From an uncultured Roseburia sp. (GTDB lineage: Bacteria > Bacillota > Clostridia > Lachnospirales > Lachnospiraceae), in contig CANRYS010000019.1 of NCBI GenBank assembly GCA_947644305.1, positions 1 to 63,939 on the forward strand: a stretch of DNA of 63,939 nt. Direction: 5' to 3'. The notes under the pieces were generated by a model. That model did not search any database and was not told the origin of the DNA. It was given only the letters and a program-made list of their open reading frames with translations. The translations under genes were made by a program, and so were the position numbers. Within the stretch, counting starts at the first letter, position 1, and every line of letters begins with the position of its first letter. Of this stretch, positions 1 through 63,939 are shown in pieces.

Positions 1-17
1 CTTTCATTACTATTTGT

Positions 18-36
18 GCCGCCAGCCGAAGGCGGC
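18..36. repeat. GC-rich palindrome, GCCGCC/GGCGGC (copy 1 of 3)
   Basis: GCCGCC at 18-23 pairs with GGCGGC at 31-36 around a 7-base loop. Closely similar palindromes occur at 21957-21979 and 25862-25880, so this looks like a dispersed REP-like hairpin. Here it lies just upstream of the ribosome site of the first gene. Confidence 0.5.
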
Positions 37-51
37 GGAATGGAGATTAAT

Positions 52-3000
52 ATGAAACAGATGCTAAAGAGAGTTTTGGCATATACGATCACAGTAGCTA
101 TGGTATTGCCGACGATCGGAATCAGGCCGCAGACGGTGGCAGCAGAAGATGCATATGCCCCCACGATGAATGTAGATATGACAGATGAACTGGGTGAAAT
201 CATGCATGGTGCTTCAGGATTTCTTTACGGAATAAGCAGTGAAGATGTTCCTACCATGAACCTGATAACGCCATTGAAGCCTAAAGTGCTTGCTACAAAG
301 GGGGCGCTTGGCACAGAACATCCCTATGCGGATGCTCTTGACGTGGCAGAAACATTTCTTGAATCAGGCGGACAGATGGTCCAGATGTACAACAGCAACT
401 ATTATGCTATTTTTGGGCCAAAGCAGTTTTATCAGGATTATGTTGTGCAGCTGAAAAAGGTTATTGTTCCATATGTTACGGAATGGAAAAACAACTGGAA
501 GAAAAAACACCATCATAACCCGGAAACGGGACTTGACGATCTGGGACTTAATATTGATAAAGCGCTTGTCTATCTTCCTATTAATGAGGGAGACTCAAGA
601 AGAAGCAAGGTTGACGGCGAAGATTTCAGACAGGTGTTTGAGGCATACTATAAAGCCATAAAGGAGGTTGATCCGCTTGCAACGGTCGGCGGTATGAACC
701 CGGCAGAGTATTCATGGACACATGTTCCGCCGGAGTGGCAGTGGGACGGCTGGCACACATGGCTGAGTTATCTCTATGATAATCATGCGATGCCCGATGT
801 AATTACATGGCATCAGTTGGAGAGAAATGAAAACAGATACAAAAATGATATTGATGAATTTACCCATCTCAGAAATATATTTGCAGGCGCGGGAAATGAA
901 GACGAGCCCTATGGAAAAGTAAATAATGTTAATGTCAATAAAATTCCGGCTGACGTCCCTCCTATTGTAATAAATGAAATCGCACAATCCGATGAGTGCG
1001 GAGTTCCGGGAGCGCTTGTAAGCTGGCTGGGACGCTTTGAGGATGCACAGGCTTACGGCTGTCTGCCGTTTTGGCATCAGGCAGATAACCTGAATGACCT
1101 TGCCGCCGATGCAAACGAAGCAAACAGCGCATGGTGGCTTTATAAATGGTATGCAGACATGGAAGGCCAGAGGGTAAAGATCACGACTGACGATAAGTAT
1201 TCCGGGTTATACGGAGTTTCAACAATTGATAAAAAACAAAAAAAGGCAACCACTTTATTCGGTCTCGGAAGTGAAGACGGAGCTGCAAAAGTTGTTTTGA
1301 AGGATCTTGATAAAACAGATACGTTTTCTGGAGCCAAAAAGGTTCATGTAAAAATAGATGCCGCCTATTTCAAGGGCTTTAACAGCGCAAGCGAACCGGA
1401 AACCGTACTCGAAGGCGCCGTTGCCCTTACTGACGGAGATCTTGTTATTGAAATGAATGATATGCTGCGCTCAACAGGATACAGGCTGACGGTAACCCCT
1501 GCACAGGAAAATGAAGAAACGGGAAAGTTAAAGAGCGGTCCGTTTCATGCAATATATGAGGCAGAGGAAGCCGCGAGAATCGGAACAGGACAACTTGGAG
1601 TAGTGACAAGCACGAAATATTTTCTGTCAGGAGCTCGTGTGAGTAAAGCGACAGACGATAAAAATCAAATTGGCGGCAGCGGACTTAACAATTTTAGCCA
1701 GAACAGAGGAATAGAGTATCAGGTGGAGGTTCCCCAAACCGGAAGATATAAGCTTGAATTTATATACGGAAACCAGGTTGGAATGGACCGGGGAAATGAA
1801 ACGAAGCATAAGCCTGTAAACCGGAAACAGCAGCTGACCATTGACGGCGAAGTTTCTGATATGATACTTAAAAATACAATGGAAAAAGAGTGGACAGCAA
1901 TATATACCAGGTATGTTGACTGGGAAAAAGGAGAGCACAGCATAACCATTATGGGGGATACGCCGACAGCTGAAGGTAATATTATGCAGGATGCCCTGCA
2001 TGTTACGGCTGTCTCGGAATCTGGAGAAGAACCCACCGTGTATAATAAAGTATTTGAGGCAGAAGAAGGCGACTTTTCATTTAACGCCCTTCACCCAGGA
2101 GTAAATCCTGCGCAGATTGAAAAGGATATCGCAGGATTTACAGGCAGCGGTTATGTCAGCGGGCTTGATAAAAAAAGTGTGAAAGACGGTGGGGGAATCC
2201 GGTTCCAAGTCGTGGTTGAAAAAAGCGGACTTTATCATATTGATCTGAGATACCGCTCGGAGCTTACAGGAAAAGCAACCATATATACCGGTAATGCAGC
2301 AAGAGTATTTAACGGAAATAAAAAGGAGATTGGCGTTACAAATACTAATGGTACATGGATGAACAGCGAAGTTGCCGTGTATTTACAAAAAGGAGTTAAT
2401 ATTCTTGATGTTGACGCCGCGGTGGATATACAGCTTGACAGCCTAAATGTGAAAGAGTGGAGCGAGGGGGAAAATTATTCCCAGAAATTTGACGCCGTTG
2501 ATGCCATTCCTGCGAATGCAAAAGAGACAGATATCGAATATGATGTCTGGTCTGTAAGATGGAATGAAGATTATACGGATACGGTGTATGCCGGATTGCT
2601 TAATGGCGCAGAACCATATGCAACCCAAAATACGGTTGACAAAATTTCAGATGCCGGACTTACTCCTGACGGAGAACAGGTTTCTTATGTTGTGGGACGC
2701 AGCCTTTCAGGAGATGAAAATGCGGAAAACGATGTTGACAAATATCTTGAGTTTGAAGTTTCTGTACCAAACGCCGGCATCTATGCCATGCAGTTATTCC
2801 ATTCGAATGATGAGATTTTCGGTACACACGGCTACAATACGAAAATCATTGATAAATTTGCTAATATTAAAGTAAATGACGAGGCGGCCAAAAGGTACTT
2901 CTTCATTAACACAATTTCCCGTGATACATTTAAGGAAAAAACGGTATATATCCATCTGAAGGCGGGAAATAATAAAATCAAGATATTCAATGATAACAGT

Positions 3001-3816
3001 TGGAAGGTTATGAAGGGGCTTGATGACGGACAGGCAAAGAAGGCGGGACTTCCTGACTGGAGGGTTGCGGATCCGAAAGAAGAGCCAGACAAAAGTTACA
3101 AAAGCTTTTATTTTGATAAACCGGGGAACATACCGATTGTAAATTCACTGCCTAATTTCAGCAAATTTGTAATAACACCTGTTTTTGTAGGAGGTACAGC
3201 CATAGAAGAAGTTCCTAAAACGGATGATGACAAACCGGTGGAAACTTCTAAACCGGTAGTAACTTCGAATCCGGTGCCCCCCTCTGCTCCGGTTATGGAT
3301 CTGAAAAAAGGAAGTTCGTTTACGACGCAGAACATTTCCTATAACGTTGTATCAGTCAGCGCTGAGAAGAAAACAGGAACCGTAAAAGTTAAGAAGGTAT
3401 CCGCAAACAGCAAATTAAAGAAAATAACGATTCCGGATACGGTTTCCAAAGACGGCTGTACTTTTAAAGTTGAAAAGATTACGAAGAATGCATTTAGGAA
3501 CAATAAAAAAGTTACTAAAGTTAAGATTGGAAAAAATGTTAAAGTAATCGAAGATGGCGCATTTAGCGGCTGTAAAAAACTCAATTCGGTGGTTACAGGT
3601 GCGTCGCTTTCTAAAATTGGAAAAAATGTATTTGCGAATGACAAAAAACTGAAGAAAATAGACTTAAGGAACAGTAAGAAAATAAAGTCTGTTGGCTCGG
3701 GAACATTTAAAGGTATCTCAAAAAAAGCTATCATAAAGGTGCCAAAAGGAAAAATGAAAGCATATAAAAAGCTTTTGAAAATGGGGTCATTAGCAAAATC
3801 AGTTAAACTAAAATAG
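52..3816 (+). CDS. Secreted clan GH-A glycosidase-like protein with carbohydrate-binding modules and BspA-type repeats
   Basis: The 1254-residue exported protein begins at ATG 52, which has GGAG 7 bases upstream; an in-frame GTG at 16 lacks a ribosome site. A signal peptide covers about residues 1-31 (cleavage near VAA-ED). A TIM-barrel-like region (about 40-490) has LPINEGD with E179 as likely acid/base and VINEIAQ with E309 as likely nucleophile, the pattern of clan GH-A. Two or three beta-sandwich modules resembling CBM6/CBM35 follow (about 500-1040), each with a YEAEE/FEAEE-type opening. Then come a Pro/Thr linker and a Lys-rich C-terminus with leucine-rich BspA-like (LRR_5) repeats (NAFRNNKKV, GAFSGCKKL). 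The substrate is not predictable. It is followed by a second secreted glycosidase-like gene. Confidence 0.85.
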   Translation: MKQMLKRVLAYTITVAMVLPTIGIRPQTVAAEDAYAPTMNVDMTDELGEIMHGASGFLYGISSEDVPTMNLITPLKPKVLATKGALGTEHPYADALDVAETFLESGGQMVQMYNSNYYAIFGPKQFYQDYVVQLKKVIVPYVTEWKNNWKKKHHHNPETGLDDLGLNIDKALVYLPINEGDSRRSKVDGEDFRQVFEAYYKAIKEVDPLATVGGMNPAEYSWTHVPPEWQWDGWHTWLSYLYDNHAMPDVITWHQLERNENRYKNDIDEFTHLRNIFAGAGNEDEPYGKVNNVNVNKIPADVPPIVINEIAQSDECGVPGALVSWLGRFEDAQAYGCLPFWHQADNLNDLAADANEANSAWWLYKWYADMEGQRVKITTDDKYSGLYGVSTIDKKQKKATTLFGLGSEDGAAKVVLKDLDKTDTFSGAKKVHVKIDAAYFKGFNSASEPETVLEGAVALTDGDLVIEMNDMLRSTGYRLTVTPAQENEETGKLKSGPFHAIYEAEEAARIGTGQLGVVTSTKYFLSGARVSKATDDKNQIGGSGLNNFSQNRGIEYQVEVPQTGRYKLEFIYGNQVGMDRGNETKHKPVNRKQQLTIDGEVSDMILKNTMEKEWTAIYTRYVDWEKGEHSITIMGDTPTAEGNIMQDALHVTAVSESGEEPTVYNKVFEAEEGDFSFNALHPGVNPAQIEKDIAGFTGSGYVSGLDKKSVKDGGGIRFQVVVEKSGLYHIDLRYRSELTGKATIYTGNAARVFNGNKKEIGVTNTNGTWMNSEVAVYLQKGVNILDVDAAVDIQLDSLNVKEWSEGENYSQKFDAVDAIPANAKETDIEYDVWSVRWNEDYTDTVYAGLLNGAEPYATQNTVDKISDAGLTPDGEQVSYVVGRSLSGDENAENDVDKYLEFEVSVPNAGIYAMQLFHSNDEIFGTHGYNTKIIDKFANIKVNDEAAKRYFFINTISRDTFKEKTVYIHLKAGNNKIKIFNDNSWKVMKGLDDGQAKKAGLPDWRVADPKEEPDKSYKSFYFDKPGNIPIVNSLPNFSKFVITPVFVGGTAIEEVPKTDDDKPVETSKPVVTSNPVPPSAPVMDLKKGSSFTTQNISYNVVSVSAEKKTGTVKVKKVSANSKLKKITIPDTVSKDGCTFKVEKITKNAFRNNKKVTKVKIGKNVKVIEDGAFSGCKKLNSVVTGASLSKIGKNVFANDKKLKKIDLRNSKKIKSVGSGTFKGISKKAIIKVPKGKMKAYKKLLKMGSLAKSVKLK

Positions 3817-3852
3817 CGATAATACATAGGCAAGAGGAAGTAAAGCTCTGGG

Positions 3853-3929
3853 TTTCATACTCTGGCAAACAAGGGGGCATCCGCATGGCGAGTATGAAAG
3901 ACAAAACAGGTAGGAAATTTGAAACTACC
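3853..3929 (+). promoter_or_regulatory. Structured 5' leader, possibly riboswitch-like
   Basis: A perfect 10-bp stem (TTTCATACTC at 3853-3862 with GAGTATGAAA at 3890-3899) encloses GGCAAAC...GCATGGC. A second hairpin follows (GGTAG 3909-3913 with CTACC 3925-3929), then the ribosome site GGAGG of the next gene. The GGCAAAC element and two-hairpin layout recall the c-di-GMP-I (GEMM) aptamer, but the GNRA-capped arm is not evident, so the class is unproven. Confidence 0.35.
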
Positions 3930-3952
3930 AACTTAACAGAGGAGGCAACGGT

Positions 3953-6900
3953 ATGAAAGCAAAAAAGAAGAGGTTCTTTGCAGGTGTTTTATTTCTGTTG
4001 CTGTTCATGGGATTTGGTCTTTTGAATCCCGGCAGTATTTACGTCCAGGCAGAAGAAACACCGGCAATTACAGCGGATTGTTCCGATGTACAGCGGAAAG
4101 TGGACCCGTGCATGTTCGGATATATTCTTACTCCGAACTATGATGTGCCGGACAGCCGTTTGACGTTGTTGGGGTCGCTCCTGAATCGTGAAACCCTTCC
4201 CGTCCAAAATTTTCAGGCAATTGGTGATTTGGATGGAAGCTATTATGCGTATGAGGGAAGTGTAAAGGAACGGCATTTGGAAGCATTCCGGCGGGCTAAA
4301 TCCTGTGGTTTTGAATGGTACATGCTTATGGGAATGAATCCTTCATGGGCGACGGCCAGTGGAAGTCCGATGGATACCACGAAAAATGAGCCACTGAAGA
4401 CAGAAGAGCAGCTGGCGAACTTTAAGCAGTATGTAAAGGATATCCTCCAATTTATGAAAGACAATGGCGCCAAGCCGGATTATGCAGATCTGACAAATGA
4501 GTATTGGACCGGCACGGAAGAGACCTATCGTGTTGTGTGGGAGGCGCTGCGAGAAGTCTATCCCGATGATATTCCGGCGGTGGGGCCAGGAGGAGTTGGT
4601 TTTGGCGGGATACCAGATTTTTATATCCCATATGCCAGTGACCATGATATTACAGTCGAGGGGCCTTCGTGGCATGCTTTTTGGAAAGATGATAAATTTG
4701 CCACATTTCCCCAGCTGACCAAGTGGGCAGATACCATTCGCAGCTTGCAGGAGAAATATCCGAAAGCTAATGGAAAATATATTATCTGGGAAGAGAACAA
4801 TGCAGGCAGCACCAATCCTACTGATTGGGCAAGGAGTATGTCCAATGTGATAAGAACAGGTGTTGACAAAAATATAAAAGGCTGTATGGAATCGAAAAAC
4901 TGGAATGGCATGAGTGATCTGATGACCACAAATGTAAAACAGCAGAATCCAGCGGCGCGACGTCCGATCTGGTGGGTATATTATATGTTCTCCCAGATGT
5001 CAGGAGATTATGTTCAGGTTTCAACTACGGGAGATACAAATTTTACCGGCGCCGTTTCGGTGGATCGGGATGAAAAGACAGCGAAAATCATAGTGGCAAA
5101 TGATAAAACAGAGGGAGATGTTTCCGTATCATTGACCAATGTGCCCTTTGAGCTGAATAACGTATCCATCGATCTCTACCGTATCACAGATGTAGAAAAT
5201 GATGGTCTGCAATTTGAGACGAGCATTGAGCCACAGTCGATAGAAGGATCAGATCTTTCCTTTTCCATCCCAGAGGCAGCAGCGGATCAGACGTATTTTG
5301 CCATCGTCAAAACCGATGAGGCAAAGCCTGGTTTCTTTGCACAGATGACTCCGGATGACGGAGAGGTGGTTACAGATCTGCCAGTATTCTTCTGGTCAGA
5401 TTCTGCCGGTGCAAGTACTTATACACTCACGATCTCCCAAAACAAGGATTTATCCAGTCCTGTCGTTGCAAAGGAAGGTTTGACAGAGGCGACGTACGCA
5501 TTACCTGAGCCGTTGGAAAAGGGCACGGTTTATTATTGGGGAGTAACGGCTGCGAATAAAAATGGCAGCGTGCCGGTCTCACATAACGCAGTCTATTCTT
5601 TTTTGACAGGTGACAGTGAACTTGTACCAGGACAGTTTGGTCCTTATATGCCTTCAGTGGGTGCAAAAAATGAGGACTTGAAACCGGAATTGAAGTGGTC
5701 TACCGCTTACAATGCCAAATCATATCATGTGATCGTATCCCAAAATGAAGATTTATCAGATCCGGTTGTCGATAAACGGGGAATTACTACGGTGCGCAGC
5801 ACCGGGCAATTCGGTGACGCTTCCCAGGGTTATTACAAAATCAAAGAGGGACTGGAGCCGAAGACCACCTATTACTGGATGGTATATGCTGAGAATTCTG
5901 AGGGTGAACGACCGATGAACGGGGTTCTGCATTACTTTACAACCAAAGGAGAGGGAACATCACCAGAGGGATTCCAACTCACCTACCCGGAAGATGGCAT
6001 GTCCGATGTATCAGGAAGAACGGAGCTGACCTGGGAAGAGTCTGCGAATGCATTTTTCTATCAGCTGGAAATATCCGATCAAGAGGATATGTCAAATATC
6101 ATACTTCAGCGGGACTATATGATCTACAATAAATATACTGTTGAACAAAACGCATTGGAGCCCGGAAAAACGTATTACTGGAGAGTGACAGCATATACAA
6201 AGGACAGGAAGAAGTTTACAGAATGTGAAGATGAAGTGAGGTCCTTTACCGTAGAAAAAACGCCAAACTCCCCTCTGCTCTACGCGGAACAACCGGGAGA
6301 AGAGGAGGGTACGGTTACTCTGTGGTTCCGTCCCAGCAACATGGCCGATTCCTATTCAATATACTATGGAAAACAAGAGGGCATCTATACAAGAAAAATA
6401 AGCGGTATAACAGACAAGACCTATACAATATCCGGCCTGAAGGGTGGCCAGACCTATTATTTTACGGTAAAAGCAGTGAATTCTGCCGGTGAGAGTTCCA
6501 TCTGGAATGTGCGAAAAGCAGTGCCGAAGGGAAACGGTGAGAACTGGACTGAGGACGATGAGGAAGGGGAATATCTTCCACCTCCGCCTACAGAAACAGA
6601 GCCACCAGCGCCATCACCGTCACAGACCCCGGCGCCACAAGGACCGGATCTCACACCAGTTACTGCCCCACCAGACCATAGGACTCCGTCTACAGTAAAA
6701 AAACCATCCAAAGTAGCGATAAAAAAACTAGTGAGTAAAAAGAAGCATACGATGAAAATCACGTGGAAAAAGGTAGATACCAGCGGTTATCAGATCACGA
6801 TCGCTAATAACAAGAAGATGAACAAAGGGAAGAAAACCTATCTGGTACGCTCAAAGAAGAAGACGACATGGACCATTAATAAGTTGAAAAGCCGCCGTCG

Positions 6901-6991
6901 ATATTATGTGAAAGTACGGGCATACCGTACCGCAGGCAGCAAAAAGGTATATGGAAAATGGAGCCAGGTGAGAAAGATTCGTATCAAGTAG
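3953..6991 (+). CDS. Secreted GH39-like glycosidase with fibronectin type III repeats
   Basis: The 1012-residue exported protein starts at ATG 3953 behind GAGGAGG. It has a lysine-rich signal peptide (MKAKKKRFF, then a hydrophobic run, cleavage near VQAEE). The catalytic-like domain (about 35-380) carries DLTNEYW (acid/base Glu in an NE pair) and IIWEENNAG (likely nucleophile), a clan GH-A arrangement resembling GH39. Four FN3-like modules follow (about 455-860) with YYWGV/YYWMV/YYWRV strands, then a Pro/Thr linker (about 865-905) and a Lys-rich FN3-like C-terminus. A structured leader precedes it and a strong terminator follows at 7141. It probably acts on extracellular polysaccharide or glycoprotein; the substrate is unknown. 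Confidence 0.85.
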   Translation: MKAKKKRFFAGVLFLLLFMGFGLLNPGSIYVQAEETPAITADCSDVQRKVDPCMFGYILTPNYDVPDSRLTLLGSLLNRETLPVQNFQAIGDLDGSYYAYEGSVKERHLEAFRRAKSCGFEWYMLMGMNPSWATASGSPMDTTKNEPLKTEEQLANFKQYVKDILQFMKDNGAKPDYADLTNEYWTGTEETYRVVWEALREVYPDDIPAVGPGGVGFGGIPDFYIPYASDHDITVEGPSWHAFWKDDKFATFPQLTKWADTIRSLQEKYPKANGKYIIWEENNAGSTNPTDWARSMSNVIRTGVDKNIKGCMESKNWNGMSDLMTTNVKQQNPAARRPIWWVYYMFSQMSGDYVQVSTTGDTNFTGAVSVDRDEKTAKIIVANDKTEGDVSVSLTNVPFELNNVSIDLYRITDVENDGLQFETSIEPQSIEGSDLSFSIPEAAADQTYFAIVKTDEAKPGFFAQMTPDDGEVVTDLPVFFWSDSAGASTYTLTISQNKDLSSPVVAKEGLTEATYALPEPLEKGTVYYWGVTAANKNGSVPVSHNAVYSFLTGDSELVPGQFGPYMPSVGAKNEDLKPELKWSTAYNAKSYHVIVSQNEDLSDPVVDKRGITTVRSTGQFGDASQGYYKIKEGLEPKTTYYWMVYAENSEGERPMNGVLHYFTTKGEGTSPEGFQLTYPEDGMSDVSGRTELTWEESANAFFYQLEISDQEDMSNIILQRDYMIYNKYTVEQNALEPGKTYYWRVTAYTKDRKKFTECEDEVRSFTVEKTPNSPLLYAEQPGEEEGTVTLWFRPSNMADSYSIYYGKQEGIYTRKISGITDKTYTISGLKGGQTYYFTVKAVNSAGESSIWNVRKAVPKGNGENWTEDDEEGEYLPPPPTETEPPAPSPSQTPAPQGPDLTPVTAPPDHRTPSTVKKPSKVAIKKLVSKKKHTMKITWKKVDTSGYQITIANNKKMNKGKKTYLVRSKKKTTWTINKLKSRRRYYVKVRAYRTAGSKKVYGKWSQVRKIRIK

Positions 6992-7140
6992 CACTCGAGT
7001 TAGGATAAGTTGCGGGTAATAAAAAATTAAGCCTTTATGCGGGTTACAAGTAGAAAAGATTAGATTTCGGCAAGAATTTGGCAATATAATTGCATAATTA
7101 AATGAATAATTTGTTAAAAGTTTTTCTTTAATCATATATA

Positions 7141-7190
7141 AACCTTACTGATTTTTATAAGTGGATAAGGAAGTCAGTAAGGTTTCTTTT
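7141..7190 (+). terminator. Rho-independent terminator
   Basis: AACCTTACTGA (7141-7151) pairs perfectly with TCAGTAAGGTT (7174-7184) and is followed by a T-rich tract. It closes the transcript of the secreted glycosidase gene. Confidence 0.85.
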
Positions 7191-7661
7191 TTAATTTTTC
7201 TTTCATTTTTCATTGTTTTTAGTGTAGAGAAAGGGCATCGAGGGATTCTTTTGTGAGCAGGGTTTCTTCATACCAAGATCGAGAATTGTCACAGAGGGGC
7301 TCGTGCATTTGTGCTGTCTTTGTCCAGACAAATGCAGAGTTATCCATTTATACTTTTATTAAAATTTGTATTATAAATTAACCTATTCGGTTTTTGTTAT
7401 TTTATCTCTGTGAAGGTTAAGTGTCATAACAACATTGTGTATATCAATTAGTGTAAAAAGATAAGTGTAAAACAATATTTTAAAAAGACAAAAAAGAAAT
7501 AAAGTTGTATTCTCATATAAATAAGTGGAACTATGAGTTTATTGACAATTTAATTAATTATATTTAGAATTAAATTGCTAACTATTAATTAGTGTCTTTA
7601 AGAGATATTGTGTAAGGAGTATTTGCTAAAAGTTTGCTTTAAAATGTGAAAGGAATATATT
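7191..7661. other. AT-rich intergenic region
   Basis: No ORF of note. It holds an 8-bp inverted repeat (GCATTTGT 7305-7312 / ACAAATGC 7328-7335) and, near its end, the promoter described separately. The AT-rich composition is unlike the upstream genes and continues into the next two genes, which suggests this is the left edge of an acquired island. Confidence 0.45.
7542..7570 (+). promoter_or_regulatory. Sigma-A-type promoter
   Basis: TTGACA (7542-7547), a 17-base spacer and TAGAAT (7565-7570). This would start transcription about 85 bases before the next gene. Confidence 0.6.
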
Positions 7662-8879
7662 ATGGAAAAAAAGCAATGTTTTTTGATTTCACCTATTGGA
7701 GAAGAAGGGAGTAAATCTAGAGAATTAGCAGACAAGATACGCTCCTTTTTGAAGTTTGAGGTTTTAAATGAACTTGATTACGATTGTGTGAGAGCGGATG
7801 ATATAAATAAATTAGGAATGATTACCAGTGATATTATTGCACATATAATTGATTGTAATTTAGTGATAGCAGTGCTAGAAGATAATAACGCCAATGTTTA
7901 TTATGAATTGGCATTAAGGCATGCAACGACAAAACCATGTATTTCTATTGCTTCTAGACAAAAAGTAGGCAATAGAGATGATGGTCTACCATTTGATACA
8001 CATCAAGAAAGAGTATTCAAATATCCTTTAGAGGACATATTGAAGTACACATCTGGTAGTGAAATTGAGTCCAAAGATTTAGCAAAATTTAAAAATGATT
8101 TAATTAGTGTAATAAAAACATATAATGAAAAAAAATATGAATATCAAAACCCTGTTACAGCTGCAATTCATAAGGTAATTATTCCTAAAGGAATGACTAT
8201 GCAAGGTTTGGTTAGTCATATAGATGAGAAAATAGATATGTTAAATCAAGATATTTATAATCGCTTGGAGTTAATTAACAATATCACAGATAGTTGGATT
8301 CCAAAGCATATTGAATCTCTTGTAGGAGATATGTATCGGAATGGTTCTGCGATGTATATATCAGGTGAAAAAGAGGCATTTGAAACTCTTTGTGAAATGA
8401 CAGAAAAAGCCGAACATTCTATTAGAACTTCTCGCTTTGCGCCGCAGGCTATTAGTACAAGTCATAGTGATTTTTTTGAAGCAGTATGTAAATTTGGAAA
8501 GAGAGATAATGTAATATGTAGACGGATTATGTGTATGAATCAACCAGAAAAAGAATCAGATATTCTGAAAACGGTTCTGGATACATACGGTGGTTCAATG
8601 GAATTATACCTAACGGATCAAGATAATAATTTTGAGTTGGTAGTAATAGATACTGCTTGTGCATTTTTGCATTTCTATGATGACCAAAGGCACATTAAGT
8701 CAACATTATTTATTAGAGGGCAGAGTGTAGTTAAAGAATTTGAAAAAATATATGATAGATTTCTTGAACCAAGTCCCGAACACACACTAAAAAAAATTGA
8801 TTGTAGTAAGTTTAATTCTCCTTCTGAGGTTATGAAGGAGATTCCTAAATTGATAACAGCATTTACTAAAAGCAATTAA
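7662..8879 (+). CDS. Nucleoside 2-deoxyribosyltransferase-like protein with C-terminal PLD-like domain, candidate defence component
   Basis: 405 residues; ATG 7662 behind AAAGGA. Residues 5-100 carry the nucleoside deoxyribosyltransferase/TIR-like signature: CFLISPIGEEGSKSR, a YDCVRADDI segment, then LVIAVLEDNNANVYYELALR with E82 in the position of the catalytic Glu. Proteins with this fold act on nucleosides or NAD-type nucleotides in several bacterial immune systems. The C-terminal part (about 235-370) resembles PLD-like sensor domains of transcription regulators but shows no HKD motif. It is followed by an HD-Hsp90-like ATPase gene in the same orientation; a weak hairpin separates them. 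Function as an effector/sensor pair is inference from architecture and isolation between unrelated genes. Confidence 0.65.
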   Translation: MEKKQCFLISPIGEEGSKSRELADKIRSFLKFEVLNELDYDCVRADDINKLGMITSDIIAHIIDCNLVIAVLEDNNANVYYELALRHATTKPCISIASRQKVGNRDDGLPFDTHQERVFKYPLEDILKYTSGSEIESKDLAKFKNDLISVIKTYNEKKYEYQNPVTAAIHKVIIPKGMTMQGLVSHIDEKIDMLNQDIYNRLELINNITDSWIPKHIESLVGDMYRNGSAMYISGEKEAFETLCEMTEKAEHSIRTSRFAPQAISTSHSDFFEAVCKFGKRDNVICRRIMCMNQPEKESDILKTVLDTYGGSMELYLTDQDNNFELVVIDTACAFLHFYDDQRHIKSTLFIRGQSVVKEFEKIYDRFLEPSPEHTLKKIDCSKFNSPSEVMKEIPKLITAFTKSN

Positions 8880-8910
8880 TTACTCAATCAAAAAAATATA
8901 AAGATTAAAT

Positions 8911-8950
8911 AGCTGGTTGGTTTGCGAAACTTAAAATCAACCGGCTTTCT
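8911..8950 (+). terminator. Possible intrinsic terminator or attenuator
   Basis: AGCTGGTTG (8911-8919) pairs, with one G-U, with CAACCGGCT (8938-8946), followed by TTTCT. The T tract is short, so partial read-through to the next gene is likely. Confidence 0.5.
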
Positions 8951-9111
8951 ATGCTATATCTAATACGTTATACTTGCATAATATTTCTAAAATGAGTTGT
9001 AAATTTTAGGATTGTTATAATAAATGCGTTGTTGAATGAAAGTTATCTATATATAAAGTTGTGAAAGATACAGCAAAACTTGTACATTTATTGATTTTTT
9101 TGGAGGAAAAT

Positions 9112-11733
9112 ATGGAAGTATATGAAACTACGTTGCTATGGAAAAAGACACTAGGAAAAGAAGAATTTGTATTTAAGGAACAATTGGAGTGCTTGCTGAA
9201 TGAATTTCGTATTTTTAGAAAAAATGCAAGTATTTTAGCAAATGATATAGCAAGAGTACTCCCCAATTATACAGTACATGATATATCACATATAGATGCT
9301 TTATGGGAAATGGCAGATATTTTTTTGCCTAGTAATTATAAAATAACGCCAGCAGAAGGATTTGTATTAGGCGGAGCGTTTATTTTACATGACTTGGGTA
9401 TGGGGTTAGCTGCATTTCCGAATGGAATAGATGATATAAAAAAAGAATCTATATGGAAAGATACTGTTGCAGCATTGTCAAAAGAAAAGGGAAGGAAATA
9501 TAACTACAATGATGATTCAAGTATAGATAATGAAATAATGAAAATAGCAACAGAAAAAACATTAAGAATATTACATGCGAAGAAATCTAAAGACTTGGCT
9601 GTGATGTCATGGAAAGACGGAAAAGGAAATGATATTTTTCTTATAGAGAATAAGGAGTTACGTCATGCATATGGAGATATAATTGGCAGAATAGCAGGGA
9701 GCCATTGGAATGAAGTTATGGAATTAAAAAACGAATTTCCCGCCATATTAGGGGCGCAAGGAGACTTTCCGAGTGATTGGGTTGTTGATCCTTTAAAATT
9801 AGCATGTATTGTTCGAATTGCAGATGCTATTCATATTGATGACAGAAGATCCCCCATTTTATTAAGGGCAATTCGAAAATTAAATAAAGAATCCGAACTA
9901 CATTGGATTTTTCAAGAAAAATTGTACAAGCCAATTTTAAAAAATAGAAAAATAATGTTTACATCAAAATCTGCTTTTTCAATTGATGAAACGAGTGCTT
10001 GGTGGTTATGCTATGATACTTTAAAGATGATTGATAGAGAAATAAAAAATGTAGAATCGTTGTTACTTGAGGAACAAAAAGAAATTTATGGGGTTCGGGG
10101 AGTATATGGAATAGACAATTTGCAACAAATACAGCAACTAATTAAAGTATCTGGGTGGGAACCAATAGATGCTAAGATACAAGTAAATAATGTTACAAAG
10201 TTGGTTAAAACCATGGGAGGCTTCCAATTATATGGTTCGGACTTTTTGGTGCCATTAAGGGAATTGATACAAAATGCAGCGGATGCAATAAGGGCAAGAA
10301 GGATATTGGATAATGAGGATGAAGCATATGGTGATATTGAAATAATCATAGGGGAAGAAGAGGGAAAATGTTATATTGAAGTAAGTGATAATGGATTGGG
10401 AATGTCGTCTAAAGTATTAACAGGGGTTTTGCTTGATTTTGGAGAGTCATTTTGGGGAACCAATTCTATGCATGAAGAGTTTCCAGGGTTAGAACAAAAG
10501 GAGTTTCGTTCTACAGGCAAATTTGGTATAGGATTTTTTTCTGTATTTATGTGGGGAGAAAAAGTTAAAGTAATAAGTAATAAATACAATCAATCAAGAG
10601 AAAAGACGATGGTATTGGATTTTATGAAAGGTGTAGATACAAGACCCATTTTGCGTAAAGCTTCAGAAGTTGAGCTAGTAAAGAATGGCGGAACAATTAT
10701 TAGAGTATATTTATCTTTATCAGTTTGCAACCAGCTTCTGAATGTAGGGTGTAGGGATAATATAAAGTTTGATGAAACCGTAGCTAGACTATGTTTTTCA
10801 CTAGATAGTAATTTATTTTTGACAGTAAAGGGGAAAAGGAAACAGTTAATAAAGGCAAACGATTGGAAAAAAATATCTGCTGATAAATTTTATAAGAGGT
10901 TATTTGGGAAAAAAGTGGTAGCTTTATTTCGAGAAAGAAATCTGAATGATTGGGAATTATTATGCAATAATCTTAAGTTGTTGTATGAAAAAGATGGAGA
11001 AATTGTTGGTCGTGCATGCTTGTACGATAATAAACTGGAAATGCGAGGGGTATATCATTTGAAGGGTTTAGTAGTAACAGATGGATTAAAGGCAACTGAA
11101 TTATTTGGAATTATAGGAGTAATAAAGGGAGAGACGAATTGTGCTGCAAGAAATGTTGCGATACCGAGTGTCACACAAGTGGCAATTGATAGGTGGATAA
11201 TTGAGCAAGTTAAAGGCATGAATATTTTGAACTATGGATATGAAAAACAGTTTGAAATTGCGGATTATGTATGTGCATTATCTCAGGAAAAAACCGATAT
11301 AAAATTAGCTAAATGGAAAGAAGAATATGTTAGCTATGATGATATTGTAAGAATTGTTAAAAAATATTCAAGTGATGTATATTATTTAGTGCAAGATGCG
11401 GCAGTTTCTGTGTACGAGAGGGAGAAAAAAGTAAAACTCAAATTAGCAGACAATGTTTTTATTTGTAGTATGGGGGTGCCGGGTATACTACAAACTAGGT
11501 GGTATGATTATGATTGTAGATGGCCTAATTTTCAAAAAATTAATGGAAAAGAGACAACGGAGGTTGTTTCAAAACAAATAATAAGAGCTATATCAGAGGC
11601 ATGGGAAGTCGATTCTGAAAAGGTAGAGAAACAAGCCTGTTTTTCGAGTGATGATGAGGAATATAATGGTGTGATTGGAATGGTCGGGCTAGAAAAAGTT
11701 GAAATGAGAGTAGATATCTTGTATAAGGAGTAG
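9112..11733 (+). CDS. HD hydrolase fused to Hsp90-like (GHKL) ATPase, candidate defence protein
   Basis: 873 residues. ATG 9112 is chosen because TGGAGG lies just upstream; an in-frame GTG at 9061 has no ribosome site. The N-terminal half is HD-superfamily: VHDISH (H56, H60), ILHDLG (H93-D94) and RIADAIHIDD (D238), so the metal-binding set appears intact. The second part is an Hsp90/HtpG-type ATPase: LRELIQNAADAI (E384, N388; N box), SDNGLGM (D426; G1 box) and TGKFGIGFFSVF (G2 box). A C-terminal ~250 residues is unassigned. Unlike housekeeping HtpG it lacks a recognisable chaperone C-terminal organisation and sits next to a deoxyribosyltransferase-like gene, both AT-rich. A role in phage defence is inference. 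Confidence 0.75.
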   Translation: MEVYETTLLWKKTLGKEEFVFKEQLECLLNEFRIFRKNASILANDIARVLPNYTVHDISHIDALWEMADIFLPSNYKITPAEGFVLGGAFILHDLGMGLAAFPNGIDDIKKESIWKDTVAALSKEKGRKYNYNDDSSIDNEIMKIATEKTLRILHAKKSKDLAVMSWKDGKGNDIFLIENKELRHAYGDIIGRIAGSHWNEVMELKNEFPAILGAQGDFPSDWVVDPLKLACIVRIADAIHIDDRRSPILLRAIRKLNKESELHWIFQEKLYKPILKNRKIMFTSKSAFSIDETSAWWLCYDTLKMIDREIKNVESLLLEEQKEIYGVRGVYGIDNLQQIQQLIKVSGWEPIDAKIQVNNVTKLVKTMGGFQLYGSDFLVPLRELIQNAADAIRARRILDNEDEAYGDIEIIIGEEEGKCYIEVSDNGLGMSSKVLTGVLLDFGESFWGTNSMHEEFPGLEQKEFRSTGKFGIGFFSVFMWGEKVKVISNKYNQSREKTMVLDFMKGVDTRPILRKASEVELVKNGGTIIRVYLSLSVCNQLLNVGCRDNIKFDETVARLCFSLDSNLFLTVKGKRKQLIKANDWKKISADKFYKRLFGKKVVALFRERNLNDWELLCNNLKLLYEKDGEIVGRACLYDNKLEMRGVYHLKGLVVTDGLKATELFGIIGVIKGETNCAARNVAIPSVTQVAIDRWIIEQVKGMNILNYGYEKQFEIADYVCALSQEKTDIKLAKWKEEYVSYDDIVRIVKKYSSDVYYLVQDAAVSVYEREKKVKLKLADNVFICSMGVPGILQTRWYDYDCRWPNFQKINGKETTEVVSKQIIRAISEAWEVDSEKVEKQACFSSDDEEYNGVIGMVGLEKVEMRVDILYKE

Positions 11734-11970
11734 TATTGCAATAAATATTTGTGTGTTTCATTGGAAACACTTTGGCAACAGAAAATCAAGTCGAAATAAA
11801 TTGTGTAATTGAGGTATAAAATAGGCATTTGTACAGTAAAAATCAAACAAAACAGTTTAAGTTAAAAACTAATCTTTCTAAGTTCGAATAATGTGAAGGG
11901 GATTTCAATTTAAAATTCCCCGAATAAGAGAAGAACGCCAAAATGGTAGAAAGGAACAGATAAATGTTTC
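11734..11970. other. Convergent intergenic region with several hairpins
   Basis: GTGTTTC/GAAACAC (11753-11759 / 11764-11770) is a short hairpin after the HD-ATPase gene. GGGGATTT...AAATTCCCC (about 11898-11921) is a second. AAGAACGCCA (11931-11940) pairs with TGGCGTTCTT (11981-11990), overlapping the end of the minus-strand ABC transporter gene, and probably serves as its terminator. Confidence 0.5.
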
Positions 11971-13731
11971 TTACTGATTCTGGCGTTCTTCATTTTCTAT
12001 CAGAATGCACTGTTTGTCCTGAATCCGGTATATCCGGCTGCAGATCTTGAGGACAGCCTGCCGATGGGTAGTGACGATACAGGTTCTTGGGTAGCGGTCT
12101 TCTTGAATGTGCTGCAGGATCTGGCGCTCTACCTCGATATCCAGCGCGGAGGTGGCTTCATCCAGAAGCAGAAAGGCAGACTTGCGCAGCAGCGCTCTGG
12201 CGATGGAGAGACGCTGTGCCTGGCCTTCTGAAAATCCTCCGCCCCGTTCCTTGATCTTACTGTGGATGCCCTCTGGCAGAGCGGACACAAATTTCCATGC
12301 ACATGCCATCTCCAGGGCATGGATGATCTCCTCGTCAGAAGCATCGGGTTTGACATTTCTCATATTTTCTGCGATGGTGCCGGAAAACATAGTATTTCCC
12401 TGGGGGACGTAAGAAAAAAGTTTGCGGCAGGAGGGGGATAATAAGAGGGTTTCCGTGGCTCCCGGACCTGTGCCCTGCAGTGTGATGGAACCCTCCTGGG
12501 GTGTCAGCAGTGCCAGGATCAGACGGAGCATGGTGGTTTTTCCCTCTCCAGAGGGTCCTACCAGGGCAATGATCTCATGGGGGCAGGCGTGGAGACTGGC
12601 ATTTTCGAATACTTTTGTCCCCGCCTGATAGGAATAGGTGATATGAGATACTTTCAGGCGGAGCCCCTGTTCCCTGTGACGTTCGTAAAAAGAGAGAACG
12701 GCGTCGTCCTGGCTAAAGTCCTCCTTCGGCATATCCAGAATGTCCATCAGGCGGCCGGCAGAGGTGGTCAGACTGATGGCATTTGGAACCAGACCGATCA
12801 GGGCATTCAGTGTCCCGGTCAATGTGCCTGATAGGGAGAGGAACATGGTCATGGTACCATAGCTGATAACGCCGTCCCAAACCCGGTAAATTCCCCAGCC
12901 ATAGGAACTATAGCTGACAATAAGGCCGACAACAGACATAAGGATGGAGGAGATCATGGACAATTTCTGGAAATCCAGCCGCATGGACAGATACTCTGTC
13001 TGAAGACTTTTTAAATATTTGATATAGACCGGAATCAGGTCAAAAGCTTTTATGGTCTGTATATTGGAAAAGGCTTCCTGGTGAAAGCCGGACATACGGG
13101 CATTCAGGGCGGCGCTTTTCTGGTTGTTGTGGATCATCCGCTTCATTAGTGTCCGGGACATAAGCAGTGTTACGGGAATGCCGATAAAGGAAAATATAGC
13201 AAAAGAAGCATCATAGTAGATGACGATGGCAAAGGCGCTGATAAATTTAAAAGTATTGATGATCAGACTGGGGATCCAGTTCAAGATGCCATTGGAGATA
13301 TTGGAGGCATCGGAATTCCAGCGAGTAAGAAGGTCTCCGGTATGGTAGGTAGAGATGGATTCCCAGTCCGTCACCAACATTTTAGAAAAAATATCGGCTT
13401 TGATCTCATTATCCACCCTTATACTGATCCAGTTTGACATATAGCTGGAAAACTGGTTCATCACAGTACTGCCCAGCGCCAGACCGATCATGGCGCAAAA
13501 TGCCTTTAGTAGCTCACCGGTCTGGTGTCCGGTGATGATGTCGATGAGATCTTTGGAAACCAGGCTGCTTCCCAGGGATACAACGGTTCCCACGAGTCCG
13601 ATCAGGGTATAAAACACGATCGCAAGCCAGTAACGTCTGGCATACCGGTAGATCCATTTTGTCTGAGAAAGCATATCGGTGAGGATTCCCTCCCGGATGC
13701 GCTTTTTCATATGTTTCAGAGTATCAAGCAT
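11971..13731 (-). CDS. ABC exporter (fused membrane and ATPase domains), peptide-type
   Basis: 586 residues on the minus strand. ATG at 13731 (MLDTLKH) has GGAG at good spacing; an ATG four codons upstream does not. The N-terminal six-helix exporter domain (about 25-320) is followed by an ABC ATPase: GPSGEGKTTM (Walker A), FSEGQAQRLS (signature, variant of LSGGQ) and LLLDEATSALD (Walker B). There is no C39 leader-peptidase domain. It lies 57 bases downstream of a PqqD/HPr-kinase-like gene in the same direction, an arrangement seen in RiPP-type loci, so the cargo may be a modified peptide; no precursor peptide was found nearby. Confidence 0.85.
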   Translation of the reverse strand: MLDTLKHMKKRIREGILTDMLSQTKWIYRYARRYWLAIVFYTLIGLVGTVVSLGSSLVSKDLIDIITGHQTGELLKAFCAMIGLALGSTVMNQFSSYMSNWISIRVDNEIKADIFSKMLVTDWESISTYHTGDLLTRWNSDASNISNGILNWIPSLIINTFKFISAFAIVIYYDASFAIFSFIGIPVTLLMSRTLMKRMIHNNQKSAALNARMSGFHQEAFSNIQTIKAFDLIPVYIKYLKSLQTEYLSMRLDFQKLSMISSILMSVVGLIVSYSSYGWGIYRVWDGVISYGTMTMFLSLSGTLTGTLNALIGLVPNAISLTTSAGRLMDILDMPKEDFSQDDAVLSFYERHREQGLRLKVSHITYSYQAGTKVFENASLHACPHEIIALVGPSGEGKTTMLRLILALLTPQEGSITLQGTGPGATETLLLSPSCRKLFSYVPQGNTMFSGTIAENMRNVKPDASDEEIIHALEMACAWKFVSALPEGIHSKIKERGGGFSEGQAQRLSIARALLRKSAFLLLDEATSALDIEVERQILQHIQEDRYPRTCIVTTHRQAVLKICSRIYRIQDKQCILIENEERQNQ

Positions 13732-13788
13732 AATATTCTCCATTCTGGAGCGTATGGACGAGGCGAAGGAAATTCGCGAGGGCGCTCC

Positions 13789-14973
13789 TTAAACTGACAT
13801 GCCGCTTTCAGCGGCACCACCAAATTGACGCAGATGGCCATCGATGCGGGCCTTCATGTATTCCGCTGCTTCCCGTTCCATGTTGCAGAACAAACGGGTG
13901 ATATAGCAGGAGTTTGTGACTGCCGAGGCGATGTGGAGATTCTCATCCAGCATTTCCTCTGTCCAGGCAGGAGAGATACTTCGCTGCAGTACTAGAAGAG
14001 TTTTTTCGTCATCTGAGAGGTTCTGGCACAGGTTTGTGGTTGATTGTTTGAGAAGAACGATCCCGCCCAGTGGATAGGAAGCGGTATTGGAGATGCCGGA
14101 AGTCCCGCACCAGGGAATCCCGTGTATCATAGGAGTTCCTTTCTCGCAGGAGATCAGATTCAGATCCCCGTTTAATATCGGCGTGTGAAAATAGTGGTTC
14201 CACAGGTTTGTGTGAGTGGATTTGCCGGTGCCTGATGGGGCGGCAAAGAGCCACGCCCGTTCCCGGTAGTACAGGGAGGCAGAATGAATCGCCAGCCGTC
14301 CATGTTTTCCTGCCATGTACAGAAATACCAGCCGGATGGCATGGAACAGATCCGACAGAAGAGGTTCCCGGTATGGTGGAATCGCATAAAAGCGGGCAAG
14401 CGTTCCATCTTTTTGCAGTATGCACTCCTGCAGTTGATGAGACTGGGGGAACAGAATCCGGTATTCTCGTTCCTGTTCGCAGACCAAAAGATCCTCTGCC
14501 TGAATCCGAAGCAGTCCACCGGCGGGAGAGGCGGACAGGCCACTGGAGGGAAGGATCTCGATGGTCATGTCGGGGGACTGGGTCTCTCCGTTGCAAAAGT
14601 GTAGAAATTCTGAGGGTATCAGTTCTTTCGGGGCAGAAAGATGAAGGGCCAGTCCTCCGATCTTCATATCGACACCAGAACCTGACGGAGTCATGGGAGG
14701 CTCTTCCAGCATTCCCCAGGCGGTTAGCTGGTCCAGAAAGGAATTCATATCCTTTTTCAGCATATCTTTATCTTCCGAGGGGATCTCATAAGAATCTGCC
14801 AGAAGCGACAGTAGCTCGTTTCGATCCTTTGCGAATGGTATAAGATTCCAGATCTGTTCTCCAGTTTCATTTAATTTCATTCCTCTGCGCTGTTCGGCGA
14901 TGCGCTGTCCCACTGGAAGGAGATAGGGAACCTGATTTATTTTTTTTAGTAGGAAACCTTCGGTTTGTTTCAT
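13789..14973 (-). CDS. PqqD-like/HPr-kinase-like fusion protein
   Basis: 394 residues; ATG 14973 (minus) behind GGGAGG. Residues 1-90 resemble PqqD, the RiPP recognition element that binds leader peptides (MKLNETGEQIWNL; LDQLTAWGML). The C-terminal half (about 220-330) resembles HPr kinase/PEP carboxykinase-fold kinases, with LFAAPSGTGKSTHT as P-loop (245-252), followed by LNGDLNLI and GIPWCGTSG segments typical of the family. Such kinases accompany lasso and related peptide clusters. The adjacent ABC exporter and divergent S24/S26 peptidase support a peptide-maturation locus. No precursor is visible, so the locus may be incomplete. Confidence 0.75.
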   Translation of the reverse strand: MKQTEGFLLKKINQVPYLLPVGQRIAEQRRGMKLNETGEQIWNLIPFAKDRNELLSLLADSYEIPSEDKDMLKKDMNSFLDQLTAWGMLEEPPMTPSGSGVDMKIGGLALHLSAPKELIPSEFLHFCNGETQSPDMTIEILPSSGLSASPAGGLLRIQAEDLLVCEQEREYRILFPQSHQLQECILQKDGTLARFYAIPPYREPLLSDLFHAIRLVFLYMAGKHGRLAIHSASLYYRERAWLFAAPSGTGKSTHTNLWNHYFHTPILNGDLNLISCEKGTPMIHGIPWCGTSGISNTASYPLGGIVLLKQSTTNLCQNLSDDEKTLLVLQRSISPAWTEEMLDENLHIASAVTNSCYITRLFCNMEREAAEYMKARIDGHLRQFGGAAESGMSV

Positions 14974-15001
14974 GGAAAACCTCCCTTAAACAATTGATTT
15001 T

Positions 15002-15034
15002 ATTATAGCATTCTTTATGAGAAAATGCTATAAT
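15002..15034. promoter_or_regulatory. Symmetric divergent promoter element
   Basis: TTATAGCATT (15003-15012) and AATGCTATAA (15024-15033) form an inverted repeat. It contains a TATAAT on the plus strand (15029-15034) and one on the minus strand (15007-15002), facing away from each other. It probably drives the PqqD/HPr-kinase-like gene leftward and the RhuM remnant rightward, and the symmetry would suit an operator. Confidence 0.45.
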
Positions 15035-15078
15035 TCTTAGAAAATGACACAAAAACTGGTCTGCGGTATAATGGAGAT

Positions 15079-15881
15079 ATGGATTCATCCGGTGAAAACA
15101 TACCAAGAATGGAAGTTGGTAAGCGTGTTATGGCACATCAGCAGGAATTATCGGAAGAATCAACTTGTGCAAATTTTGCACAAGTTGCAGATAACGGAAA
15201 AACATATCAGTAAAATTTTATTCCTGTCTGCCATTATTGCGGTGGGATATCGGACGAACTCTGTCAGGGCAACGCAGTTTCGCCAGTGGGGCGACAAAGG
15301 TATTAGATACTTTTACAAAGCAGGGTTATGTATTGGATAAAGAAAAAGATTGCAGATATTTATGCAACAGCAGTGGATTATTCGCTGGACAGCCAGATAA
15401 CTAGAGATTTTTTTGCTACCGTTCAAAATAAAATGCATTATGCGTTCATGGAAATACCGCAGCAGAGATGATCGTGGAGCGAGCAGACCATAACAAAGAT
15501 CATATGGGGCTGACTAACTCGACGGTGCCAATTTGAACCCTGTTTCGTACTGCGCTAGCAGCAAAATAGCGTTGTTGCTTTCATTCGATGATGCCACCAC
15601 ATCACCTCATTCAAGCGCCTAGCTATTTTGTTGCTATCACAATCCGAAATCTTCGACCTCCGCTTGTGATTTTCCAATTTACAAGGAAACGGAATGAAAC
15701 GTACTGGAGGTACGTTGATTGACGTTGACGTAGCAAATTGGAAAATCACAAGTCGGAGGCAGGGTTCAAATTAGCGCCATCGAGCTACATGGAGAAATGC
15801 ACCGGAAGGAAAGATTGTAAAGACCGATGTATCCGTAGCAAAGAATTATCTATCCGTGGATGAAATGCAGGAACTAAATGG
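15079..15881 (+). pseudogene. RhuM-family protein, decayed and interrupted by a mobile element
   Basis: RhuM-like segments are readable in more than one frame. EESTCANFAQVADNGKTYQ ends at a stop (15211). After a shift come IIAVGYRTNSVRATQFRQW, then after another shift ATKVLDTFTKQGYVLDKEK and IADIYATAVDYSLDSQITRD, and further on IVERADHNKDHMGLT. The frame is then cut by the 273-bp element at 15515-15787 and resumes as TWRNAPEGKIVKTDVSVAKN. Removing the element and one TA rejoins GLT-TWRNAP exactly. At least one frameshift and a premature stop besides the insertion show the gene is dead. RhuM proteins are of uncertain function and are often near restriction or toxin genes. Confidence 0.75.
15515..15787. 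mobile_element. TA-inserted MITE-like element, copy A
   Basis: 273 bp bounded by TA dinucleotides and imperfect ~26-bp terminal inverted repeats (left ACTCGACGGTGCC, right GGCGCCATCGAGC plus flanking bases). Inside are two long hairpins: AGCAGCAAAATAGC (15557-15570) with 15622-15635, and CCTCCGCTTGTGATTTTCC onward (15657-15680) with 15735-15759. No transposase is encoded. The internal sequence is homologous to copy C (33520-33797). TA duplication and short ends suggest mobilisation by an IS630/Tc1-type transposase, by inference. Confidence 0.8.
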
Positions 15882-15908
15882 GTGCGCTATGACAAGGGAG
15901 GGAGCGAT

Positions 15909-16349
15909 ATGGACACCGGATTTGATCTGGAGCAGTTATTAGAGAATGGGAACCGGATTTGCGTCAAGCCGCAGGGCTACAGCATGTATCCCCTGCTTGT
16001 GCCGGGGCGAGATGCGGTGATTATTGAACAGCATGATTCCTATCGGCTTCGCCGGGGGGACATTGTATTGTTCCGGCGGGAGGGCAGTATCCTGGTCCTA
16101 CACCGTATCTGCCGTCGGCGTGGAGATGATTTTTTCATGGTGGGAGACAACCAGAAGCAGATCGAGGGACCCATCAGGAGAAAACAGATCAAGGGAAAGG
16201 TTACGACGGTGATCCGTGGTGGCAGAACCATATCTGTCGAGAACCGGCTGTATCGGATGTACAGCTTTATCTGGCTGTGGCTCCGGCCGTTGCGTCCCGT
16301 GCTGTCGAAGATGGTTCATTGTTTGAAAACGTTGTTTCGGGGGAAATAA
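15909..16349 (+). CDS. S24/S26-family signal-peptidase-like protein
   Basis: 146 residues; ATG 15909 behind GGGAGGGAG (an upstream in-frame GTG at 15882 lies in RhuM remnant sequence). QGYSMYPLL gives the catalytic Ser (S25) in the GxSMxP motif, RRGDIVLF the following strand, and LVLHRICRR a His (H65) where SipW-type peptidases use His instead of Lys. A hydrophobic stretch near the C-terminus (YSFIWLWLRPLRPVL) may anchor it. Small proteases of this kind accompany PqqD/HPr-kinase/ABC peptide loci, and that set lies divergently just upstream beyond the RhuM insertion. The substrate is unknown. Confidence 0.7.
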   Translation: MDTGFDLEQLLENGNRICVKPQGYSMYPLLVPGRDAVIIEQHDSYRLRRGDIVLFRREGSILVLHRICRRRGDDFFMVGDNQKQIEGPIRRKQIKGKVTTVIRGGRTISVENRLYRMYSFIWLWLRPLRPVLSKMVHCLKTLFRGK

Positions 16350-16361
16350 AAGGCAGAAAAG

Positions 16362-16390
16362 TTGACAAGAATAAGGGATTTTAGTACAAT
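16362..16390 (+). promoter_or_regulatory. Sigma-A-type promoter of thiC
   Basis: TTGACA (16362-16367), 17-base spacer, TACAAT (16385-16390). I see no TPP riboswitch in the ~85 bases between this and thiC, although thiC is commonly under one. Confidence 0.65.
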
Positions 16391-16475
16391 GAGTGAGAGA
16401 ATCTGGATGGGTTAAAAATCTATTTATCTTAATATAATACGGGAAAACCCCGGGAGCAAATGGAGGATTGTATTG

Positions 16476-17783
16476 ATGAATTATACAACGCAGATGGATG
16501 CCGCGAGAAAAGGAATTTTTACGGATGCGATGAAAGGCATCTGTAAATACGAAGGAATGGACAAGGATGTTTTGATGGAGCTGGTTGCCAAGGGACAGGT
16601 TGCGATCCCGGCAAACAAAAATCACAAATGTCTCAAACCCTATGGCATTGGAAACAGGCTGAAGACAAAGATCAATGTAAATCTGGGAACAAGCCGTGAC
16701 TGCCTGGACCTGGATGTAGAGATGCAGAAGGTAAAGGCCGCTGTGGATATGGGTGCTGAGGCGATCATGGATCTGAGTTCTTATGGGGATACGAAGAAAT
16801 TCCGTAGAAAATTGATCGACGAGTGTCCAGCGGTGATCGGGACGGTGCCGATCTACGATGCGGTAGTATATTATAACAAGGCATTGAAAGATATCACAGC
16901 GGACGAGTGGATGGATGTAGTTAAGATGCACGCAGAGGACGGAGTTGATTTCATGACGATCCACTGCGGGATCAACCGTGCCACAGCAGACCGCTTCAAG
17001 CAGCATCTGCGCCATACGAATATTGTTTCCCGCGGCGGGTCTATAATTTTTGCATGGATGGAGCTAACGGGAAATGAAAATCCATTTTATGAGAGATATG
17101 ATGAACTTCTGGATATCTGTGAGAAATATGACGTGACCATCAGTCTTGGGGATGCCTGCCGTCCGGGGAGCATCGAGGACGCAGGGGATATTTCCCAGAT
17201 CTCAGAACTGGTGGCGCTGGGCGAGCTGACACAGCGCGCCTGGGATCACAATGTTCAGGTGATGATTGAGGGACCGGGGCACATGCCTTTGAACCAGATT
17301 CGTGCCAACATGGAGATCGAGCAAACTGTATGCAAGGGAGCGCCCTTTTATGTGCTGGGACCTCTTGTTACGGATGTGGCACCGGGTTATGATCATATCA
17401 CAAGTGCCATTGGCGGGGCCATCGCTGCTACTTATGGAGCATCTTTCCTCTGTTATGTGACGCCGGCAGAACATCTTCGTCTTCCGACGGTGGAAGATGT
17501 AAAGGAAGGAATCATAGCTTCCCGCATCGCTGCCCATGCGGCGGATGTGGCGAAGGGAATTCCGGGAGCGAAGGACTGGGATTATCAGATGAGTGAAGCG
17601 CGCCGTGAGCTTGACTGGGAGAGACAGTTCGAACTTGCCATTGATCCAGAAAAAGCCCGCCGGTACCGGGCAGAGAGCAAACCGGAAAAAGAAGATACCT
17701 GCACCATGTGCGGAAAAATGTGCGCAGTACGCAATATAAATAAAATCCTCCGAGGGGAAGATGTGGACATCATGGAGGACTAA
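16476..17783 (+). CDS. thiC: Phosphomethylpyrimidine synthase ThiC
   Basis: 435 residues; ATG 16476 is 9 bases after GGAGG, with a TTG directly before it as alternative. ThiC is the radical SAM enzyme that rearranges aminoimidazole ribotide into hydroxymethylpyrimidine phosphate for thiamine synthesis. The barrel is highly conserved ([56 protein letters not shown]). The C-terminal cluster motif is CTMCGKMC (Cx2Cx3C). The short N-terminus matches the anaerobe form without the long N-terminal extension. No other thi gene is adjacent. The 3' end is partly duplicated downstream. Confidence 0.97.
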
Positions 17784-17794
17784 AAAGACCCAGC

Positions 17795-17862
17795 ATGTGC
17801 GCTGTTCGTAACATAAATAAAATCCTCCGAGGGGAAGATGTGGACATTATGGAGGACTAAAA
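17795..17862 (+). repeat. Partial tandem duplication of the thiC 3' end
   Basis: 68 bases closely copy 17718-17785 (the last codons of thiC including the Cys motif tail and stop), offset by 77 bases with a few substitutions. It has no start codon or ribosome site of its own. The rest of 17784-17983 holds a small inverted repeat (CAGGGA...TCCCTG) and the ribosome site of the next gene. Confidence 0.85.
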
Positions 17863-17983
17863 GGTCTGACAGGGAAATCCAGTGTGAATCCCTGACTCCC
17901 TATAATTTCCATGGTATACCTACAGCCTGTCTTGCATAAGTTTTAAGGTGAAAAACTTTGGACTTGTGTAAGGGGGGCTTTTT

Positions 17984-19801
17984 TTGAAGAGAACTGGTTC
18001 CATATTTATAGTCTTTGCTATTATACTTCTCTCAACAGCCGGAATGTGGCTGTATCAATCCTGGAGAGATGGACGGGACATCGTGTCCGCCAAAGATATA
18101 AAGAATGCCTATGTGGTAAAAGAAAAGGGAGATAAGCTTCACCTGTACTCGAAAGATGGTGAGGCTGATTATAAAGTGAAAGGAGATTTCCAGGATCAGG
18201 AGTACCGGGGGATCGCCGATGTATGCATCCGGGAGGGGGAAGTAGAAAGCCTCATTTGTAAGCCGGAGATCATTCGGGGAAAGGTGTTAGCTGTGGAGAG
18301 TGGCTCGGTGGATGTGGCGGATTATGGGACACTTCCAGAGGAAGAAAACTGCAGGTGGTATGCGGTGAAAGATGGGATCTCCAGTTGCTCCAGGGACAAT
18401 CTCTATATCGGGCAGACGGATGCAGAATTTGTGGTGGCGGAAGGAAAGATTTGCAGCGTTTTGTTCCGGGGAGATACGGAAGAGGAGGAGAGCAGCGAGA
18501 CACAGAAAGAGCAGCGAATCCGGGTGATCCTGAAAACAGAAAATTTTAGCGGCTATGAACATTCTTCAGCGAAATTGCGAGGAACAAAGAAAATATACGT
18601 ACGAGAGGGGAAGACCCAGAGGGAGTACCAGCCCGGTGAAACCTATGAGATCACTGCGGCTGGTATGAAGGAGAAGCGGATCACCGTAACCTGTGAGGAG
18701 GGAGGGCGCATTGAGTTGTCCAGTCTCAAACGGGGAAAGGAGGCGCCGATCTACCGGGGAGAGTTAGAGATCGTAAAGGCGGGAGACGGGCTTCATATCA
18801 TCAATGAACTGTCTCTGGAGGAATACCTGTATGGAGTGATCCCCAGCGAGATGCCGGCAGAATACCATCCAGAGGCATTGAAGGCCCAGGCGGTCTGTGC
18901 CAGAAGCTATGCGGCGAGGCACATCAAAAACAACCGCCTCAAAGATATGGGCGCTCATGTAGATGACAGCGTATCCTATCAGGTATACAATAACACCCGG
19001 GAGGATGAGCGCTGCAATCAGGCAGTGGACGCCACGAAAGGACAAAAGGTATATTATAAGGATAAGATCGCTTCTACCTATTTCTTTTCTACCTCCTGTG
19101 GGGCAACAACTTCGGCGAAAGACGTAGATTTTAGCGGAAAAGAGCTACCTTATCTGACTGGCAGGCTTCAGGAACCAGATAGTCAGGAAGGGGACAAAAA
19201 AGAACGGGCGAAGTTGGTCTCTGGAACCTTTGGAAATGAAGACCTCTTCCGCAAATTTTTGGATCAGGACAGAAATGTGCTGGATAAGACCCAGTCCTGG
19301 TACCGCTGGAGTACTACCATTTCCCTGGGGGATATCGAAAACAATATCAATACAAAAATAGGCGAGAGATGTCAGGCGGCGGGAGAAAAGATACAGGTAC
19401 GGCAGCCGAACGGAACCTATGTACCTCAGCAGATCAACAGCATCGGAAAGCTCAAAAAGATCAAGGTCAAAACGAGGAAGAGTGGTGGTGTAGTATACAT
19501 GGCAGTCATCGTGGGGACAGAGGCAACGGTGCGGGTGTACTCCGAGTACAACATCCGAATGCTTGTATTTCATGAAAATGCCATTGTGAAAAAGAACGAT
19601 GGGAAGAGTGTATCTGGCATGAATATGCTCCCCAGCGGTTTCTTTGTCATGGATAAGAACGGAAGCTCTTATGATTTCCGGGGCGGCGGTTTTGGCCACG
19701 GAACTGGGATGAGCCAGACCGGAGCTAACGAGCTGGCACAGATGGGAAAGAGTTTCACCGATATATTAGGTTACTATTTTGATGGTACGGAGGTGAGATG
19801 A
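17984..19801 (+). CDS. SpoIID/LytB-domain protein
   Basis: 605 residues; TTG 17984 preceded by AGGGGGG. One N-terminal membrane segment (FIVFAIILLSTAGMWLY) places the rest outside the cytoplasm. The SpoIID/LytB core is clear in the second half: LEEYLYGVIPSEMPAEYHPE, ALKAQAVCARSYA, TYFFSTSCG and GGGFGHGTGMSQTGA. SpoIID proteins cleave peptidoglycan lacking stem peptides during sporulation; LytB-type relatives act on or modulate cell-wall hydrolases. It is larger than SpoIID (about 340 residues) because of a ~250-residue N-terminal region, so a paralogue rather than SpoIID itself is likely. The 3' end overlaps the convergent YihY/BrkB gene by 28 bases. Confidence 0.85.
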   Translation: MKRTGSIFIVFAIILLSTAGMWLYQSWRDGRDIVSAKDIKNAYVVKEKGDKLHLYSKDGEADYKVKGDFQDQEYRGIADVCIREGEVESLICKPEIIRGKVLAVESGSVDVADYGTLPEEENCRWYAVKDGISSCSRDNLYIGQTDAEFVVAEGKICSVLFRGDTEEEESSETQKEQRIRVILKTENFSGYEHSSAKLRGTKKIYVREGKTQREYQPGETYEITAAGMKEKRITVTCEEGGRIELSSLKRGKEAPIYRGELEIVKAGDGLHIINELSLEEYLYGVIPSEMPAEYHPEALKAQAVCARSYAARHIKNNRLKDMGAHVDDSVSYQVYNNTREDERCNQAVDATKGQKVYYKDKIASTYFFSTSCGATTSAKDVDFSGKELPYLTGRLQEPDSQEGDKKERAKLVSGTFGNEDLFRKFLDQDRNVLDKTQSWYRWSTTISLGDIENNINTKIGERCQAAGEKIQVRQPNGTYVPQQINSIGKLKKIKVKTRKSGGVVYMAVIVGTEATVRVYSEYNIRMLVFHENAIVKKNDGKSVSGMNMLPSGFFVMDKNGSSYDFRGGGFGHGTGMSQTGANELAQMGKSFTDILGYYFDGTEVR

Positions 19802-20643
19802 TGTTTTTTCTTTTCCTTTTTGACGAAAAAAACATTGCCTTCAGCGAGAAAGCGGTTGATCAGGGCGCCGGTAAATAAAATATCCATACATACATAGAGC
19901 CAGAGCATAATAAGTACGATGTAGGTCAGGCTGCCATAGACAGAAGAGAAGTTGGTAAAATAATCCACATAAATGGAAAAGAGGTAGCTAAACAGCATCC
20001 ATAGCACCGAAGTAAACAGAGCGCCGGGGATCTCTTCCTTGATCTTCGGTCTGCGGTCCGGGATAAAGGAATAGAGCAGGAGAAAGAATAGGAAAAAGAT
20101 GGTAAACCCAAGGATGGATCGCAGAGAAAAGATGCCGATAAATAAAGGTGTCTCAATGGAAAAAAAGGAATCTATGGCGAGCAGTATTTTGTTTCCATAT
20201 ACGAGTACGATCAGTGAGATCAGTAGGATCACAGCAAAAGAAAGGGTATATAACAGGGAGGAAACACGTTTCAGAAACCAGTTCCTTTGGTTTTTTACGC
20301 CGTAGATCTTATCCAGCCCATAGGTGATTCCCATAAATCCCTTGGAGCCAGACCAGAGCGTTGTGATTACAGTGATGGATAGCAGGGTACCGGATGCCTG
20401 GTGATACGCTTCATTGATCCATCGGGAGAAAATTGTATTCAGATTGCCGGGAACAACAGCCTCCAGCATTCGAACCATGTTTTCTTCTGACAATGGGGTG
20501 TATTTTAAAAGTGTGAAAAAAAACATGACAAAGGGAAAAAAGGAGACCATAATAAAAAACACGACATGGGCAGAATGGATGGACAAGGTGTTTTCACTAA
20601 ATTTGTCTATAAACCACTGAATGACCTTTTTATAGTGTTTCAT
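19774..20643 (-). CDS. YihY/virulence factor BrkB family membrane protein
   Basis: 289 residues on the minus strand. ATG 20643 (MKHYKKVI) has TGGAGG upstream; the longer frame to 20736 has no ribosome site. Typical family features: an amphipathic start, SAHVVFFIMVSFFPFVMFFF, GSKGFMGITYGLDKIY, SFIPDRRPKIKEEIPGA and about six transmembrane helices, with GSLTYIVLIMLWLYV near the end. The family is widespread and often called ribonuclease BN-like by mistake; its role is not settled (envelope or transport). It is convergent with the SpoIID-like gene. Confidence 0.9.
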   Translation of the reverse strand: MKHYKKVIQWFIDKFSENTLSIHSAHVVFFIMVSFFPFVMFFFTLLKYTPLSEENMVRMLEAVVPGNLNTIFSRWINEAYHQASGTLLSITVITTLWSGSKGFMGITYGLDKIYGVKNQRNWFLKRVSSLLYTLSFAVILLISLIVLVYGNKILLAIDSFFSIETPLFIGIFSLRSILGFTIFFLFFLLLYSFIPDRRPKIKEEIPGALFTSVLWMLFSYLFSIYVDYFTNFSSVYGSLTYIVLIMLWLYVCMDILFTGALINRFLAEGNVFFVKKEKKKHHLTSVPSK

Positions 20644-20767
20644 ATGATAACCTCCACAGCAATATTTTTTTCTTTTACAGTTAAGTATATGTAAAAGTAT
20701 GAGAAAAATCAAGATAAAATAAATGTTTACGGTCATAGGGAAGTAATTTCCGATTACAAGGAGAATT

Positions 20768-21877
20768 ATGATGAGAAAGATAGAAAGAAAAACTAAAAAA
20801 GTGATTGTTATAATTGTGGTGGTTATTCTTTGTGTTGCTTTGGCATTTGGCGGTATTATGATATATGGAAAATATCAAATAAGTAAAATACCAGAACTGA
20901 CCTTTATGGAAGCTCTTGAGTACACGACAAAGGACAATGCAGACGCCGTTATAACCGTCGGTATTATCAAAGACGGAGAGGGTTCCTACATGGTATATGG
21001 AGAAAACGGAAAAGAGCTTTCAGCAGAACCTCACATATATGAGATAGGTTCTCTTACAAAAACTTTTACTGCTGCTTTAATAAACAAAGCAATTACTGAG
21101 GGGAAAATCAATATTGATGATACGATAGACTGTTATTTGCCGCTTCCTAATGATAACCAATACCCAACGATAAAAGAATTATTGACACACACTTCAGGAT
21201 ATAAAGAATACTATTTTGAAAGTCCTATGATTTCTAACTTTTTTAAGGGAAGAAATGATTTTTATGGCATAACAAAAGAAATGGTGTTTCAAAAAGCAAG
21301 TGATTTGAGCATGGATAAGGAAAGTTATAACTTTACCTACTCCAACTTTGGTTATGCGGTATTGGGCCTTGTGCTTGAGACGGTATATGATACCAACTAT
21401 ACAACATTGGTAAATGACTTTTTACAGAATAATTTACAACTGACCAATACAAAAATTTCGGATAAAAGTGGTGACCTTGGTAATTATTGGGACTGGGAGG
21501 GAGACGACGCATATTTGTCGGCAGGTGCTATTACATCAAATATATCCGATATGCTTTCCTACGCACAAATGCAACTTGAAAGTAATTCGTATTTTTCGGA
21601 ATGTCATAAAAGCCTTAAAACAATATATGCTTCTACCGAAAATTATAAAACTATGGGTATTCATATGGACGAGATAGGAATGTCTTGGATTATAGATAAT
21701 GAAAACAACATTATTTGGCATAACGGAGGTACGGGGAATTATAACACATATATTGGCTTTAACCTTGAAACGAAAACCGCAGTCGTAGTGCTTTCAAACC
21801 TTGCACCGAACTATCGAATCCCTGCAACTGTACTGGGAGTAAAGTTGTTATTAGAATTGAATAATTTGCGTCGTTGA
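20768..21877 (+). CDS. Serine hydrolase, class C beta-lactamase/penicillin-binding-protein-like
   Basis: 369 residues; ATG 20768 (or 20771, slightly better spaced) after AAGGAG. An N-terminal membrane anchor (VIVIIVVVILCVALAFGGIM) precedes an extracellular serine hydrolase domain with GSLTKTF (SxxK), YSNFGY (YxN) and HNGGTG (HxG), the triad of motifs of class C beta-lactamase-like peptidases (DD-peptidase, esterase). ELLTHTSGY is also typical. True beta-lactamase activity cannot be claimed. Standing alone between BrkB (divergent) and the subtilase (convergent), it forms a single-gene unit ending in stem-loops. Confidence 0.88.
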   Translation: MMRKIERKTKKVIVIIVVVILCVALAFGGIMIYGKYQISKIPELTFMEALEYTTKDNADAVITVGIIKDGEGSYMVYGENGKELSAEPHIYEIGSLTKTFTAALINKAITEGKINIDDTIDCYLPLPNDNQYPTIKELLTHTSGYKEYYFESPMISNFFKGRNDFYGITKEMVFQKASDLSMDKESYNFTYSNFGYAVLGLVLETVYDTNYTTLVNDFLQNNLQLTNTKISDKSGDLGNYWDWEGDDAYLSAGAITSNISDMLSYAQMQLESNSYFSECHKSLKTIYASTENYKTMGIHMDEIGMSWIIDNENNIIWHNGGTGNYNTYIGFNLETKTAVVVLSNLAPNYRIPATVLGVKLLLELNNLRR

Positions 21878-21879
21878 GC

Positions 21880-21908
21880 TAGCCTGACGATTTGGCATCG
21901 TCAGGCTA
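21880..21908. terminator. Strong stem-loop after the serine hydrolase gene
   Basis: TAGCCTGACGAT (21880-21891) pairs perfectly with ATCGTCAGGCTA (21897-21908) over a 5-base loop. No T tract follows, so it may stabilise the mRNA end rather than terminate alone. Confidence 0.6.
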
Positions 21909-21956
21909 ATACAGTATCAGAGGAAAACGCAATGAACAATGAACTGTACATATGGA

Positions 21957-21979
21957 AAATGCCGCCTAAGGCGGCATTT
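21957..21979. repeat. GC-rich palindrome (copy 2 of 3)
   Basis: AAATGCCGCC and GGCGGCATTT form a 10-bp perfect stem with a 3-base loop (TAA). It shares the GCCGCC/GGCGGC core with copies at 18-36 and 25862-25880. Confidence 0.6.
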
Positions 21980-21992
21980 CCAGGTTTTGGAT

Positions 21993-22021
21993 GGCAGTCA
22001 TAGAGATGACTGCCTATTTTT
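21993..22021 (+). terminator. Rho-independent terminator
   Basis: GGCAGTCAT (21993-22001) pairs with ATGACTGCC (22006-22014) over AGAG, then TATTTTTT. It terminates plus-strand transcription and overlaps the last codon of the convergent subtilase gene. Confidence 0.8.
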
Positions 22022-24287
22022 TGATGCGGATTCGGAACACTGCTTTTTTACGACTTCCATCTCTGGCAGTTGCCGTGATCTTAACGGTATGTCCCCGCCC
22101 TTTCTTTTTGGCAGTGACAATTCCTTTGCTGTTTACCGTCGCCCATTTTTTCTTTGAAGAACTCCATTTTACTTTTTTATTTGTGGCATTCGAAGGCGAG
22201 ATAAACACTTTGAGCTTTCGCTTTTTACCTGCCTTAAGGGCAGTTTTGGAGGCGTGAATCCTTATTTTTTTTACTTTGATTTTCTTTTTATTTGTCACAG
22301 TGGTAGAGCTTTTTTGTTCTGATGCGACAAAGGAAGGAGGTATCACGGATGAGTTGGCGGGAGGAATATAGCTGTCCATCCGGCTCAGATCCAGGACACC
22401 ATTGGTAGAACATTTTCCGGTGACGCCTGCCGTGGTTTTCACACAGGTAAGAAGACGTTCTCTTCGGTGGGTGACACTGTCCTCCGGGTAAATTTCGCTG
22501 AGAAGCGCCACTGCTCCTGTGACCATAGGGGCTGCCATGGAGGTACCTTTCATTAATTCATACTGCCCAAATTGTGACGTATCCGGGTCTTGGACGGAGA
22601 TTCCAATATGGTCAATATAATACTGGTTGGTTCCAGTGGAATTACCGGAGGAAACGATGCCCAAAATTTTAAAAAAGATCCGCCCGTCATCTCTTTGGTA
22701 AAAACGGTTATTTTCTGAACCGTAGGGGCCACTGGACTTCTTTACCACATGGCTCCAGGTAAAGCGGCCGTCGATATCGGTATCTCCTAAGATCAATGAT
22801 ACATAGTAATTCGCTGTGACGTCGGGATTGGTATCTGTCACATCAAGATACAAATAATTTTCCTTCTCTTTAAATGACATCGAATCATCGAGATTTATGG
22901 TCCATTGAAGACTTCCCGAATTCGGATCTTCTTGAAAATCTTTTTCACGGGTGTAATGTAAATCTGCTTTTGCCTGGACAGGTATCCCCAAATCTTTATC
23001 CGTATAGAGCTTCTGACAGTCGGTCTCGAAATCGAAGGTCAGAAAATGCTCGGTCTGATGCGGCGTCTTGTTCTTGGAACCGATGCCTGGGAAATAATTA
23101 TCTTCGCAGTAGGTCGATAAAATACGGTCCCCAGGAGCGAAGAGATCCACATCCTCTTTTCCATAATCAGAAAAGCTGCAGGCATTGTCATTGGGATCGG
23201 ATGCGCCGGTTATAATGATAAAATTGCGGTTGTCTGGAATGGCGTATTCTCCCTGATACAGATCGTAGGGACAGGAGAAATAGCTAATGTCATGGTTGAC
23301 ACTGTCATTGCCGGCGGCAAAGACAAAGAGGGTGCCGGATACACCGATCTGATGAACCAGAGCAGACATCGCATAGCTGGAGGTTCCGCCTCCCCAGGAG
23401 CAGTTGACGGCAACGATATTTGCCCCAGCCTGTTTTGCCTGAATGATATAATTCAGAGCTTCCACAATATCTGAATTTCTTGTTTTGCCCTGGGTATCAA
23501 ATACTTTAAGAGCCATTAACTGGGCATTTGAGATCCCGGCGATACCTTTTTGGTTATCGGCTTCGGCCGCGATAACCCCGGCGCAATGGGTCCCATGCCC
23601 CAGGATATCCATGCAGTAGGCGTTGTTATTCGTAAAATCATAGCCATGGATGCCAGGAAGTCCTTTAGAGAGATAGGGATTGTTCCACATTCGACCGGCG
23701 AGATCTTCGTGTTCATAATTTATGCCCGTATCCATAACAGCGATGACGGGAGTACCTTTTTTGGTTTTTGACATCGTGGAGCGGTAGGAAATACCATTGC
23801 TGCTGCCCTGAAAATGGCTTCCGTTATCCAGATACCACTGTTCCTCTGAGTAAGTATCCTCGGTGAGTGATGTGAGGTTTTGGATATAATCTGGTTCCAC
23901 AGAAACCACATATGCCTTGCGGTCCAGTTTATTCATCAACTCTTCCGTGGAATAGGTGTTGGAAGATATCTCCGACACATACAGCGTTTTGTCGGAGAGA
24001 AAATTCTTCTGCTGCCTGCTTTTCGCCAAGATGTCGGCATCTCCCAGGTCATAGGTTTCCTGAATACGGATCTTTCGATCAAAGGAAGCGGTACCTTCCC
24101 TGGTCAGAGAAGTCTCTTCGGGGGAGGCGATGGTCACAAGGACAGTCCCCTCTTCGTATTCGCCTTCTTCCAATGAAACCTTGTGTTTGCTGGTTTCTAT
24201 CGGTTTCGATTCGGCAAGGGAAAAAGATGGTAAAAAGCTGAGGGAAAACGCCAAAATCAACAGTAGTGACAGAATTTTATTTTTCAT
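22014..24287 (-). CDS. Secreted subtilisin-like serine protease with C-terminal Ig-like domain
   Basis: 757 residues on the minus strand. A signal peptide (about 1-25, cleavage near LAES) is followed by a propeptide (about 30-140) and an S8 catalytic domain with AVMDTGIN (D186), GHGTHCAG (H231), FAAGND (N327) and KGTSMAAPMVTG (S583). Between N327 and S583 there is an extra ~180-residue beta-rich segment (about 395-575) that interrupts the protease fold. The C-terminus (about 675-757) is a Lys-rich bacterial Ig-like (Big_2-type) domain: LKVFISPSNATNKKVKWSS, VTAKKKG. It is probably an extracellular or wall-bound protease. An HD-domain gene is divergent upstream. Confidence 0.92.
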   Translation of the reverse strand: MKNKILSLLLILAFSLSFLPSFSLAESKPIETSKHKVSLEEGEYEEGTVLVTIASPEETSLTREGTASFDRKIRIQETYDLGDADILAKSRQQKNFLSDKTLYVSEISSNTYSTEELMNKLDRKAYVVSVEPDYIQNLTSLTEDTYSEEQWYLDNGSHFQGSSNGISYRSTMSKTKKGTPVIAVMDTGINYEHEDLAGRMWNNPYLSKGLPGIHGYDFTNNNAYCMDILGHGTHCAGVIAAEADNQKGIAGISNAQLMALKVFDTQGKTRNSDIVEALNYIIQAKQAGANIVAVNCSWGGGTSSYAMSALVHQIGVSGTLFVFAAGNDSVNHDISYFSCPYDLYQGEYAIPDNRNFIIITGASDPNDNACSFSDYGKEDVDLFAPGDRILSTYCEDNYFPGIGSKNKTPHQTEHFLTFDFETDCQKLYTDKDLGIPVQAKADLHYTREKDFQEDPNSGSLQWTINLDDSMSFKEKENYLYLDVTDTNPDVTANYYVSLILGDTDIDGRFTWSHVVKKSSGPYGSENNRFYQRDDGRIFFKILGIVSSGNSTGTNQYYIDHIGISVQDPDTSQFGQYELMKGTSMAAPMVTGAVALLSEIYPEDSVTHRRERLLTCVKTTAGVTGKCSTNGVLDLSRMDSYIPPANSSVIPPSFVASEQKSSTTVTNKKKIKVKKIRIHASKTALKAGKKRKLKVFISPSNATNKKVKWSSSKKKWATVNSKGIVTAKKKGRGHTVKITATARDGSRKKAVFRIRIKK

Positions 24288-24341
24288 AACATTCCTCCAA
24301 AAATATGTAAAAATTTTAATTTCATATTGTATTATTTTATC

Positions 24342-24361
24342 ATAACTGTTATCATTATACT
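24342..24361. promoter_or_regulatory. Possible operator/promoter between divergent genes
   Basis: The palindrome ATAAC-T-GTTAT (24342-24352) lies next to TATACT (24356-24361), a possible plus-strand -10 for the HD-domain gene. I see no good -35, so this is weak. Confidence 0.25.
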
Positions 24362-24400
24362 AGTATATAAGTGTGTCGAAAACGTGAAAGGAGAAAGATT

Positions 24401-25492
24401 ATGCTTTTTGTAAAAGTAGATGATTTAAAGCCGGGGATGCGTCTAGGTAAGCCGATTTATAATAAGAATGGCGTACTTTTGCATGACCGGGACACCAAAC
24501 TTACGATGCAGGCCATATTTGGAATAAAAAATTTCGGTCTGATTGGATTATACATACTGGAACCTGCAGAGCCGCTTCCCCCGATGTCTGAGGAAGATAT
24601 CAATTTTGAAAGGTTTCAGACCATGGCAGTATTTAGCATCCGCGAAGATCTTGATCTGATCGCAGCGGGCAAGAAGGACAAGGGACTGGACTGGCTTTGT
24701 AGTCTGATCATTAAAAATTATTCCAATCTCCCTCATAAGATCAATTTTGTCCAGAGTCTTCGCAGCGGTGACGATTTTGTATATAAACATAGTATAAATG
24801 TAGCGATCCTTTCCGCGATCATCGCGGGGCGCATGAGTATGCCCGCGGCAAGGGTCAATTCCATTGTAAAAGCGGCGCTTCTGCACGATTGTGGCGGTGT
24901 TAAGGTGAGACAGGGAGGATCAGAGGATGAAGATGTACAGACTCGTGATCTTGTCCGTGTCAATACCATCGAGACGCTGAAAAACTATGGAGAGCTGGAG
25001 GATGATATACTTCGTATCGTACAGCATATGCAGGAAATGTATCAGAGTGAAGGAGACGAAAATGGGAAAGCCGCCGAAGCAGCATGGGCAAATGTCAATG
25101 CAGCGATCTTGTATGTGGCGGATGCTTATGACCGTATGACCGCTATGAAGTCTTTCGAAGAGCCTACCAGTGAGGTGAAAGCATTGCGGGCGCTTTTGGC
25201 AGATCCAGAGATTTACGATCCGGTGGTAGTGCAGGCTCTGATCAATGGTATCAACGTTCTCTATCCTGGTGTCTGTGTGGAACTGACAGGGCATCAAAAG
25301 GGACTTGTTGTCATTGAAAATGAAATGGACATTTTTAAACCCTGGGTACTCAGCTTCCGTGATAATAAACTTTATGATCTTTCCAACCCGTCTTCCTGTG
25401 AAGGACTGGAGCTGGTGGATATCATGAAGACCATGGACAACCGAATCAAGCTGGATCCAGAGCTATTGAAGCAATATGAACCATGCACCTGA
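24401..25492 (+). CDS. HD-domain phosphohydrolase-like protein (degenerate HD-GYP type)
   Basis: 363 residues; ATG 24401 behind AAAGGAG. The N-terminal ~100 residues match the region that precedes HD-GYP domains (VKVDDLKPGMRLGKPIYNKNG). The central domain has VYKHSINVAILSA, ALLHDCGG (HD pair) and VADAYDRMTAM, but the GYP motif after the HD pair is absent (replaced by a VRQGGSEDEDV stretch). HD-GYP proteins hydrolyse cyclic di-GMP; whether this variant is active is open. Single gene, divergent from the subtilase, upstream of the ileS leader. Confidence 0.8.
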   Translation: MLFVKVDDLKPGMRLGKPIYNKNGVLLHDRDTKLTMQAIFGIKNFGLIGLYILEPAEPLPPMSEEDINFERFQTMAVFSIREDLDLIAAGKKDKGLDWLCSLIIKNYSNLPHKINFVQSLRSGDDFVYKHSINVAILSAIIAGRMSMPAARVNSIVKAALLHDCGGVKVRQGGSEDEDVQTRDLVRVNTIETLKNYGELEDDILRIVQHMQEMYQSEGDENGKAAEAAWANVNAAILYVADAYDRMTAMKSFEEPTSEVKALRALLADPEIYDPVVVQALINGINVLYPGVCVELTGHQKGLVVIENEMDIFKPWVLSFRDNKLYDLSNPSSCEGLELVDIMKTMDNRIKLDPELLKQYEPCT

Positions 25493-25515
25493 AAACAAAT
25501 TTTTGCAATTATACA

Positions 25516-25544
25516 TTGACATTTTTTGAAAAAGTAATTATTAT
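25516..25544 (+). promoter_or_regulatory. Sigma-A-type promoter of ileS
   Basis: TTGACA (25516-25521), 17-base spacer, TATTAT (25539-25544). Transcription would start at about 25551, just before the T-box. Confidence 0.7.
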
Positions 25545-25551
25545 ATAGGTT

Positions 25552-25818
25552 AAGAAAAAGACTTTGATGGGGACAGTAGCAGAGAGAAGAAAGTCACAGT
25601 GAGCCGTGGACAGTGGGAACACGGTATGAGTATGCTTATGTGAAGATCACCCCTGAGTTGTGATGCCGAACGGGTTATCAAGTAGGCTGATCCGGATTCC
25701 ACCGTTATATGGAGATGATTCGGCGGTTATGGGTACTCATGGCAGCCCGATCTTACAAAATAGGTGGTAATTATGACAGCTTTGGGGCTTTCATCCTTTT
25801 TTGGGTGGAAGCCCTTTT
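25552..25818 (+). promoter_or_regulatory. T-box leader, tRNA-Ile responsive
   Basis: The leader shows T-box landmarks in order: the AGTAGCAGAGAG-type bulge near 25576, GTGGGAACACGG apical part near 25613-25624, the AGTAGGCTGATCCGG segment with an ATC triplet (25690-25692; another ATC at 25646-25648), and the AAAATAGGTGGTAA T-box core (25757-25770), followed by a terminator. T-boxes pair a specifier codon with uncharged tRNA and expose the antiterminator. An ATC specifier fits the downstream isoleucyl-tRNA synthetase; which ATC is the specifier I could not settle. Confidence 0.88.
25785..25818 (+). terminator. T-box regulatory terminator
   Basis: GGGCTTTCATCC (25785-25796) pairs with GGGTGGAAGCCC (25803-25814) over TTTTTT, then TTTT. 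It is the off-state of the ileS leader. Confidence 0.85.
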
Positions 25819-25861
25819 GGGGCTATGGAAGGATTCTACGCCACTGATTCAAGTATTGTTT

Positions 25862-25880
25862 ATGCCGCCTGCGGCGGCAT
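25862..25880. repeat. GC-rich palindrome (copy 3 of 3)
   Basis: ATGCCGCC and GGCGGCAT with a TGC loop; same core as copies at 18-36 and 21957-21979. It lies between the T-box terminator and ileS. Confidence 0.6.
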
Positions 25881-25911
25881 GTTAGGATTTAGTTCTTTAA
25901 TGCACAATAAG

Positions 25912-25937
25912 GCAAAGGTGAACTGCGTTCACCTTGC
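25912..25937 (+). other. Hairpin just upstream of the ileS ribosome site
   Basis: GCAAAGGTGAAC (25912-25923) pairs, with one bulge, with GTTCACCTTGC (25927-25937), a few bases before TGGAGG. It could affect mRNA stability or translation; nothing more is shown. Confidence 0.45.
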
Positions 25938-25952
25938 GAATGGAGGTAAAAC

Positions 25953-28900
25953 ATGTATGAGAAGGTTTCAACCGGTTTGAATTTTGTTGACCGGGAAAAG
26001 GAAGTAGAAAAGTTCTGGAAGGAACAAGATATTTTCAAAAAAAGTATCCAGCTCCGGGAGGGCTGTCCGACCTATATGTTCTATGATGGGCCGCCGACGG
26101 CGAACGGAAAGCCCCACATCGGTCACGTGCTGACCCGTGTCATCAAGGATATGATCCCCAGATACCGCACGATGAAAGGGTATCAGGTGCCCCGTAAAGC
26201 GGGCTGGGATACCCATGGTCTCCCGGTAGAGTTAGAGGTGGAGAAGCTTCTTGGGCTGGACGGTAAGGAGCAGATCGAGGACTACGGTCTCGATCCTTTT
26301 ATCACAAAATGTAAAGAATCCGTATGGAAGTACAAAGGAATGTGGGAAGATTTCTCCGGTGTTGTCGGTTTCTGGGCGGATATGGATGATCCCTATGTAA
26401 CCTACAACGACGATTTTATCGAGTCCGAGTGGTGGGCGCTGAAAGAGATCTGGGATAAAAAGCTGTTGTATAAGGGCTTTAAGATCGTTCCCTACTGTCC
26501 GCGCTGCGGGACACCGCTGTCTTCTCACGAGGTGGCACAGGGGTATAAGGCAGTGAAAGAGCGCTCCGCTGTTGTGCGTTTTAAAGTAGTAGGCGAAGAC
26601 GCTTATTTTCTCGCATGGACCACGACGCCCTGGACGCTGCCGAGTAATGTGGCACTCTGTGTGAATCCAGATGAGACCTACTGTAAAGTCAAGGCAGGTG
26701 ACGGATATACCTATTATATGGCAGAGGCATTGTTGGACAATGTGCTTGGCGCCCTGGGAAATGAAGAGACAAAGGCATATGAAGTGCTGGAGACCTATAA
26801 GGGAACCGATCTGGAGCGGAAAGAATACGAGCCGCTGTTTGATTATGCGAAGGGAATCTGTGAGAAGCAGAAGAAAAAGGGATATTTTGTCACCTGTGAC
26901 AGCTATGTTACCATGACAGATGGTACTGGTATCGTACACATCGCGCCGGCATTTGGTGAGGACGATGCTCAGGTGGGACGTAAGTACGACCTGCCTTTTG
27001 TACAGCTGGTAGACAGCAAAGGAGAGATGACGGAAGAGACCGACTACGCGGGAATGTTTGTAAAGGATGCGGATATGCCGATCCTGAAGGATCTGGAGAA
27101 GAAGGGACTTCTCTTTGACGCGCCGAAGTTTGAGCATGATTATCCCTTCTGCTGGCGCTGTGACACACCATTGATCTATTATGCGAGAGAATCCTGGTAC
27201 ATCCGTATGAGCGAGGTAAAAGAAGATCTTATTCGCAATAACGATACCATCAACTGGATTCCAGAGTCCATAGGAAAGGGGCGTTTTCAGAACTGGCTGG
27301 AAAATGTACAGGACTGGGCCGTATCGAGAAACCGTTACTGGGGTACTCCGTTAAATGTCTGGGAGTGCAGTTGCGGTCATATGGAATCCATCGGAAGCCG
27401 TGCAGAGCTGGCGGAGAAAAGTGGAGATCCAGAGGCGGCGAAGATCGAGCTTCATCGTCCTTATATCGACGAGGTGACGATTCCATGTCCACACTGTGGT
27501 GAGACCATGCACCGTGTGCCAGAAGTCATCGACTGCTGGTTTGACTCCGGGGCGATGCCTTTTGCCCAACATCACTATCCATTTGAAAATAAAGAACTCT
27601 TTGAAAAGCAGTTTCCAGCTCAGTTTATCTCTGAGGCAGTGGATCAGACCAGGGGATGGTTTTACACGCTGTTGGCGGAATCTACTCTGCTGTTCAATAA
27701 GGCACCTTATGAAAATGTCATCGTTCTGGGACATGTGCAGGACGAAAATGGCCAGAAGATGAGTAAGAGCAAGGGAAATGCTATCGATCCGATGGAAGCG
27801 CTGACACAGTATGGCGCCGATGCCATCCGCTGGTATTTTTATGTGAATTCTGCTCCGTGGTTGCCGAACCGTTTTCATGGCAAAGCCGTTGTGGAAGGCC
27901 AGCGCAAATTTATGGGCACCCTGTGGAACACCTATGCATTTTTTGTACTCTATGCAAATATAGATAAATTTGACGCGTCAAAATATAAACTGGAATATGA
28001 TAAATTGTCTGTGATGGATAAGTGGCTCCTCAGTAGGCTCAATACCGTAGTGGGAGAGGTGGATGAAAATCTTGCGGGTTACCGCATCCCAGAGACGGCC
28101 AGAGCTCTGCAGGATTTTGTGGATGATATGAGTAACTGGTATGTGCGCCGATGCCGCGAACGTTTCTGGGCAAAAGGAATGGAGCAGGATAAGATCAGCG
28201 CTTATATGACATTGTACACAGCCCTTGTGACTATCAGCAAGGCGGCGGCGCCGATGATTCCATTTATGACAGAGAGCATCTACCGCAATCTGGTGTGCAG
28301 TGTGGATAAAAATGCACCAGAAAGTATACATCTCTGTGATTTTCCAGAAGTGAATACAGCCTTTATCGACAAAGAGCTGGAGACAAAGATGGATGAGATC
28401 CTTCAGATCGTCGTACTGGGGCGCGCCTGCCGGAACGAGGCGAACATCAAGAACCGCCAGCCGATCGGAAAGCTTTATGTAAAAGCAGAAGGAAAACTGT
28501 CAGATTTTTACTGTGATATCATCTCGGAGGAGCTGAATGTCAAAGAGGTGGTATTTACAACCGATGTGAGAGATTTTACCACATATACCTTTAAACCGCA
28601 GCTCCGCACGCTCGGTAAGAGATTTGGAAGCCGTCTGAATGCGCTGAAGGAAGTACTCTCAGGACTGGACGGAAACCAGGCCATGGATGCGCTGAATGAA
28701 AAGGGCGAGATCACAGTAGAGGTAGAGGGTACCGATGAGATTCTGGCGAAGGAAGATCTTCTGATTGAATCAGCTCAGATGGAGGGGTATGTATCCCAGG
28801 AGGATCACGGCATTACCGTGGTGATCGATACCCATCTGACTGAGGAGCTGATCGAAGAAGGATTTGTCCGCGAGATCATAAGCAAGATCCAGAATATGCG

Positions 28901-29111
28901 AAAAGACTCTGACTTTAAGGTGATGGATCTGATCGAGGTTTATATGGTGGGCAGTGAGAGGATCACCGATGTCATCGTCCGAAATGCCGAGCAGATCAAG
29001 GCAGAGGTACTTGCCGATAAGATCATTATTGGAGACATGCAGGGACATACGGCAGAGTGGACCATCAACGGTGAGGATGCTACCTTTGGCGTGGCAAAGA
29101 TTTCTTTCTAG
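25953..29111 (+). CDS. ileS: Isoleucyl-tRNA synthetase
   Basis: 1052 residues; ATG 25953 behind TGGAGG. A class I synthetase that charges tRNA-Ile. GPPTANGKPHIGHVLTR carries the HIGH motif and KMSKSKGN the KMSKS motif. The editing domain (TTTPWTLPSNVALC; GTGIVHIAPAFGEDD) and anticodon-binding region (MSNWYVRRCRERFW) are present. Length and NANIKNRQP-type C-terminal part fit the longer clade of bacterial/eukaryote-like IleRS that lacks the terminal zinc finger (clade assignment is inference). Expression is governed by the T-box upstream, and a perfect hairpin separates it from glgP. Confidence 0.97.
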   Translation: MYEKVSTGLNFVDREKEVEKFWKEQDIFKKSIQLREGCPTYMFYDGPPTANGKPHIGHVLTRVIKDMIPRYRTMKGYQVPRKAGWDTHGLPVELEVEKLLGLDGKEQIEDYGLDPFITKCKESVWKYKGMWEDFSGVVGFWADMDDPYVTYNDDFIESEWWALKEIWDKKLLYKGFKIVPYCPRCGTPLSSHEVAQGYKAVKERSAVVRFKVVGEDAYFLAWTTTPWTLPSNVALCVNPDETYCKVKAGDGYTYYMAEALLDNVLGALGNEETKAYEVLETYKGTDLERKEYEPLFDYAKGICEKQKKKGYFVTCDSYVTMTDGTGIVHIAPAFGEDDAQVGRKYDLPFVQLVDSKGEMTEETDYAGMFVKDADMPILKDLEKKGLLFDAPKFEHDYPFCWRCDTPLIYYARESWYIRMSEVKEDLIRNNDTINWIPESIGKGRFQNWLENVQDWAVSRNRYWGTPLNVWECSCGHMESIGSRAELAEKSGDPEAAKIELHRPYIDEVTIPCPHCGETMHRVPEVIDCWFDSGAMPFAQHHYPFENKELFEKQFPAQFISEAVDQTRGWFYTLLAESTLLFNKAPYENVIVLGHVQDENGQKMSKSKGNAIDPMEALTQYGADAIRWYFYVNSAPWLPNRFHGKAVVEGQRKFMGTLWNTYAFFVLYANIDKFDASKYKLEYDKLSVMDKWLLSRLNTVVGEVDENLAGYRIPETARALQDFVDDMSNWYVRRCRERFWAKGMEQDKISAYMTLYTALVTISKAAAPMIPFMTESIYRNLVCSVDKNAPESIHLCDFPEVNTAFIDKELETKMDEILQIVVLGRACRNEANIKNRQPIGKLYVKAEGKLSDFYCDIISEELNVKEVVFTTDVRDFTTYTFKPQLRTLGKRFGSRLNALKEVLSGLDGNQAMDALNEKGEITVEVEGTDEILAKEDLLIESAQMEGYVSQEDHGITVVIDTHLTEELIEEGFVREIISKIQNMRKDSDFKVMDLIEVYMVGSERITDVIVRNAEQIKAEVLADKIIIGDMQGHTAEWTINGEDATFGVAKISF

Positions 29112-29142
29112 GGTGTGTCTGAAAGCAGTTTTCAGACACACC
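29112..29142 (+). terminator. Terminator-like hairpin after ileS
   Basis: GGTGTGTCTGAAA (29112-29124) pairs with TTTCAGACACACC (29130-29142) around a short loop. The stem is long and perfect; only a short TTA follows. Confidence 0.65.
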
Positions 29143-29190
29143 TTAGGGAAGGAATTGATATAAAGTATTAAAAGGAAAGCGAGGAAGAAT

Positions 29191-31644
29191 ATGAATTTTT
29201 TAAATGAACACGATAAAAAAGCTCATTTGAAACAGGACATCGAGAATTATATGAAACTGCTGTTCCGTAAGCCGGTGGAAAACGCCACCAGCCAGCAGCT
29301 ATTTCAGGCGGTTGCCTATGCGGTAAAGGATATCGTCGTGGACGACTGGCTTGAAACTCACAAAAAGTATGAGGAAAAGGATGTCAAGACGGTTTACTAT
29401 TTGTCCATGGAATTTCTCATGGGCCGCGCACTGGGGAATATGATCATCAACCTTAAGCAGGATAAGGTGGTCCGAGAGGTTCTGGAGGAACTGGGTGTAG
29501 ATCTGGACGTTCTGGAAGACGAAGAACCAGATGCAGCACTGGGAAATGGTGGTCTAGGAAGACTGGCAGCCTGCTTCCTGGAATCGCTGTCCACTCTTGG
29601 ATATCCGGCATATGGCTGCGGTATCCGCTACAAATATGGTATGTTTATGCAGAAGATCGAGGATGGTTTCCAGATCGAGGCGCCGGACGACTGGCTGAAA
29701 GATGGCAATCCATTTGAGATGAAGCGCCCGGAATATTCCACAGAGGTCAAATTTGGCGGTCATGTGGCGGTCCGCAAGGATGAGAGCGGACGTGACTGTT
29801 ATGTGCAGGAGAATTATCAGTCGGTAAAGGCTGTTCCCTATGATATTCCCGTTGTGGGATACGGCAACCGCATCGTGAATACCCTTCGTATCTGGGATGC
29901 TGAGGCCATCAATACCTTTAACCTGGATTCCTTTGATAAGGGAGATTACCAGAAGGCTGTGGAGCAGCAGAACCTTGCCCGTACGATCTGTGAGGTCCTC
30001 TATCCCAACGACAACCATATCGCTGGAAAGGAGCTGAGGCTGAAACAGCAGTATTTCTTTGTTTCCGCCAGCGTACAGAGGGCAGTTGCCAAATACATGG
30101 AGAAACATGATGACATTCACGGGCTGCCGGAAAAGGTATGCTTCCAGCTGAACGACACCCACCCGACGGTGACGGTGCCTGAACTGATGCGTATTCTTCT
30201 GGATGAGTACTTCCTAGAGTGGGAGGATGCCTGGGAGATCACCACAAAGACCTGTGCCTATACAAACCATACCATCATGTCAGAGGCATTGGAAAAATGG
30301 CCCATCGACCTGTTTTCCAGACTTCTTCCAAGAATCTATCAGATTACGGAAGAGATCAATCGCCGGTTCCAGAATGAGATCGCGGAGAAATATCCGGGCA
30401 ATTTTGATAAAGTAAAGAAAATGGCCATCATCTACGACGGTCAGGTAAAAATGGCACATCTTGCTATCGCTGCCGGCTTTTCTGTCAACGGTGTGGCAAG
30501 GCTCCACACGGAGATTCTGAAAAATCAGGAACTCAAAGACTTTTATGAGATGATGCCTGAGAAATTTAATAATAAGACAAACGGTATAACCCAGAGACGC
30601 TTCCTGCTTCACGGAAATCCGCTGCTGGCAAACTGGGTGTCTGGGAAGATCGGACAGGGCTGGATCAAAGATCTGGCACAGTTGGATAAGCTGACCCCCT
30701 ATGCAGAAGATGCCAGGGCAAAGCAGCAGTTTATGGATATCAAGCATCAGAACAAGATCCGTCTCGCCAAATATATCAAAGAGCATAACGGTGTGGACGT
30801 AGATCCGAATTCCATCTTTGATGTTCAGGTAAAACGTCTTCATGAGTATAAGCGCCAACTGCTTAACATCCTTCACGTGATGTATCTGTACAACCAGATC
30901 AAGGCAAATCCAGAGCTGGATATGGTGCCTCATACCTTTATCTTTGGCGCCAAAGCATCCGCAGGATACCGTCGTGCCAAGGCGATCATCAAGCTGATCA
31001 ACAGTGTGGCAGACGTGGTGAATAACGATGCCTCCATCAAAGGAAAGATCAAGGTGGTATTCATCGAGAACTACCGCGTCAGCAATGCTGAGATCATCTT
31101 TGCGGCAGCCGACGTCTCCGAGCAGATTTCGACGGCAAGTAAAGAAGCCTCCGGTACTGGAAATATGAAATTTATGCTGAACGGCGCTCCGACTCTTGGA
31201 ACCATGGACGGCGCCAATGTGGAGATCGTGGAAGAGGTTGGCGAGAATAACGCCTTTATCTTCGGACTCTCTTCCCAGGAGGTTATTGATTTTGAGCACA
31301 ATAACGAGTACAAACCAAGAGACATCTACAATTCAGACGAGGATATTCGCAAGGTTGTTGACCAGCTCGTAGACGGTACTTACGGTGATCCTGAACTGTT
31401 CCGTGAGCTCTATTCCTCCCTCTTGGATTCCAACGGATATGAGCGCGCTGACCAGTACTTTATCTTAAAAGACTTCCGCTCCTATGCAGAGGCGCAGAAG
31501 AAGGTGGACGCTGCATACCGCGACAAAGAGGCCTGGGCGAGAATGGCGCTTCTAAATGTGGCGAAATGTGGAAAGTTCTCATCCGACCGAACCATCGAGG
31601 AGTATGCGAAAGAGATCTGGAAGCTGGAAAAAGTTACATTATAA
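29191..31644 (+). CDS. glgP: Glycogen/maltodextrin phosphorylase
   Basis: 817 residues; ATG 29191 after AGGAAG. It phosphorolyses alpha-1,4-glucans to glucose-1-phosphate with a pyridoxal phosphate cofactor. Family landmarks: VYYLSMEFLMGRAL, ALGNGGLGRLAACFLES, YGCGIRYKYG, FQLNDTHPT, QVKRLHEYKRQLLN, and the PLP site EASGTGNMKFMLNG (Lys in GNMKF) with TLGTMDGANVEI. Full length for the family. Single gene between two terminators; other glycogen genes are not in the window. Confidence 0.97.
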   Translation: MNFLNEHDKKAHLKQDIENYMKLLFRKPVENATSQQLFQAVAYAVKDIVVDDWLETHKKYEEKDVKTVYYLSMEFLMGRALGNMIINLKQDKVVREVLEELGVDLDVLEDEEPDAALGNGGLGRLAACFLESLSTLGYPAYGCGIRYKYGMFMQKIEDGFQIEAPDDWLKDGNPFEMKRPEYSTEVKFGGHVAVRKDESGRDCYVQENYQSVKAVPYDIPVVGYGNRIVNTLRIWDAEAINTFNLDSFDKGDYQKAVEQQNLARTICEVLYPNDNHIAGKELRLKQQYFFVSASVQRAVAKYMEKHDDIHGLPEKVCFQLNDTHPTVTVPELMRILLDEYFLEWEDAWEITTKTCAYTNHTIMSEALEKWPIDLFSRLLPRIYQITEEINRRFQNEIAEKYPGNFDKVKKMAIIYDGQVKMAHLAIAAGFSVNGVARLHTEILKNQELKDFYEMMPEKFNNKTNGITQRRFLLHGNPLLANWVSGKIGQGWIKDLAQLDKLTPYAEDARAKQQFMDIKHQNKIRLAKYIKEHNGVDVDPNSIFDVQVKRLHEYKRQLLNILHVMYLYNQIKANPELDMVPHTFIFGAKASAGYRRAKAIIKLINSVADVVNNDASIKGKIKVVFIENYRVSNAEIIFAAADVSEQISTASKEASGTGNMKFMLNGAPTLGTMDGANVEIVEEVGENNAFIFGLSSQEVIDFEHNNEYKPRDIYNSDEDIRKVVDQLVDGTYGDPELFRELYSSLLDSNGYERADQYFILKDFRSYAEAQKKVDAAYRDKEAWARMALLNVAKCGKFSSDRTIEEYAKEIWKLEKVTL

Positions 31645-31659
31645 ATAAAGTTAAAAGGT

Positions 31660-31710
31660 CCCAAAGCCATAGAGCAGAGACGATAACTGTTTTGTGGTTT
31701 TGGGGTTTTT
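31660..31710 (+). terminator. Rho-independent terminator of glgP
   Basis: CCCAAAGCCAT (31660-31670) pairs with GTGGTTTTGGG (31694-31704), with G-U pairs, followed by GTTTTT. Confidence 0.7.
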
Positions 31711-31754
31711 GTGATGTTGAAGAGAAAAGGAAACACTAATGGAGGAGAAAGAAA

Positions 31755-32000
31755 ATGAAAAAAATAGTACAAAGGGTTATGGCATTGTTATGTTTGTTTG
31801 CTTTGCTGTTGTGCCCATTTCAAAACATTCAGGGAAAAGAAATGGCGGCAGAGCCAGAGAAGAATAATGAAAAAATCTTTCAAGGAGATGTCTTTGAAGT
31901 AGAGTTTCGCCTTGATGGAAAATGGGAGGGGGGATATAATGCTACAATTATTCTTCGCAATACCAGCGACAAAACGATAGAGGATTGGGCGCTTTTGTAT
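31755..32000 (+). pseudogene. 5' fragment of a large secreted CBM/VWA/C39-like protein
   Basis: 82 codons from ATG 31755 (behind GGAGGAG) up to the mobile element at 32001. It has a signal peptide (MKKIVQRVMALLCLFALLL, cleavage near QGKE) and the start of a cellulose-binding-like (CBM2-type) beta-sandwich: GKWEGGYNATIILRNTS, TIEDWALLY. The element adds a stop at once (TAT TAG). Excising it with one TA gives TAT TAC AGT GAG, continuing in frame as LLY-YSEDEIQNLWNG. Confidence 0.85.
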
Positions 32001-32273
32001 TAGCTCGACGGCACGAATTTGAACCCGCCGTGAATGGCGTATTTTGGCGAACCACTTCGTTTTTCGTCCTTGTCTTGCGTCAGCAAGACTTCGTCCTCTA
32101 GCCTTGTTCTTCGCCAAAATACACCACACACGGTCGAAGATTTCAAACCAGTTATTTTGCGAATGCGAAGGCAGTTGAATGAGTCGTAGTGGTGGCTACG
32201 ATGATTGAAACTAACGAACGCATTCGTAAAATAGCTGGTTGAGAAACGGGTTCAAATTCGTGCCGTCGAGCTA
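32001..32273. mobile_element. TA-inserted MITE-like element, copy B (distinct interior)
   Basis: 273 bp with perfect ~26-bp terminal inverted repeats: left TAGCTCGACGGCACGAATTT (32001-32020) and its mirror at 32248-32273, ending in TA. The interior is unrelated to copies A and C but has the same plan of two hairpins: GTATTTTGGCGAA with TTCGCCAAAATAC (about 32039-32122), and CCAGTTATTTTGCGAATGCG with CGCATTCGTAAAATAGCTGG (about 32149-32239). No ORF for a transposase. Confidence 0.85.
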
Positions 32274-33519
32274 CAGTGAGGATGAGATTCAGAATTTGTG
32301 GAATGGAAAACAGATGGATAATGAGTATTCGATTGTAATGGTAAAAAATGCGGGGTGGAATCAGGATATAAAGCCAGGCAGGGAAGTAAGCTTTGGTTTT
32401 ACAGCGAAGTATGAAGATGAGATTCATATACCTCAAAGCTATAGTCTATCCACATGCCGCGTTAAGGTTCCAGAAAAAGATTATAAAATTACATACAAGA
32501 CGAACAGTGACTGGAATAATGGTTACAGTTCTTCTATGGAAATAAAGAACCTTACGGACGAGGCAATTGAAGATTGGGAATTGCAGTTCGAGTTTGGACA
32601 TTCAGTTACCAATATGTGGAATGCTGTTATAGAAAAACAGGTCAATGAAACATATCAATTAAGAAACAATGGATATAATCAAAATATACCGGCGAATGGG
32701 GCAATTTATTTTGGATTTAATGGAGAGCCTGGAAGTGTCTCAGAAGAACCCAAAGGTTTTGTATTACATAAATATATTAACAATATTAATCCTGAACTCG
32801 ATAGCGATGGAGACGGGATGCCTGATATATACGAATTGAAGATGGGAACCAATAGTTATAAAAAAGATACCGATGGTGATGGGTTAGATGATTTTACAGA
32901 ACTATTTAAAGTGGGACTGGATCCTTTAAAAAAGGACACAGATGACAATGGCATAGCGGACGGTGATGAGGACAGTGACGAGGATGGCCTGACTAATCTC
33001 AGGGAGATTCAAATCGGAACAGAACCGGGGGACAGTGATACCGATAAAGACGGTCTCAGTGACGGAGAAGAGGTAAGAAAGTATAAAACAGATCCGTTAA
33101 AAGAAGACACCGACGGTGATACCTTGACGGATGGTGACGAGATTATTCTTGGTTTCGATCCGCTGAAAAAGGATACAAATGATAATGGAATATGTGATGG
33201 TGAGGAAAAGGTCCAGCAGACGCTCACAGAGGAAATTCCAGCAGATAATAATAATGGTGGTGCAGTGACCGGAGTACAAGTAGATATGAAAGTGACTGGT
33301 AATATTAACAATCATACAGAGATCCAAAATGTATTCGGGGAAGATACATTGTCCAGTGAATTAGTGGGGTTGGTAGGTGTTCCCGTAAGTATTTCTACAG
33401 AGGGAAGATTTGATGAAGCCACTATTACATTTTCCTATGATGTATCCAAACTGGGAGCGACCAAGGAAGAAGATCTGGCAGTTATGTGGTACGATGAGGA
33501 GAATGAGGACTATGTGATT
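32274..33519 (+). pseudogene. Middle fragment of the interrupted secreted protein
   Basis: The open frame continues from copy B to copy C (a reading frame seems to open at 32239, but that start lies inside the element). It finishes the first CBM2-like domain (VMVKNAGWNQDIKPGREVSF), has a second one (SDWNNGYSSSMEIKNLTD, NNGYNQNIPANGAIYFGF), then acidic calcium-binding thrombospondin type 3-like repeats (DSDGDGMPDIYE, DTDGDGLDDFTE, DSDEDGLTNLRE, DTDKDGLSDGEE). It then enters a beta-rich domain (FDEATITFSYDVSKLG). Precise loss of copy C would give GAC TAT GTG ATT TAT GAT GAA, i.e. YVI-YDEESVV, in frame. Confidence 0.85.
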
Positions 33520-33797
33520 TAGCTTGACGGCGCGAATTTGAACCTGAACCCTGTTTCGTCCTGCGCTAGCGCCCAAATAGCGTTGTTGCTTTCATTCGTC
33601 GATACCACCGCATCGCCTCATTCAAGCGCCTAGCTATTTGGGCGCTATCACAATCCGAAATCTCCGACCTCCGTTTGTGATTTTCCAATTTACAAGAAAA
33701 CGGAATGAAACGTACTGGAGGTACGTTGATTGACGTTGACGCAGTAAATTGGAAAATCACAGGCGGAGGCAGGGTTCAAATTTGCGCCGTCAAGCTA
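33520..33797. mobile_element. TA-inserted MITE-like element, copy C
   Basis: 278 bp between TA at 33520-33521 and TA at 33796-33797. Terminal inverted repeats begin TAGCTTGACGGCGCGAATTT and end with the near mirror. The interior is homologous to copy A throughout (shared ATAGCGTTGTTGCTTTCATTC, ACGTACTGGAGGTACGTTGA), with the same two hairpin arms. It is the second element in the same gene. Confidence 0.85.
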
Positions 33798-35508
33798 TGA
33801 TGAAGAGTCAGTTGTTGATACTAAAAATCACACGGTAAGATATACGACCACACATTTTAGTACATATATGGTGGTTAATAAAAAGACTTGGTATGACGTG
33901 TGGAGAAATGAAATTAATTATTACAAAACAGAGAGACCGAAAAAGAATACAGATATTGTATTTGCCGTGGATATTTCTGGAAGTATGGTGGGTCCGGAGA
34001 TCAGACACGCAAAAGATGCCATGAAGGGAATTATTAAGGCGAAGCGAGGAAAGGACCGTTGTAGTATTGTGACATTCGCCGATAAGGCAAATGTTGTACA
34101 GAAATTTTCCAATCATTCTGAAAAGCTGGTCAAAGGTGTAAATGCCATTTCCGCAGAGATGGAAAACAAGACCAATGTGAGTAAAGGGCTTCGCAAGGCT
34201 ATAAGTCAGTATACTGGGGATTCGTATAAGGATAAAGGGTATCAAAGGTATATCGTACTGATCTGTGATGGAGATACGGAGTATAATAAAGAGATTGTCG
34301 ATCTTGCCAAGAAAAACGATATTGCGATTCTCACAGTACTGATCGGAACAGATAATGAGGCAGATCTAAAAAAGATGTCGAAGGAAACTGGCGGTAAATT
34401 TTATACAGTGGAAAAGACAGAGAGTATTGCTGATGTTTTGTTCAAACTGAAGAAAGATACAATGGGTGAATTAAAAACCAAAGACTCAGATGGTGATGGG
34501 TTGTATGATATTCTTGAGAAAGGCATGTTATGTCAGAATGGTAAAATTGAGGTGACAAATCCGTATGCAAAGGACTCAGATTTTGACTTTGTGAAGGATC
34601 TGGATGAGATGGGAGGAGAAAAAAGTCTGGATGAAGATGGACTTCCAAAGCGGAAAAAGAAAATCTTTGTAAAAGATACCGAAGAGTGGATCGAAGCACG
34701 TTATTTCGTTTATCGAAGCAGCCCAACGAGAAAAGATACAGATCAGGATGGTTATAGGGACGATGTGGATAAGCATCCAAAGAGAAATGATGTGAAGTTG
34801 ACAGAGATTTTTCAAAAACAATACATTCCGATCGTATCCGGCGATTCACAATACTATGGAGGAGATCAGGGCTGGTGGGAGAAAACTGACAGTAAAATGG
34901 CAAATAAAGGGTGTGGAATAATTGGCGGATCAGACGTACTGCTTTATTTGAAGAGGAGAAAAGAAAATAATACTTTTAGTAAAATTTCGAAAAGCACCTA
35001 TATCGATTATGTGAATTTCGTGCGGAAGCATTATATAAAGAAAATGCCAATTTTTGATGAAATGACAGCTTTTAATCTGCAATCTGGGATGAATAAATAT
35101 TTTGATAACTACTCGTTAAAAATGAAAGCGGTAGCTTATCCATTTGCCTTTTCCGGTAATAATCGAAAGCGGTTAAAAGAATTAATCGAAAAGTCCATCA
35201 AAAATGGAAATCCGGTAATTATTTCAGTTGGTCCTCATCTTTGGAGAACCGTAGAAGAAGAGAATCAGGCTAAGATGTATGAATTACGTAAAGATTCCCT
35301 GTCTGATTTTGAATACAGCAAATTTACTTTATATAATCATTATGTGGTTATTACCGGAATACATAGAGACCGGCAAAAGAACACATTAAGATACCAGATT
35401 TCCTCATGGGGAAGCAAATATTTTGTTGATTATGATGAAATTTGTAAATATAATGATGAGTATGGAAGTGACTGCACCAGCGATGCGTTATTTGTGTACT
35501 ACAAATAA
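33798..35508 (+). pseudogene. 3' fragment: VWA domain, calcium repeats and C39-like peptidase domain
   Basis: About 570 codons continuing the interrupted gene (an internal ATG at 33868 could express it alone but has no signal peptide or clear ribosome site). It contains a von Willebrand A domain with a MIDAS motif (FAVDISGSMVG, DxSxS), further Asp-rich calcium repeats (SDGDGLYDILE, DTDQDGYRDDVD) and a C-terminal papain-fold, C39-like domain: KGCGIIGGSDVLLYL (candidate Cys), LYNHYVVITGI (His), SSWGSKYFVDYDE. The whole repaired protein would be about 1060 residues, secreted, adhesin- or protease-like. Confidence 0.8.
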
Positions 35509-35513
35509 TTTAA

Positions 35514-35547
35514 AAATGTTCGGATTGCATGAGCAGTCCGAACATTT
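35514..35547. terminator. Stem-loop after the VWA/C39-like gene
   Basis: AAATGTTCGGA (35514-35524) pairs with TCCGAACATTT (35537-35547), an 11-bp perfect stem. No T run follows, so partial read-through into the next genes is likely. Confidence 0.55.
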
Positions 35548-35565
35548 CCGATGGAAAGGAGCATT

Positions 35566-36306
35566 ATGGGAAAGATAATAAAGCGAATCTTTCAAATCGC
35601 AGGAATCGCACTTGCTGCCTACATACTCTGCCAGATTTTCTATGACCGCATATATCTGAATATACCCAGTGCGGCGGCAAAAGGGCTGCAGAAAAAGATT
35701 ACAGAAGAAATGGGAGAGGGGTTCAAGCTGACGAATCCTACACATGAGAATACGGAAATCAGCTATATTGATGTGGATATAGACAGTGAATTATATATGG
35801 ATGAAAAGATCTTTTCAGACTGCAGCCGGTTAAAAGATATCATATATGATTATGCCAGGGAGCATCCGGAAAATTTTTCACTCATTCCCGCCAGTGATCG
35901 GGACATCGATGAGCACACTTACAATGCAAAAGGGATTCATGTAAATTTTACAGATGAGAACGGTGGAAAATTATATAGAGGAAGTCATATTGTTTTTGAG
36001 TTTACCAATTATCTAGATACGGAAAATAGATACGACAACAAGTTAAGCCATATGAGGGTAATCGCACTGGGAATGGAGCATTATGGCTATCGGTTAAGTG
36101 ATTTTGTAAAGTTTGATGGGATAAAGGAGCTATACTGCGGTGATGAGATAGAGATAGATGATCCGGAGGCTCTTGGGAAGATGAAAGAATTGAAGCTTTT
36201 TGACTGGGAGGGGAATCCAGAGGTTGAAGAAAAGCTGGAAAAAGCGGCAGATAAGTATGGCATATGGTATCAGTACAACAGTTTTCTCCGATACAAATAT
36301 AGATAG
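35566..36306 (+). CDS. Membrane-anchored hypothetical protein, tandem copy 1
   Basis: 246 residues; ATG 35566 sits behind AAAGGAG (the in-frame ATG at 35551 precedes that ribosome site). One N-terminal membrane segment (IFQIAGIALAAYILCQIFY) and an extracytoplasmic domain rich in Asp/Glu (YIDVDIDSELYMDEKIF). I do not recognise a family. It is nearly identical to the next gene, with differences concentrated around residues 110-145. It lies directly after the interrupted VWA/C39-like gene, and may be an accessory or immunity-like partner of it; this is a guess from position. Confidence 0.75.
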   Translation: MGKIIKRIFQIAGIALAAYILCQIFYDRIYLNIPSAAAKGLQKKITEEMGEGFKLTNPTHENTEISYIDVDIDSELYMDEKIFSDCSRLKDIIYDYAREHPENFSLIPASDRDIDEHTYNAKGIHVNFTDENGGKLYRGSHIVFEFTNYLDTENRYDNKLSHMRVIALGMEHYGYRLSDFVKFDGIKELYCGDEIEIDDPEALGKMKELKLFDWEGNPEVEEKLEKAADKYGIWYQYNSFLRYKYR

Positions 36307-36363
36307 ATGATCCCGATACTCTGGGAGAGATAGATTAGTTGAAATCCGATGGAAAGGAGCATT
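36300..36363 (+). repeat. Remnant of a further copy of the tandem gene
   Basis: ATAGATGATCCCGATACTCT followed by GGGAGAGATAGA resembles the segment ATAGATGATCCGGAGGCTCT of the flanking copies near their 3' ends. This suggests the array once had more copies and lost them by recombination. Confidence 0.5.
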
Positions 36364-37104
36364 ATGAAAAAGATAATAAAGCGAATCTTTCAAATCGCGG
36401 GAATCGCACTTGCTGCCTATATACTCTGCCAGATTTTCTATTACCGCATATATCTGAACATACCCAGTGCGGCGGCAAAAGGGCTGCAGAAAAAAATTAC
36501 GGAGGAAATGGGAGAGGGGTTCAAGCTGACGAATCCTACACATGAGAATACGGAAATCAGCTATATTGATGTGGATATAGACAGTGAATTATATATGGAT
36601 GAAAAGATCTTTTCAGACTGCAGCCGGTTAAAAGATATCATATATGATTATGCCAGGGAGCATCCGGATAATTTTTCGCTCATTCCCTCCAGTGATCAGG
36701 ACATCAATGAACGCACTTACAATGCAAAAGGGTTTCATGTAGATTTTACAGATGAGAGTGGTGGGAAATTATACGGAGGAAACTATAGTGTTTTTGAATT
36801 TACCAATTATCTAGATACGGAAAATAGATACGACAACAGGTTAAGCCATATGAGGGTAAGTGGACTGGGGATGGAGCATTATGGCTATCGGTTAAGTGAT
36901 CTTGTAAAGTTTGATGGGATTAAGGAACTATACTGCGGTGATGAGATAGAGATAGATGATCCGGAGGCTCTTGGAGAGATGAAAGAGTTGAAGCTTTTTG
37001 ACTGGGAGGGGAATCCAGAGGTTGAAGAAAAGCTGGAAAAAGCGGCAGATAAGTATGGCATATGGTATCAGTACAGCAGTTTTCTCCGATACAAATATAG
37101 ATAG
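36364..37104 (+). CDS. Membrane-anchored hypothetical protein, tandem copy 2
   Basis: 246 residues; ATG 36364 behind AAAGGAG, the same context as copy 1. Near-identical paralogue with the same membrane anchor and acidic domain; among the visible changes are SLIPSSDQDINERTYNAKGF versus SLIPASDRDIDEHTYNAKGI. The high identity implies recent duplication or gene conversion. Confidence 0.75.
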   Translation: MKKIIKRIFQIAGIALAAYILCQIFYYRIYLNIPSAAAKGLQKKITEEMGEGFKLTNPTHENTEISYIDVDIDSELYMDEKIFSDCSRLKDIIYDYAREHPDNFSLIPSSDQDINERTYNAKGFHVDFTDESGGKLYGGNYSVFEFTNYLDTENRYDNRLSHMRVSGLGMEHYGYRLSDLVKFDGIKELYCGDEIEIDDPEALGEMKELKLFDWEGNPEVEEKLEKAADKYGIWYQYSSFLRYKYR

Positions 37105-37108
37105 TTGA

Positions 37109-37213
37109 GGGAATCGTAAGGATAACCAGGATATTGAGATTATGATGGATTATGAGACAGGGAAAGTAGTTACACTTGGAACTTTGACACCGGAATGGTG
37201 GATTGGAAAATAA
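37109..37213 (+). other. Short coding remnant
   Basis: A 34-codon open stretch without a start codon, reading DNQDIEIMMDYETGKVVTLG and ending LTPEWWIGK. It looks protein-like and is probably the 3' end of a lost gene. The family is not recognised. Confidence 0.3.
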
Positions 37214-37255
37214 AAGGATAGCTGGCACAGGATTGGAAAGGTGGATGATAACGGT

Positions 37256-37924
37256 ATGAAACAAAATTCTATGCCCTTTGAAGTGGCAAAATATGATAAA
37301 CAAATAAAAAGAACATTGCCATTTTATGAGGAAATGATGCAACAGATTGTGGATATTGTGGCATTGTTAGATTTGCAATCATTTAAGTGGCTTGATGTGG
37401 GATGCGGAACGGGGAAAATGGCAAGAACAGTACTTGGCATTTTTGATACTGAAAAAATGGTGTGCATTGACGTGGAGGAAGAAATGCTCGAGAGGGCAGA
37501 AAGATTTTGTGATAATGAAAAAATAGAATTTCTGAAATGTGATATTAGAGAACTGCCATATCAGGAGATGTTCGATATTGTGACTGCCGTACAGGTTAAT
37601 CACTATTTTAAGAAAGATGAGCGTGTGGCAGTAATAAAAAAATGTTATAATGCATTAGGAGAAAATGGAATATATATTTGCTTTGAAAATTTTGCCCCAG
37701 ACAGTGAGGAAAGCACAAGATTATATTTAGAGCATTGGAAGCAGTTTCAGATTGCAAATGGGAAGACGGAAGAAGAGGCGGATTTGCATATTGGAAGATA
37801 TGGCAGAGATTATTTTCCGGTTACGATTTCAGAATCCATTAGGCTATTGAAAGACTGTGGTTTCCGAGTGGTGGAGATTTTGTGGGTGTCTTATATGCAG
37901 GTGGGGATATTGGCGAGGAAATAG
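37256..37924 (+). CDS. Class I SAM-dependent methyltransferase
   Basis: 222 residues. ATG 37256 (MKQNSMPFEV) is favoured over the in-frame GTG 37241 because the truncated paralogue at 40160 starts at the equivalent codon. The SAM-binding motif I is FKWLDVGCGTGKMART, followed by MVCIDVEEEML (motif II) and IRELPYQEMFDIVTAVQVNH. The substrate is unknown. It lies in a stretch of small, partly decayed accessory genes. Confidence 0.85.
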   Translation: MKQNSMPFEVAKYDKQIKRTLPFYEEMMQQIVDIVALLDLQSFKWLDVGCGTGKMARTVLGIFDTEKMVCIDVEEEMLERAERFCDNEKIEFLKCDIRELPYQEMFDIVTAVQVNHYFKKDERVAVIKKCYNALGENGIYICFENFAPDSEESTRLYLEHWKQFQIANGKTEEEADLHIGRYGRDYFPVTISESIRLLKDCGFRVVEILWVSYMQVGILARK

Positions 37925-37937
37925 AGGAGCAATACAT

Positions 37938-38057
37938 ATGAAACTGAAATACAAAAAAGCGACAATAGAAGATATCAATTTGCTGACAAAATCAAGAATT
38001 GAAGTCCGAATCAAAGCTATTTCTTTAGAGGCAACCGAAATGGGGTTATTTTGTTAG
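37938..38057 (+). pseudogene. Truncated GNAT acetyltransferase (N-terminal remnant)
   Basis: 39 codons: MKLKYKKATIEDINLLTKSR onward matches the start of GNAT-family N-acetyltransferases, but the frame stops at 38055 well before the acetyl-CoA site. It has a ribosome site (GAGGAG). A complete but different GNAT gene follows immediately. Confidence 0.6.
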
Positions 38058-38073
38058 AGATTGGAGAGAGCGG

Positions 38074-38535
38074 ATGATACGACTTGCAGAAATACCAGAT
38101 TTGGAACGTGTTTTACAGATTACCCATGACACAATATCGGAGACATATTCTCATTACTATGCAGAGGGTGTGGTTGGATTTTTCTTGGGACATCACAGCA
38201 GGGAGCATATTTTATCGGATATCAAAAATGGGATTGTATGGCTGTTGGAAGAAGATGGAAGCATAGTAGGGACTGTGACAATTAAGGAGAATGCGGTAAA
38301 CCGCCTTTTTGTTTTGCCAGAGTGGCAATCACATGGATATGGCAGTCAGCTTATGGATTTTGCGGAGGACAAAATTGCAGAACGATTCACGCATGTTCAT
38401 ATAGATTCCTCATTGGCAGCGAAAGAAATGTACTTGAAACGTGGGTATAAAGAGAAGAAAACCTGCAGGATTCCGGCAGATAATGGTGATACCCTTATCT
38501 ACGATGAAATGGAAAAACGGGCTGATAAGCAGTGA
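38074..38535 (+). CDS. GNAT family N-acetyltransferase
   Basis: 153 residues; ATG 38074 after GGAGAG. The GNAT fold is clear: IRLAEIPDLERVLQI, EEDGSIVGTVTI (strand beta-4), VNRLFVLPEWQSHGYGSQLM (acetyl-CoA binding Q/RxxGxG/A as QSHGYGS) and AKEMYLKRGYKEKKT near the end. The acceptor is unknown. Small stand-alone enzyme in a cluster of accessory genes. Confidence 0.85.
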   Translation: MIRLAEIPDLERVLQITHDTISETYSHYYAEGVVGFFLGHHSREHILSDIKNGIVWLLEEDGSIVGTVTIKENAVNRLFVLPEWQSHGYGSQLMDFAEDKIAERFTHVHIDSSLAAKEMYLKRGYKEKKTCRIPADNGDTLIYDEMEKRADKQ

Positions 38536-38607
38536 AACAGAATAAATTATAATGGTAAAATTTTTATCTCTCATTGCAACAATCGGAGATTGAGGAGGTA
38601 CATAACC

Positions 38608-38949
38608 ATGAGAAATATGATTGCATACTGTGGGCTGGATTGTGAAAAATGCGACGCATATCTTGCAACGCTTAATGATGATCAAGCGTTGCGTGAAAAA
38701 ACTGCAAAGCTATGGGCTGACTTAAATAATGCGCCCATTCTTCCTGAACATATTAACTGCCAAGGTTGTCGTGTTGAAGGGGTTAAAACCGTATTTTGCG
38801 ATAGTCTTTGTGGTATTCGTCAGTGTGGATTGAAAAAAGGTGTGATGACATGTGGTGACTGTCCAGACATGGAAAAATGTCAGACTGTTGAAGCGATTAT
38901 CTCAAATAATCCCGAAGTTCTGGAAAATTTGATAGAAAACAATGATTAG
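38608..38949 (+). CDS. DUF3795 family Cys-rich protein
   Basis: 113 residues; ATG 38608 behind GAGGAGG (an in-frame TTG at 38590 overlaps that site). MIAYCGLDCEKCDAY and further Cys pairs (INCQGCRVEG, FCDSLCGIRQCGLKK, TCGDCPDMEKC) match DUF3795, a family with a probable metal-binding Cys set and no assigned function. Confidence 0.8.
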   Translation: MRNMIAYCGLDCEKCDAYLATLNDDQALREKTAKLWADLNNAPILPEHINCQGCRVEGVKTVFCDSLCGIRQCGLKKGVMTCGDCPDMEKCQTVEAIISNNPEVLENLIENND

Positions 38950-38988
38950 TGTGGTATTTTATAGGATAAGGAAAGGAGCCAGGGATAA

Positions 38989-39522
38989 ATGTTTTTGCAG
39001 AATGGAATGGGAATTATTGTATGTGGCTTAAATGGCAGTGGAAAGAGTACAGTAGGTAAAGCCCTTGCGAAAAAGCTACATTTTCATTTTATAGATAATG
39101 AGGATTTGTACTTTCCTAAGACAGATCCAGATTATATCTATGCTTCTCCACGTACTCGTGAGGAGGTAGAACAGTTGCTTTGGAGTGAGATAAGGGAACA
39201 TGAAAACTTTGTTTTTGCCTCTGTAAAAGGAGATTATGGAGAAAATATCTACCCGTTTTTTCAATATGTTGTATTAATTGATGTTCCAAAGGATATTCGA
39301 ATACAGCGGGTTCGAGATCGTTCTTTTCAGAAATTTGGTGAAAGAATTTTAACAGGTGGAGATTTACATGAGCAAGAAGAAAAATTCTTTGATCTTATTA
39401 AATCGAGATCCGAGAATACTGTTGAAGAATGGGTGCAGTCATTAAAATGTCCTATTCTGCGAATTGATGGAACAAAACCTGTTGAAGAAAACGTAGATTT
39501 CATCATAGAGCAGATACAATAA
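38989..39522 (+). CDS. P-loop kinase-like ATPase
   Basis: 177 residues; ATG 38989 behind AAAGGAG. GIIVCGLNGSGKSTVGKALA is a Walker A motif of the shikimate/nucleoside kinase-like group, with DNEDLYFP after it and a lid-like region RVRDRSFQKFGERIL. It resembles AAA-type small kinases of unknown substrate. Confidence 0.75.
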   Translation: MFLQNGMGIIVCGLNGSGKSTVGKALAKKLHFHFIDNEDLYFPKTDPDYIYASPRTREEVEQLLWSEIREHENFVFASVKGDYGENIYPFFQYVVLIDVPKDIRIQRVRDRSFQKFGERILTGGDLHEQEEKFFDLIKSRSENTVEEWVQSLKCPILRIDGTKPVEENVDFIIEQIQ

Positions 39523-39555
39523 AGGAGGAAGGTATACGAAAGGAGGAGTGAGAGA

Positions 39556-40095
39556 ATGAGCAGAATCGTTATTTTAGTGGGCAGTATGCGAAAAGGTGGA
39601 AATACGGATCTGCTTGCGCAGGCTTTTGCAGAGGGAGCAGGCAAAAATAATTCAGTGGAGATCGTTTCCGTTGCCGATTACAAAGTAAATCCCTGCATTG
39701 GCTGTAATTCGTGCTTTACAAGAGAAGGAAACCAATGTTTTCAGAAAGACGACATGGTGGAAATATATAAAAAGCTGAGGGCTGCTGATGTGATCGTCAT
39801 TGCCTCTCCAGTTTATTTTTATGGGATTAGTGCAGAATTAAAAGCGATTATTGATAGATTGCATACACCTATGAGAAATGAATTTCGGGTAAAAAAGCTG
39901 GCATTGCTGTTGGTGGGAGCGGCAACATTACCGGAATTGTTTGAGGCAATCAAACTGCAGTATCAGCTTGTGCTTAACTTTTTCCATTTGGAAAATGCGG
40001 GAATGGTGCTTGTAAGAGGTGTCAAAGACATAGGGGACATTAAAGGAACAAAAGCGTTGGAGGAAGCATATGATCTTGGAGTGTCAATGAAATAG
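39556..40095 (+). CDS. Flavodoxin-family NADPH-dependent FMN reductase/quinone reductase
   Basis: 179 residues; ATG 39556 behind GGAGGAG. VILVGSMRKGGNTDLLAQAF is the FMN phosphate-binding loop; CIGCNSCFTREGNQCFQKDD is the Cys-rich segment typical of iron-sulfur flavoprotein-like oxidoreductases; ASPVYFYGISAELKAIIDR is the second FMN-contact region. The electron donor and acceptor are unknown. Confidence 0.85.
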   Translation: MSRIVILVGSMRKGGNTDLLAQAFAEGAGKNNSVEIVSVADYKVNPCIGCNSCFTREGNQCFQKDDMVEIYKKLRAADVIVIASPVYFYGISAELKAIIDRLHTPMRNEFRVKKLALLLVGAATLPELFEAIKLQYQLVLNFFHLENAGMVLVRGVKDIGDIKGTKALEEAYDLGVSMK

Positions 40096-40159
40096 TTCGC
40101 TGACAAAAACTATGACGGTGCTGCAAGCAGTAGTGGATTTGAAAAGGCAGGTGTAAGTT

Positions 40160-40372
40160 ATGAGACAAAATTCTACACCCTTTGATGTTGTGGAATACGA
40201 TAAACAGATAAAAAGGACACTACCATTTTATGAGGAAATGGTTCAGCAGATCATTGATGTTGCAAGATTGTTGGATCTGCGTTCTCTCCAGTGGCTGGAT
40301 GTGGGACAGGGAAACTGGCGAGAACAGCACTTGAAAATTTTGCTCCAGACAGTGAGGATGGTACAAGATTAA
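40160..40372 (+). pseudogene. Truncated methyltransferase paralogue
   Basis: The start (MRQNSTPFDVVEYDKQIKRT) parallels the methyltransferase at 37256. At the SAM motif the frame changes (WLDVGQGNWREQ instead of WLDVGCGTGKMA). DNA similarity to the full gene then jumps directly to its ENFAPDSEE part (GAAAATTTTGCTCCAGACAG), so an internal segment of roughly 250 bases was deleted. Non-functional. Confidence 0.8.
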
Positions 40373-40442
40373 TTTTGAACCTGTTGACAAACTCTTCTTT
40401 ATAAGAGACTAACATTGCACATTTTCCTTTAAGAAGAATAGA

Positions 40443-40486
40443 GGTTGGTAAAGCTGGTTACTCATACTGCTTTTACCAGCCTTTTT
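40443..40486 (+). terminator. Rho-independent terminator
   Basis: GGTTGGTAAAGC (40443-40454) pairs, with G-U, with GCTTTTACCAGCC (40469-40481), followed by TTTTT. It insulates the peptide operon from the upstream genes. Confidence 0.8.
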
Positions 40487-40517
40487 AGATTTATAAGTGC
40501 TTTTGTAGATGGATATA

Positions 40518-40546
40518 TTGACATTTTTTTCATATACATGTATACT
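40518..40546 (+). promoter_or_regulatory. Sigma-A-type promoter of the RiPP operon
   Basis: TTGACA (40518-40523), exactly 17 bases, TATACT (40541-40546). The spacer and -10 contain the palindrome ATACATGTAT (40534-40543), a possible operator. All seven genes to 48192 lie downstream in the same direction. Confidence 0.7.
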
Positions 40547-40595
40547 TTTTCTATAAAATATAAAATATTGACAAAAAGTGAGGGGTTAGAAGATT

Positions 40596-42398
40596 GTGAA
40601 GCGGATGGTAAAAATATCAGAGTTCTTACAAATGATTTGTTATTGCATAAAAATATTATGGAATACCTCAAAAAGATATTTTGTGACGCGTATGATTTTA
40701 AATATTGCCTCTCTTGTGATACCCTTTGTCGTAATCGCTGTTACCAGGCAGTTGATAAATTTCCTTGCGGAAAATAGTGTAGCGTCTGATGCAGTCATAC
40801 AGACTTTTATAATGCTGTCAATATTGTTATTGGGATGTAATATACTCAGTAAAGCCATTGAAACGGCGAATACTTATTATATGGGACTGCACCAGGACAT
40901 AATGGAGACAAAGACGAAGCAGCTTATTATGGAAAAGGCCGCGGAGCTGGATTTATCATATTTCGATTCCGCTGAATTTTACAATGAGATGCAGGATGCA
41001 AATGCCAACAGTTCCCTTATAACATTTTCTGCATTTCGGGCAATAGATTTTATCCGGTATTTTATCCAATTTTTGGTTGCCTTTGTATATTTGTTCCAGT
41101 TCAATTTTATCCTGCCTATTATTTTTGTGTTTGCAGTTATCCCATATACGATCGTGGACATTAAGCAGGTAGCAGAGGTCTATGGATTCCAGAGGAAGTA
41201 TATGGCAGAAGAACGGAAGATGCAATATGCGGCGGATGTGCTTCTGTCGCGGGAGTTTGCCAAGGATGTTAGGATATACAATATCGCTTCTTTTATTAGT
41301 GGGAAATTCCATGGTATTTGGAACATGCTATTTTCAAAAAAGAGAAAGATTTCCCTGCGGTACACGAGACTTCTTTTGGCACTTCTGACTCTGCCTGAAA
41401 TCGTTGCGGCATCGTTTTTGTTCTTCTTGGGATTGTCCGTAATCCGGGGCGGATATTCCATCGGGGATTTTACATATTTGCAAGGGCTTATGGGGCAGAT
41501 TTTGGGAAGCATATATATGGTGATTTCCAGTTACACGCAGCTTATGGATGGCAAGATTCGCATACAGAATTTTAGGAAGTTTTTGGGATTCCAGAATAAA
41601 GTGTGTTCCGATGGGATGCTGCCACTTGTGGGAGATTCTTTTTCCATTGAGTTTCGTGATGTCAGTTTTCGGTATGGAGATGACCTTCCCTGGATCCTTA
41701 AGAACGTCAGTTTTTCTTTCCATAGTAAGCAGAAGATTGCTTTCGTTGGAGTAAACGGGAGCGGTAAAACGACCATTGTAAAACTGCTGCTCCGTTTTTA
41801 TGAGCCGGTAAAGGGACAGATTCTGGTAAATGGAAAAGACTTAAAGGAATATGCGCTTGACAGTTTCCGCAGCCATTTTAGCACGGTCTTCCAGGACTAC
41901 AGTAATTATGCTTTTACGGTAAAGGAGTCGGTGTCTTTGTCTGATATCGGCAGGGCAGATGATGGGAACAGGGTCATGGAGGCTTTGCGGCAGAGCGGGG
42001 CGGATACCTTTACGGTCGATTTCCCGTATGGAGTGGATACTTATCTGACCAGAAGATATGAGGAAAACGGGCAGGAGCTGTCTGGTGGACAGTGGCAGAA
42101 GATGGCGCTTGCACGTGCATTCTTCCGCCAGGCGGATATTTATATACTAGATGAGCCTTCCGCTTCTTTGGATGCCAAGTCAGAAGATGAAGTGTTTGAG
42201 ATGTTCCATGAGATGTACGAAGGGAAAGGAGCTGTCCTGATATCGCACCGTCTATCCAATGTGCATTTGTCGGATTTGATATTTGTCCTGGACAATGGTT
42301 CCTTGGTTGAAAAGGGGACACATGGAGAACTGATGAAAGAGGATGGAGTGTATGCGCAAATGTACCGCCTGCAGGCTGAGAAATACCACTGTGCGTAG
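40596..42398 (+). CDS. ABC exporter of the Cys-rich peptide operon
   Basis: 600 residues; GTG 40596 after GAGGGG (an in-frame ATG lies at 40605). The N-terminal exporter membrane domain (about 20-330) is followed by an ATPase with GVNGSGKTTIVKLLL (Walker A), LSGGQWQKMALARAF (signature) and IYILDEPSASLD (Walker B), then ISHRLSN. It lacks the N-terminal C39 protease found in many bacteriocin exporters; the next gene encodes a subtilase-like protein that could instead trim the peptide. It is first in the operon, so it is likely co-expressed with the precursor and modification genes and exports the mature product. Confidence 0.88.
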   Translation: MKRMVKISEFLQMICYCIKILWNTSKRYFVTRMILNIASLVIPFVVIAVTRQLINFLAENSVASDAVIQTFIMLSILLLGCNILSKAIETANTYYMGLHQDIMETKTKQLIMEKAAELDLSYFDSAEFYNEMQDANANSSLITFSAFRAIDFIRYFIQFLVAFVYLFQFNFILPIIFVFAVIPYTIVDIKQVAEVYGFQRKYMAEERKMQYAADVLLSREFAKDVRIYNIASFISGKFHGIWNMLFSKKRKISLRYTRLLLALLTLPEIVAASFLFFLGLSVIRGGYSIGDFTYLQGLMGQILGSIYMVISSYTQLMDGKIRIQNFRKFLGFQNKVCSDGMLPLVGDSFSIEFRDVSFRYGDDLPWILKNVSFSFHSKQKIAFVGVNGSGKTTIVKLLLRFYEPVKGQILVNGKDLKEYALDSFRSHFSTVFQDYSNYAFTVKESVSLSDIGRADDGNRVMEALRQSGADTFTVDFPYGVDTYLTRRYEENGQELSGGQWQKMALARAFFRQADIYILDEPSASLDAKSEDEVFEMFHEMYEGKGAVLISHRLSNVHLSDLIFVLDNGSLVEKGTHGELMKEDGVYAQMYRLQAEKYHCA

Positions 42399-42502
42399 TA
42401 TTATTTGACTGTTTTATAGACAGTAGGATATATGTTAGCTAATGTCATGGTAAATATTATGGTGAATGGGGAGGTTTTTGTATTTCTAAAAAATATATTC
42501 GT

Positions 42503-43612
42503 ATGGCTGTTTTAGATGATGGGGTGCATCCGCAAGCCTGCCCGCTGGCAGGAAGCTTTTTGATTGATGATGATTTGAAGGTCACTGCATTAAAGGAAGC
42601 AGATGTTTCGCCATGCAGTCATGGCTCCATGTGTGCCCGCATTGTGGGGCGGTATACGGGACTGGATGATGTGGAGGTATTCAGCATACAGATTTTGCAG
42701 GGGGATACCTGGCGAGGGAATATAGGAAGGCTATTAGAGGCATTTAAATTATGTGTTTCCTTGGATATCCGTTTGATTCATCTTAGTGTTGGTACATATG
42801 TGTATGAGGACTTTGCAAAATTAGAAAAAGCTGTGAGACAGTTGTTGGATTCACACAGGCTTTTAGTGGCAGCCGCGGGCAACCGGGGAACGGTCACATA
42901 TCCTGCTTATCTGCCTGGGGTCATTGGGGTGAAGTGTCATCCGGGGCTTGTGGATAATGAATATATCTATTGTTATAACCCATTTACAAGGATTCATTTT
43001 CAGGCTTCTGCCAGGCATAGGTTGATGATAGAGGGGCAGGAAATGGATACCCCGGTATCAAACAGCTATGCGGCGCCATTGGTTACGGCGAAAGTACTTT
43101 CTTATCTTAAAGGAAATCCAGAATTAGAAAGGAATGAGATACTGCGTATGCTGACAGGGGATGCTGGAAGAGGAAAAATGCTGGGAAACAGTGGAATAAG
43201 AGATTATCCTCCAGTAGAGATTCCGGTGGTCTTGCTGAGTGGTTTTTCGGCTGGAAGACTGTCTGAAGTGATGGAATTTTTGGAAGGTTGCCTGCAGCGG
43301 GATGATTATGATGTAAGGACAGCTACTAATCTGTCCGGGGAGCGCCCGTGGGAAGAAACCGCCTTGCCAGATTCAGCAGATTTAGATTTTTTTTCGGCCT
43401 GGATGGCATGGTATTTTGCCTGTGAAATTATTTTGCTGGGCAGCGCTTCTTATATTCCGCCCGACAGATATGGGAATGTCAGCTTGTGGATTTATGGGGA
43501 TAGGGGTGTGGATTTTTTGAAAGGAAATGTAGTTACAGATGGGCAGGTTTTGGCAGTGGATGGATTGTCCAATATTGAGATATATAGATCTATGTTAGCT
43601 ATGCTGACATAA
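42503..43612 (+). CDS. Subtilase-like (S8) protease of the peptide operon
   Basis: 369 residues from ATG 42503. The S8 landmarks are AVLDDGV (D5/D6), PCSHGSMCARIV (H40), AAAGNRG (N127) and SNSYAAPLVTA (S188), so the triad seems complete though divergent (NSYAAP for GTSMAAP). It has no signal peptide, which suggests a cytoplasmic leader peptidase or maturation role. ATG 42503 lies 28 bases after the only good ribosome site (GGGGAGG, 42468-42474) and would cut into the first core strand. The same frame has an ATT at 42482, ideally spaced, giving SKKYIR before MAVLDDG, so an AUU start is possible. About 170 C-terminal residues have no assigned domain. Confidence 0.8.
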   Translation: MAVLDDGVHPQACPLAGSFLIDDDLKVTALKEADVSPCSHGSMCARIVGRYTGLDDVEVFSIQILQGDTWRGNIGRLLEAFKLCVSLDIRLIHLSVGTYVYEDFAKLEKAVRQLLDSHRLLVAAAGNRGTVTYPAYLPGVIGVKCHPGLVDNEYIYCYNPFTRIHFQASARHRLMIEGQEMDTPVSNSYAAPLVTAKVLSYLKGNPELERNEILRMLTGDAGRGKMLGNSGIRDYPPVEIPVVLLSGFSAGRLSEVMEFLEGCLQRDDYDVRTATNLSGERPWEETALPDSADLDFFSAWMAWYFACEIILLGSASYIPPDRYGNVSLWIYGDRGVDFLKGNVVTDGQVLAVDGLSNIEIYRSMLAMLT

Positions 43613-43739
43613 ATGAAATTTGATGCTAAACCATACAGCAGCAATGGGTGGCCACATGGCTAAGGTGTGTGTTTTGCATATAGTAACACAGAAAAGCTTT
43701 ATTTAGGCTGTAGAAAACAATCAGAGAGGAGGATGTCAA

Positions 43740-43946
43740 ATGAATAAAAAATTAGTTAAAACACGGAATGCCCGCTTGAATACGCTTGAGGCGATGGCTT
43801 GCGGTTGTGGTTGTGGCTGTGACTGCAATTGTGGAAACTGCAGTGCTGGCGGTTCTTTTAAACTTACAGAGAAGTCAAATATAGATGCAAAAAGAGACAG
43901 TACATATCGCAACGGGTCCGTTCAAATCGCTTTTGTAAGAGGTTAA
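43740..43946 (+). CDS. Cys-rich RiPP precursor peptide
   Basis: 68 residues; ATG 43740 with an excellent GAGAGGAGG site. Residues 1-20 (MNKKLVKTRNARLNTLEAMA) form a basic leader-like part ending LNTLEAMA. Residues 21-34 are the core CGCGCGCDCNCGNC with seven Cys alternating with Gly/Asp/Asn. A GGSFKLTEK...VQIAFVRG tail of 30-odd residues follows. The gene lies between the protease and the modification enzymes, and matches my recollection of the CLI_3235-class (TIGR04065) peptides processed by the CcpM radical SAM family. The Cys residues are probable sites of thioether or other linkage; the actual modification is not deducible from sequence. Confidence 0.88.
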   Translation: MNKKLVKTRNARLNTLEAMACGCGCGCDCNCGNCSAGGSFKLTEKSNIDAKRDSTYRNGSVQIAFVRG

Positions 43947-43954
43947 TATGGTAT

Positions 43955-43987
43955 TTCTGGTGAAACCTGGCCACAGTTTCACCAGAA
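43955..43987 (+). terminator. Strong hairpin after the precursor gene (attenuator)
   Basis: TTCTGGTGAAAC (43955-43966) pairs perfectly with GTTTCACCAGAA (43976-43987) over a 9-base loop; A-rich then T-rich sequence follows. Placed between precursor and enzymes, it probably raises the precursor-to-enzyme ratio by partial termination or 3' end protection. Confidence 0.7.
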
Positions 43988-44033
43988 AAATATTGTGTAA
44001 AATTTTTTGATTTTATAAAGAATGGGGAATTAA

Positions 44034-45305
44034 ATGGATATTTTTGAAAAACGAGAGGAAGATAATAGGCTTCAAAATATTTTGATGCAATCATATCAAG
44101 AGGTGGATTTTTATTCAACCCATAATTTTTTAAGTGAAAAACAAATGAATTCTTTGCAATTATCAGATTTTCCGCTACAGGATAGACAAACGATCCAACA
44201 GCAGCATGGGCGTTTTTTGAATGGCCGTTATCAGCGGTATCCTGATATTGAGAGTCTGCTGGTTCAACATAGTTTTGGAGTGTCAGGTATCCCTTTAGAG
44301 GTTTACTGGGACAGACGGGATGTTTCTCGTGCCCAGGAGGCTTTGTGGGCATTTCGGGAGGAATTCGCAGGTGTTACTTCAGATGACAAATGCTGTGTGT
44401 TCTGCACCGCAGAATACGCAGGAAATAAAATTATGGATTATATGCCAAAGCGTTTCAGCTGGGATAAGAAAATTTTATCAATTTCTATACGGGGACTGTC
44501 ATTGAAACACTTAAAAAGATGTTTAGATGATATTTCTGCTTTTGATCCTGTATGGATGTGTCTTTCTCCTAGTACAGCCCTGATGTTAGCGGAGGCGATG
44601 GAGTCATTTGGAAGATTATTTTTGCCTAGTCTGCGTTATATTGAGTTGAGTGGGGAGATGTTAGATGAGCAGACGGAATCTGTGATACGGAATGCTTTTC
44701 ATGTACAGATTGCCAATGTATATGCGACAAAGGAAGCAGGACCAGTTGCAGTTTCATGTGAACATGGAAATATTCATATTTTCCCTGGAAACACGGTGGT
44801 AGAAGTGATTCGTGATGGAAAGCCGGTTATGGATGAAGAAGGGGATGTATATATCACTTCTCTTCAAAATAATGCAATGCCCATTATTCGGATGAAGACA
44901 GGAGATCGCGGAATATTGCGGAGTACCCATTGTTCTTGTGGGCGTGGGACGCCAGTGCTGTGTTTGACCAGGGGAAGGGATTGTGGATATATCACTACAA
45001 CATCCGGAAGGAAGATTAGTGCTCTCGTATTGAGAAGCATGGCGGAATATGCCAATGAAGAAGTATCACGGTGTTTGTCATATATCCGCTTCAGGCAGAC
45101 AGGCCATGCAGACATGGATGTTATCCTAAGAGTCAAACCAGCATTTGAGGGTTGGGAAGAGGAGATAGCAAGGGTATTTTGCGGGCAGGTCAGTGATTCC
45201 GAACTTGAACAGATGAAATGGAATTTTATATTTGTAAAACCTGAATCAGCAGAAACTGAAATGGAAGATAAGCCGTTTTTTGAAGTATGTGGGGAGGTAG
45301 AATGA
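44034..45305 (+). CDS. Adenylate-forming enzyme, F390 synthetase/phenylacetate-CoA ligase-like
   Basis: 423 residues; ATG 44034 with GGGG at modest distance. It belongs to the ANL-type group near coenzyme F390 synthetase and phenylacetate-CoA ligase: QHSFGVSGIPLEVYWDRRD (phosphate-loop equivalent), YATKEAGPVAVSCEHG (YxxxE motif), MKTGDRGIL (TGD motif), CSCGRGTPVL (CxC zinc-like site). Such enzymes activate a carboxylate as an adenylate. Here it could activate a peptide carboxyl or a small acid for the peptide. Its stop overlaps the start of the radical SAM gene (ATGA), so the two are translationally coupled. Confidence 0.82.
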   Translation: MDIFEKREEDNRLQNILMQSYQEVDFYSTHNFLSEKQMNSLQLSDFPLQDRQTIQQQHGRFLNGRYQRYPDIESLLVQHSFGVSGIPLEVYWDRRDVSRAQEALWAFREEFAGVTSDDKCCVFCTAEYAGNKIMDYMPKRFSWDKKILSISIRGLSLKHLKRCLDDISAFDPVWMCLSPSTALMLAEAMESFGRLFLPSLRYIELSGEMLDEQTESVIRNAFHVQIANVYATKEAGPVAVSCEHGNIHIFPGNTVVEVIRDGKPVMDEEGDVYITSLQNNAMPIIRMKTGDRGILRSTHCSCGRGTPVLCLTRGRDCGYITTTSGRKISALVLRSMAEYANEEVSRCLSYIRFRQTGHADMDVILRVKPAFEGWEEEIARVFCGQVSDSELEQMKWNFIFVKPESAETEMEDKPFFEVCGEVE

Positions 45306-46735
45306 TCATGATAGGCGAAAAACCATTTATACATGCGATGAAAACACCGTTGCGCAATTATATATACGATGTTAATACAAATATGTTCGTAGATGTGGAC
45401 GGAGATACATACCAGTATCTGGAAAAAGTAGAGCGGAGTGATGAGGGGTTGGCCTCTGTTGCTGATAATCGTATCAAGCAGAATCTTGAGATTCTGCTTG
45501 CACAGGGGTTTCTTTCATCTAAGCATCCGAAGAAAATCCGACAGAGTCAAAGTGATTTTATGGAGTACCATTTGAATGAGAATATTGTACAGATGGCATT
45601 ACAGGTAACCCAGCAGTGTAATTTTCGTTGTGCTTATTGTGCATACTGCGCCAGTGATTTTGAATTTCAGAGAGATCATTCATCCAAACGGATGTCAATT
45701 GAAACTGCACTAAAAGCGGTTGATTTTTTTGTTGCCAGATGTGGAAACCAAGAGGATCCGGTTATTGCTTTTTACGGAGGGGAACCGTTATTGGAATTTC
45801 CATTAATCCAACAGGTAGTGCAGTACGCAAGAGAAAAATTATATGGGAAAAATTTAAGGTTTACCATCACCACGAATGCTTCCTTGCTTACTCCGGACAT
45901 TGCATATTTTTTTATGGAAAACGATTTCATGACTACGATAAGCCTGGATGGAACATCGGAAACTCATGACCGGTCCCGAAGGTTTGCCAGTAATGGGAAA
46001 GGAAGTTTTTCCGCAATTCGGCATAACTTAGAAAGTATAAAAAAGCAATATCCTGAATTTAAATTTACTTTTAATATAGTGATTGATCCGAGATATCCCT
46101 GTGATTCTTTACATGAAATGTTCAGCCAGGATGAACTTTTTCGAGATGCGCAGCTTATGTCAACTTTGATTGACGACCATTTTTCAATTGAAAAGACGAT
46201 CCCTGACGAAGCTTTTATTCAGCAGGACAGTCAATATACCTTTAAAAGTTATTTAGCTGTTAGGGGGGTGTATCCCAGAGAGAGTGCTTCTAATATAGCG
46301 TATACGTCTTTGAACGCAAACTTTAGCCGTATTAAGACGAATATGAGGCCGAAAGTATCTTTGGCAGATATATCGGCGCCGGGGGGACCGTGTATTACAG
46401 GTGAGAGACGCCTGCTTGTTAGTGCGGAGGGTAATCTGTATCCTTGTGAGAGAGTCAGTGAGTCATCGCAGGCTATGAATATTGGGAATTTGTGGGATGG
46501 ATTTGATTTTGAGAAAGTGGATAAAATTCTGAATGTTGCCCAGACAACGGCGGAGGACTGCAAAAACTGCTGGGCTTTCCGGCATTGTACACTTTGTGGT
46601 AAGTATAGTGACAACTGCGGGGAATTGTCAGCGGATTTGAGGCGTTCCCAGTGTGATGGCGTACGGGCGCAGGTAGAAGAAACATTTAGGGATTACTTGT
46701 GGATGAAAGAATTTGATGTTTTGGAAGGTATATGA
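45302..46735 (+). CDS. Radical SAM/SPASM peptide maturase, CcpM-like
   Basis: 477 residues; ATG 45302 in the ATGA overlap, with GGGGAGG upstream. The first ~100 residues look like a leader-binding (RRE-like) domain: PLRNYIYDVNTNMFVDVDGD, NLEILLAQGFLSSK. QQCNFRCAYCAYC holds the Cx3Cx2C cluster (C106, C110, C113) with an extra C116. The barrel has VIAFYGGEPLLEFP and FTITTNASLL. The C-terminal SPASM region has CITGERRLLVSAEGNLYPCE and CKNCWAFRHCTLCGKYSDNCG for auxiliary clusters. SPASM maturases make thioether or C-C crosslinks in peptides. The Cys-rich precursor is the obvious substrate. Confidence 0.92.
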   Translation: MIMIGEKPFIHAMKTPLRNYIYDVNTNMFVDVDGDTYQYLEKVERSDEGLASVADNRIKQNLEILLAQGFLSSKHPKKIRQSQSDFMEYHLNENIVQMALQVTQQCNFRCAYCAYCASDFEFQRDHSSKRMSIETALKAVDFFVARCGNQEDPVIAFYGGEPLLEFPLIQQVVQYAREKLYGKNLRFTITTNASLLTPDIAYFFMENDFMTTISLDGTSETHDRSRRFASNGKGSFSAIRHNLESIKKQYPEFKFTFNIVIDPRYPCDSLHEMFSQDELFRDAQLMSTLIDDHFSIEKTIPDEAFIQQDSQYTFKSYLAVRGVYPRESASNIAYTSLNANFSRIKTNMRPKVSLADISAPGGPCITGERRLLVSAEGNLYPCERVSESSQAMNIGNLWDGFDFEKVDKILNVAQTTAEDCKNCWAFRHCTLCGKYSDNCGELSADLRRSQCDGVRAQVEETFRDYLWMKEFDVLEGI

Positions 46736-46752
46736 TTGAGGAGGTTGCAGTT

Positions 46753-47883
46753 ATGCGTATGCTTGTATTTCCATATGGATTTGACTGTGAGCCGATTATT
46801 CGGCATGCTGGTTTGTTGGAACCATGTTATGAAATCGCGGCACTGGTTTCTCCCGGTGGCTGGGGGCTGTCTGCGAAAAATATAGCGGTGGGAAATGATG
46901 GAACTGTATTGCCTGTTTATGAGGATCTTGAGGAAGTGGAAGAAGAATTTGATAGTCTTTTTATTCCTGAGTTTGAGGTTGATGAGGTAGTAGAAAACCG
47001 ATTGATAAATAAGATGATGACACTGATTCCAAATATATCAACGGTAATTTGTGCTGCCTCTCTCACTGCTGAGAATCGGAAAAGGCTTGAGGAATTATGC
47101 TACACTTGCGTTCCATCCTGTAAGTTTATTGATATCTCTGTGAATAAAAAGGTTGAGGAATACGGCCTGACGGTTTCCAGTGAGAAATATCCTTCTGTGA
47201 ATCCGTTGAGTATTCCAGTAGTAGTTATAGCTGGAACATGGGAAAAGACTGACAAATTTGAGATTTCCTTATCATTGCGTGAACGTTTTATGAGAGACGG
47301 TTTTAAAGTGTCCCAGATAGGCTCCCGTCATGAATGTGAGATGCTGGGGTTCCATTCTTTCCCGGGATTTATGTTTCAAAAAGATTTGGATGGAATTGAT
47401 AAAATCATATGTTTGAACCGTTGGCTCATTCAGATCGAAGAGAATGAACAGCCGGATGTAATCTTGATTACCATACCAGGTGCAATGCAGGATTTTAATG
47501 AGAAATTTACAAGGGGATTTGGCCTGCTGCATCATCTGGTATTTCAGGCAGTTATGCCAGATGTGATTTTGATGTGTACGTTTTATTTACGTGAGTCTGA
47601 AAAAGCCTTGGAAGAGTTATCTATGTCCTGTAAGTATAGATTTGGTGCACCGGTAGATATGTTCCATATGTCAAATCTGTTTATCGATTTTCAAGAATCT
47701 GAGGAACGTAATAGAATCGTTACGAACAGTATATATCGGGAAATGGTTTCAGAAACGGTTGCGAAGGATTTTTCAAACAGCTCTGTACCAGTTTTCAACG
47801 GGGTGGACTCCCAGGAGTGTGATCGGATGTATGAAATGTTGATGGAAAAATTAATGCCGAAGGATGTTCGGGCTGTTATATAA
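46753..47883 (+). CDS. Peptide maturation system protein, TIGR04066-like
   Basis: 376 residues. ATG 46753 is preferred (GAGGAGG 8 bases before); an ATG at 46732 overlaps the previous stop. No catalytic motif is evident to me. The N-terminal part (MRMLVFPYGFDCEPIIRHAG) and central LSIPVVVIAGTWEKTDKFE, a P-loop-less nucleotide-fold-like strand, match what I recall of the TIGR04066 family that occurs only with these Cys-rich peptide clusters. Its function is unknown; a scaffold or ligase partner role is possible. Confidence 0.75.
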   Translation: MRMLVFPYGFDCEPIIRHAGLLEPCYEIAALVSPGGWGLSAKNIAVGNDGTVLPVYEDLEEVEEEFDSLFIPEFEVDEVVENRLINKMMTLIPNISTVICAASLTAENRKRLEELCYTCVPSCKFIDISVNKKVEEYGLTVSSEKYPSVNPLSIPVVVIAGTWEKTDKFEISLSLRERFMRDGFKVSQIGSRHECEMLGFHSFPGFMFQKDLDGIDKIICLNRWLIQIEENEQPDVILITIPGAMQDFNEKFTRGFGLLHHLVFQAVMPDVILMCTFYLRESEKALEELSMSCKYRFGAPVDMFHMSNLFIDFQESEERNRIVTNSIYREMVSETVAKDFSNSSVPVFNGVDSQECDRMYEMLMEKLMPKDVRAVI

Positions 47884-47907
47884 AGTTAGTGTTTGGAGGT
47901 GATAAGT

Positions 47908-48192
47908 TTGGAAAGCAGAAACAGGGCAGATGCTACAGTAGAAAAAGTAAGAAAAGAAATAGAGGGTCTCCTGCATGACAGATTTGATGTGTCTGAAGAT
48001 TTTGCATCAAGGGAGAACGATAATTTCTTTGGGCTGCAGGGGTTATTTGGGCCCAGGGAACTGACCTATGTTTCATACATGCTAGAAGCACGGTATGGCA
48101 TACAATTTAATAAAAAAGAATATGATGACCCAAAGTTCTATAGTATATCTGGATTATCTGAAATTGTTGCCCAAATGCTGTCTGAGGATTAA
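47908..48192 (+). CDS. Acyl-carrier-like protein lacking the pantetheine serine
   Basis: 94 residues; TTG 47908 with GGAGGTGAT at 47895 (an in-frame TTG at 47893 overlaps that site). The helix pattern and NDNFFGLQGLFGPRELTYVS...EARYGIQF resemble acyl carrier proteins. Where carriers have DSL before the second helix this protein has GPR, so the serine that takes 4'-phosphopantetheine is missing. This fits the 'acyl carrier-related' (TIGR04069-type) member of CcpM clusters. It probably acts as a protein-binding module rather than a carrier. Last gene of the operon. Confidence 0.72.
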   Translation: MESRNRADATVEKVRKEIEGLLHDRFDVSEDFASRENDNFFGLQGLFGPRELTYVSYMLEARYGIQFNKKEYDDPKFYSISGLSEIVAQMLSED

Positions 48193-48408
48193 GAGGGAAC
48201 TACGAGAAGAGTAAATATTTGCTTTAGTGTCTGAAAATATTTATCTTTTCCCTCCTAAGAAAATTGAAAATAGATACATATTGTGGTATGCTAAATAAGG
48301 AAAAAAGTTTATTCTTAAAATGAATTCAAAAAATGGTGGGGTTAGCGAACAAACTACTTTTACATATCAAGGGAAACCAGCGAGCGAATAAGAAATAGAG
48401 AGGAACAA
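48193..48408. other. Intergenic region after the peptide operon
   Basis: GAGGGAA (about 48193-48199) can pair with TTCCCTC (about 48250-48256), and AAATATTT with AAATATTT inside it, forming an extended two-part stem without a T tract. It probably marks the operon end. A TATTGTGGTATGCT stretch near 48280 may be part of a promoter for the helicase gene, with no clear -35. Confidence 0.4.
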
Positions 48409-51138
48409 ATGAATACGAGATATTATATGATTATTATTAAAGGCGAAATAAAGACGTCTGAAATAATGTCATGTCAATACAATGAAGATACCAACAAATG
48501 GGATGTGAAATTTAATAATGGAAAAACATATTCATATGGATATTTGAATGTGGAAAAGTTAACACATCCAGAAGTTCATAATCCCAACATGTATCGTATT
48601 AGAAGAAAAGGACGCGAGTTTTTCGATATAAAAGCCATATATGAATTTAAAAGTATAAATGATTCTTACTGGCATATCTGTTTTGGTGATGGTAGTGAGA
48701 GAGATTATCGTCAGAGCGAATTAAATATTGTTGAGTCATGCCTTAATCAAAGCCAGTCTGTAAATGTATTTGAATATATAAAGCAGATTGCAGGTTTGAA
48801 TGATATTAAAAATGAAGAAACCGGCGAAAAGTTATTGAAAAAAAGGTTTGAAAAGATCTCTTTTGTAGGTAATGATGTAGCATTAGCAAAGTATTTAAAT
48901 CCGTCTTCATTGCAGGATGGTATAATGAGGAGTGAATATATACCAATTTTTCCGTTTGGATGTAATAACAGTCAATATAAGGCTGTTAAAAGTGCTATGG
49001 AAAATCAGATTAGTGTTATTTTGGGGCCGCCCGGCACAGGCAAGACACAAACTATATTAAATATAATTGCCAATATATTAATGCAGGGAAAAACGGTTCA
49101 GATCGTATCTAACAATAACTCGGCCACCGAAAATGTGTATGAGAAATTATCTTCTCCGAAATACAATTTAGGTCTTGTTGCCGCAACATTAGGTAGTTCG
49201 GAAAACAAGAAAATATTTTTAGAGCATCAGGACATAAATTATCCTGATTTTTCGTCGTGGAAAATGGAAGAAGATCCAAGTGTTGTGCAGAAGAGAATTT
49301 TAGAGCAATCTATTCAGCTAAAAATTGTTTTTGATAAGCAGGAAAGATTGGCGTGTTTAAGACAAGAACTTTCGCAGTTGGTTACAGAACTGGAATATTT
49401 TAATCAATATTTTGAAGAGTCAGTCATTAAAACAGAAAGCATAAAGTTTAAGAAAAATCTATCCTCAAAGTATTGGATGGCATTGTGGCAGGAGTGTCAG
49501 TCGATATCGGAAGAGAAAAAGGCAATCGGATTTTTGTTTAAGACCAAAGCCTTTTTAAAATATGGAATAGCGGATTGGAAATTCTACAAACAAGATATTT
49601 CAAAGATAATTACAATTTTTCAAGCTATGTATTTTCGTGCAAAGCAGGTGGAGTTATGTGCGGAAATTTCAGATATTGAAAAATATTTGAATAGTATGAA
49701 TAAAGATTTGCTTGAGGATTTGTGTAATCAGTCAATGTATGCATTAAAAGATAAGCTGGCGAGAAAGTATGAGGCCAACAACAGTCGTAGGATATTTCAT
49801 GAAGATAACTTATGGAAAGATCCATATGAATTTTTGACAGAATATCCAGTTATTTTAAGTACAACATTTTCGTCAAGAAACAGCTTGAATTCAGATGTGG
49901 TGTACGATTATCTCATCATGGATGAGGCATCGCAAGTAGATATTGCAACCGGTGCGTTGGCACTTTCGTGTGCAAGAAATGCTGTTATTGTAGGGGATAC
50001 GAAGCAGCTTCCAAATGTTGTTACAGATGATATAAAAGCCAAGGCAAAAGCTGTATTTGATAGTTTTAATATAAACGAAGGATATCAGTATACAAATAGC
50101 TTTCTGCAATCCGTTTTGGATGTTATGCCAAATGTAACGCAAACCTTGTTACGGGAACACTATAGATGCCATCCGAAAATAATTAATTTTTGCAACCAGA
50201 AATTTTATCGTGGCGAATTGATTATTATGACAACAGATAAGGGTGAAGCAGATGTTTTGTCTGTGGTTAAAACAGTAGCAGGTGATCATGAGCGTAATCA
50301 TTATAGTCAGCGTCAGATTGATGTAATTAAAAACGAAATTATGCCTAAATATGTTTTTAATCCAGAAGAGACAGGAATTATAGCTCCATACACAAATCAG
50401 GTGGAGGCGTTGGGTAGGGAGATTTGTAATTTTGATGCTGCTACGGTGCATAAGTTTCAAGGCAAGGAAAAAGATAACATTATTATATCTACGGTAGATG
50501 ATGTCATATCAGATTTTGCAGATGATCCATACTTAATCAATGTTGCTGTATCAAGGGCAAAGAAGAAGTTAATGTTGGTTGTAACAGGAAATGAACAGGC
50601 TAAGGAACGTAATATAACAGATTTAATAGATTATATTCAATATAATAATTTTGAGATTGTCGATAGTAAAATTTATTCGATCTTTGATTACCTTTATAAG
50701 CAGTATACCGAGGAAAGAAAGGCATACCTGCAGAAATATAAAAGGGTTTCTACATATGATTCGGAGAATTTAATGTATTCTTTGATAGAGGAGATTATTG
50801 CTGATAATAAGTATTCAAGTTTGGATATTATTTGTCATTTTCCGTTAAATATGTTGATTAAGAATTCGGAACTGTTGAGTGAACAGGAATGTCAGTATGC
50901 AATGAATCCAGCTACGCATTTGGATTTTCTGATATACAACAGAATTGGTAAAAAGCCTGTGTTGGCGATTGAAGTTGATGGATACGAATATCACAAAGAA
51001 AATACCGTGCAGGCTTCACGAGATTTGTTGAAGAATCACATATTGGAGTTGTATGAAATACCGTTATTGAGATTTAAAACAAATGGCAGCGGCGAAAAGG
51101 AAAGAATTGTAGAAGTGCTGGAAAAGTTGGTTGTATAA
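48409..51138 (+). CDS. SF1 helicase-nuclease fusion, candidate defence protein
   Basis: 909 residues; ATG 48409 after AGAGAGGA. An N-terminal ~180 residues (KWDVKFNNGKTYSYGY) is unassigned. The Upf1-like SF1 helicase core has VILGPPGTGKTQTI (Walker A), DYLIMDEASQVDI (motif II), VGDTKQLPNVV, LREHYRCHPKII (motif IV region), TVHKFQGKEKDNII and NVAVSRAKKKLML (motif VI). The C-terminus (about 800-909) resembles the PD-(D/E)xK-like DUF2726/Vsr group: HLDFLIYNR, VLAIEVDGYEYH, ILELYEIPLLRFKTNG. Such helicase-nuclease fusions are common in defence islands; here it lies near McrBC and an AAA/TPR pair. Confidence 0.8.
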   Translation: MNTRYYMIIIKGEIKTSEIMSCQYNEDTNKWDVKFNNGKTYSYGYLNVEKLTHPEVHNPNMYRIRRKGREFFDIKAIYEFKSINDSYWHICFGDGSERDYRQSELNIVESCLNQSQSVNVFEYIKQIAGLNDIKNEETGEKLLKKRFEKISFVGNDVALAKYLNPSSLQDGIMRSEYIPIFPFGCNNSQYKAVKSAMENQISVILGPPGTGKTQTILNIIANILMQGKTVQIVSNNNSATENVYEKLSSPKYNLGLVAATLGSSENKKIFLEHQDINYPDFSSWKMEEDPSVVQKRILEQSIQLKIVFDKQERLACLRQELSQLVTELEYFNQYFEESVIKTESIKFKKNLSSKYWMALWQECQSISEEKKAIGFLFKTKAFLKYGIADWKFYKQDISKIITIFQAMYFRAKQVELCAEISDIEKYLNSMNKDLLEDLCNQSMYALKDKLARKYEANNSRRIFHEDNLWKDPYEFLTEYPVILSTTFSSRNSLNSDVVYDYLIMDEASQVDIATGALALSCARNAVIVGDTKQLPNVVTDDIKAKAKAVFDSFNINEGYQYTNSFLQSVLDVMPNVTQTLLREHYRCHPKIINFCNQKFYRGELIIMTTDKGEADVLSVVKTVAGDHERNHYSQRQIDVIKNEIMPKYVFNPEETGIIAPYTNQVEALGREICNFDAATVHKFQGKEKDNIIISTVDDVISDFADDPYLINVAVSRAKKKLMLVVTGNEQAKERNITDLIDYIQYNNFEIVDSKIYSIFDYLYKQYTEERKAYLQKYKRVSTYDSENLMYSLIEEIIADNKYSSLDIICHFPLNMLIKNSELLSEQECQYAMNPATHLDFLIYNRIGKKPVLAIEVDGYEYHKENTVQASRDLLKNHILELYEIPLLRFKTNGSGEKERIVEVLEKLVV

Positions 51139-51157
51139 GGAGAATAAGGAGGGTCCG

Positions 51158-51748
51158 ATGATAATCTTGATTACAGGGGCGTCTCATACAGGAAAGACGG
51201 CGCTTGCCCAAAAATTACTGGAAAAATATAAGTATCCGTATTTATCTATTGACCACTTAAAGATGGGACTTATTCGAAGCGGAAATACGGAGCTTACTCC
51301 CATGAGTGCCGAGAGTGCACTGACAGCTTATCTATGGCCGATTGTGGCTGAAATCATTAAGACGGCGATTGAGAATAAGCAGAATCTTATTGTGGAAGGA
51401 TGTTATATACCCTTTGACTGGTCAAAAGATTTTGAACCAGAATATTTGGATAATATAAAATATTATTGCCTAGTTATGAGTGATAAGTATATTATGGATC
51501 ATTTTGATGACATTAAAAAGTTTGCATGTGTAATAGAAGATCGAATGGATGATGAAGATTGTACAATAGAAGCAGTGCGCAGGGATAATGCCGAGATATT
51601 GAAACAGTGTCAGAAGTATAAAATTGACTATCTTTTTATTGATGAGGAATATCGGATTGACATAACTGAAGATGAAGTAAATGTTATAAATAAAGGTATT
51701 GAAGAAATGGATAAAATAATGGATAACTGGTTTACAATAGATAAATAG
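51158..51748 (+). CDS. P-loop kinase-like protein
   Basis: 196 residues; ATG 51158 behind AAGGAGG, 19 bases after the helicase gene, so probably co-transcribed. MIILITGASHTGKTALAQKL is Walker A; YPYLSIDHLKMGLIRSG and NLIVEGCYIPFDW fit 2-phosphoglycerate- or zeta-toxin-like small kinases. The last residues (MDNWFTIDK) coincide with what should be the first residues of the next, broken gene, so this frame probably ends inside that gene because of a frameshift. Confidence 0.75.
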   Translation: MIILITGASHTGKTALAQKLLEKYKYPYLSIDHLKMGLIRSGNTELTPMSAESALTAYLWPIVAEIIKTAIENKQNLIVEGCYIPFDWSKDFEPEYLDNIKYYCLVMSDKYIMDHFDDIKKFACVIEDRMDDEDCTIEAVRRDNAEILKQCQKYKIDYLFIDEEYRIDITEDEVNVINKGIEEMDKIMDNWFTIDK

Positions 51749-52212
51749 ACACAAAAACTTACATGATTAGTGAATATCGTCATTGGGAGGAAACGCATTG
51801 TTATTTGTTAAGTGGAGAGGAACGAAGTTTGCTTATTGACACAGGGCTAGGTATTTCGAACATATATGATGAGGTAGTCAAACTAACGGATAAACCTATT
51901 GTGGCAGTTGCAACACACATTCATTGGGATCATATAGGAGGACACAAATATTTTCCAGACTTTTATGCCCATGCTGAGGAATTGGATTGGCTGAATGGGA
52001 AGTTCCCTTTATCCATGAAAACGATTAAAGATATGGTTATTGATCGTTGTGATTTACCAGTTGGATTTGATGTTAATAACTATGAATTATTTCAAGGGGT
52101 GCCGACCAAACTTTTGGCTGACCACGATATAATTGACATTGGCGGGCGGCAAATAGAAGTGTTACATACACCGGGACATGTCGTCTATTGTAAAAATGCT
52201 TTGCAGATTTAA
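51719..52212 (+). pseudogene. MBL-fold metallo-hydrolase, frameshifted and truncated
   Basis: The zinc-site motif THIHWDHIGGH and LHTPGHV are present, and RHWEETHCYLLSG with LLIDTGLG are typical of the family. The natural start appears to be ATG 51719 (MDNWFTIDK). A single missing A near 51744 shifts the frame, after which IDTKTYMISEYRHWEE continues in the frame that can also open at ATG 51763. The protein ends after HTPGHVVYCKNALQI at about 150 residues, whereas homologues run to about 250 or more and read HTPGHSPGH here. Two lesions, so almost surely inactive. Confidence 0.7.
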
Positions 52213-52229
52213 GAAGCATAATATATAAT
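52201..52229 (+). promoter_or_regulatory. Promoter of the AAA/TPR pair
   Basis: TTGCAG (52201-52206), 17-base spacer, TATAAT (52224-52229); GGAGGAG follows before the gene. Confidence 0.55.
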
Positions 52230-52262
52230 AGAGATTGAAAACATTCCAGGAGGAGATATTGA

Positions 52263-53576
52263 ATGAAATATGCAGATCGGATTTCGGAAATTTTAAATGC
52301 TTTTTCCCCGGCGCCCTTGCGGGCAGATCAGATGGAGGAATTTTACTGCGAGAATACAATGGAATACCGTACAAGCGATAAGTACGACTCTCCCATCGAG
52401 GATATCTATGACAGCTGCAGAAGTGTTGACGAATGTGGTGCCTATCTGCTATTGGGACACAGAGGATGCGGAAAGAGTACGGAGTTGAACAGAATGTCCG
52501 AAAGACTGGCTGCCGACGGATATCCAGTGAAAACCGTTAACTGCAGTTTGGATTTGGATTTGTTTAATATTGTATATTCTGATCTTTTTATATTGATGGG
52601 AGAGGCACTGCTAAAGATTGCGGAAGAATTAGAATGTGAGATTGAGGACAATGTTCTTGAGAATATTAAGAATTTTTGGTTCGAGGGAACAGAAACGTTG
52701 ATGTCCCAGGAAATAGGAGGAGTTTCTGTGGAGACAGGGATGTCAATCGAAACCGGAGGAATTCTGGCAGGGATATTAAATGTATTTGCAAAAATCAAGG
52801 CAGACTTGAAATTGAATGAAGAGACAAGGAAAGAGTACCGGAAAAAGATAAGCATTCGTTCTAGTGAATGGATCGGAATTTTAAGGCAGGTAGCGGAAAG
52901 AATCACCGAAAAAACTGGTGGGAAGCATCCGATCATCATTTTTGAGGATCTGGACAAACTGAATCCAGAAGATGCATGGACGGTATTTTATAATTATGCG
53001 GCGATTCTTTCAGGGATGACCTTTCCGGTGATCTATACTTTTCCCATTGGTCTTTCCTATGACAAAAGGTTCTCAGCGATGGAAAGTTATTTTACAACCA
53101 AAACACTTCCCATGATAAAGATTGAAACGATAGAAGGCGAGCTTTTTCAGGATGGTATAGATATCATACGTGATATCGTAAAGAAGCGTGCGGATTTAGA
53201 CCTGTTCGATACTGGCGTTGTGGATTCACTGATTCAGTATACGGGAGGTTCCCTCCGGGATCTGTTTCATGTGATCAATACATCGGCAAACCGGGCAAAG
53301 CGCAGAGGGAGCGGTACAGTTTCCATGGAGGATGCAGAGCGCGCCCTGGAAGAAGTAAAGACGTTCCTTACAAGACGGATTGAGGAAAAGGATTATACGT
53401 TTTTATTGAATATATATAATGAGAACAAAGAGCGCATCGAAGATAAGGAGATGCTGCTGAATATGCTCCAGGCCTCCGTGGTGCTGGAATATAACGGAAA
53501 ACGATGGCATAATGTACATCCGTTGGTAATTAAATTTTTCAGGGAACAGGGGTTGATTCAGGATGTCAGAGAATAG
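52263..53576 (+). CDS. AAA/STAND-like P-loop ATPase
   Basis: 437 residues; ATG 52263 behind AGGAGGAG. YLLLGHRGCGKSTELNRM is Walker A and IIIFEDLDKLNPEDA Walker B, with TFPIGLSYDKRF and TGGSLRDLFHVINTSA in the sensor/arginine region; a winged-helix-like end follows (VVLEYNGKRWHNVHPLVIKF). It overlaps the next gene, a TPR protein, by 14 bases, so the two proteins are probably made together. ATPase plus TPR split over two genes resembles STAND/NLR-type sensors; an immune role is inference. Confidence 0.75.
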   Translation: MKYADRISEILNAFSPAPLRADQMEEFYCENTMEYRTSDKYDSPIEDIYDSCRSVDECGAYLLLGHRGCGKSTELNRMSERLAADGYPVKTVNCSLDLDLFNIVYSDLFILMGEALLKIAEELECEIEDNVLENIKNFWFEGTETLMSQEIGGVSVETGMSIETGGILAGILNVFAKIKADLKLNEETRKEYRKKISIRSSEWIGILRQVAERITEKTGGKHPIIIFEDLDKLNPEDAWTVFYNYAAILSGMTFPVIYTFPIGLSYDKRFSAMESYFTTKTLPMIKIETIEGELFQDGIDIIRDIVKKRADLDLFDTGVVDSLIQYTGGSLRDLFHVINTSANRAKRRGSGTVSMEDAERALEEVKTFLTRRIEEKDYTFLLNIYNENKERIEDKEMLLNMLQASVVLEYNGKRWHNVHPLVIKFFREQGLIQDVRE

Positions 53577-54678
53577 CCAGGATGGATTCCAGACACTGGG
53601 ATGGATCATAAATAATTCGGAACAGGGGCTGTATCTGGTGGTGGCAGAGGAGCGGATGCAAAAGGAAATTGTCGGGATTTACCGGAGGGGGGCGATAGAG
53701 GTCTATGATTATAAGCAGCATCCAGGGGGTTATTCTTTTCGTGATCTGCAGGAGTGGGTTCTCGGTCTGCCGGAGACAAAAGTATTTATGATCGCCAATT
53801 TTCATCTCGCATTACAGGATGAGGAGAGTCTGAAACGCTTGAATTTCAGTAGGGATATGATCGATGGACTCGGAAAAAATTTCATCTTTCTTATCACACC
53901 TTACGGGGATGACAGACTGGTATGTGGAGCATACGATTTTTACTCTTTTTTAAAGCTCCACATTTTATTTGATGATTATGAGACGGAATCAGTAAAAGAG
54001 GAAAAAATGATTCCTGAAAAATATGAACTGGTGTTAGAGAATGTGGAGGAACCAGAGGCATTAAAACAAAAATTAGCAGAGGCATATGATTTGATCCAGC
54101 AGGCAAAAGAGGAAAAAGAAAAAGGGCATTATTCTGAGAGTGAAAAAATGTTGCTGTATGCGCGAAAGATAAAAGAAAAACTGCTTGGTCCAGAACACTT
54201 GGAGATGGCAGAGCTTGATTACGAATTGGCAGAGGTGTATGAGAGCCAGGGGAGGTATAAGGAAGCGGAGGAGCTGAATAAAAAAAGTCTAAGTGTAAGA
54301 CAAAGAGTGCTGGGGGAAGAGCATCCAGAAACCGCTGAGAGTTACAATAATCTGGCAGGGGTGTATGAGAGCCAGGGAAGATATAGGGAAGCGGAAGAAT
54401 TGTATCATAAAAGCCTGAATATAGAAGAAAAGGTGCTAGGAGCAGAGCATCCGAAAACAGCCACGGGTTACAATAATTTGGCATTGGTCTATGCGAGGCA
54501 GGGAAAGTATAAAGAATCAATAATTTATTATTTAAAAGCATATAAGATTGGACTAGCTAAACTTGGATGGAATCATCCAAACACACAAATCATTTACAAA
54601 AATCTGGAGATGGTATATACAGAGATTCACCCAGAAGAGGATTTTAAACAGTTTCTGGAAGAAGCTTTAAGAGATTAG
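53563..54678 (+). CDS. TPR-repeat protein paired with the AAA ATPase
   Basis: 371 residues; ATG 53563 inside the end of the ATPase gene. The N-terminal ~150 residues (LGWIINNSEQGLYLVVAEER) form an unassigned alpha/beta domain. Then come three to four kinesin-light-chain-type TPRs of 42 residues: EVYESQGRYKEAEELNKKSL, GVYESQGRYREAEELYHKSL, LVYARQGKYKESIIYYLKAY, each preceded by GxEHPxTA. TPR arrays bind peptides or partner proteins, so this is the likely sensor or adaptor for the ATPase. A bidirectional hairpin ends the unit. Confidence 0.8.
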   Translation: MSENSQDGFQTLGWIINNSEQGLYLVVAEERMQKEIVGIYRRGAIEVYDYKQHPGGYSFRDLQEWVLGLPETKVFMIANFHLALQDEESLKRLNFSRDMIDGLGKNFIFLITPYGDDRLVCGAYDFYSFLKLHILFDDYETESVKEEKMIPEKYELVLENVEEPEALKQKLAEAYDLIQQAKEEKEKGHYSESEKMLLYARKIKEKLLGPEHLEMAELDYELAEVYESQGRYKEAEELNKKSLSVRQRVLGEEHPETAESYNNLAGVYESQGRYREAEELYHKSLNIEEKVLGAEHPKTATGYNNLALVYARQGKYKESIIYYLKAYKIGLAKLGWNHPNTQIIYKNLEMVYTEIHPEEDFKQFLEEALRD

Positions 54679-54685
54679 ATAGAGT

Positions 54686-54713
54686 ATGGGAGGGGCTGCC
54701 CCTCCCATCTTTT
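54686..54713. terminator. Terminator between convergent genes
   Basis: ATGGGAGGGGC (54686-54696) pairs perfectly with GCCCCTCCCAT (54698-54708), then CTTTT. It ends the TPR gene and probably also faces the amino acid transporter operon. Confidence 0.75.
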
Positions 54714-54718
54714 GCCTC

Positions 54719-55483
54719 CTACCGATTCAATTTCCCCAGAAACTCATTCATCCGCACATGATCGGAATGGAATACCTCTTCTGGAGTTCCTTCCACTGCG
54801 ATCACGCCCTGATCCATGAAAATGATCCGGTCAGAAATATTTTTGGCAAATTCCATCTCGTGGGTTACGATCACCATCGTCATCTTGGCTTCGGCCAGGG
54901 AGCGGATCACCTTCAGGACTTCTCCGGTGAGTTCCGGGTCCAGCGCAGAGGTTGGTTCGTCGAAGAAGAGAACCTTTGGGTTCAGCGCCAGAGCTCTGGC
55001 GATGGCGACGCGCTGCTGCTGTCCGCCGGAGAGCTGGTGGGGATAATAGTCCGCTTTATCGCTCAACCCCATTTTCTTCAAAAGATCTTCTGCCTCTTTC
55101 ATGACTTCTGCCTTCGGGCGTTTCTGCACATGAAGCGGCGCGTCCGTAATATTTTTTATAACGGTATAGTGAGGAAACAGGTTAAAGTTTTGAAATACCA
55201 GTCCAAAAGATTCTTTGATGGTCTCAAGTTCTGCATTTTTGGCATAGACACAGGTGTTTCCCCAGATGAAGGCAGCAGTTTTGCCCAGATAGCTCAAATC
55301 CCCATAATCCATCTTCTCCAGCAGGGTGGCACAGCGCAGAAGGGTGGATTTGCCGGAACCGGAGGGACCGATGATAGAGAGCACTTCACCCTCTGCTACC
55401 TTTAGGGAAATATCTTTGAGCACTTCCAGATCCGCAAAGGATTTTTTTACATGATTCATTTCCAATAGATAATTCAAAGCCAT
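54719..55483 (-). CDS. Polar amino acid ABC transporter, ATP-binding protein
   Basis: 254 residues on the minus strand; start at 55483 (an alternative TTG two codons in has better spacing from GAGGAGG). [13 protein letters not shown] (Walker A), [15 protein letters not shown] (signature), [14 protein letters not shown] (Walker B) and [14 protein letters not shown] (His switch) identify a GlnQ/HisP-type ATPase. It energises the importer formed with the next two genes; which amino acid is imported is unknown. Confidence 0.95.
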
Positions 55484-55491
55484 TTCCTCCT

Positions 55492-56139
55492 CTATTTATA
55501 GTAGTTCATTTTCTTCTCCAGCTTTTCCATCACAAATGTCACCAGAAGGTTAAAGATGTAATAGAAGACAGCGGAGATCGCAAAAGGCATCAGAGTGGTC
55601 TCTCTTGCGGCGATCTGTTTTGCTATGCTGAACATTTCCATATAGGAAAGGGAGTAGGCAAGAGAGGTGTCTTTGACAAGGGTTATGACCTCGTTGGTCA
55701 CCGAAGGAAGTATGATCTTGATGACCTGGGGAAGGATGATCTTCAAAAAGGTCTGAACCTTGTTGTAGCCCAGAATGGCAGCGGCTTCGTACTGTCCCTT
55801 GGGAATCGCTTCAATCCCGGAGCGGTAGATTTCGGCGAAATATGCCGCATAGTTAATGGAAAATCCAAGGATAATAGCGGGAAATCTCCAGGCTCCGATG
55901 GAAAGACCGAACAAATAATAAGGAAAAAAGTACACCACCATAAGCTGCAGCATCAGAGGCGTCCCTCGCATGATGGATATAAAGATGCGGGTAAAGCCAC
56001 TGACCGGCCGACATTTTGACATTCTGCCAAATGCCACTACAAAACCGAGAGGCATGGAAAACAGAAGGGTGAGAATAAAGACGCCGAGGGTATTTAACAT
56101 ACCCTCAGACATCTGAGAAAGCATCATGGAAAAACTCAT
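55492..56139 (-). CDS. Polar amino acid ABC transporter, permease
   Basis: 215 residues with about five membrane helices ([42 protein letters not shown]). The coupling motif [20 protein letters not shown] is the EAA loop of HisM/GlnP-type permeases. It lies 8 bases before the ATPase gene and after the binding protein, the usual order in these importers. Confidence 0.95.
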
Positions 56140-56152
56140 ATGTAATTGCTCC

Positions 56153-56965
56153 TTATTCTAAGCAGGTCATTTCGCTTAATTCATATTTCTTTGCCAACTC
56201 GTCAAATTTACCATTCGCTTTCAGGTCGTGAAGAGATTTGTTCACTTTGTCGCGAAGCTCTTCGTTGCCGAGTTTGAATCCGATGGCATATTTTTCTGAA
56301 TTGAGGTGCTCGTCCAGAATGATGTATTTGCCGTCTCCACGGTTTTTGATCTGGTACTGTGCCACACCGATATCCATGGCGATGGCATCGATAGAGCCTG
56401 CCTCCAGCTCCACAAAAGCGGTGTTATAATCAGCGAATTCCTGAAGTGCCTTGAAAGTGTCAGAAAGAGCCTTTTGTCCGCCCTCTTCGTCGCTCTTCAG
56501 AAGGTCCAGTGCAGCGGATGCGGCCTGAACGCCGACGGTTTTATCTTTCAGATCTGCTGGAGCAGAGATGCCGGAATCCTTTGCCACAACCACCACCTGG
56601 CTGTTGTCGACGTAAGGATCGGACCAAGTGTACTTATCCTCTCTGCCATTCATCGTGAAACCGTTCCAGATACAGTCCAGGGCGCCGGAATTCAGCTCGT
56701 TGTCCTTGTTGTCCCAGACGATGGGCTGTTTGACCAGTTCCCAGTTGTTTAATTTGCACACTTCGGCAGCCAGTTCCAGGTCAAAGCCGGTGTAATCCCC
56801 ATTGTCGTCCATATAACCATATGGGGGATACTCGGCGTCAAATCCTACGGTAAATTTCTGCCCACTGGAAGATGTCTCTTCCTTTGCATCTTCCCCGCCG
56901 CAGCCGGTAAGGGATGTGAATACACATGCGCTCATAAGCAGTAATGCCAGTAATTTCTTTTTCAT
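56153..56965 (-). CDS. Amino acid ABC transporter substrate-binding lipoprotein
   Basis: 270 residues; a lipoprotein signal ends at the lipobox LTGC (SACVFTSLTGC). The SBP family 3 domain shows FTVGFDAEYPPYGYMDDNGD, GFDLELAAEVC, LDCIWNGFTMNGRED and KYAIGFKLGNEELRDKVN. It captures a polar amino acid outside the membrane for the permease and ATPase that follow. First gene of a three-gene operon. Confidence 0.95.
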   Translation of the reverse strand: MKKKLLALLLMSACVFTSLTGCGGEDAKEETSSSGQKFTVGFDAEYPPYGYMDDNGDYTGFDLELAAEVCKLNNWELVKQPIVWDNKDNELNSGALDCIWNGFTMNGREDKYTWSDPYVDNSQVVVVAKDSGISAPADLKDKTVGVQAASAALDLLKSDEEGGQKALSDTFKALQEFADYNTAFVELEAGSIDAIAMDIGVAQYQIKNRGDGKYIILDEHLNSEKYAIGFKLGNEELRDKVNKSLHDLKANGKFDELAKKYELSEMTCLE

Positions 56966-57227
56966 AATATACCTCGCTTCTTTTCTTGTACCGCCGGCAT
57001 TTTGTCAGGTTCTCCATAAGACAAAAAACAGGCAGGCATGTAATATTATAACAAGAAATATCTTAACATAGGCAGAGGTTGGTGTCAATCGTTTGAGAGA
57101 CCCAGAGTGCTGAAAACAGGAAAGGAGAGGGATTTTAGAAAAAGATGGAAAGCCGTAATGATTTATGATAGAATAAGTTCTGATGAACATAATAGCAAAT
57201 TGGGAACATTGAGCCACGGAGGAAAAA

Positions 57228-57404
57228 ATGAGGACACGACAAGAAGCCATCCTGTATTGCCTATCATTGGGCGGCTGTTATGAGGTGATCCCGGCTTACC
57301 ATTTAAATAAGAAATATTGGAATTCGATTATTTTAGATGGCACTGTACCAGAGGAGGATGTTAGGCGGATGATTCGGGAGAGCTTTGGATTGACAGGGAA
57401 GTAG
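57228..57404 (+). pseudogene. MmcQ/YjbR-family fragment with internal deletion
   Basis: 58 codons from ATG 57228 (GGAGG upstream). RTRQEAILYCLSLGGCYEVI matches the N-terminus and YHLNKKYWNSIILDGTVPEE with VRRMIRESFGL the C-terminus of MmcQ/YjbR proteins (about 115-120 residues). The middle half is missing, so this is an in-frame internal deletion rather than a normal gene. Confidence 0.6.
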
Positions 57405-57445
57405 CAGGAGAAAAGCTTACGCTGGTAGCGCTACAGTTGTCAATT

Positions 57446-57465
57446 TAGCTCGACGGCGCCAATTT
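57446..57465. mobile_element. Solitary terminus of the TA-inserted element, copy D
   Basis: TAGCTCGACGGCGCCAATTT is the end sequence of copies A-C, but neither the interior nor the other end follows. It sits just upstream of the McrBC genes, probably the scar of a deletion. Confidence 0.65.
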
Positions 57466-57499
57466 AGGCACATACATATTAAGTATAGAGGTGATACGA

Positions 57500-59608
57500 T
57501 TGGATAATCAGTATGGGACAACATTTGAAGAAAATACAGAAGTCAATTATATTGGAATATTAGATTACTTAAGGGACAATGCGGGTGTTTCATATTCAAA
57601 ACCAGAGGCGGATGGAATTGAGGAAAAAGAAAAACGGCGACTTTTAGAGGTGAGGCAAAGGGGACGAGATGTAATTGCAGAACTAAAAAAGATGGCGACG
57701 GTTTTTGCCCAAAAATATAAGTTAGATAAATGTATGCCCATGACATGGCTTGATAGCTCGAATATCAAGACGCGACGTTATTTGTGGGCGCAACTTAAGT
57801 ATAGTAAATATGCGGATATTCCGATAAGTATTTCTGTTTTTGTGGAACGAAATAAGAAAAATAGTACGAGATATAGAGTCAGCTTGGAAATAAAAAATGA
57901 TGGTACAGATAAGGCGGCGATGAGTCAGTATCATTCACATTTACATCTTCCGCTTAATATGGCAGCAGGGCTTGTCTATGTGTCTGGTAGCAATGAATGG
58001 GGAAATCCTGTCGTTATCAATGAATCTAAAGAAGAAATAAAACAGGATGTGGTTAGCGGCAAAATTAGGAAAGTGCAGATATGCAAATTTGTTGAACGCA
58101 AAGGCGATGAGACAAATCTATATTATCACACAGAAATATCAAAAGCGATAGAAGCTCTTATACCATACTATGAGTATGTACTAGGAATTGAAACAATGGG
58201 GTATTTTCCAAGCCTTTCTGAATATGATCCGGGGATTAAAGAAGAGGAATATGAGAGGATACTTGGTGACGAAAATCTGGTAAAACGTACCTGGTTGGAT
58301 ACTATATATTATTTGTATTTAATGGGTGGGGTTGCCTCTTGCAAACAGATAGCAAATAAATATGGAGGCGCTGCTTTGCATTACAACAGGAATGCGGTTC
58401 ATGTGGCTAAGGCAGTACATAAGGAAACAAACTGCCCACTTCATACGAGAGAAACTGGGGAAGATCAGTATTGGCCGATTTTGTTCTTGGGCAAAGCTTT
58501 ACCGACGGGGAGTGAAGGAACATTTAGCTATAAACTGAGAAAGCCATTGATGGAAGCAATCAAGACGTTAGAGGAAAGAGGTGTGTTCCAGGAAATGAAA
58601 GAAGCATATATGGCATATGATAAAAATTTAATATTGTATGGCCCTCCTGGAACAGGAAAAACCTACAATTCTGTAATCTATGCAGTAGCAATCTGTGATG
58701 GAATGTCACGGGAAGAGCTTACGGATTATGCTGCTGTAATGGCAAGATATAATGAGCTTAAGAAAGCGGGAAGAATTGCATTTACTACATTTCATCAGTC
58801 ATACGGCTATGAGGAGTTTATCGAAGGGATTAAACCTGTAGTCGATGATGCAAAAGGGAAAATTGGATATACCATAGAACCGGGAATATTTAAGAAATTT
58901 TGTGAAGAGGCGGAAAAACATATCACCGAACCACATATCTTTATCATCGATGAAATCAACCGCGGAAATATCTCTAAAATATTCGGAGAATTGATTACCC
59001 TGATTGAGTGCACAAAGAGAGCAGGAATGCTAGAAGAGGCATCCGCAGTATTACCATATTCAGGTAAGGAGTTTACTGTTCCATCTAATGTCTACATATT
59101 GGGAACGATGAATACGGCAGATCGTTCCATTGCGCTGATGGATACCGCACTTCGTAGGCGGTTCCAGTTTATCGAAATGATGCCGAATTCACAGGTTCTT
59201 ATAGACATTCATGCGGATAAGGTAGAAGATTTGGATGTGGCAGCAATGCTTGAGAAGATAAATGAGCGTATCACATTCTTGTATGATAGAGAGCATACCA
59301 TCGGACATGCCTTTTTTACTGAACTTCGGGGAGAAAATGCCAAGATTGAAACGTTGCGGTCGATCTTTGAGAAGTCGGTCATTCCGCTTTTGCAGGAATA
59401 CTTCTATGAAGATTATCAGAAGATACAACTTGTGCTTGGCGACAATGCAAAGAGCAGCAGCGATTTGAAGTTTATAGTTGATCATAAGGTAGTAGCAAAG
59501 GACATTTTTAGGGGAAACGTTGAGGATGTTATAGACCTTCCAGAGAAGAGATACTCGATCAATCAGGCGGCTTTTACGAACCTCAATAGCTATAAAGAAA
59601 TTCTGTAA
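57500..59608 (+). CDS. mcrB: McrB-type AAA GTPase of a type IV restriction system
   Basis: 702 residues from TTG 57500, spaced 6 bases from GAGGTG (an in-frame GTG at 57491 lies within that site). The N-terminal ~340 residues are an MrcB_N/DUF3578-like recognition domain (HLHLPLNMAAGLVYVSGSN). The AAA domain has ILYGPPGTGKTYNS (Walker A), FIIDEINRGNISKIFGEL (Walker B) and ILGTMNTADRSIALMDTALRR (sensor and Arg finger), with GYEEFIEGIKP typical of McrB. It translocates on methylated DNA with McrC, which is encoded next. Confidence 0.92.
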   Translation: MDNQYGTTFEENTEVNYIGILDYLRDNAGVSYSKPEADGIEEKEKRRLLEVRQRGRDVIAELKKMATVFAQKYKLDKCMPMTWLDSSNIKTRRYLWAQLKYSKYADIPISISVFVERNKKNSTRYRVSLEIKNDGTDKAAMSQYHSHLHLPLNMAAGLVYVSGSNEWGNPVVINESKEEIKQDVVSGKIRKVQICKFVERKGDETNLYYHTEISKAIEALIPYYEYVLGIETMGYFPSLSEYDPGIKEEEYERILGDENLVKRTWLDTIYYLYLMGGVASCKQIANKYGGAALHYNRNAVHVAKAVHKETNCPLHTRETGEDQYWPILFLGKALPTGSEGTFSYKLRKPLMEAIKTLEERGVFQEMKEAYMAYDKNLILYGPPGTGKTYNSVIYAVAICDGMSREELTDYAAVMARYNELKKAGRIAFTTFHQSYGYEEFIEGIKPVVDDAKGKIGYTIEPGIFKKFCEEAEKHITEPHIFIIDEINRGNISKIFGELITLIECTKRAGMLEEASAVLPYSGKEFTVPSNVYILGTMNTADRSIALMDTALRRRFQFIEMMPNSQVLIDIHADKVEDLDVAAMLEKINERITFLYDREHTIGHAFFTELRGENAKIETLRSIFEKSVIPLLQEYFYEDYQKIQLVLGDNAKSSSDLKFIVDHKVVAKDIFRGNVEDVIDLPEKRYSINQAAFTNLNSYKEIL

Positions 59609-59622
59609 GGTGTGGTGACGAC

Positions 59623-60930
59623 ATGGGTAAACCTTTTGAGGTAAAAGAGTTTGACTCAATTATCTGTAACGAGGATTACAAGAATGACGAAAAATATAAA
59701 TATTTGGATCGGAAAGAATTCGACAACTTGGTAGCATTTATTCGAGAGTTTTCTGGAGACGAGGAGAGTGCAGGAATATTAGATTTTATGACAATTGGCT
59801 GCCGACGAAATATAGGTGAGGTTGTTTCTATTAGAAATTATGTTGGATTGATACAGATGAACAATGGTTTTCAGATTCAGATCTTGCCAAAGATCTTTTT
59901 AGGTGATGGCGAAGACGAAGGAAATGCCCAGACAAAGAAGGTGTTCCTCCGAATGCTCCGCAGCATGAAGGACTTTCCGAGTAAGGTGTTTCACGATGCC
60001 TCTCTGAAAGTTGACCAGATGAATTTGTATGAGTTGTTTATCAATATGTATTTACAGGAAGTAAGACAGTTGGTAAAGCGGGGCATTCAGTCCGCTTATA
60101 TAGAGCTAGAGGATAATCTGCGTTATTACAAGGGAAAACTTCTTGTAAGTCAACACGTGAGAGCAAATTTGGCTCACAGAGAGCGTTTTTACGTCGCATA
60201 TGAGGAATTCCACCCGAACATGCCAGAAAACAAACTTGTGAAGGCAACATTGTCGAAGTTACAAAAGTTGACCTCCAGTGCCGAAAACTCGAAAGAGATA
60301 AGGCAGCTTCTTACTGCATTTGAAATGGTTCAGGCATCGACAAACTATGAGAAAGATTTTTCAAAAGTAGTAAGAAATAAAAACACAAAAGACTATGAAC
60401 GGTTGCTACAATGGTCTAGGGTGTTTTTGATGAACAAGAGTTTTACAACATTTTCTGGCTCCACAACATCAAGGGCACTGTTGTTTCCGATGGAAAGGGT
60501 ATATGAGAGCTATGTGGTACGGCAAATAAAAAAGGTTATGTGCGCGGACGGTTGGGATGTTTCCAGTCAGGATAGGGGGCATTATCTTTTCGAGAAACCG
60601 AGGCGACAGTTTGCACTTAGACCAGATATTGTAATGAGAAAAGGGGAACGGACTGTTATTTTAGACACCAAGTGGAAAAGTCTCATCGACGATGAGCGTG
60701 CCAATTATGGAATATCTCAGGCTGATATGTATCAGATGTATGCTTATTCAAAAAAGTACAATACATCTGAGATCTGGCTCCTGTATCCAGTAAATGATGA
60801 AATGAGGGGTCATACGCCTATTCGGTTTGAAAGTGGAGATGGGACTACCGTCAACTTGCATTTTGTGAATGTGGATAAGATCGAGGGAAACTTACAGGAA
60901 TTAAAGAAAAAATTGGAAGTCGAGGATTGA
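59623..60930 (+). CDS. mcrC: McrC-type endonuclease subunit
   Basis: 435 residues; ATG 59623, 14 bases after mcrB. IGEVVSIRNYVGLIQMNNGF is the N-terminal beta domain, and FALRPDIVMRKGERTVILDTKWKSL gives the PD-(D/E)xK catalytic core (D in RPDIV, then D-K in ILDTKWK). LFPMERVYESYV and QADMYQMYAYSKKYN are family features. With McrB it cleaves DNA carrying modified cytosine. Both genes seem intact. Confidence 0.92.
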   Translation: MGKPFEVKEFDSIICNEDYKNDEKYKYLDRKEFDNLVAFIREFSGDEESAGILDFMTIGCRRNIGEVVSIRNYVGLIQMNNGFQIQILPKIFLGDGEDEGNAQTKKVFLRMLRSMKDFPSKVFHDASLKVDQMNLYELFINMYLQEVRQLVKRGIQSAYIELEDNLRYYKGKLLVSQHVRANLAHRERFYVAYEEFHPNMPENKLVKATLSKLQKLTSSAENSKEIRQLLTAFEMVQASTNYEKDFSKVVRNKNTKDYERLLQWSRVFLMNKSFTTFSGSTTSRALLFPMERVYESYVVRQIKKVMCADGWDVSSQDRGHYLFEKPRRQFALRPDIVMRKGERTVILDTKWKSLIDDERANYGISQADMYQMYAYSKKYNTSEIWLLYPVNDEMRGHTPIRFESGDGTTVNLHFVNVDKIEGNLQELKKKLEVED

Positions 60931-60951
60931 GAAGGAGGATGTGCCCCTTCA

Positions 60952-60980
60952 TTGACTTTTTTCTTCTGATATGATACTTT
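60952..60980 (+). promoter_or_regulatory. Possible promoter of the trk operon
   Basis: TTGACT (60952-60957) with TACTTT 17 bases on (60975-60980) or GATACT 15 bases on. The -10 is poor, so the assignment is tentative. Confidence 0.35.
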
Positions 60981-61035
60981 ATTCATTAGGGGAACACACT
61001 ACTTTTCAAGAGGATAAGAGGAGAATCAAAAGAAA

Positions 61036-62403
61036 ATGAAGATTATCATTGTGGGCTGCGGTAAGGTTGGCAAGACGCTGGCAGAGGAGCTGAACAAAGA
61101 AGATAATGAGGTGACAGTGATCGACCGCCGGTATGCAGAGGTGGAGTCATTGTCCAATAAATTTGATGTGATGGGAGTTGTGGGAAACGGAGCTAGTTAC
61201 AAGACACAGATGGAGGCGGGCATCGAGAAGGCAGATATACTGATCGCGGTTACGGGATCGGATGAGTTGAACCTATTGTGCTGTCTGATTGCGAAACGGG
61301 CGGGGAACTGCCAGACCATCGCGCGGGTAAGGAATCCGGAGTACAGTGAGGAAATTGGGTTTGTGAAGGGTGCACTAGGGCTGGCGATGACCATCAACCC
61401 AGAATTTGCGGCGGCGCAGGAGATCGCAAGGGTGCTGCGCTTTCCATCGGCGATCAAGATCGATACCTTTGCCAAGGGACGGGTGGAGATGCTGAAGTTC
61501 CGTGTGCCGGGAGAATCCCGCCTGAATGGCATGCTGGTCATGAATATTGCGCCGAAGCTGGGGGCAGACGTGCTGGTTTGTGCTGTGGAGAGGGATGGTG
61601 AGATCTTTATCCCGAAGGGAGATTTCCGGCTACAGGAGAAGGATGTGGTGTCCATTATCGCCGGGCCGAAGAAGGCCAGTGATTTCTTTAAGAAGATCGG
61701 GATTGAGACACATCAGGTCAAGGATACGATGATCGTAGGGGGAGGAGATACCGGGTATTATCTAGCGAAGCTTCTTCAGCCTATGGGCATCGGGATCAAA
61801 CTGATCGAGCAAAATGAGGAGCGGTGTAACCTGCTTTCGGAGCTGCTGCCAAAGGCACAGATCATACATGCCGACGGTTCGGAACAGATCGTACTGATCG
61901 AAGAAGGTGTGGGACAGGCTGAGGCCTTTGTGGCGTTGACCAATATAGATGAAGAAAACGTTATGCTTTCGCTCTTTGCCAGAAGTCAGACCTCTGGAAA
62001 GATCGCGACAAAGATAAATCGGATGGATTTTGACCGTGTGATCAAAGAACTGGATCTGGATACCACGGTATATCCGAAGAAGATCACGGCACTGTACATC
62101 CTTCAGTTTGTGCGGGCGATGAAAAATTCCATCGGCTGCAATGTAGAGACGATGTACCGGATTTTGGATGATAAGGCGGAGGCTTTGGAGTTTGTAGTGA
62201 AAGATAGTTCGGAGCTGCCAGGAATTCCCCTGGAGAAGCTTAAGATCAAGGAAAATACTCTGGTGGCCTGTATCATACGCGGAAGGCAGATCATTATTCC
62301 GAGAGGAAAGGATGAAATGCGGGTGGGAGACTCGGTGGTGGTGGTGACTACGACACTGGGATTGAAAGATATCCGGGATGTGATCAGCGTGAGAAAGCAA
62401 TAA
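61036..62403 (+). CDS. trkA: Trk potassium uptake regulator TrkA
   Basis: 455 residues; ATG 61036. It has two NAD-binding RCK halves, each TrkA_N plus TrkA_C: KIIIVGCGKVGKTLAEEL (GxGxxG) with VTVIDRR near the start, and TMIVGGGDTGYYLAKLL with IKLIEQNEERC near residue 235. TrkA is the cytoplasmic ring that gates the TrkH channel in response to nucleotides. It is followed 15 bases later by trkH. Confidence 0.95.
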   Translation: MKIIIVGCGKVGKTLAEELNKEDNEVTVIDRRYAEVESLSNKFDVMGVVGNGASYKTQMEAGIEKADILIAVTGSDELNLLCCLIAKRAGNCQTIARVRNPEYSEEIGFVKGALGLAMTINPEFAAAQEIARVLRFPSAIKIDTFAKGRVEMLKFRVPGESRLNGMLVMNIAPKLGADVLVCAVERDGEIFIPKGDFRLQEKDVVSIIAGPKKASDFFKKIGIETHQVKDTMIVGGGDTGYYLAKLLQPMGIGIKLIEQNEERCNLLSELLPKAQIIHADGSEQIVLIEEGVGQAEAFVALTNIDEENVMLSLFARSQTSGKIATKINRMDFDRVIKELDLDTTVYPKKITALYILQFVRAMKNSIGCNVETMYRILDDKAEALEFVVKDSSELPGIPLEKLKIKENTLVACIIRGRQIIIPRGKDEMRVGDSVVVVTTTLGLKDIRDVISVRKQ

Positions 62404-62418
62404 AGGGGTAAGCATAAG

Positions 62419-63858
62419 ATGAATATTCGTATCGTTATCTATTTTCTTGGCTGGCTTCTTAACTTTGAGGGAGCATTTTTACTACTGCCTTGTCTGGTAG
62501 GGGTGATTTATCGGGAAGGGGATGCCCTTTATTTTGCGCTGTCTTCTCTGATTTGCCTTGTGATGGGATTTGTTATTACCCGGTTCCGGCCTAAAAATAA
62601 ATCTTTGTATGCCAGGGAAGGGTTTGTAATCGTGGCGCTCAGTTGGTTTTTGCTTAGTTTGTTTGGGGCGCTGCCCTTTGTGATGTCTGGAGTGATTCCC
62701 TCTTTTGTGGATGCGGTCTTTGAGACGGCTTCGGGATTTACGACTACGGGAGCGACGATATTGGCAGATGTGGGAGTCATGTCCAAGGCAGTCAACTTTT
62801 GGCGGACCTTTACCCACTGGATCGGCGGTATGGGTGTCCTGGTATTTATGATGGCAGTAGTTCCTTTGGCGGACGGTCGCAATATGTATCTGATGAAGGC
62901 AGAAAGCCCGGGGCCTACAGTGGGAAAACTGGTTCCCAGGATCAAGTCTACGGCGAAGATTTTGTATGGAATGTACATCGCCCTGTCGGTGATAGAATTT
63001 ATTTTTCTGCTGGCGGGCAAAATGAGCGTCTACGATGCCATGACGACGACATTTGGAACCGCAGGTACCGGTGGTTTTGGTATTTATAGTGATAGCATCG
63101 CGGGATTTTCTTCCTATATACAGATCGTGGTAACTATATTTATGATCGCCTTTGGCGTGAACTTTACATTTTATTATCTGGTCATCATTGGGAGACGCTG
63201 GAAGGATGCCCTGCGGATGGCAGAAGTCAGAGCATATATTCTGATTATTTTTGTGGCAGCGGCGGCGATCAGTTTTAATATACGTCACATGTATGGGAGT
63301 ATTTTTGAAGCGATAAAGCATTCAGCGTTCCAGGTGGCTTCCATCATTACGACCACGGGATTTTCCACCGTGGATTTCAACCAGTGGCCGGAGTTTTCCA
63401 AAACCATTCTTCTCATGCTGATGTTTGTCGGCGCCTGTGCTGGAAGTACCGGTGGAGGAATGAAAGTCTCCCGTATGATTATATGGCTGAAGACATTCTG
63501 TAAGGAATTGAAAGTCATGGTTCATCCCAGGAACATTTATAAAGTTTCGGTGGATGGCAGGAAGGTGGAGCACGAGGTCATCCGTTCTGTAAATGTATTT
63601 TTGGTGGCTTATATTCTTACCTATGCGGTTTCTGTTTTGTTGGTAAGTATGGATGGATTTGATTTTACTACAAATTTTTCTGGTGTGTCCGCCACTATTA
63701 ATAATGTGGGACCGGGATTTAATGCGGTGGGGCCAATGGAGAATTTTTCTAGTTTCTCCCCGTTTTCTAAATGTGTTTTGATATTTGATATGATTGCGGG
63801 AAGACTAGAACTTTTCCCGATTCTGCTGCTGTTTTCAAAAGCGACCTGGAAAAAATAA
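62419..63858 (+). CDS. trkH: Potassium channel subunit TrkH
   Basis: 479 residues with about ten hydrophobic segments and the four filter-like loops of the Trk family: ASGFTTTGATI, GTAGTGGFGIYS, ITTTGFSTVDF and NNVGPGFNAVG. It moves K+ across the membrane, gated by TrkA from the gene before. Full length, ending LLLFSKATWKK, 80 bases before the window ends. Confidence 0.95.
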   Translation: MNIRIVIYFLGWLLNFEGAFLLLPCLVGVIYREGDALYFALSSLICLVMGFVITRFRPKNKSLYAREGFVIVALSWFLLSLFGALPFVMSGVIPSFVDAVFETASGFTTTGATILADVGVMSKAVNFWRTFTHWIGGMGVLVFMMAVVPLADGRNMYLMKAESPGPTVGKLVPRIKSTAKILYGMYIALSVIEFIFLLAGKMSVYDAMTTTFGTAGTGGFGIYSDSIAGFSSYIQIVVTIFMIAFGVNFTFYYLVIIGRRWKDALRMAEVRAYILIIFVAAAAISFNIRHMYGSIFEAIKHSAFQVASIITTTGFSTVDFNQWPEFSKTILLMLMFVGACAGSTGGGMKVSRMIIWLKTFCKELKVMVHPRNIYKVSVDGRKVEHEVIRSVNVFLVAYILTYAVSVLLVSMDGFDFTTNFSGVSATINNVGPGFNAVGPMENFSSFSPFSKCVLIFDMIAGRLELFPILLLFSKATWKK

Positions 63859-63861
63859 AGT

Positions 63862-63939
63862 TAGCTCGACGGGGGGGGGGGGTGGGGGGCACAAAAAAGG
63901 GCGGGTGGAGAGAGCACCCGCCGCGGGGGGGGATAAAAA
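63862..63939. other. Element terminus and low-complexity contig end
   Basis: TAGCTCGACGG (63862-63872) equals the end of the TA-inserted elements, followed by long G runs, CACAAAAAAGGGCGGGTGG and more G runs. The G runs are unlike anything else here and look like unresolved assembly at a repeat rather than real DNA. Confidence 0.6.

Follow-up and report, generated by a model that had tools for sequence, protein, structure and literature searches.

The window, by which we mean the whole 63,939-nt stretch with positions counted on its forward strand, carries a seven-gene co-directional operon at 40596-48192. All seven open reading frames are present in the ORF listing, in the order that the original prediction gave:

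40518..40546, + strand: sigma-70-like promoter TTGACA-N17-TATACT, 11/12 match, ~50 bp 5′ of the exporter start
40596..42398, + strand: ABC exporter, 600 aa, MsbA-like (family and Pfam matches)
42482..43612, + strand: subtilase, QhpE-like; start probably ATT 42482 (the first ATG is at 42503)
43740..43946, + strand: precursor peptide, 68 aa (TIGR04065, 27.9 bits)
43954..43988, + strand: RNA hairpin GGTGAAAC...GTTTCACC between the precursor and adenylase genes (z -4.6)
44034..45305, + strand: adenylate-forming protein of PaaK/F390 type, nucleotide loop degenerate; probable pseudo-enzyme (family matches, motif alignment)
45302..46735, + strand: radical SAM/SPASM maturase, CcpM type (TIGR04068, 486 bits)
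46753..47883, + strand: TIGR04066 protein (286.8 bits), ORF open from 46732
47908..48192, + strand: TIGR04069 carrier-like protein, ORF open from 47893; Pro at the Ser site

The probable starts are ATT 42482 for the subtilase, which aligns with the ATG of the related locus L099, ATG 46753 for the TIGR04066 protein, and TTG 47908, read by eye from the ORF list, for the small TIGR04069 protein. The operon had also been credited with its own promoter: the 11/12 match at 40518-40546 stands as the best of 21 sites in the region, but a total of 21 is what chance yields (23.3 ± 5.6 in shuffles). No terminator-like site was listed from 48192 to 48600. The hairpin occurs as a single copy in the genome, and the same core is found in the related loci L098 (z -0.75) and L099 (z -3.5).

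To which class does this operon belong? Judged by its gene families, it is a member of the known CcpM/CLI_3235 class of Cys-rich RiPPs (SacP23 type), as originally proposed. The HMM search returned TIGR04065 for the precursor (27.9 bits, cut-off 26), TIGR04066 for the protein of that name (286.8, cut-off 200), TIGR04068 for the radical SAM enzyme (486, just under the cut-off of 500, with the next family at 198) and TIGR04069 for the small protein (23.5, cut-off 70); the latter two scores lie below the NCBIfam cut-offs, and TIGR04069 is the sole family match of a protein whose place in the operon fits and whose sequence can be aligned with other members. The maturase has the CX3CX2C motif and seven C-terminal cysteines that are invariant across 19 sequences. 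Among 78 fetched loci with at least 1.5 kb downstream of the CcpM gene, a TIGR04066 gene follows directly 3′ in 75; since the gene set recurs in this way, the operon is more than a chance arrangement. The subtilase matches Pfam S8 (34.2 bits, cut-off 21.8) and comes nearest to QhpE NF049966, at 73 bits below the cut-off of 165. Of its active-site residues, Asp5 and His40 (numbered from ATG 42503) are invariant and Asn127 and Ser188 conserved in at least 90% of 45 sequences, and there is no room for a signal peptide. A C39 peptidase domain was not among the exporter's 13 Pfam matches.

The precursor consists of a 20-residue leader, the segment CGCGCGCDCNCGNC with seven run cysteines, and a 34-residue Cys-free tail. 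We collected 66 candidate precursors, the window peptide among them, which show this three-part layout, and homologous clusters thus carry Cys-rich peptides as well, in line with the prediction of such a precursor here. Compared with L098, omega is 0 in the leader and 0.90 in core plus tail; compared with L099, where dS is near saturation, the values are 0.17 and 0.67. At the level of codons, this shows a conserved leader and a fast-changing core. Across the candidates, the number of cysteines correlates with tail length (rho 0.73, n = 60 of 66; also 0.73 in 51 non-redundant peptides), and the tail lengthens by 3.3 residues per Cys, a relationship that holds after correction for ancestry (tree contrasts, r 0.62, slope 3.32, sign-flip p 0.0023). 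Leader length runs the opposite way (rho -0.31 in the 51 non-redundant peptides). The scaling of the tail with Cys number points, if indirectly, to a thioether peptide folded as a nested hairpin with up to seven predicted bridges, although the correlation could also stem from an upper size that the enzyme tolerates instead of from Cys pairing.

A ranthipeptide, with each Cys bonded at beta or gamma carbons of residues between or near the cysteines and with a tail that is structural or removed, is the strongest competitor to a nested hairpin, if still an improbable one. CcpM resembles PapB (184 bits) and QhpD-type maturases and so matches ranthipeptide enzymes too. The peptides themselves argue the other way: Cys-x-Cys, leaving single residues between cysteines, makes up 183 of the 300 spacings of 12 or less in the 66 candidates, Asp and Glu account for only 5% of inter-Cys residues, and a structural or discarded tail sits poorly with the scaling described above.

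The adenylase is an extra rather than a regular part of the class, being present in 7 of the 78 related loci. Its nearest family is NF045666 (83 bits, cut-off 300), followed by a weaker F390-synthetase-related match (38.5 bits, cut-off 252). A phmmer search of 35 stretches (one from this genome, 34 from genomes of the same family) detected no relative of it next to TIGR04066; the CcpM-linked clade came to light only in later searches. The eight CcpM-linked adenylases group together (local support 0.984). In 23 aligned adenylases, the nucleotide loop A3 is broken only in the window, where it reads SFGVSG, and in L098 and L099, while the 20 others carry a TSGSTG-type loop. A sequencing error is an unlikely source of the odd loop because two relatives share it. 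An Asp-Ser carrier lies directly upstream of the adenylase in four of the five loci with an intact loop, and none was found in the three loci with a degenerate one, nor among any of the window's ORFs. Nonetheless, the adenylase is under purifying selection (omega 0.125-0.231). A degenerate loop and a missing carrier combined with continued selection point to a predicted pseudo-enzyme, probably retained for something other than adenylation.

Some residual activity is conceivable, given that A7 (TGD) is intact, that A5 (YG to YA), A8 (GRDCG) and A10 (TGK to MED) are each altered in at least one of the 20 other aligned adenylases as well, and that the L099 enzyme keeps the Lys at A10. It is accordingly possible, if rather unlikely, that the enzyme still works with an unusual nucleotide loop, via CoA or via an acyl carrier protein elsewhere in the genome, which does encode Asp-Ser carriers close to two paralogues of the adenylase (L082 and L083); purifying selection would fit such a role. 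However, none of the 20 other aligned adenylases shows this type of A3 break, and the adenylase diverged faster than the radical SAM gene in the window clade (mean identity 0.30 versus 0.39, 15 pairs), compared with 0.42 versus 0.42 for intact-loop loci (10 pairs; all means by hand).

Markedly less probable is the scheme closest to the original prediction, in which the adenylase activates an acid that the carrier-like protein carries and that is joined to the peptide alongside crosslinking. In its favor, the genes lie side by side on one strand and evolve under purifying selection, and among relatives with an intact loop an adenylase does occur together with an Asp-Ser carrier in CcpM clusters. 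A carrier protein, however, needs a Ser for phosphopantetheine attachment. The window's TIGR04069 protein has Pro at this site, and the Ser is absent from 71 of 77 TIGR04069 proteins (present in 6). With the degenerate A3 loop, no Asp-Ser carrier among the window's ORFs and an adenylase in so few loci, the expectation of a new chemistry from adenylation plus carrier finds no support here.

What, then, is TIGR04066? We infer that it is a DUF1611-superfamily protein with a Rossmann plus P-loop-like fold, and that this fold is akin to that of the N-acetyltransferase DgcN, both newly proposed here. It matches 2g0t by Foldseek (E 1.6e-12) and two DUF1611 proteins by hhalign (97.2%, E 3.4e-11, 323 columns); as no further DUF1611 proteins were found at E 1e-20 in 299 genomes of the phylum, this DUF1611 profile rests on two sequences. 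Pfam DUF1611 was matched at E ≤ 5 by 11 of 71 TIGR04066 members (best 6.4e-5), though not by P0006 itself, and DapB_N by 8 of the 71. In the alignment with the two DUF1611 proteins, the GK-x-T-T loop and the EGQG-x-L-x-HP stretch are not kept; mainly the Lys position of the loop is retained (K175, 80% of 71). Part of TIGR04066 also appears to recur as the C-terminal domain of the subtilase, likewise a new proposal: the match is strong only with the family alignment and weak for the single subtilase sequence against the TIGR04066 profile (2.3%). A TIGR04066-like match in L083 was rejected as a secreted subtilase, the early profile having included fused proteins, and a search of viral contigs with the TIGR04066 protein gave no match. 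An immunity function, suggested for SacP23 because its B. subtilis host is sensitive and the authors therefore infer that some immunity is encoded (PMC10731318), is very improbable for a protein that directly follows nearly every CcpM gene, whose fold is of a soluble, nucleotide-binding type, and that has a domain in common with the leader protease, to which it is fused in other loci.

Taken together, we favor, at a probability of roughly two in three, a SacP23-type RiPP with a nested thioether hairpin and a non-adenylating adenylase partner. CcpM would bind the leader and link the seven cysteines of the run to positions in the Cys-free tail, the QhpE-like subtilase would cut the leader near EAMA/C in the cytosol, and export would fall to the MsbA-like pump. 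The product would probably be a bacteriocin against Gram-positive bacteria. TIGR04066 and the Ser-less TIGR04069 would work with maturase and protease, as a scaffold or possibly a capping enzyme. A single recruitment may have brought the adenylase, together with its own acyl carrier protein, into a few clusters of this kind; in the window lineage, the carrier would then have been lost and the loop degenerated, with the adenylase retained as a non-adenylating partner.

More speculatively, the adenylases of R. flavefaciens L100, Herbinix L102, Clostridiales L113 and Clostridia L159, four loci in which neither adenylase nor carrier shows signs of decay, might load their dedicated carrier, with TIGR04066 transferring the unit to the subtilase-made N-terminus of the nested-thioether peptide. 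If true, ribosomal peptide chemistry and carrier-protein chemistry would be combined there in one hybrid pathway. Elsewhere in the class TIGR04066 would cap from CoA, the Ser-less TIGR04069 would be a docking remnant, and the window adenylase a fossil of the hybrid form turned partner. New chemistry is better sought in these four clusters than at the present locus. The preferred reading offers testable roles for two RiPP families without assigned function: for TIGR04066, that of a putative DUF1611-superfamily protein with a domain common to the leader protease, and for TIGR04069, that of a carrier-type fold whose attachment site is mostly lost.

How does the locus compare with known systems? 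The original prediction knew of no described product, yet SacP23 of Paenibacillus polymyxa derives from a CLI_3235/TIGR04068/TIGR04066/TIGR04069 cluster; expressed in B. subtilis, it is active against several Gram-positive bacteria, with only mass and activity known (PMC10731318). The mass of 3404 disagrees with that of the full predicted core (~4456), Edman degradation of SacP23 was blocked, and fits to fragments with 0-7 bridges plus acyl groups gave nine solutions within 1 Da, none compelling. Both clusters have a CLI_3235-type precursor of the same anatomy, TIGR04068, TIGR04066, TIGR04069, a subtilase and an ABC exporter, but the authors' gene table for SacP23 lists no adenylase and includes a sigma factor and another unknown gene. 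P. brasilensis (L120) has a precursor near-identical to that of SacP23, and the cluster around it lacks an adenylase. The sactipeptide-like cluster of Roseburia intestinalis L1-82 likewise combines TIGR04068, TIGR04066, TIGR04069, a subtilase and an ABC transporter, but comprises five genes, with no adenylase listed and no precursor found by its authors (PMC4573289). According to PMC8326336, most known sactipeptides have N-terminal Cys donors and C-terminal acceptors and generally 1-4 bridges. The window peptide would resemble subtilosin A and thurincin H in placing donors before acceptors, as the Cys-tail scaling implies, and would differ in its seven cysteines, mostly in Cys-x-Cys spacing, so that the predicted nested hairpin exceeds the general number of bridges given there. 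As to the fold of TIGR04066, its likeness to DUF1611/DgcN extends over nearly the full length in both structure and profile, unlike the motifs of the two aligned DUF1611 proteins, which it lacks. In quinohemoprotein amine dehydrogenase maturation, the QhpE subtilase and an ABC exporter act alongside a radical SAM thioether maturase. The window operon follows the logic of this trio, whereas its substrate is a small Cys-run peptide and its subtilase scores well below the QhpE threshold.

What does the adenylase contribute to this operon? The original prediction was a new peptide chemistry, in which adenylation, crosslinking and a carrier-like protein would act together. The adenylation and carrier part of this finds no support in the window: the A3 nucleotide loop of the adenylase is degenerate, the carrier-like protein has proline at the serine site, and a search of the ORFs in the window and in the 19-kb stretches around its closest relatives, the loci L098 and L099 (radical SAM enzymes 92% and 71% identical to that of the window), gave no Asp-Ser carrier. 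Among 23 aligned adenylases, the A3 loop reads SFG[VML][SC]G only in these three and is of the TSGSTG type in the rest. A5 and A8 are also changed in all three, as is the A10 lysine in the window and L098. These changes are weaker evidence of degeneracy than the A3 loop, because L099 retains the lysine, A7 is kept and other aligned adenylases are altered too (A5 differs in L094 and L096, several lack the acidic residue of A8, and L091 has no A10 lysine). Mean identities to intact relatives, worked out by hand, are 0.30 for the adenylase versus 0.39 for the radical SAM enzyme in the window clade (15 pairs), as compared to 0.42 for both between intact loci (10 pairs), with no comparable drop for the TIGR04066 protein (0.27 versus 0.26). 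An omega of 0.125–0.231 (dS to L099 being near saturation) means that the adenylase protein is nevertheless kept; we read it as a pseudo-enzyme, which might act as a partner protein.

Seven further CcpM loci bear an adenylase (L098, L099, L100, L102, L110, L113 and L159), and the eight enzymes form one clade (local support 0.984), whose nearest paralogues elsewhere lie mostly beside Asp-Ser carriers and in some cases beside further AMP-ligases. Directly upstream of the adenylase, an Asp-Ser carrier is present in L100, L102, L113 and L159; L110 offers only a distant small protein, which carries Asn-Ser. The 71 CcpM loci devoid of an adenylase yielded no Asp-Ser carrier; their one profile match, in L105, is a TIGR04069-type protein with alanine at the site. 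We aligned 77 TIGR04069-type proteins, made up of 78 profile matches plus the window, minus two adjoining an adenylase; the set includes a few duplicates, and its member L110 17239 does not adjoin TIGR04066. At the phosphopantetheine position, P occurs 40 times, A 26, G 4, T 1 and S 6. The window protein has P; Asp-Ser occurs in 4/4 adenylase-adjacent proteins (L100, L102, L113, L159) and 4/4 reference carriers. The carrier-like protein of the window thus lacks the loading site, and its adenylase, judged by sequence, is a recruited extra of the class that has become degenerate. The predicted chemistry is better sought in L100, L102, L113 and L159.

Two more adenylases of related type occur in the same genome (G000:C22 32141-33238 and G000:C15 41848-42879), each near an Asp-Ser carrier; neither CcpM nor TIGR04066 was found in the surrounding 19-kb stretches (L082, L083). 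A divergent cluster (L091 219-7521) has the adenylase–radical SAM order of the window, a CcpM-like radical SAM enzyme (360 bits), a 322-aa protein that is TIGR04066-like by eye and has no TIGR04066 profile match, a 75-aa Cys peptide and two ABC proteins.

The AlphaFold model of the TIGR04066 protein is confident (pLDDT 93.6). Its best Foldseek match in the PDB is the DUF1611 protein 2g0t (E 1.6e-12, TM 0.62/0.69), followed by DUF1611 2obn and by DgcN 7xrj, titled N-acetyltransferase (E 1.2e-8); the substrate of DgcN is D-glutamate. Sequence comparison agrees with such a predicted DUF1611-type fold: 2g0t is also best in a PDB profile search (E 0.0016), and hhalign against two DUF1611 proteins gives 97.2%, E 3.4e-11 over 323 columns. 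Pfam DUF1611 is matched by 11/71 TIGR04066 members at E<=5 (best 6.4e-5), the window protein not among them, and DapB_N by 8 of 71. The GK-x-T-T and EGQG-x-L-x-HP stretches common to the two DUF1611 proteins are not kept in TIGR04066. TIGR04066 is also homologous to the subtilase C-terminal domain (97.7%, E 2.3e-12 by family alignment; weak from a single sequence). A literature search that covered few subscription journals returned neither a title or abstract with an adenylase in a CcpM cluster nor a paper on DUF1611 together with CLI_3235 or TIGR04066.

A second TIGR04066 locus of the genome (G000:C1 58761-59813; L032 5059-12380) encodes a 604-aa subtilase-TIGR04066 fusion, two ABC proteins, an Asp-Ser carrier and a radical SAM enzyme of another type than CcpM (TIGR04463/Clo7bot-like); a brief look at its small ORFs found no precursor. 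Elsewhere in the window, 11971-16349 encodes, by eye, an ABC transporter, a 394-aa PqqD/HPr-kinase-like protein and a signal-peptidase-like protein, possibly part of another peptide system.

Genes, residues, selection, correlations and a predicted fold are what the analysis shows. Its seven ORFs (40596-48192) run in one direction, and family profile matches bear out the gene families first named, two of them scoring under the NCBIfam cut-off: 486 bits against 500 for the radical SAM enzyme (TIGR04068) and 23.5 bits against 70 for the small protein (TIGR04069). The proposed promoter at 40518 is the best match of the region (11/12), but such sites are no more numerous than in shuffles. Three gene starts probably need correction, and one RNA feature is added:

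42482 (window 42482-42503): probable ATT start of the subtilase, a good Shine-Dalgarno sequence (GGGGAGG) ahead
46753: probable ATG start of the TIGR04066 protein, read by eye
47908: probable TTG start of the small TIGR04069-type protein, read by eye
43954-43988: stable RNA hairpin between the precursor and adenylase genes, z -4.6

The subtilase start position is ATT in L098 and ATG in L099; an AUU start could hold the protease level low. The hairpin core GGTGAAAC..GGCCAC..GTTTCACC is common to the window, L098 (z -0.75) and L099 (z -3.5), with a single copy in the genome. Located 3' of the precursor gene, the hairpin may impede transcription or shield the precursor mRNA.

How typical is the operon? 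The CcpM/CLI_3235 class was reportedly described by Haft and Basu in 2011, a work cited in PMC7343975. TIGR04066 is found in 25/299 same-family genomes at E<=0.001, over its cut-off in 10. The best 80 of a larger number of CcpM matches represent 78 distinct loci, a set leaning toward relatives of the window, with TIGR04066 in 78/78, the small TIGR04069-type protein in 70, a subtilase in 49, an ABC exporter in 47, a precursor (by search pattern) in 38 and an adenylase in 7; for 32 of these loci the stretch falls short of 19 kb, so that absences partly reflect contig ends. Some clusters hold two or three candidate precursor genes (L162 2953-3635, L156 11779-12239, L113 11982-12424, L175 11868-12920), others two radical SAM-TIGR04066 pairs (L105, L155, L164, L166, L171). 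The window operon is of an ordinary class in outline and an informative variant in detail. That this class had no described product was mistaken, since SacP23 is in print (PMC10731318). SacP23 (mass 3404, Edman blocked, given without a structure) is active against S. aureus, B. cereus, B. subtilis and E. faecalis and inactive against L. monocytogenes, C. perfringens, L. plantarum and the Gram-negatives tested; a five-gene cluster of the class is reported for Roseburia intestinalis (PMC4573289). The window peptide would be bridged, cleaved at a putative site and exported, and might be antibacterial.

A pattern search near CcpM/TIGR04066 genes yielded 66 distinct precursor candidates, spread over 63 loci; at least two are evidently false. 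Statistics used the 60 with four or more cysteines in the run and none in the tail, leaving out six. Cysteines are mostly spaced i,i+2 (183/300 of spacings up to 12). Tail length rises with cysteine number (rho 0.73, p 5e-11; 3.3 tail residues per Cys), as it does in 51 non-redundant peptides (rho 0.73), in the 63 peptides that have three or more cysteines when the tail filter is dropped (rho 0.69), and in ancestry-corrected contrasts across a radical SAM tree of 54 proteins covering 59 peptides (n=53, r 0.62, slope 3.32, sign-flip p 0.0023; same sign in 35/43 informative ones). Tail Ser/Thr/Asn number also increases with cysteine number (rho 0.41), and leader length, with bounds set by script, shows the reverse trend (rho -0.31). 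The leader does not differ between the window and L098 (omega 0), while core plus tail, where gains and losses also occur, has an omega of 0.90 (47 codons); the corresponding figures for L099 are 0.17 and 0.67. Such fast change suggests that the tail is part of the product. Most known sactipeptides have N-terminal donors and C-terminal acceptors, generally with 1-4 bridges (PMC8326336), and RumC2 pairs Cys22-Asn35 and Cys24-Glu31 (PMC8172795), the bridging of its Cys22 and Cys24 being a precedent for the Cys-x-Cys of the class precursors.
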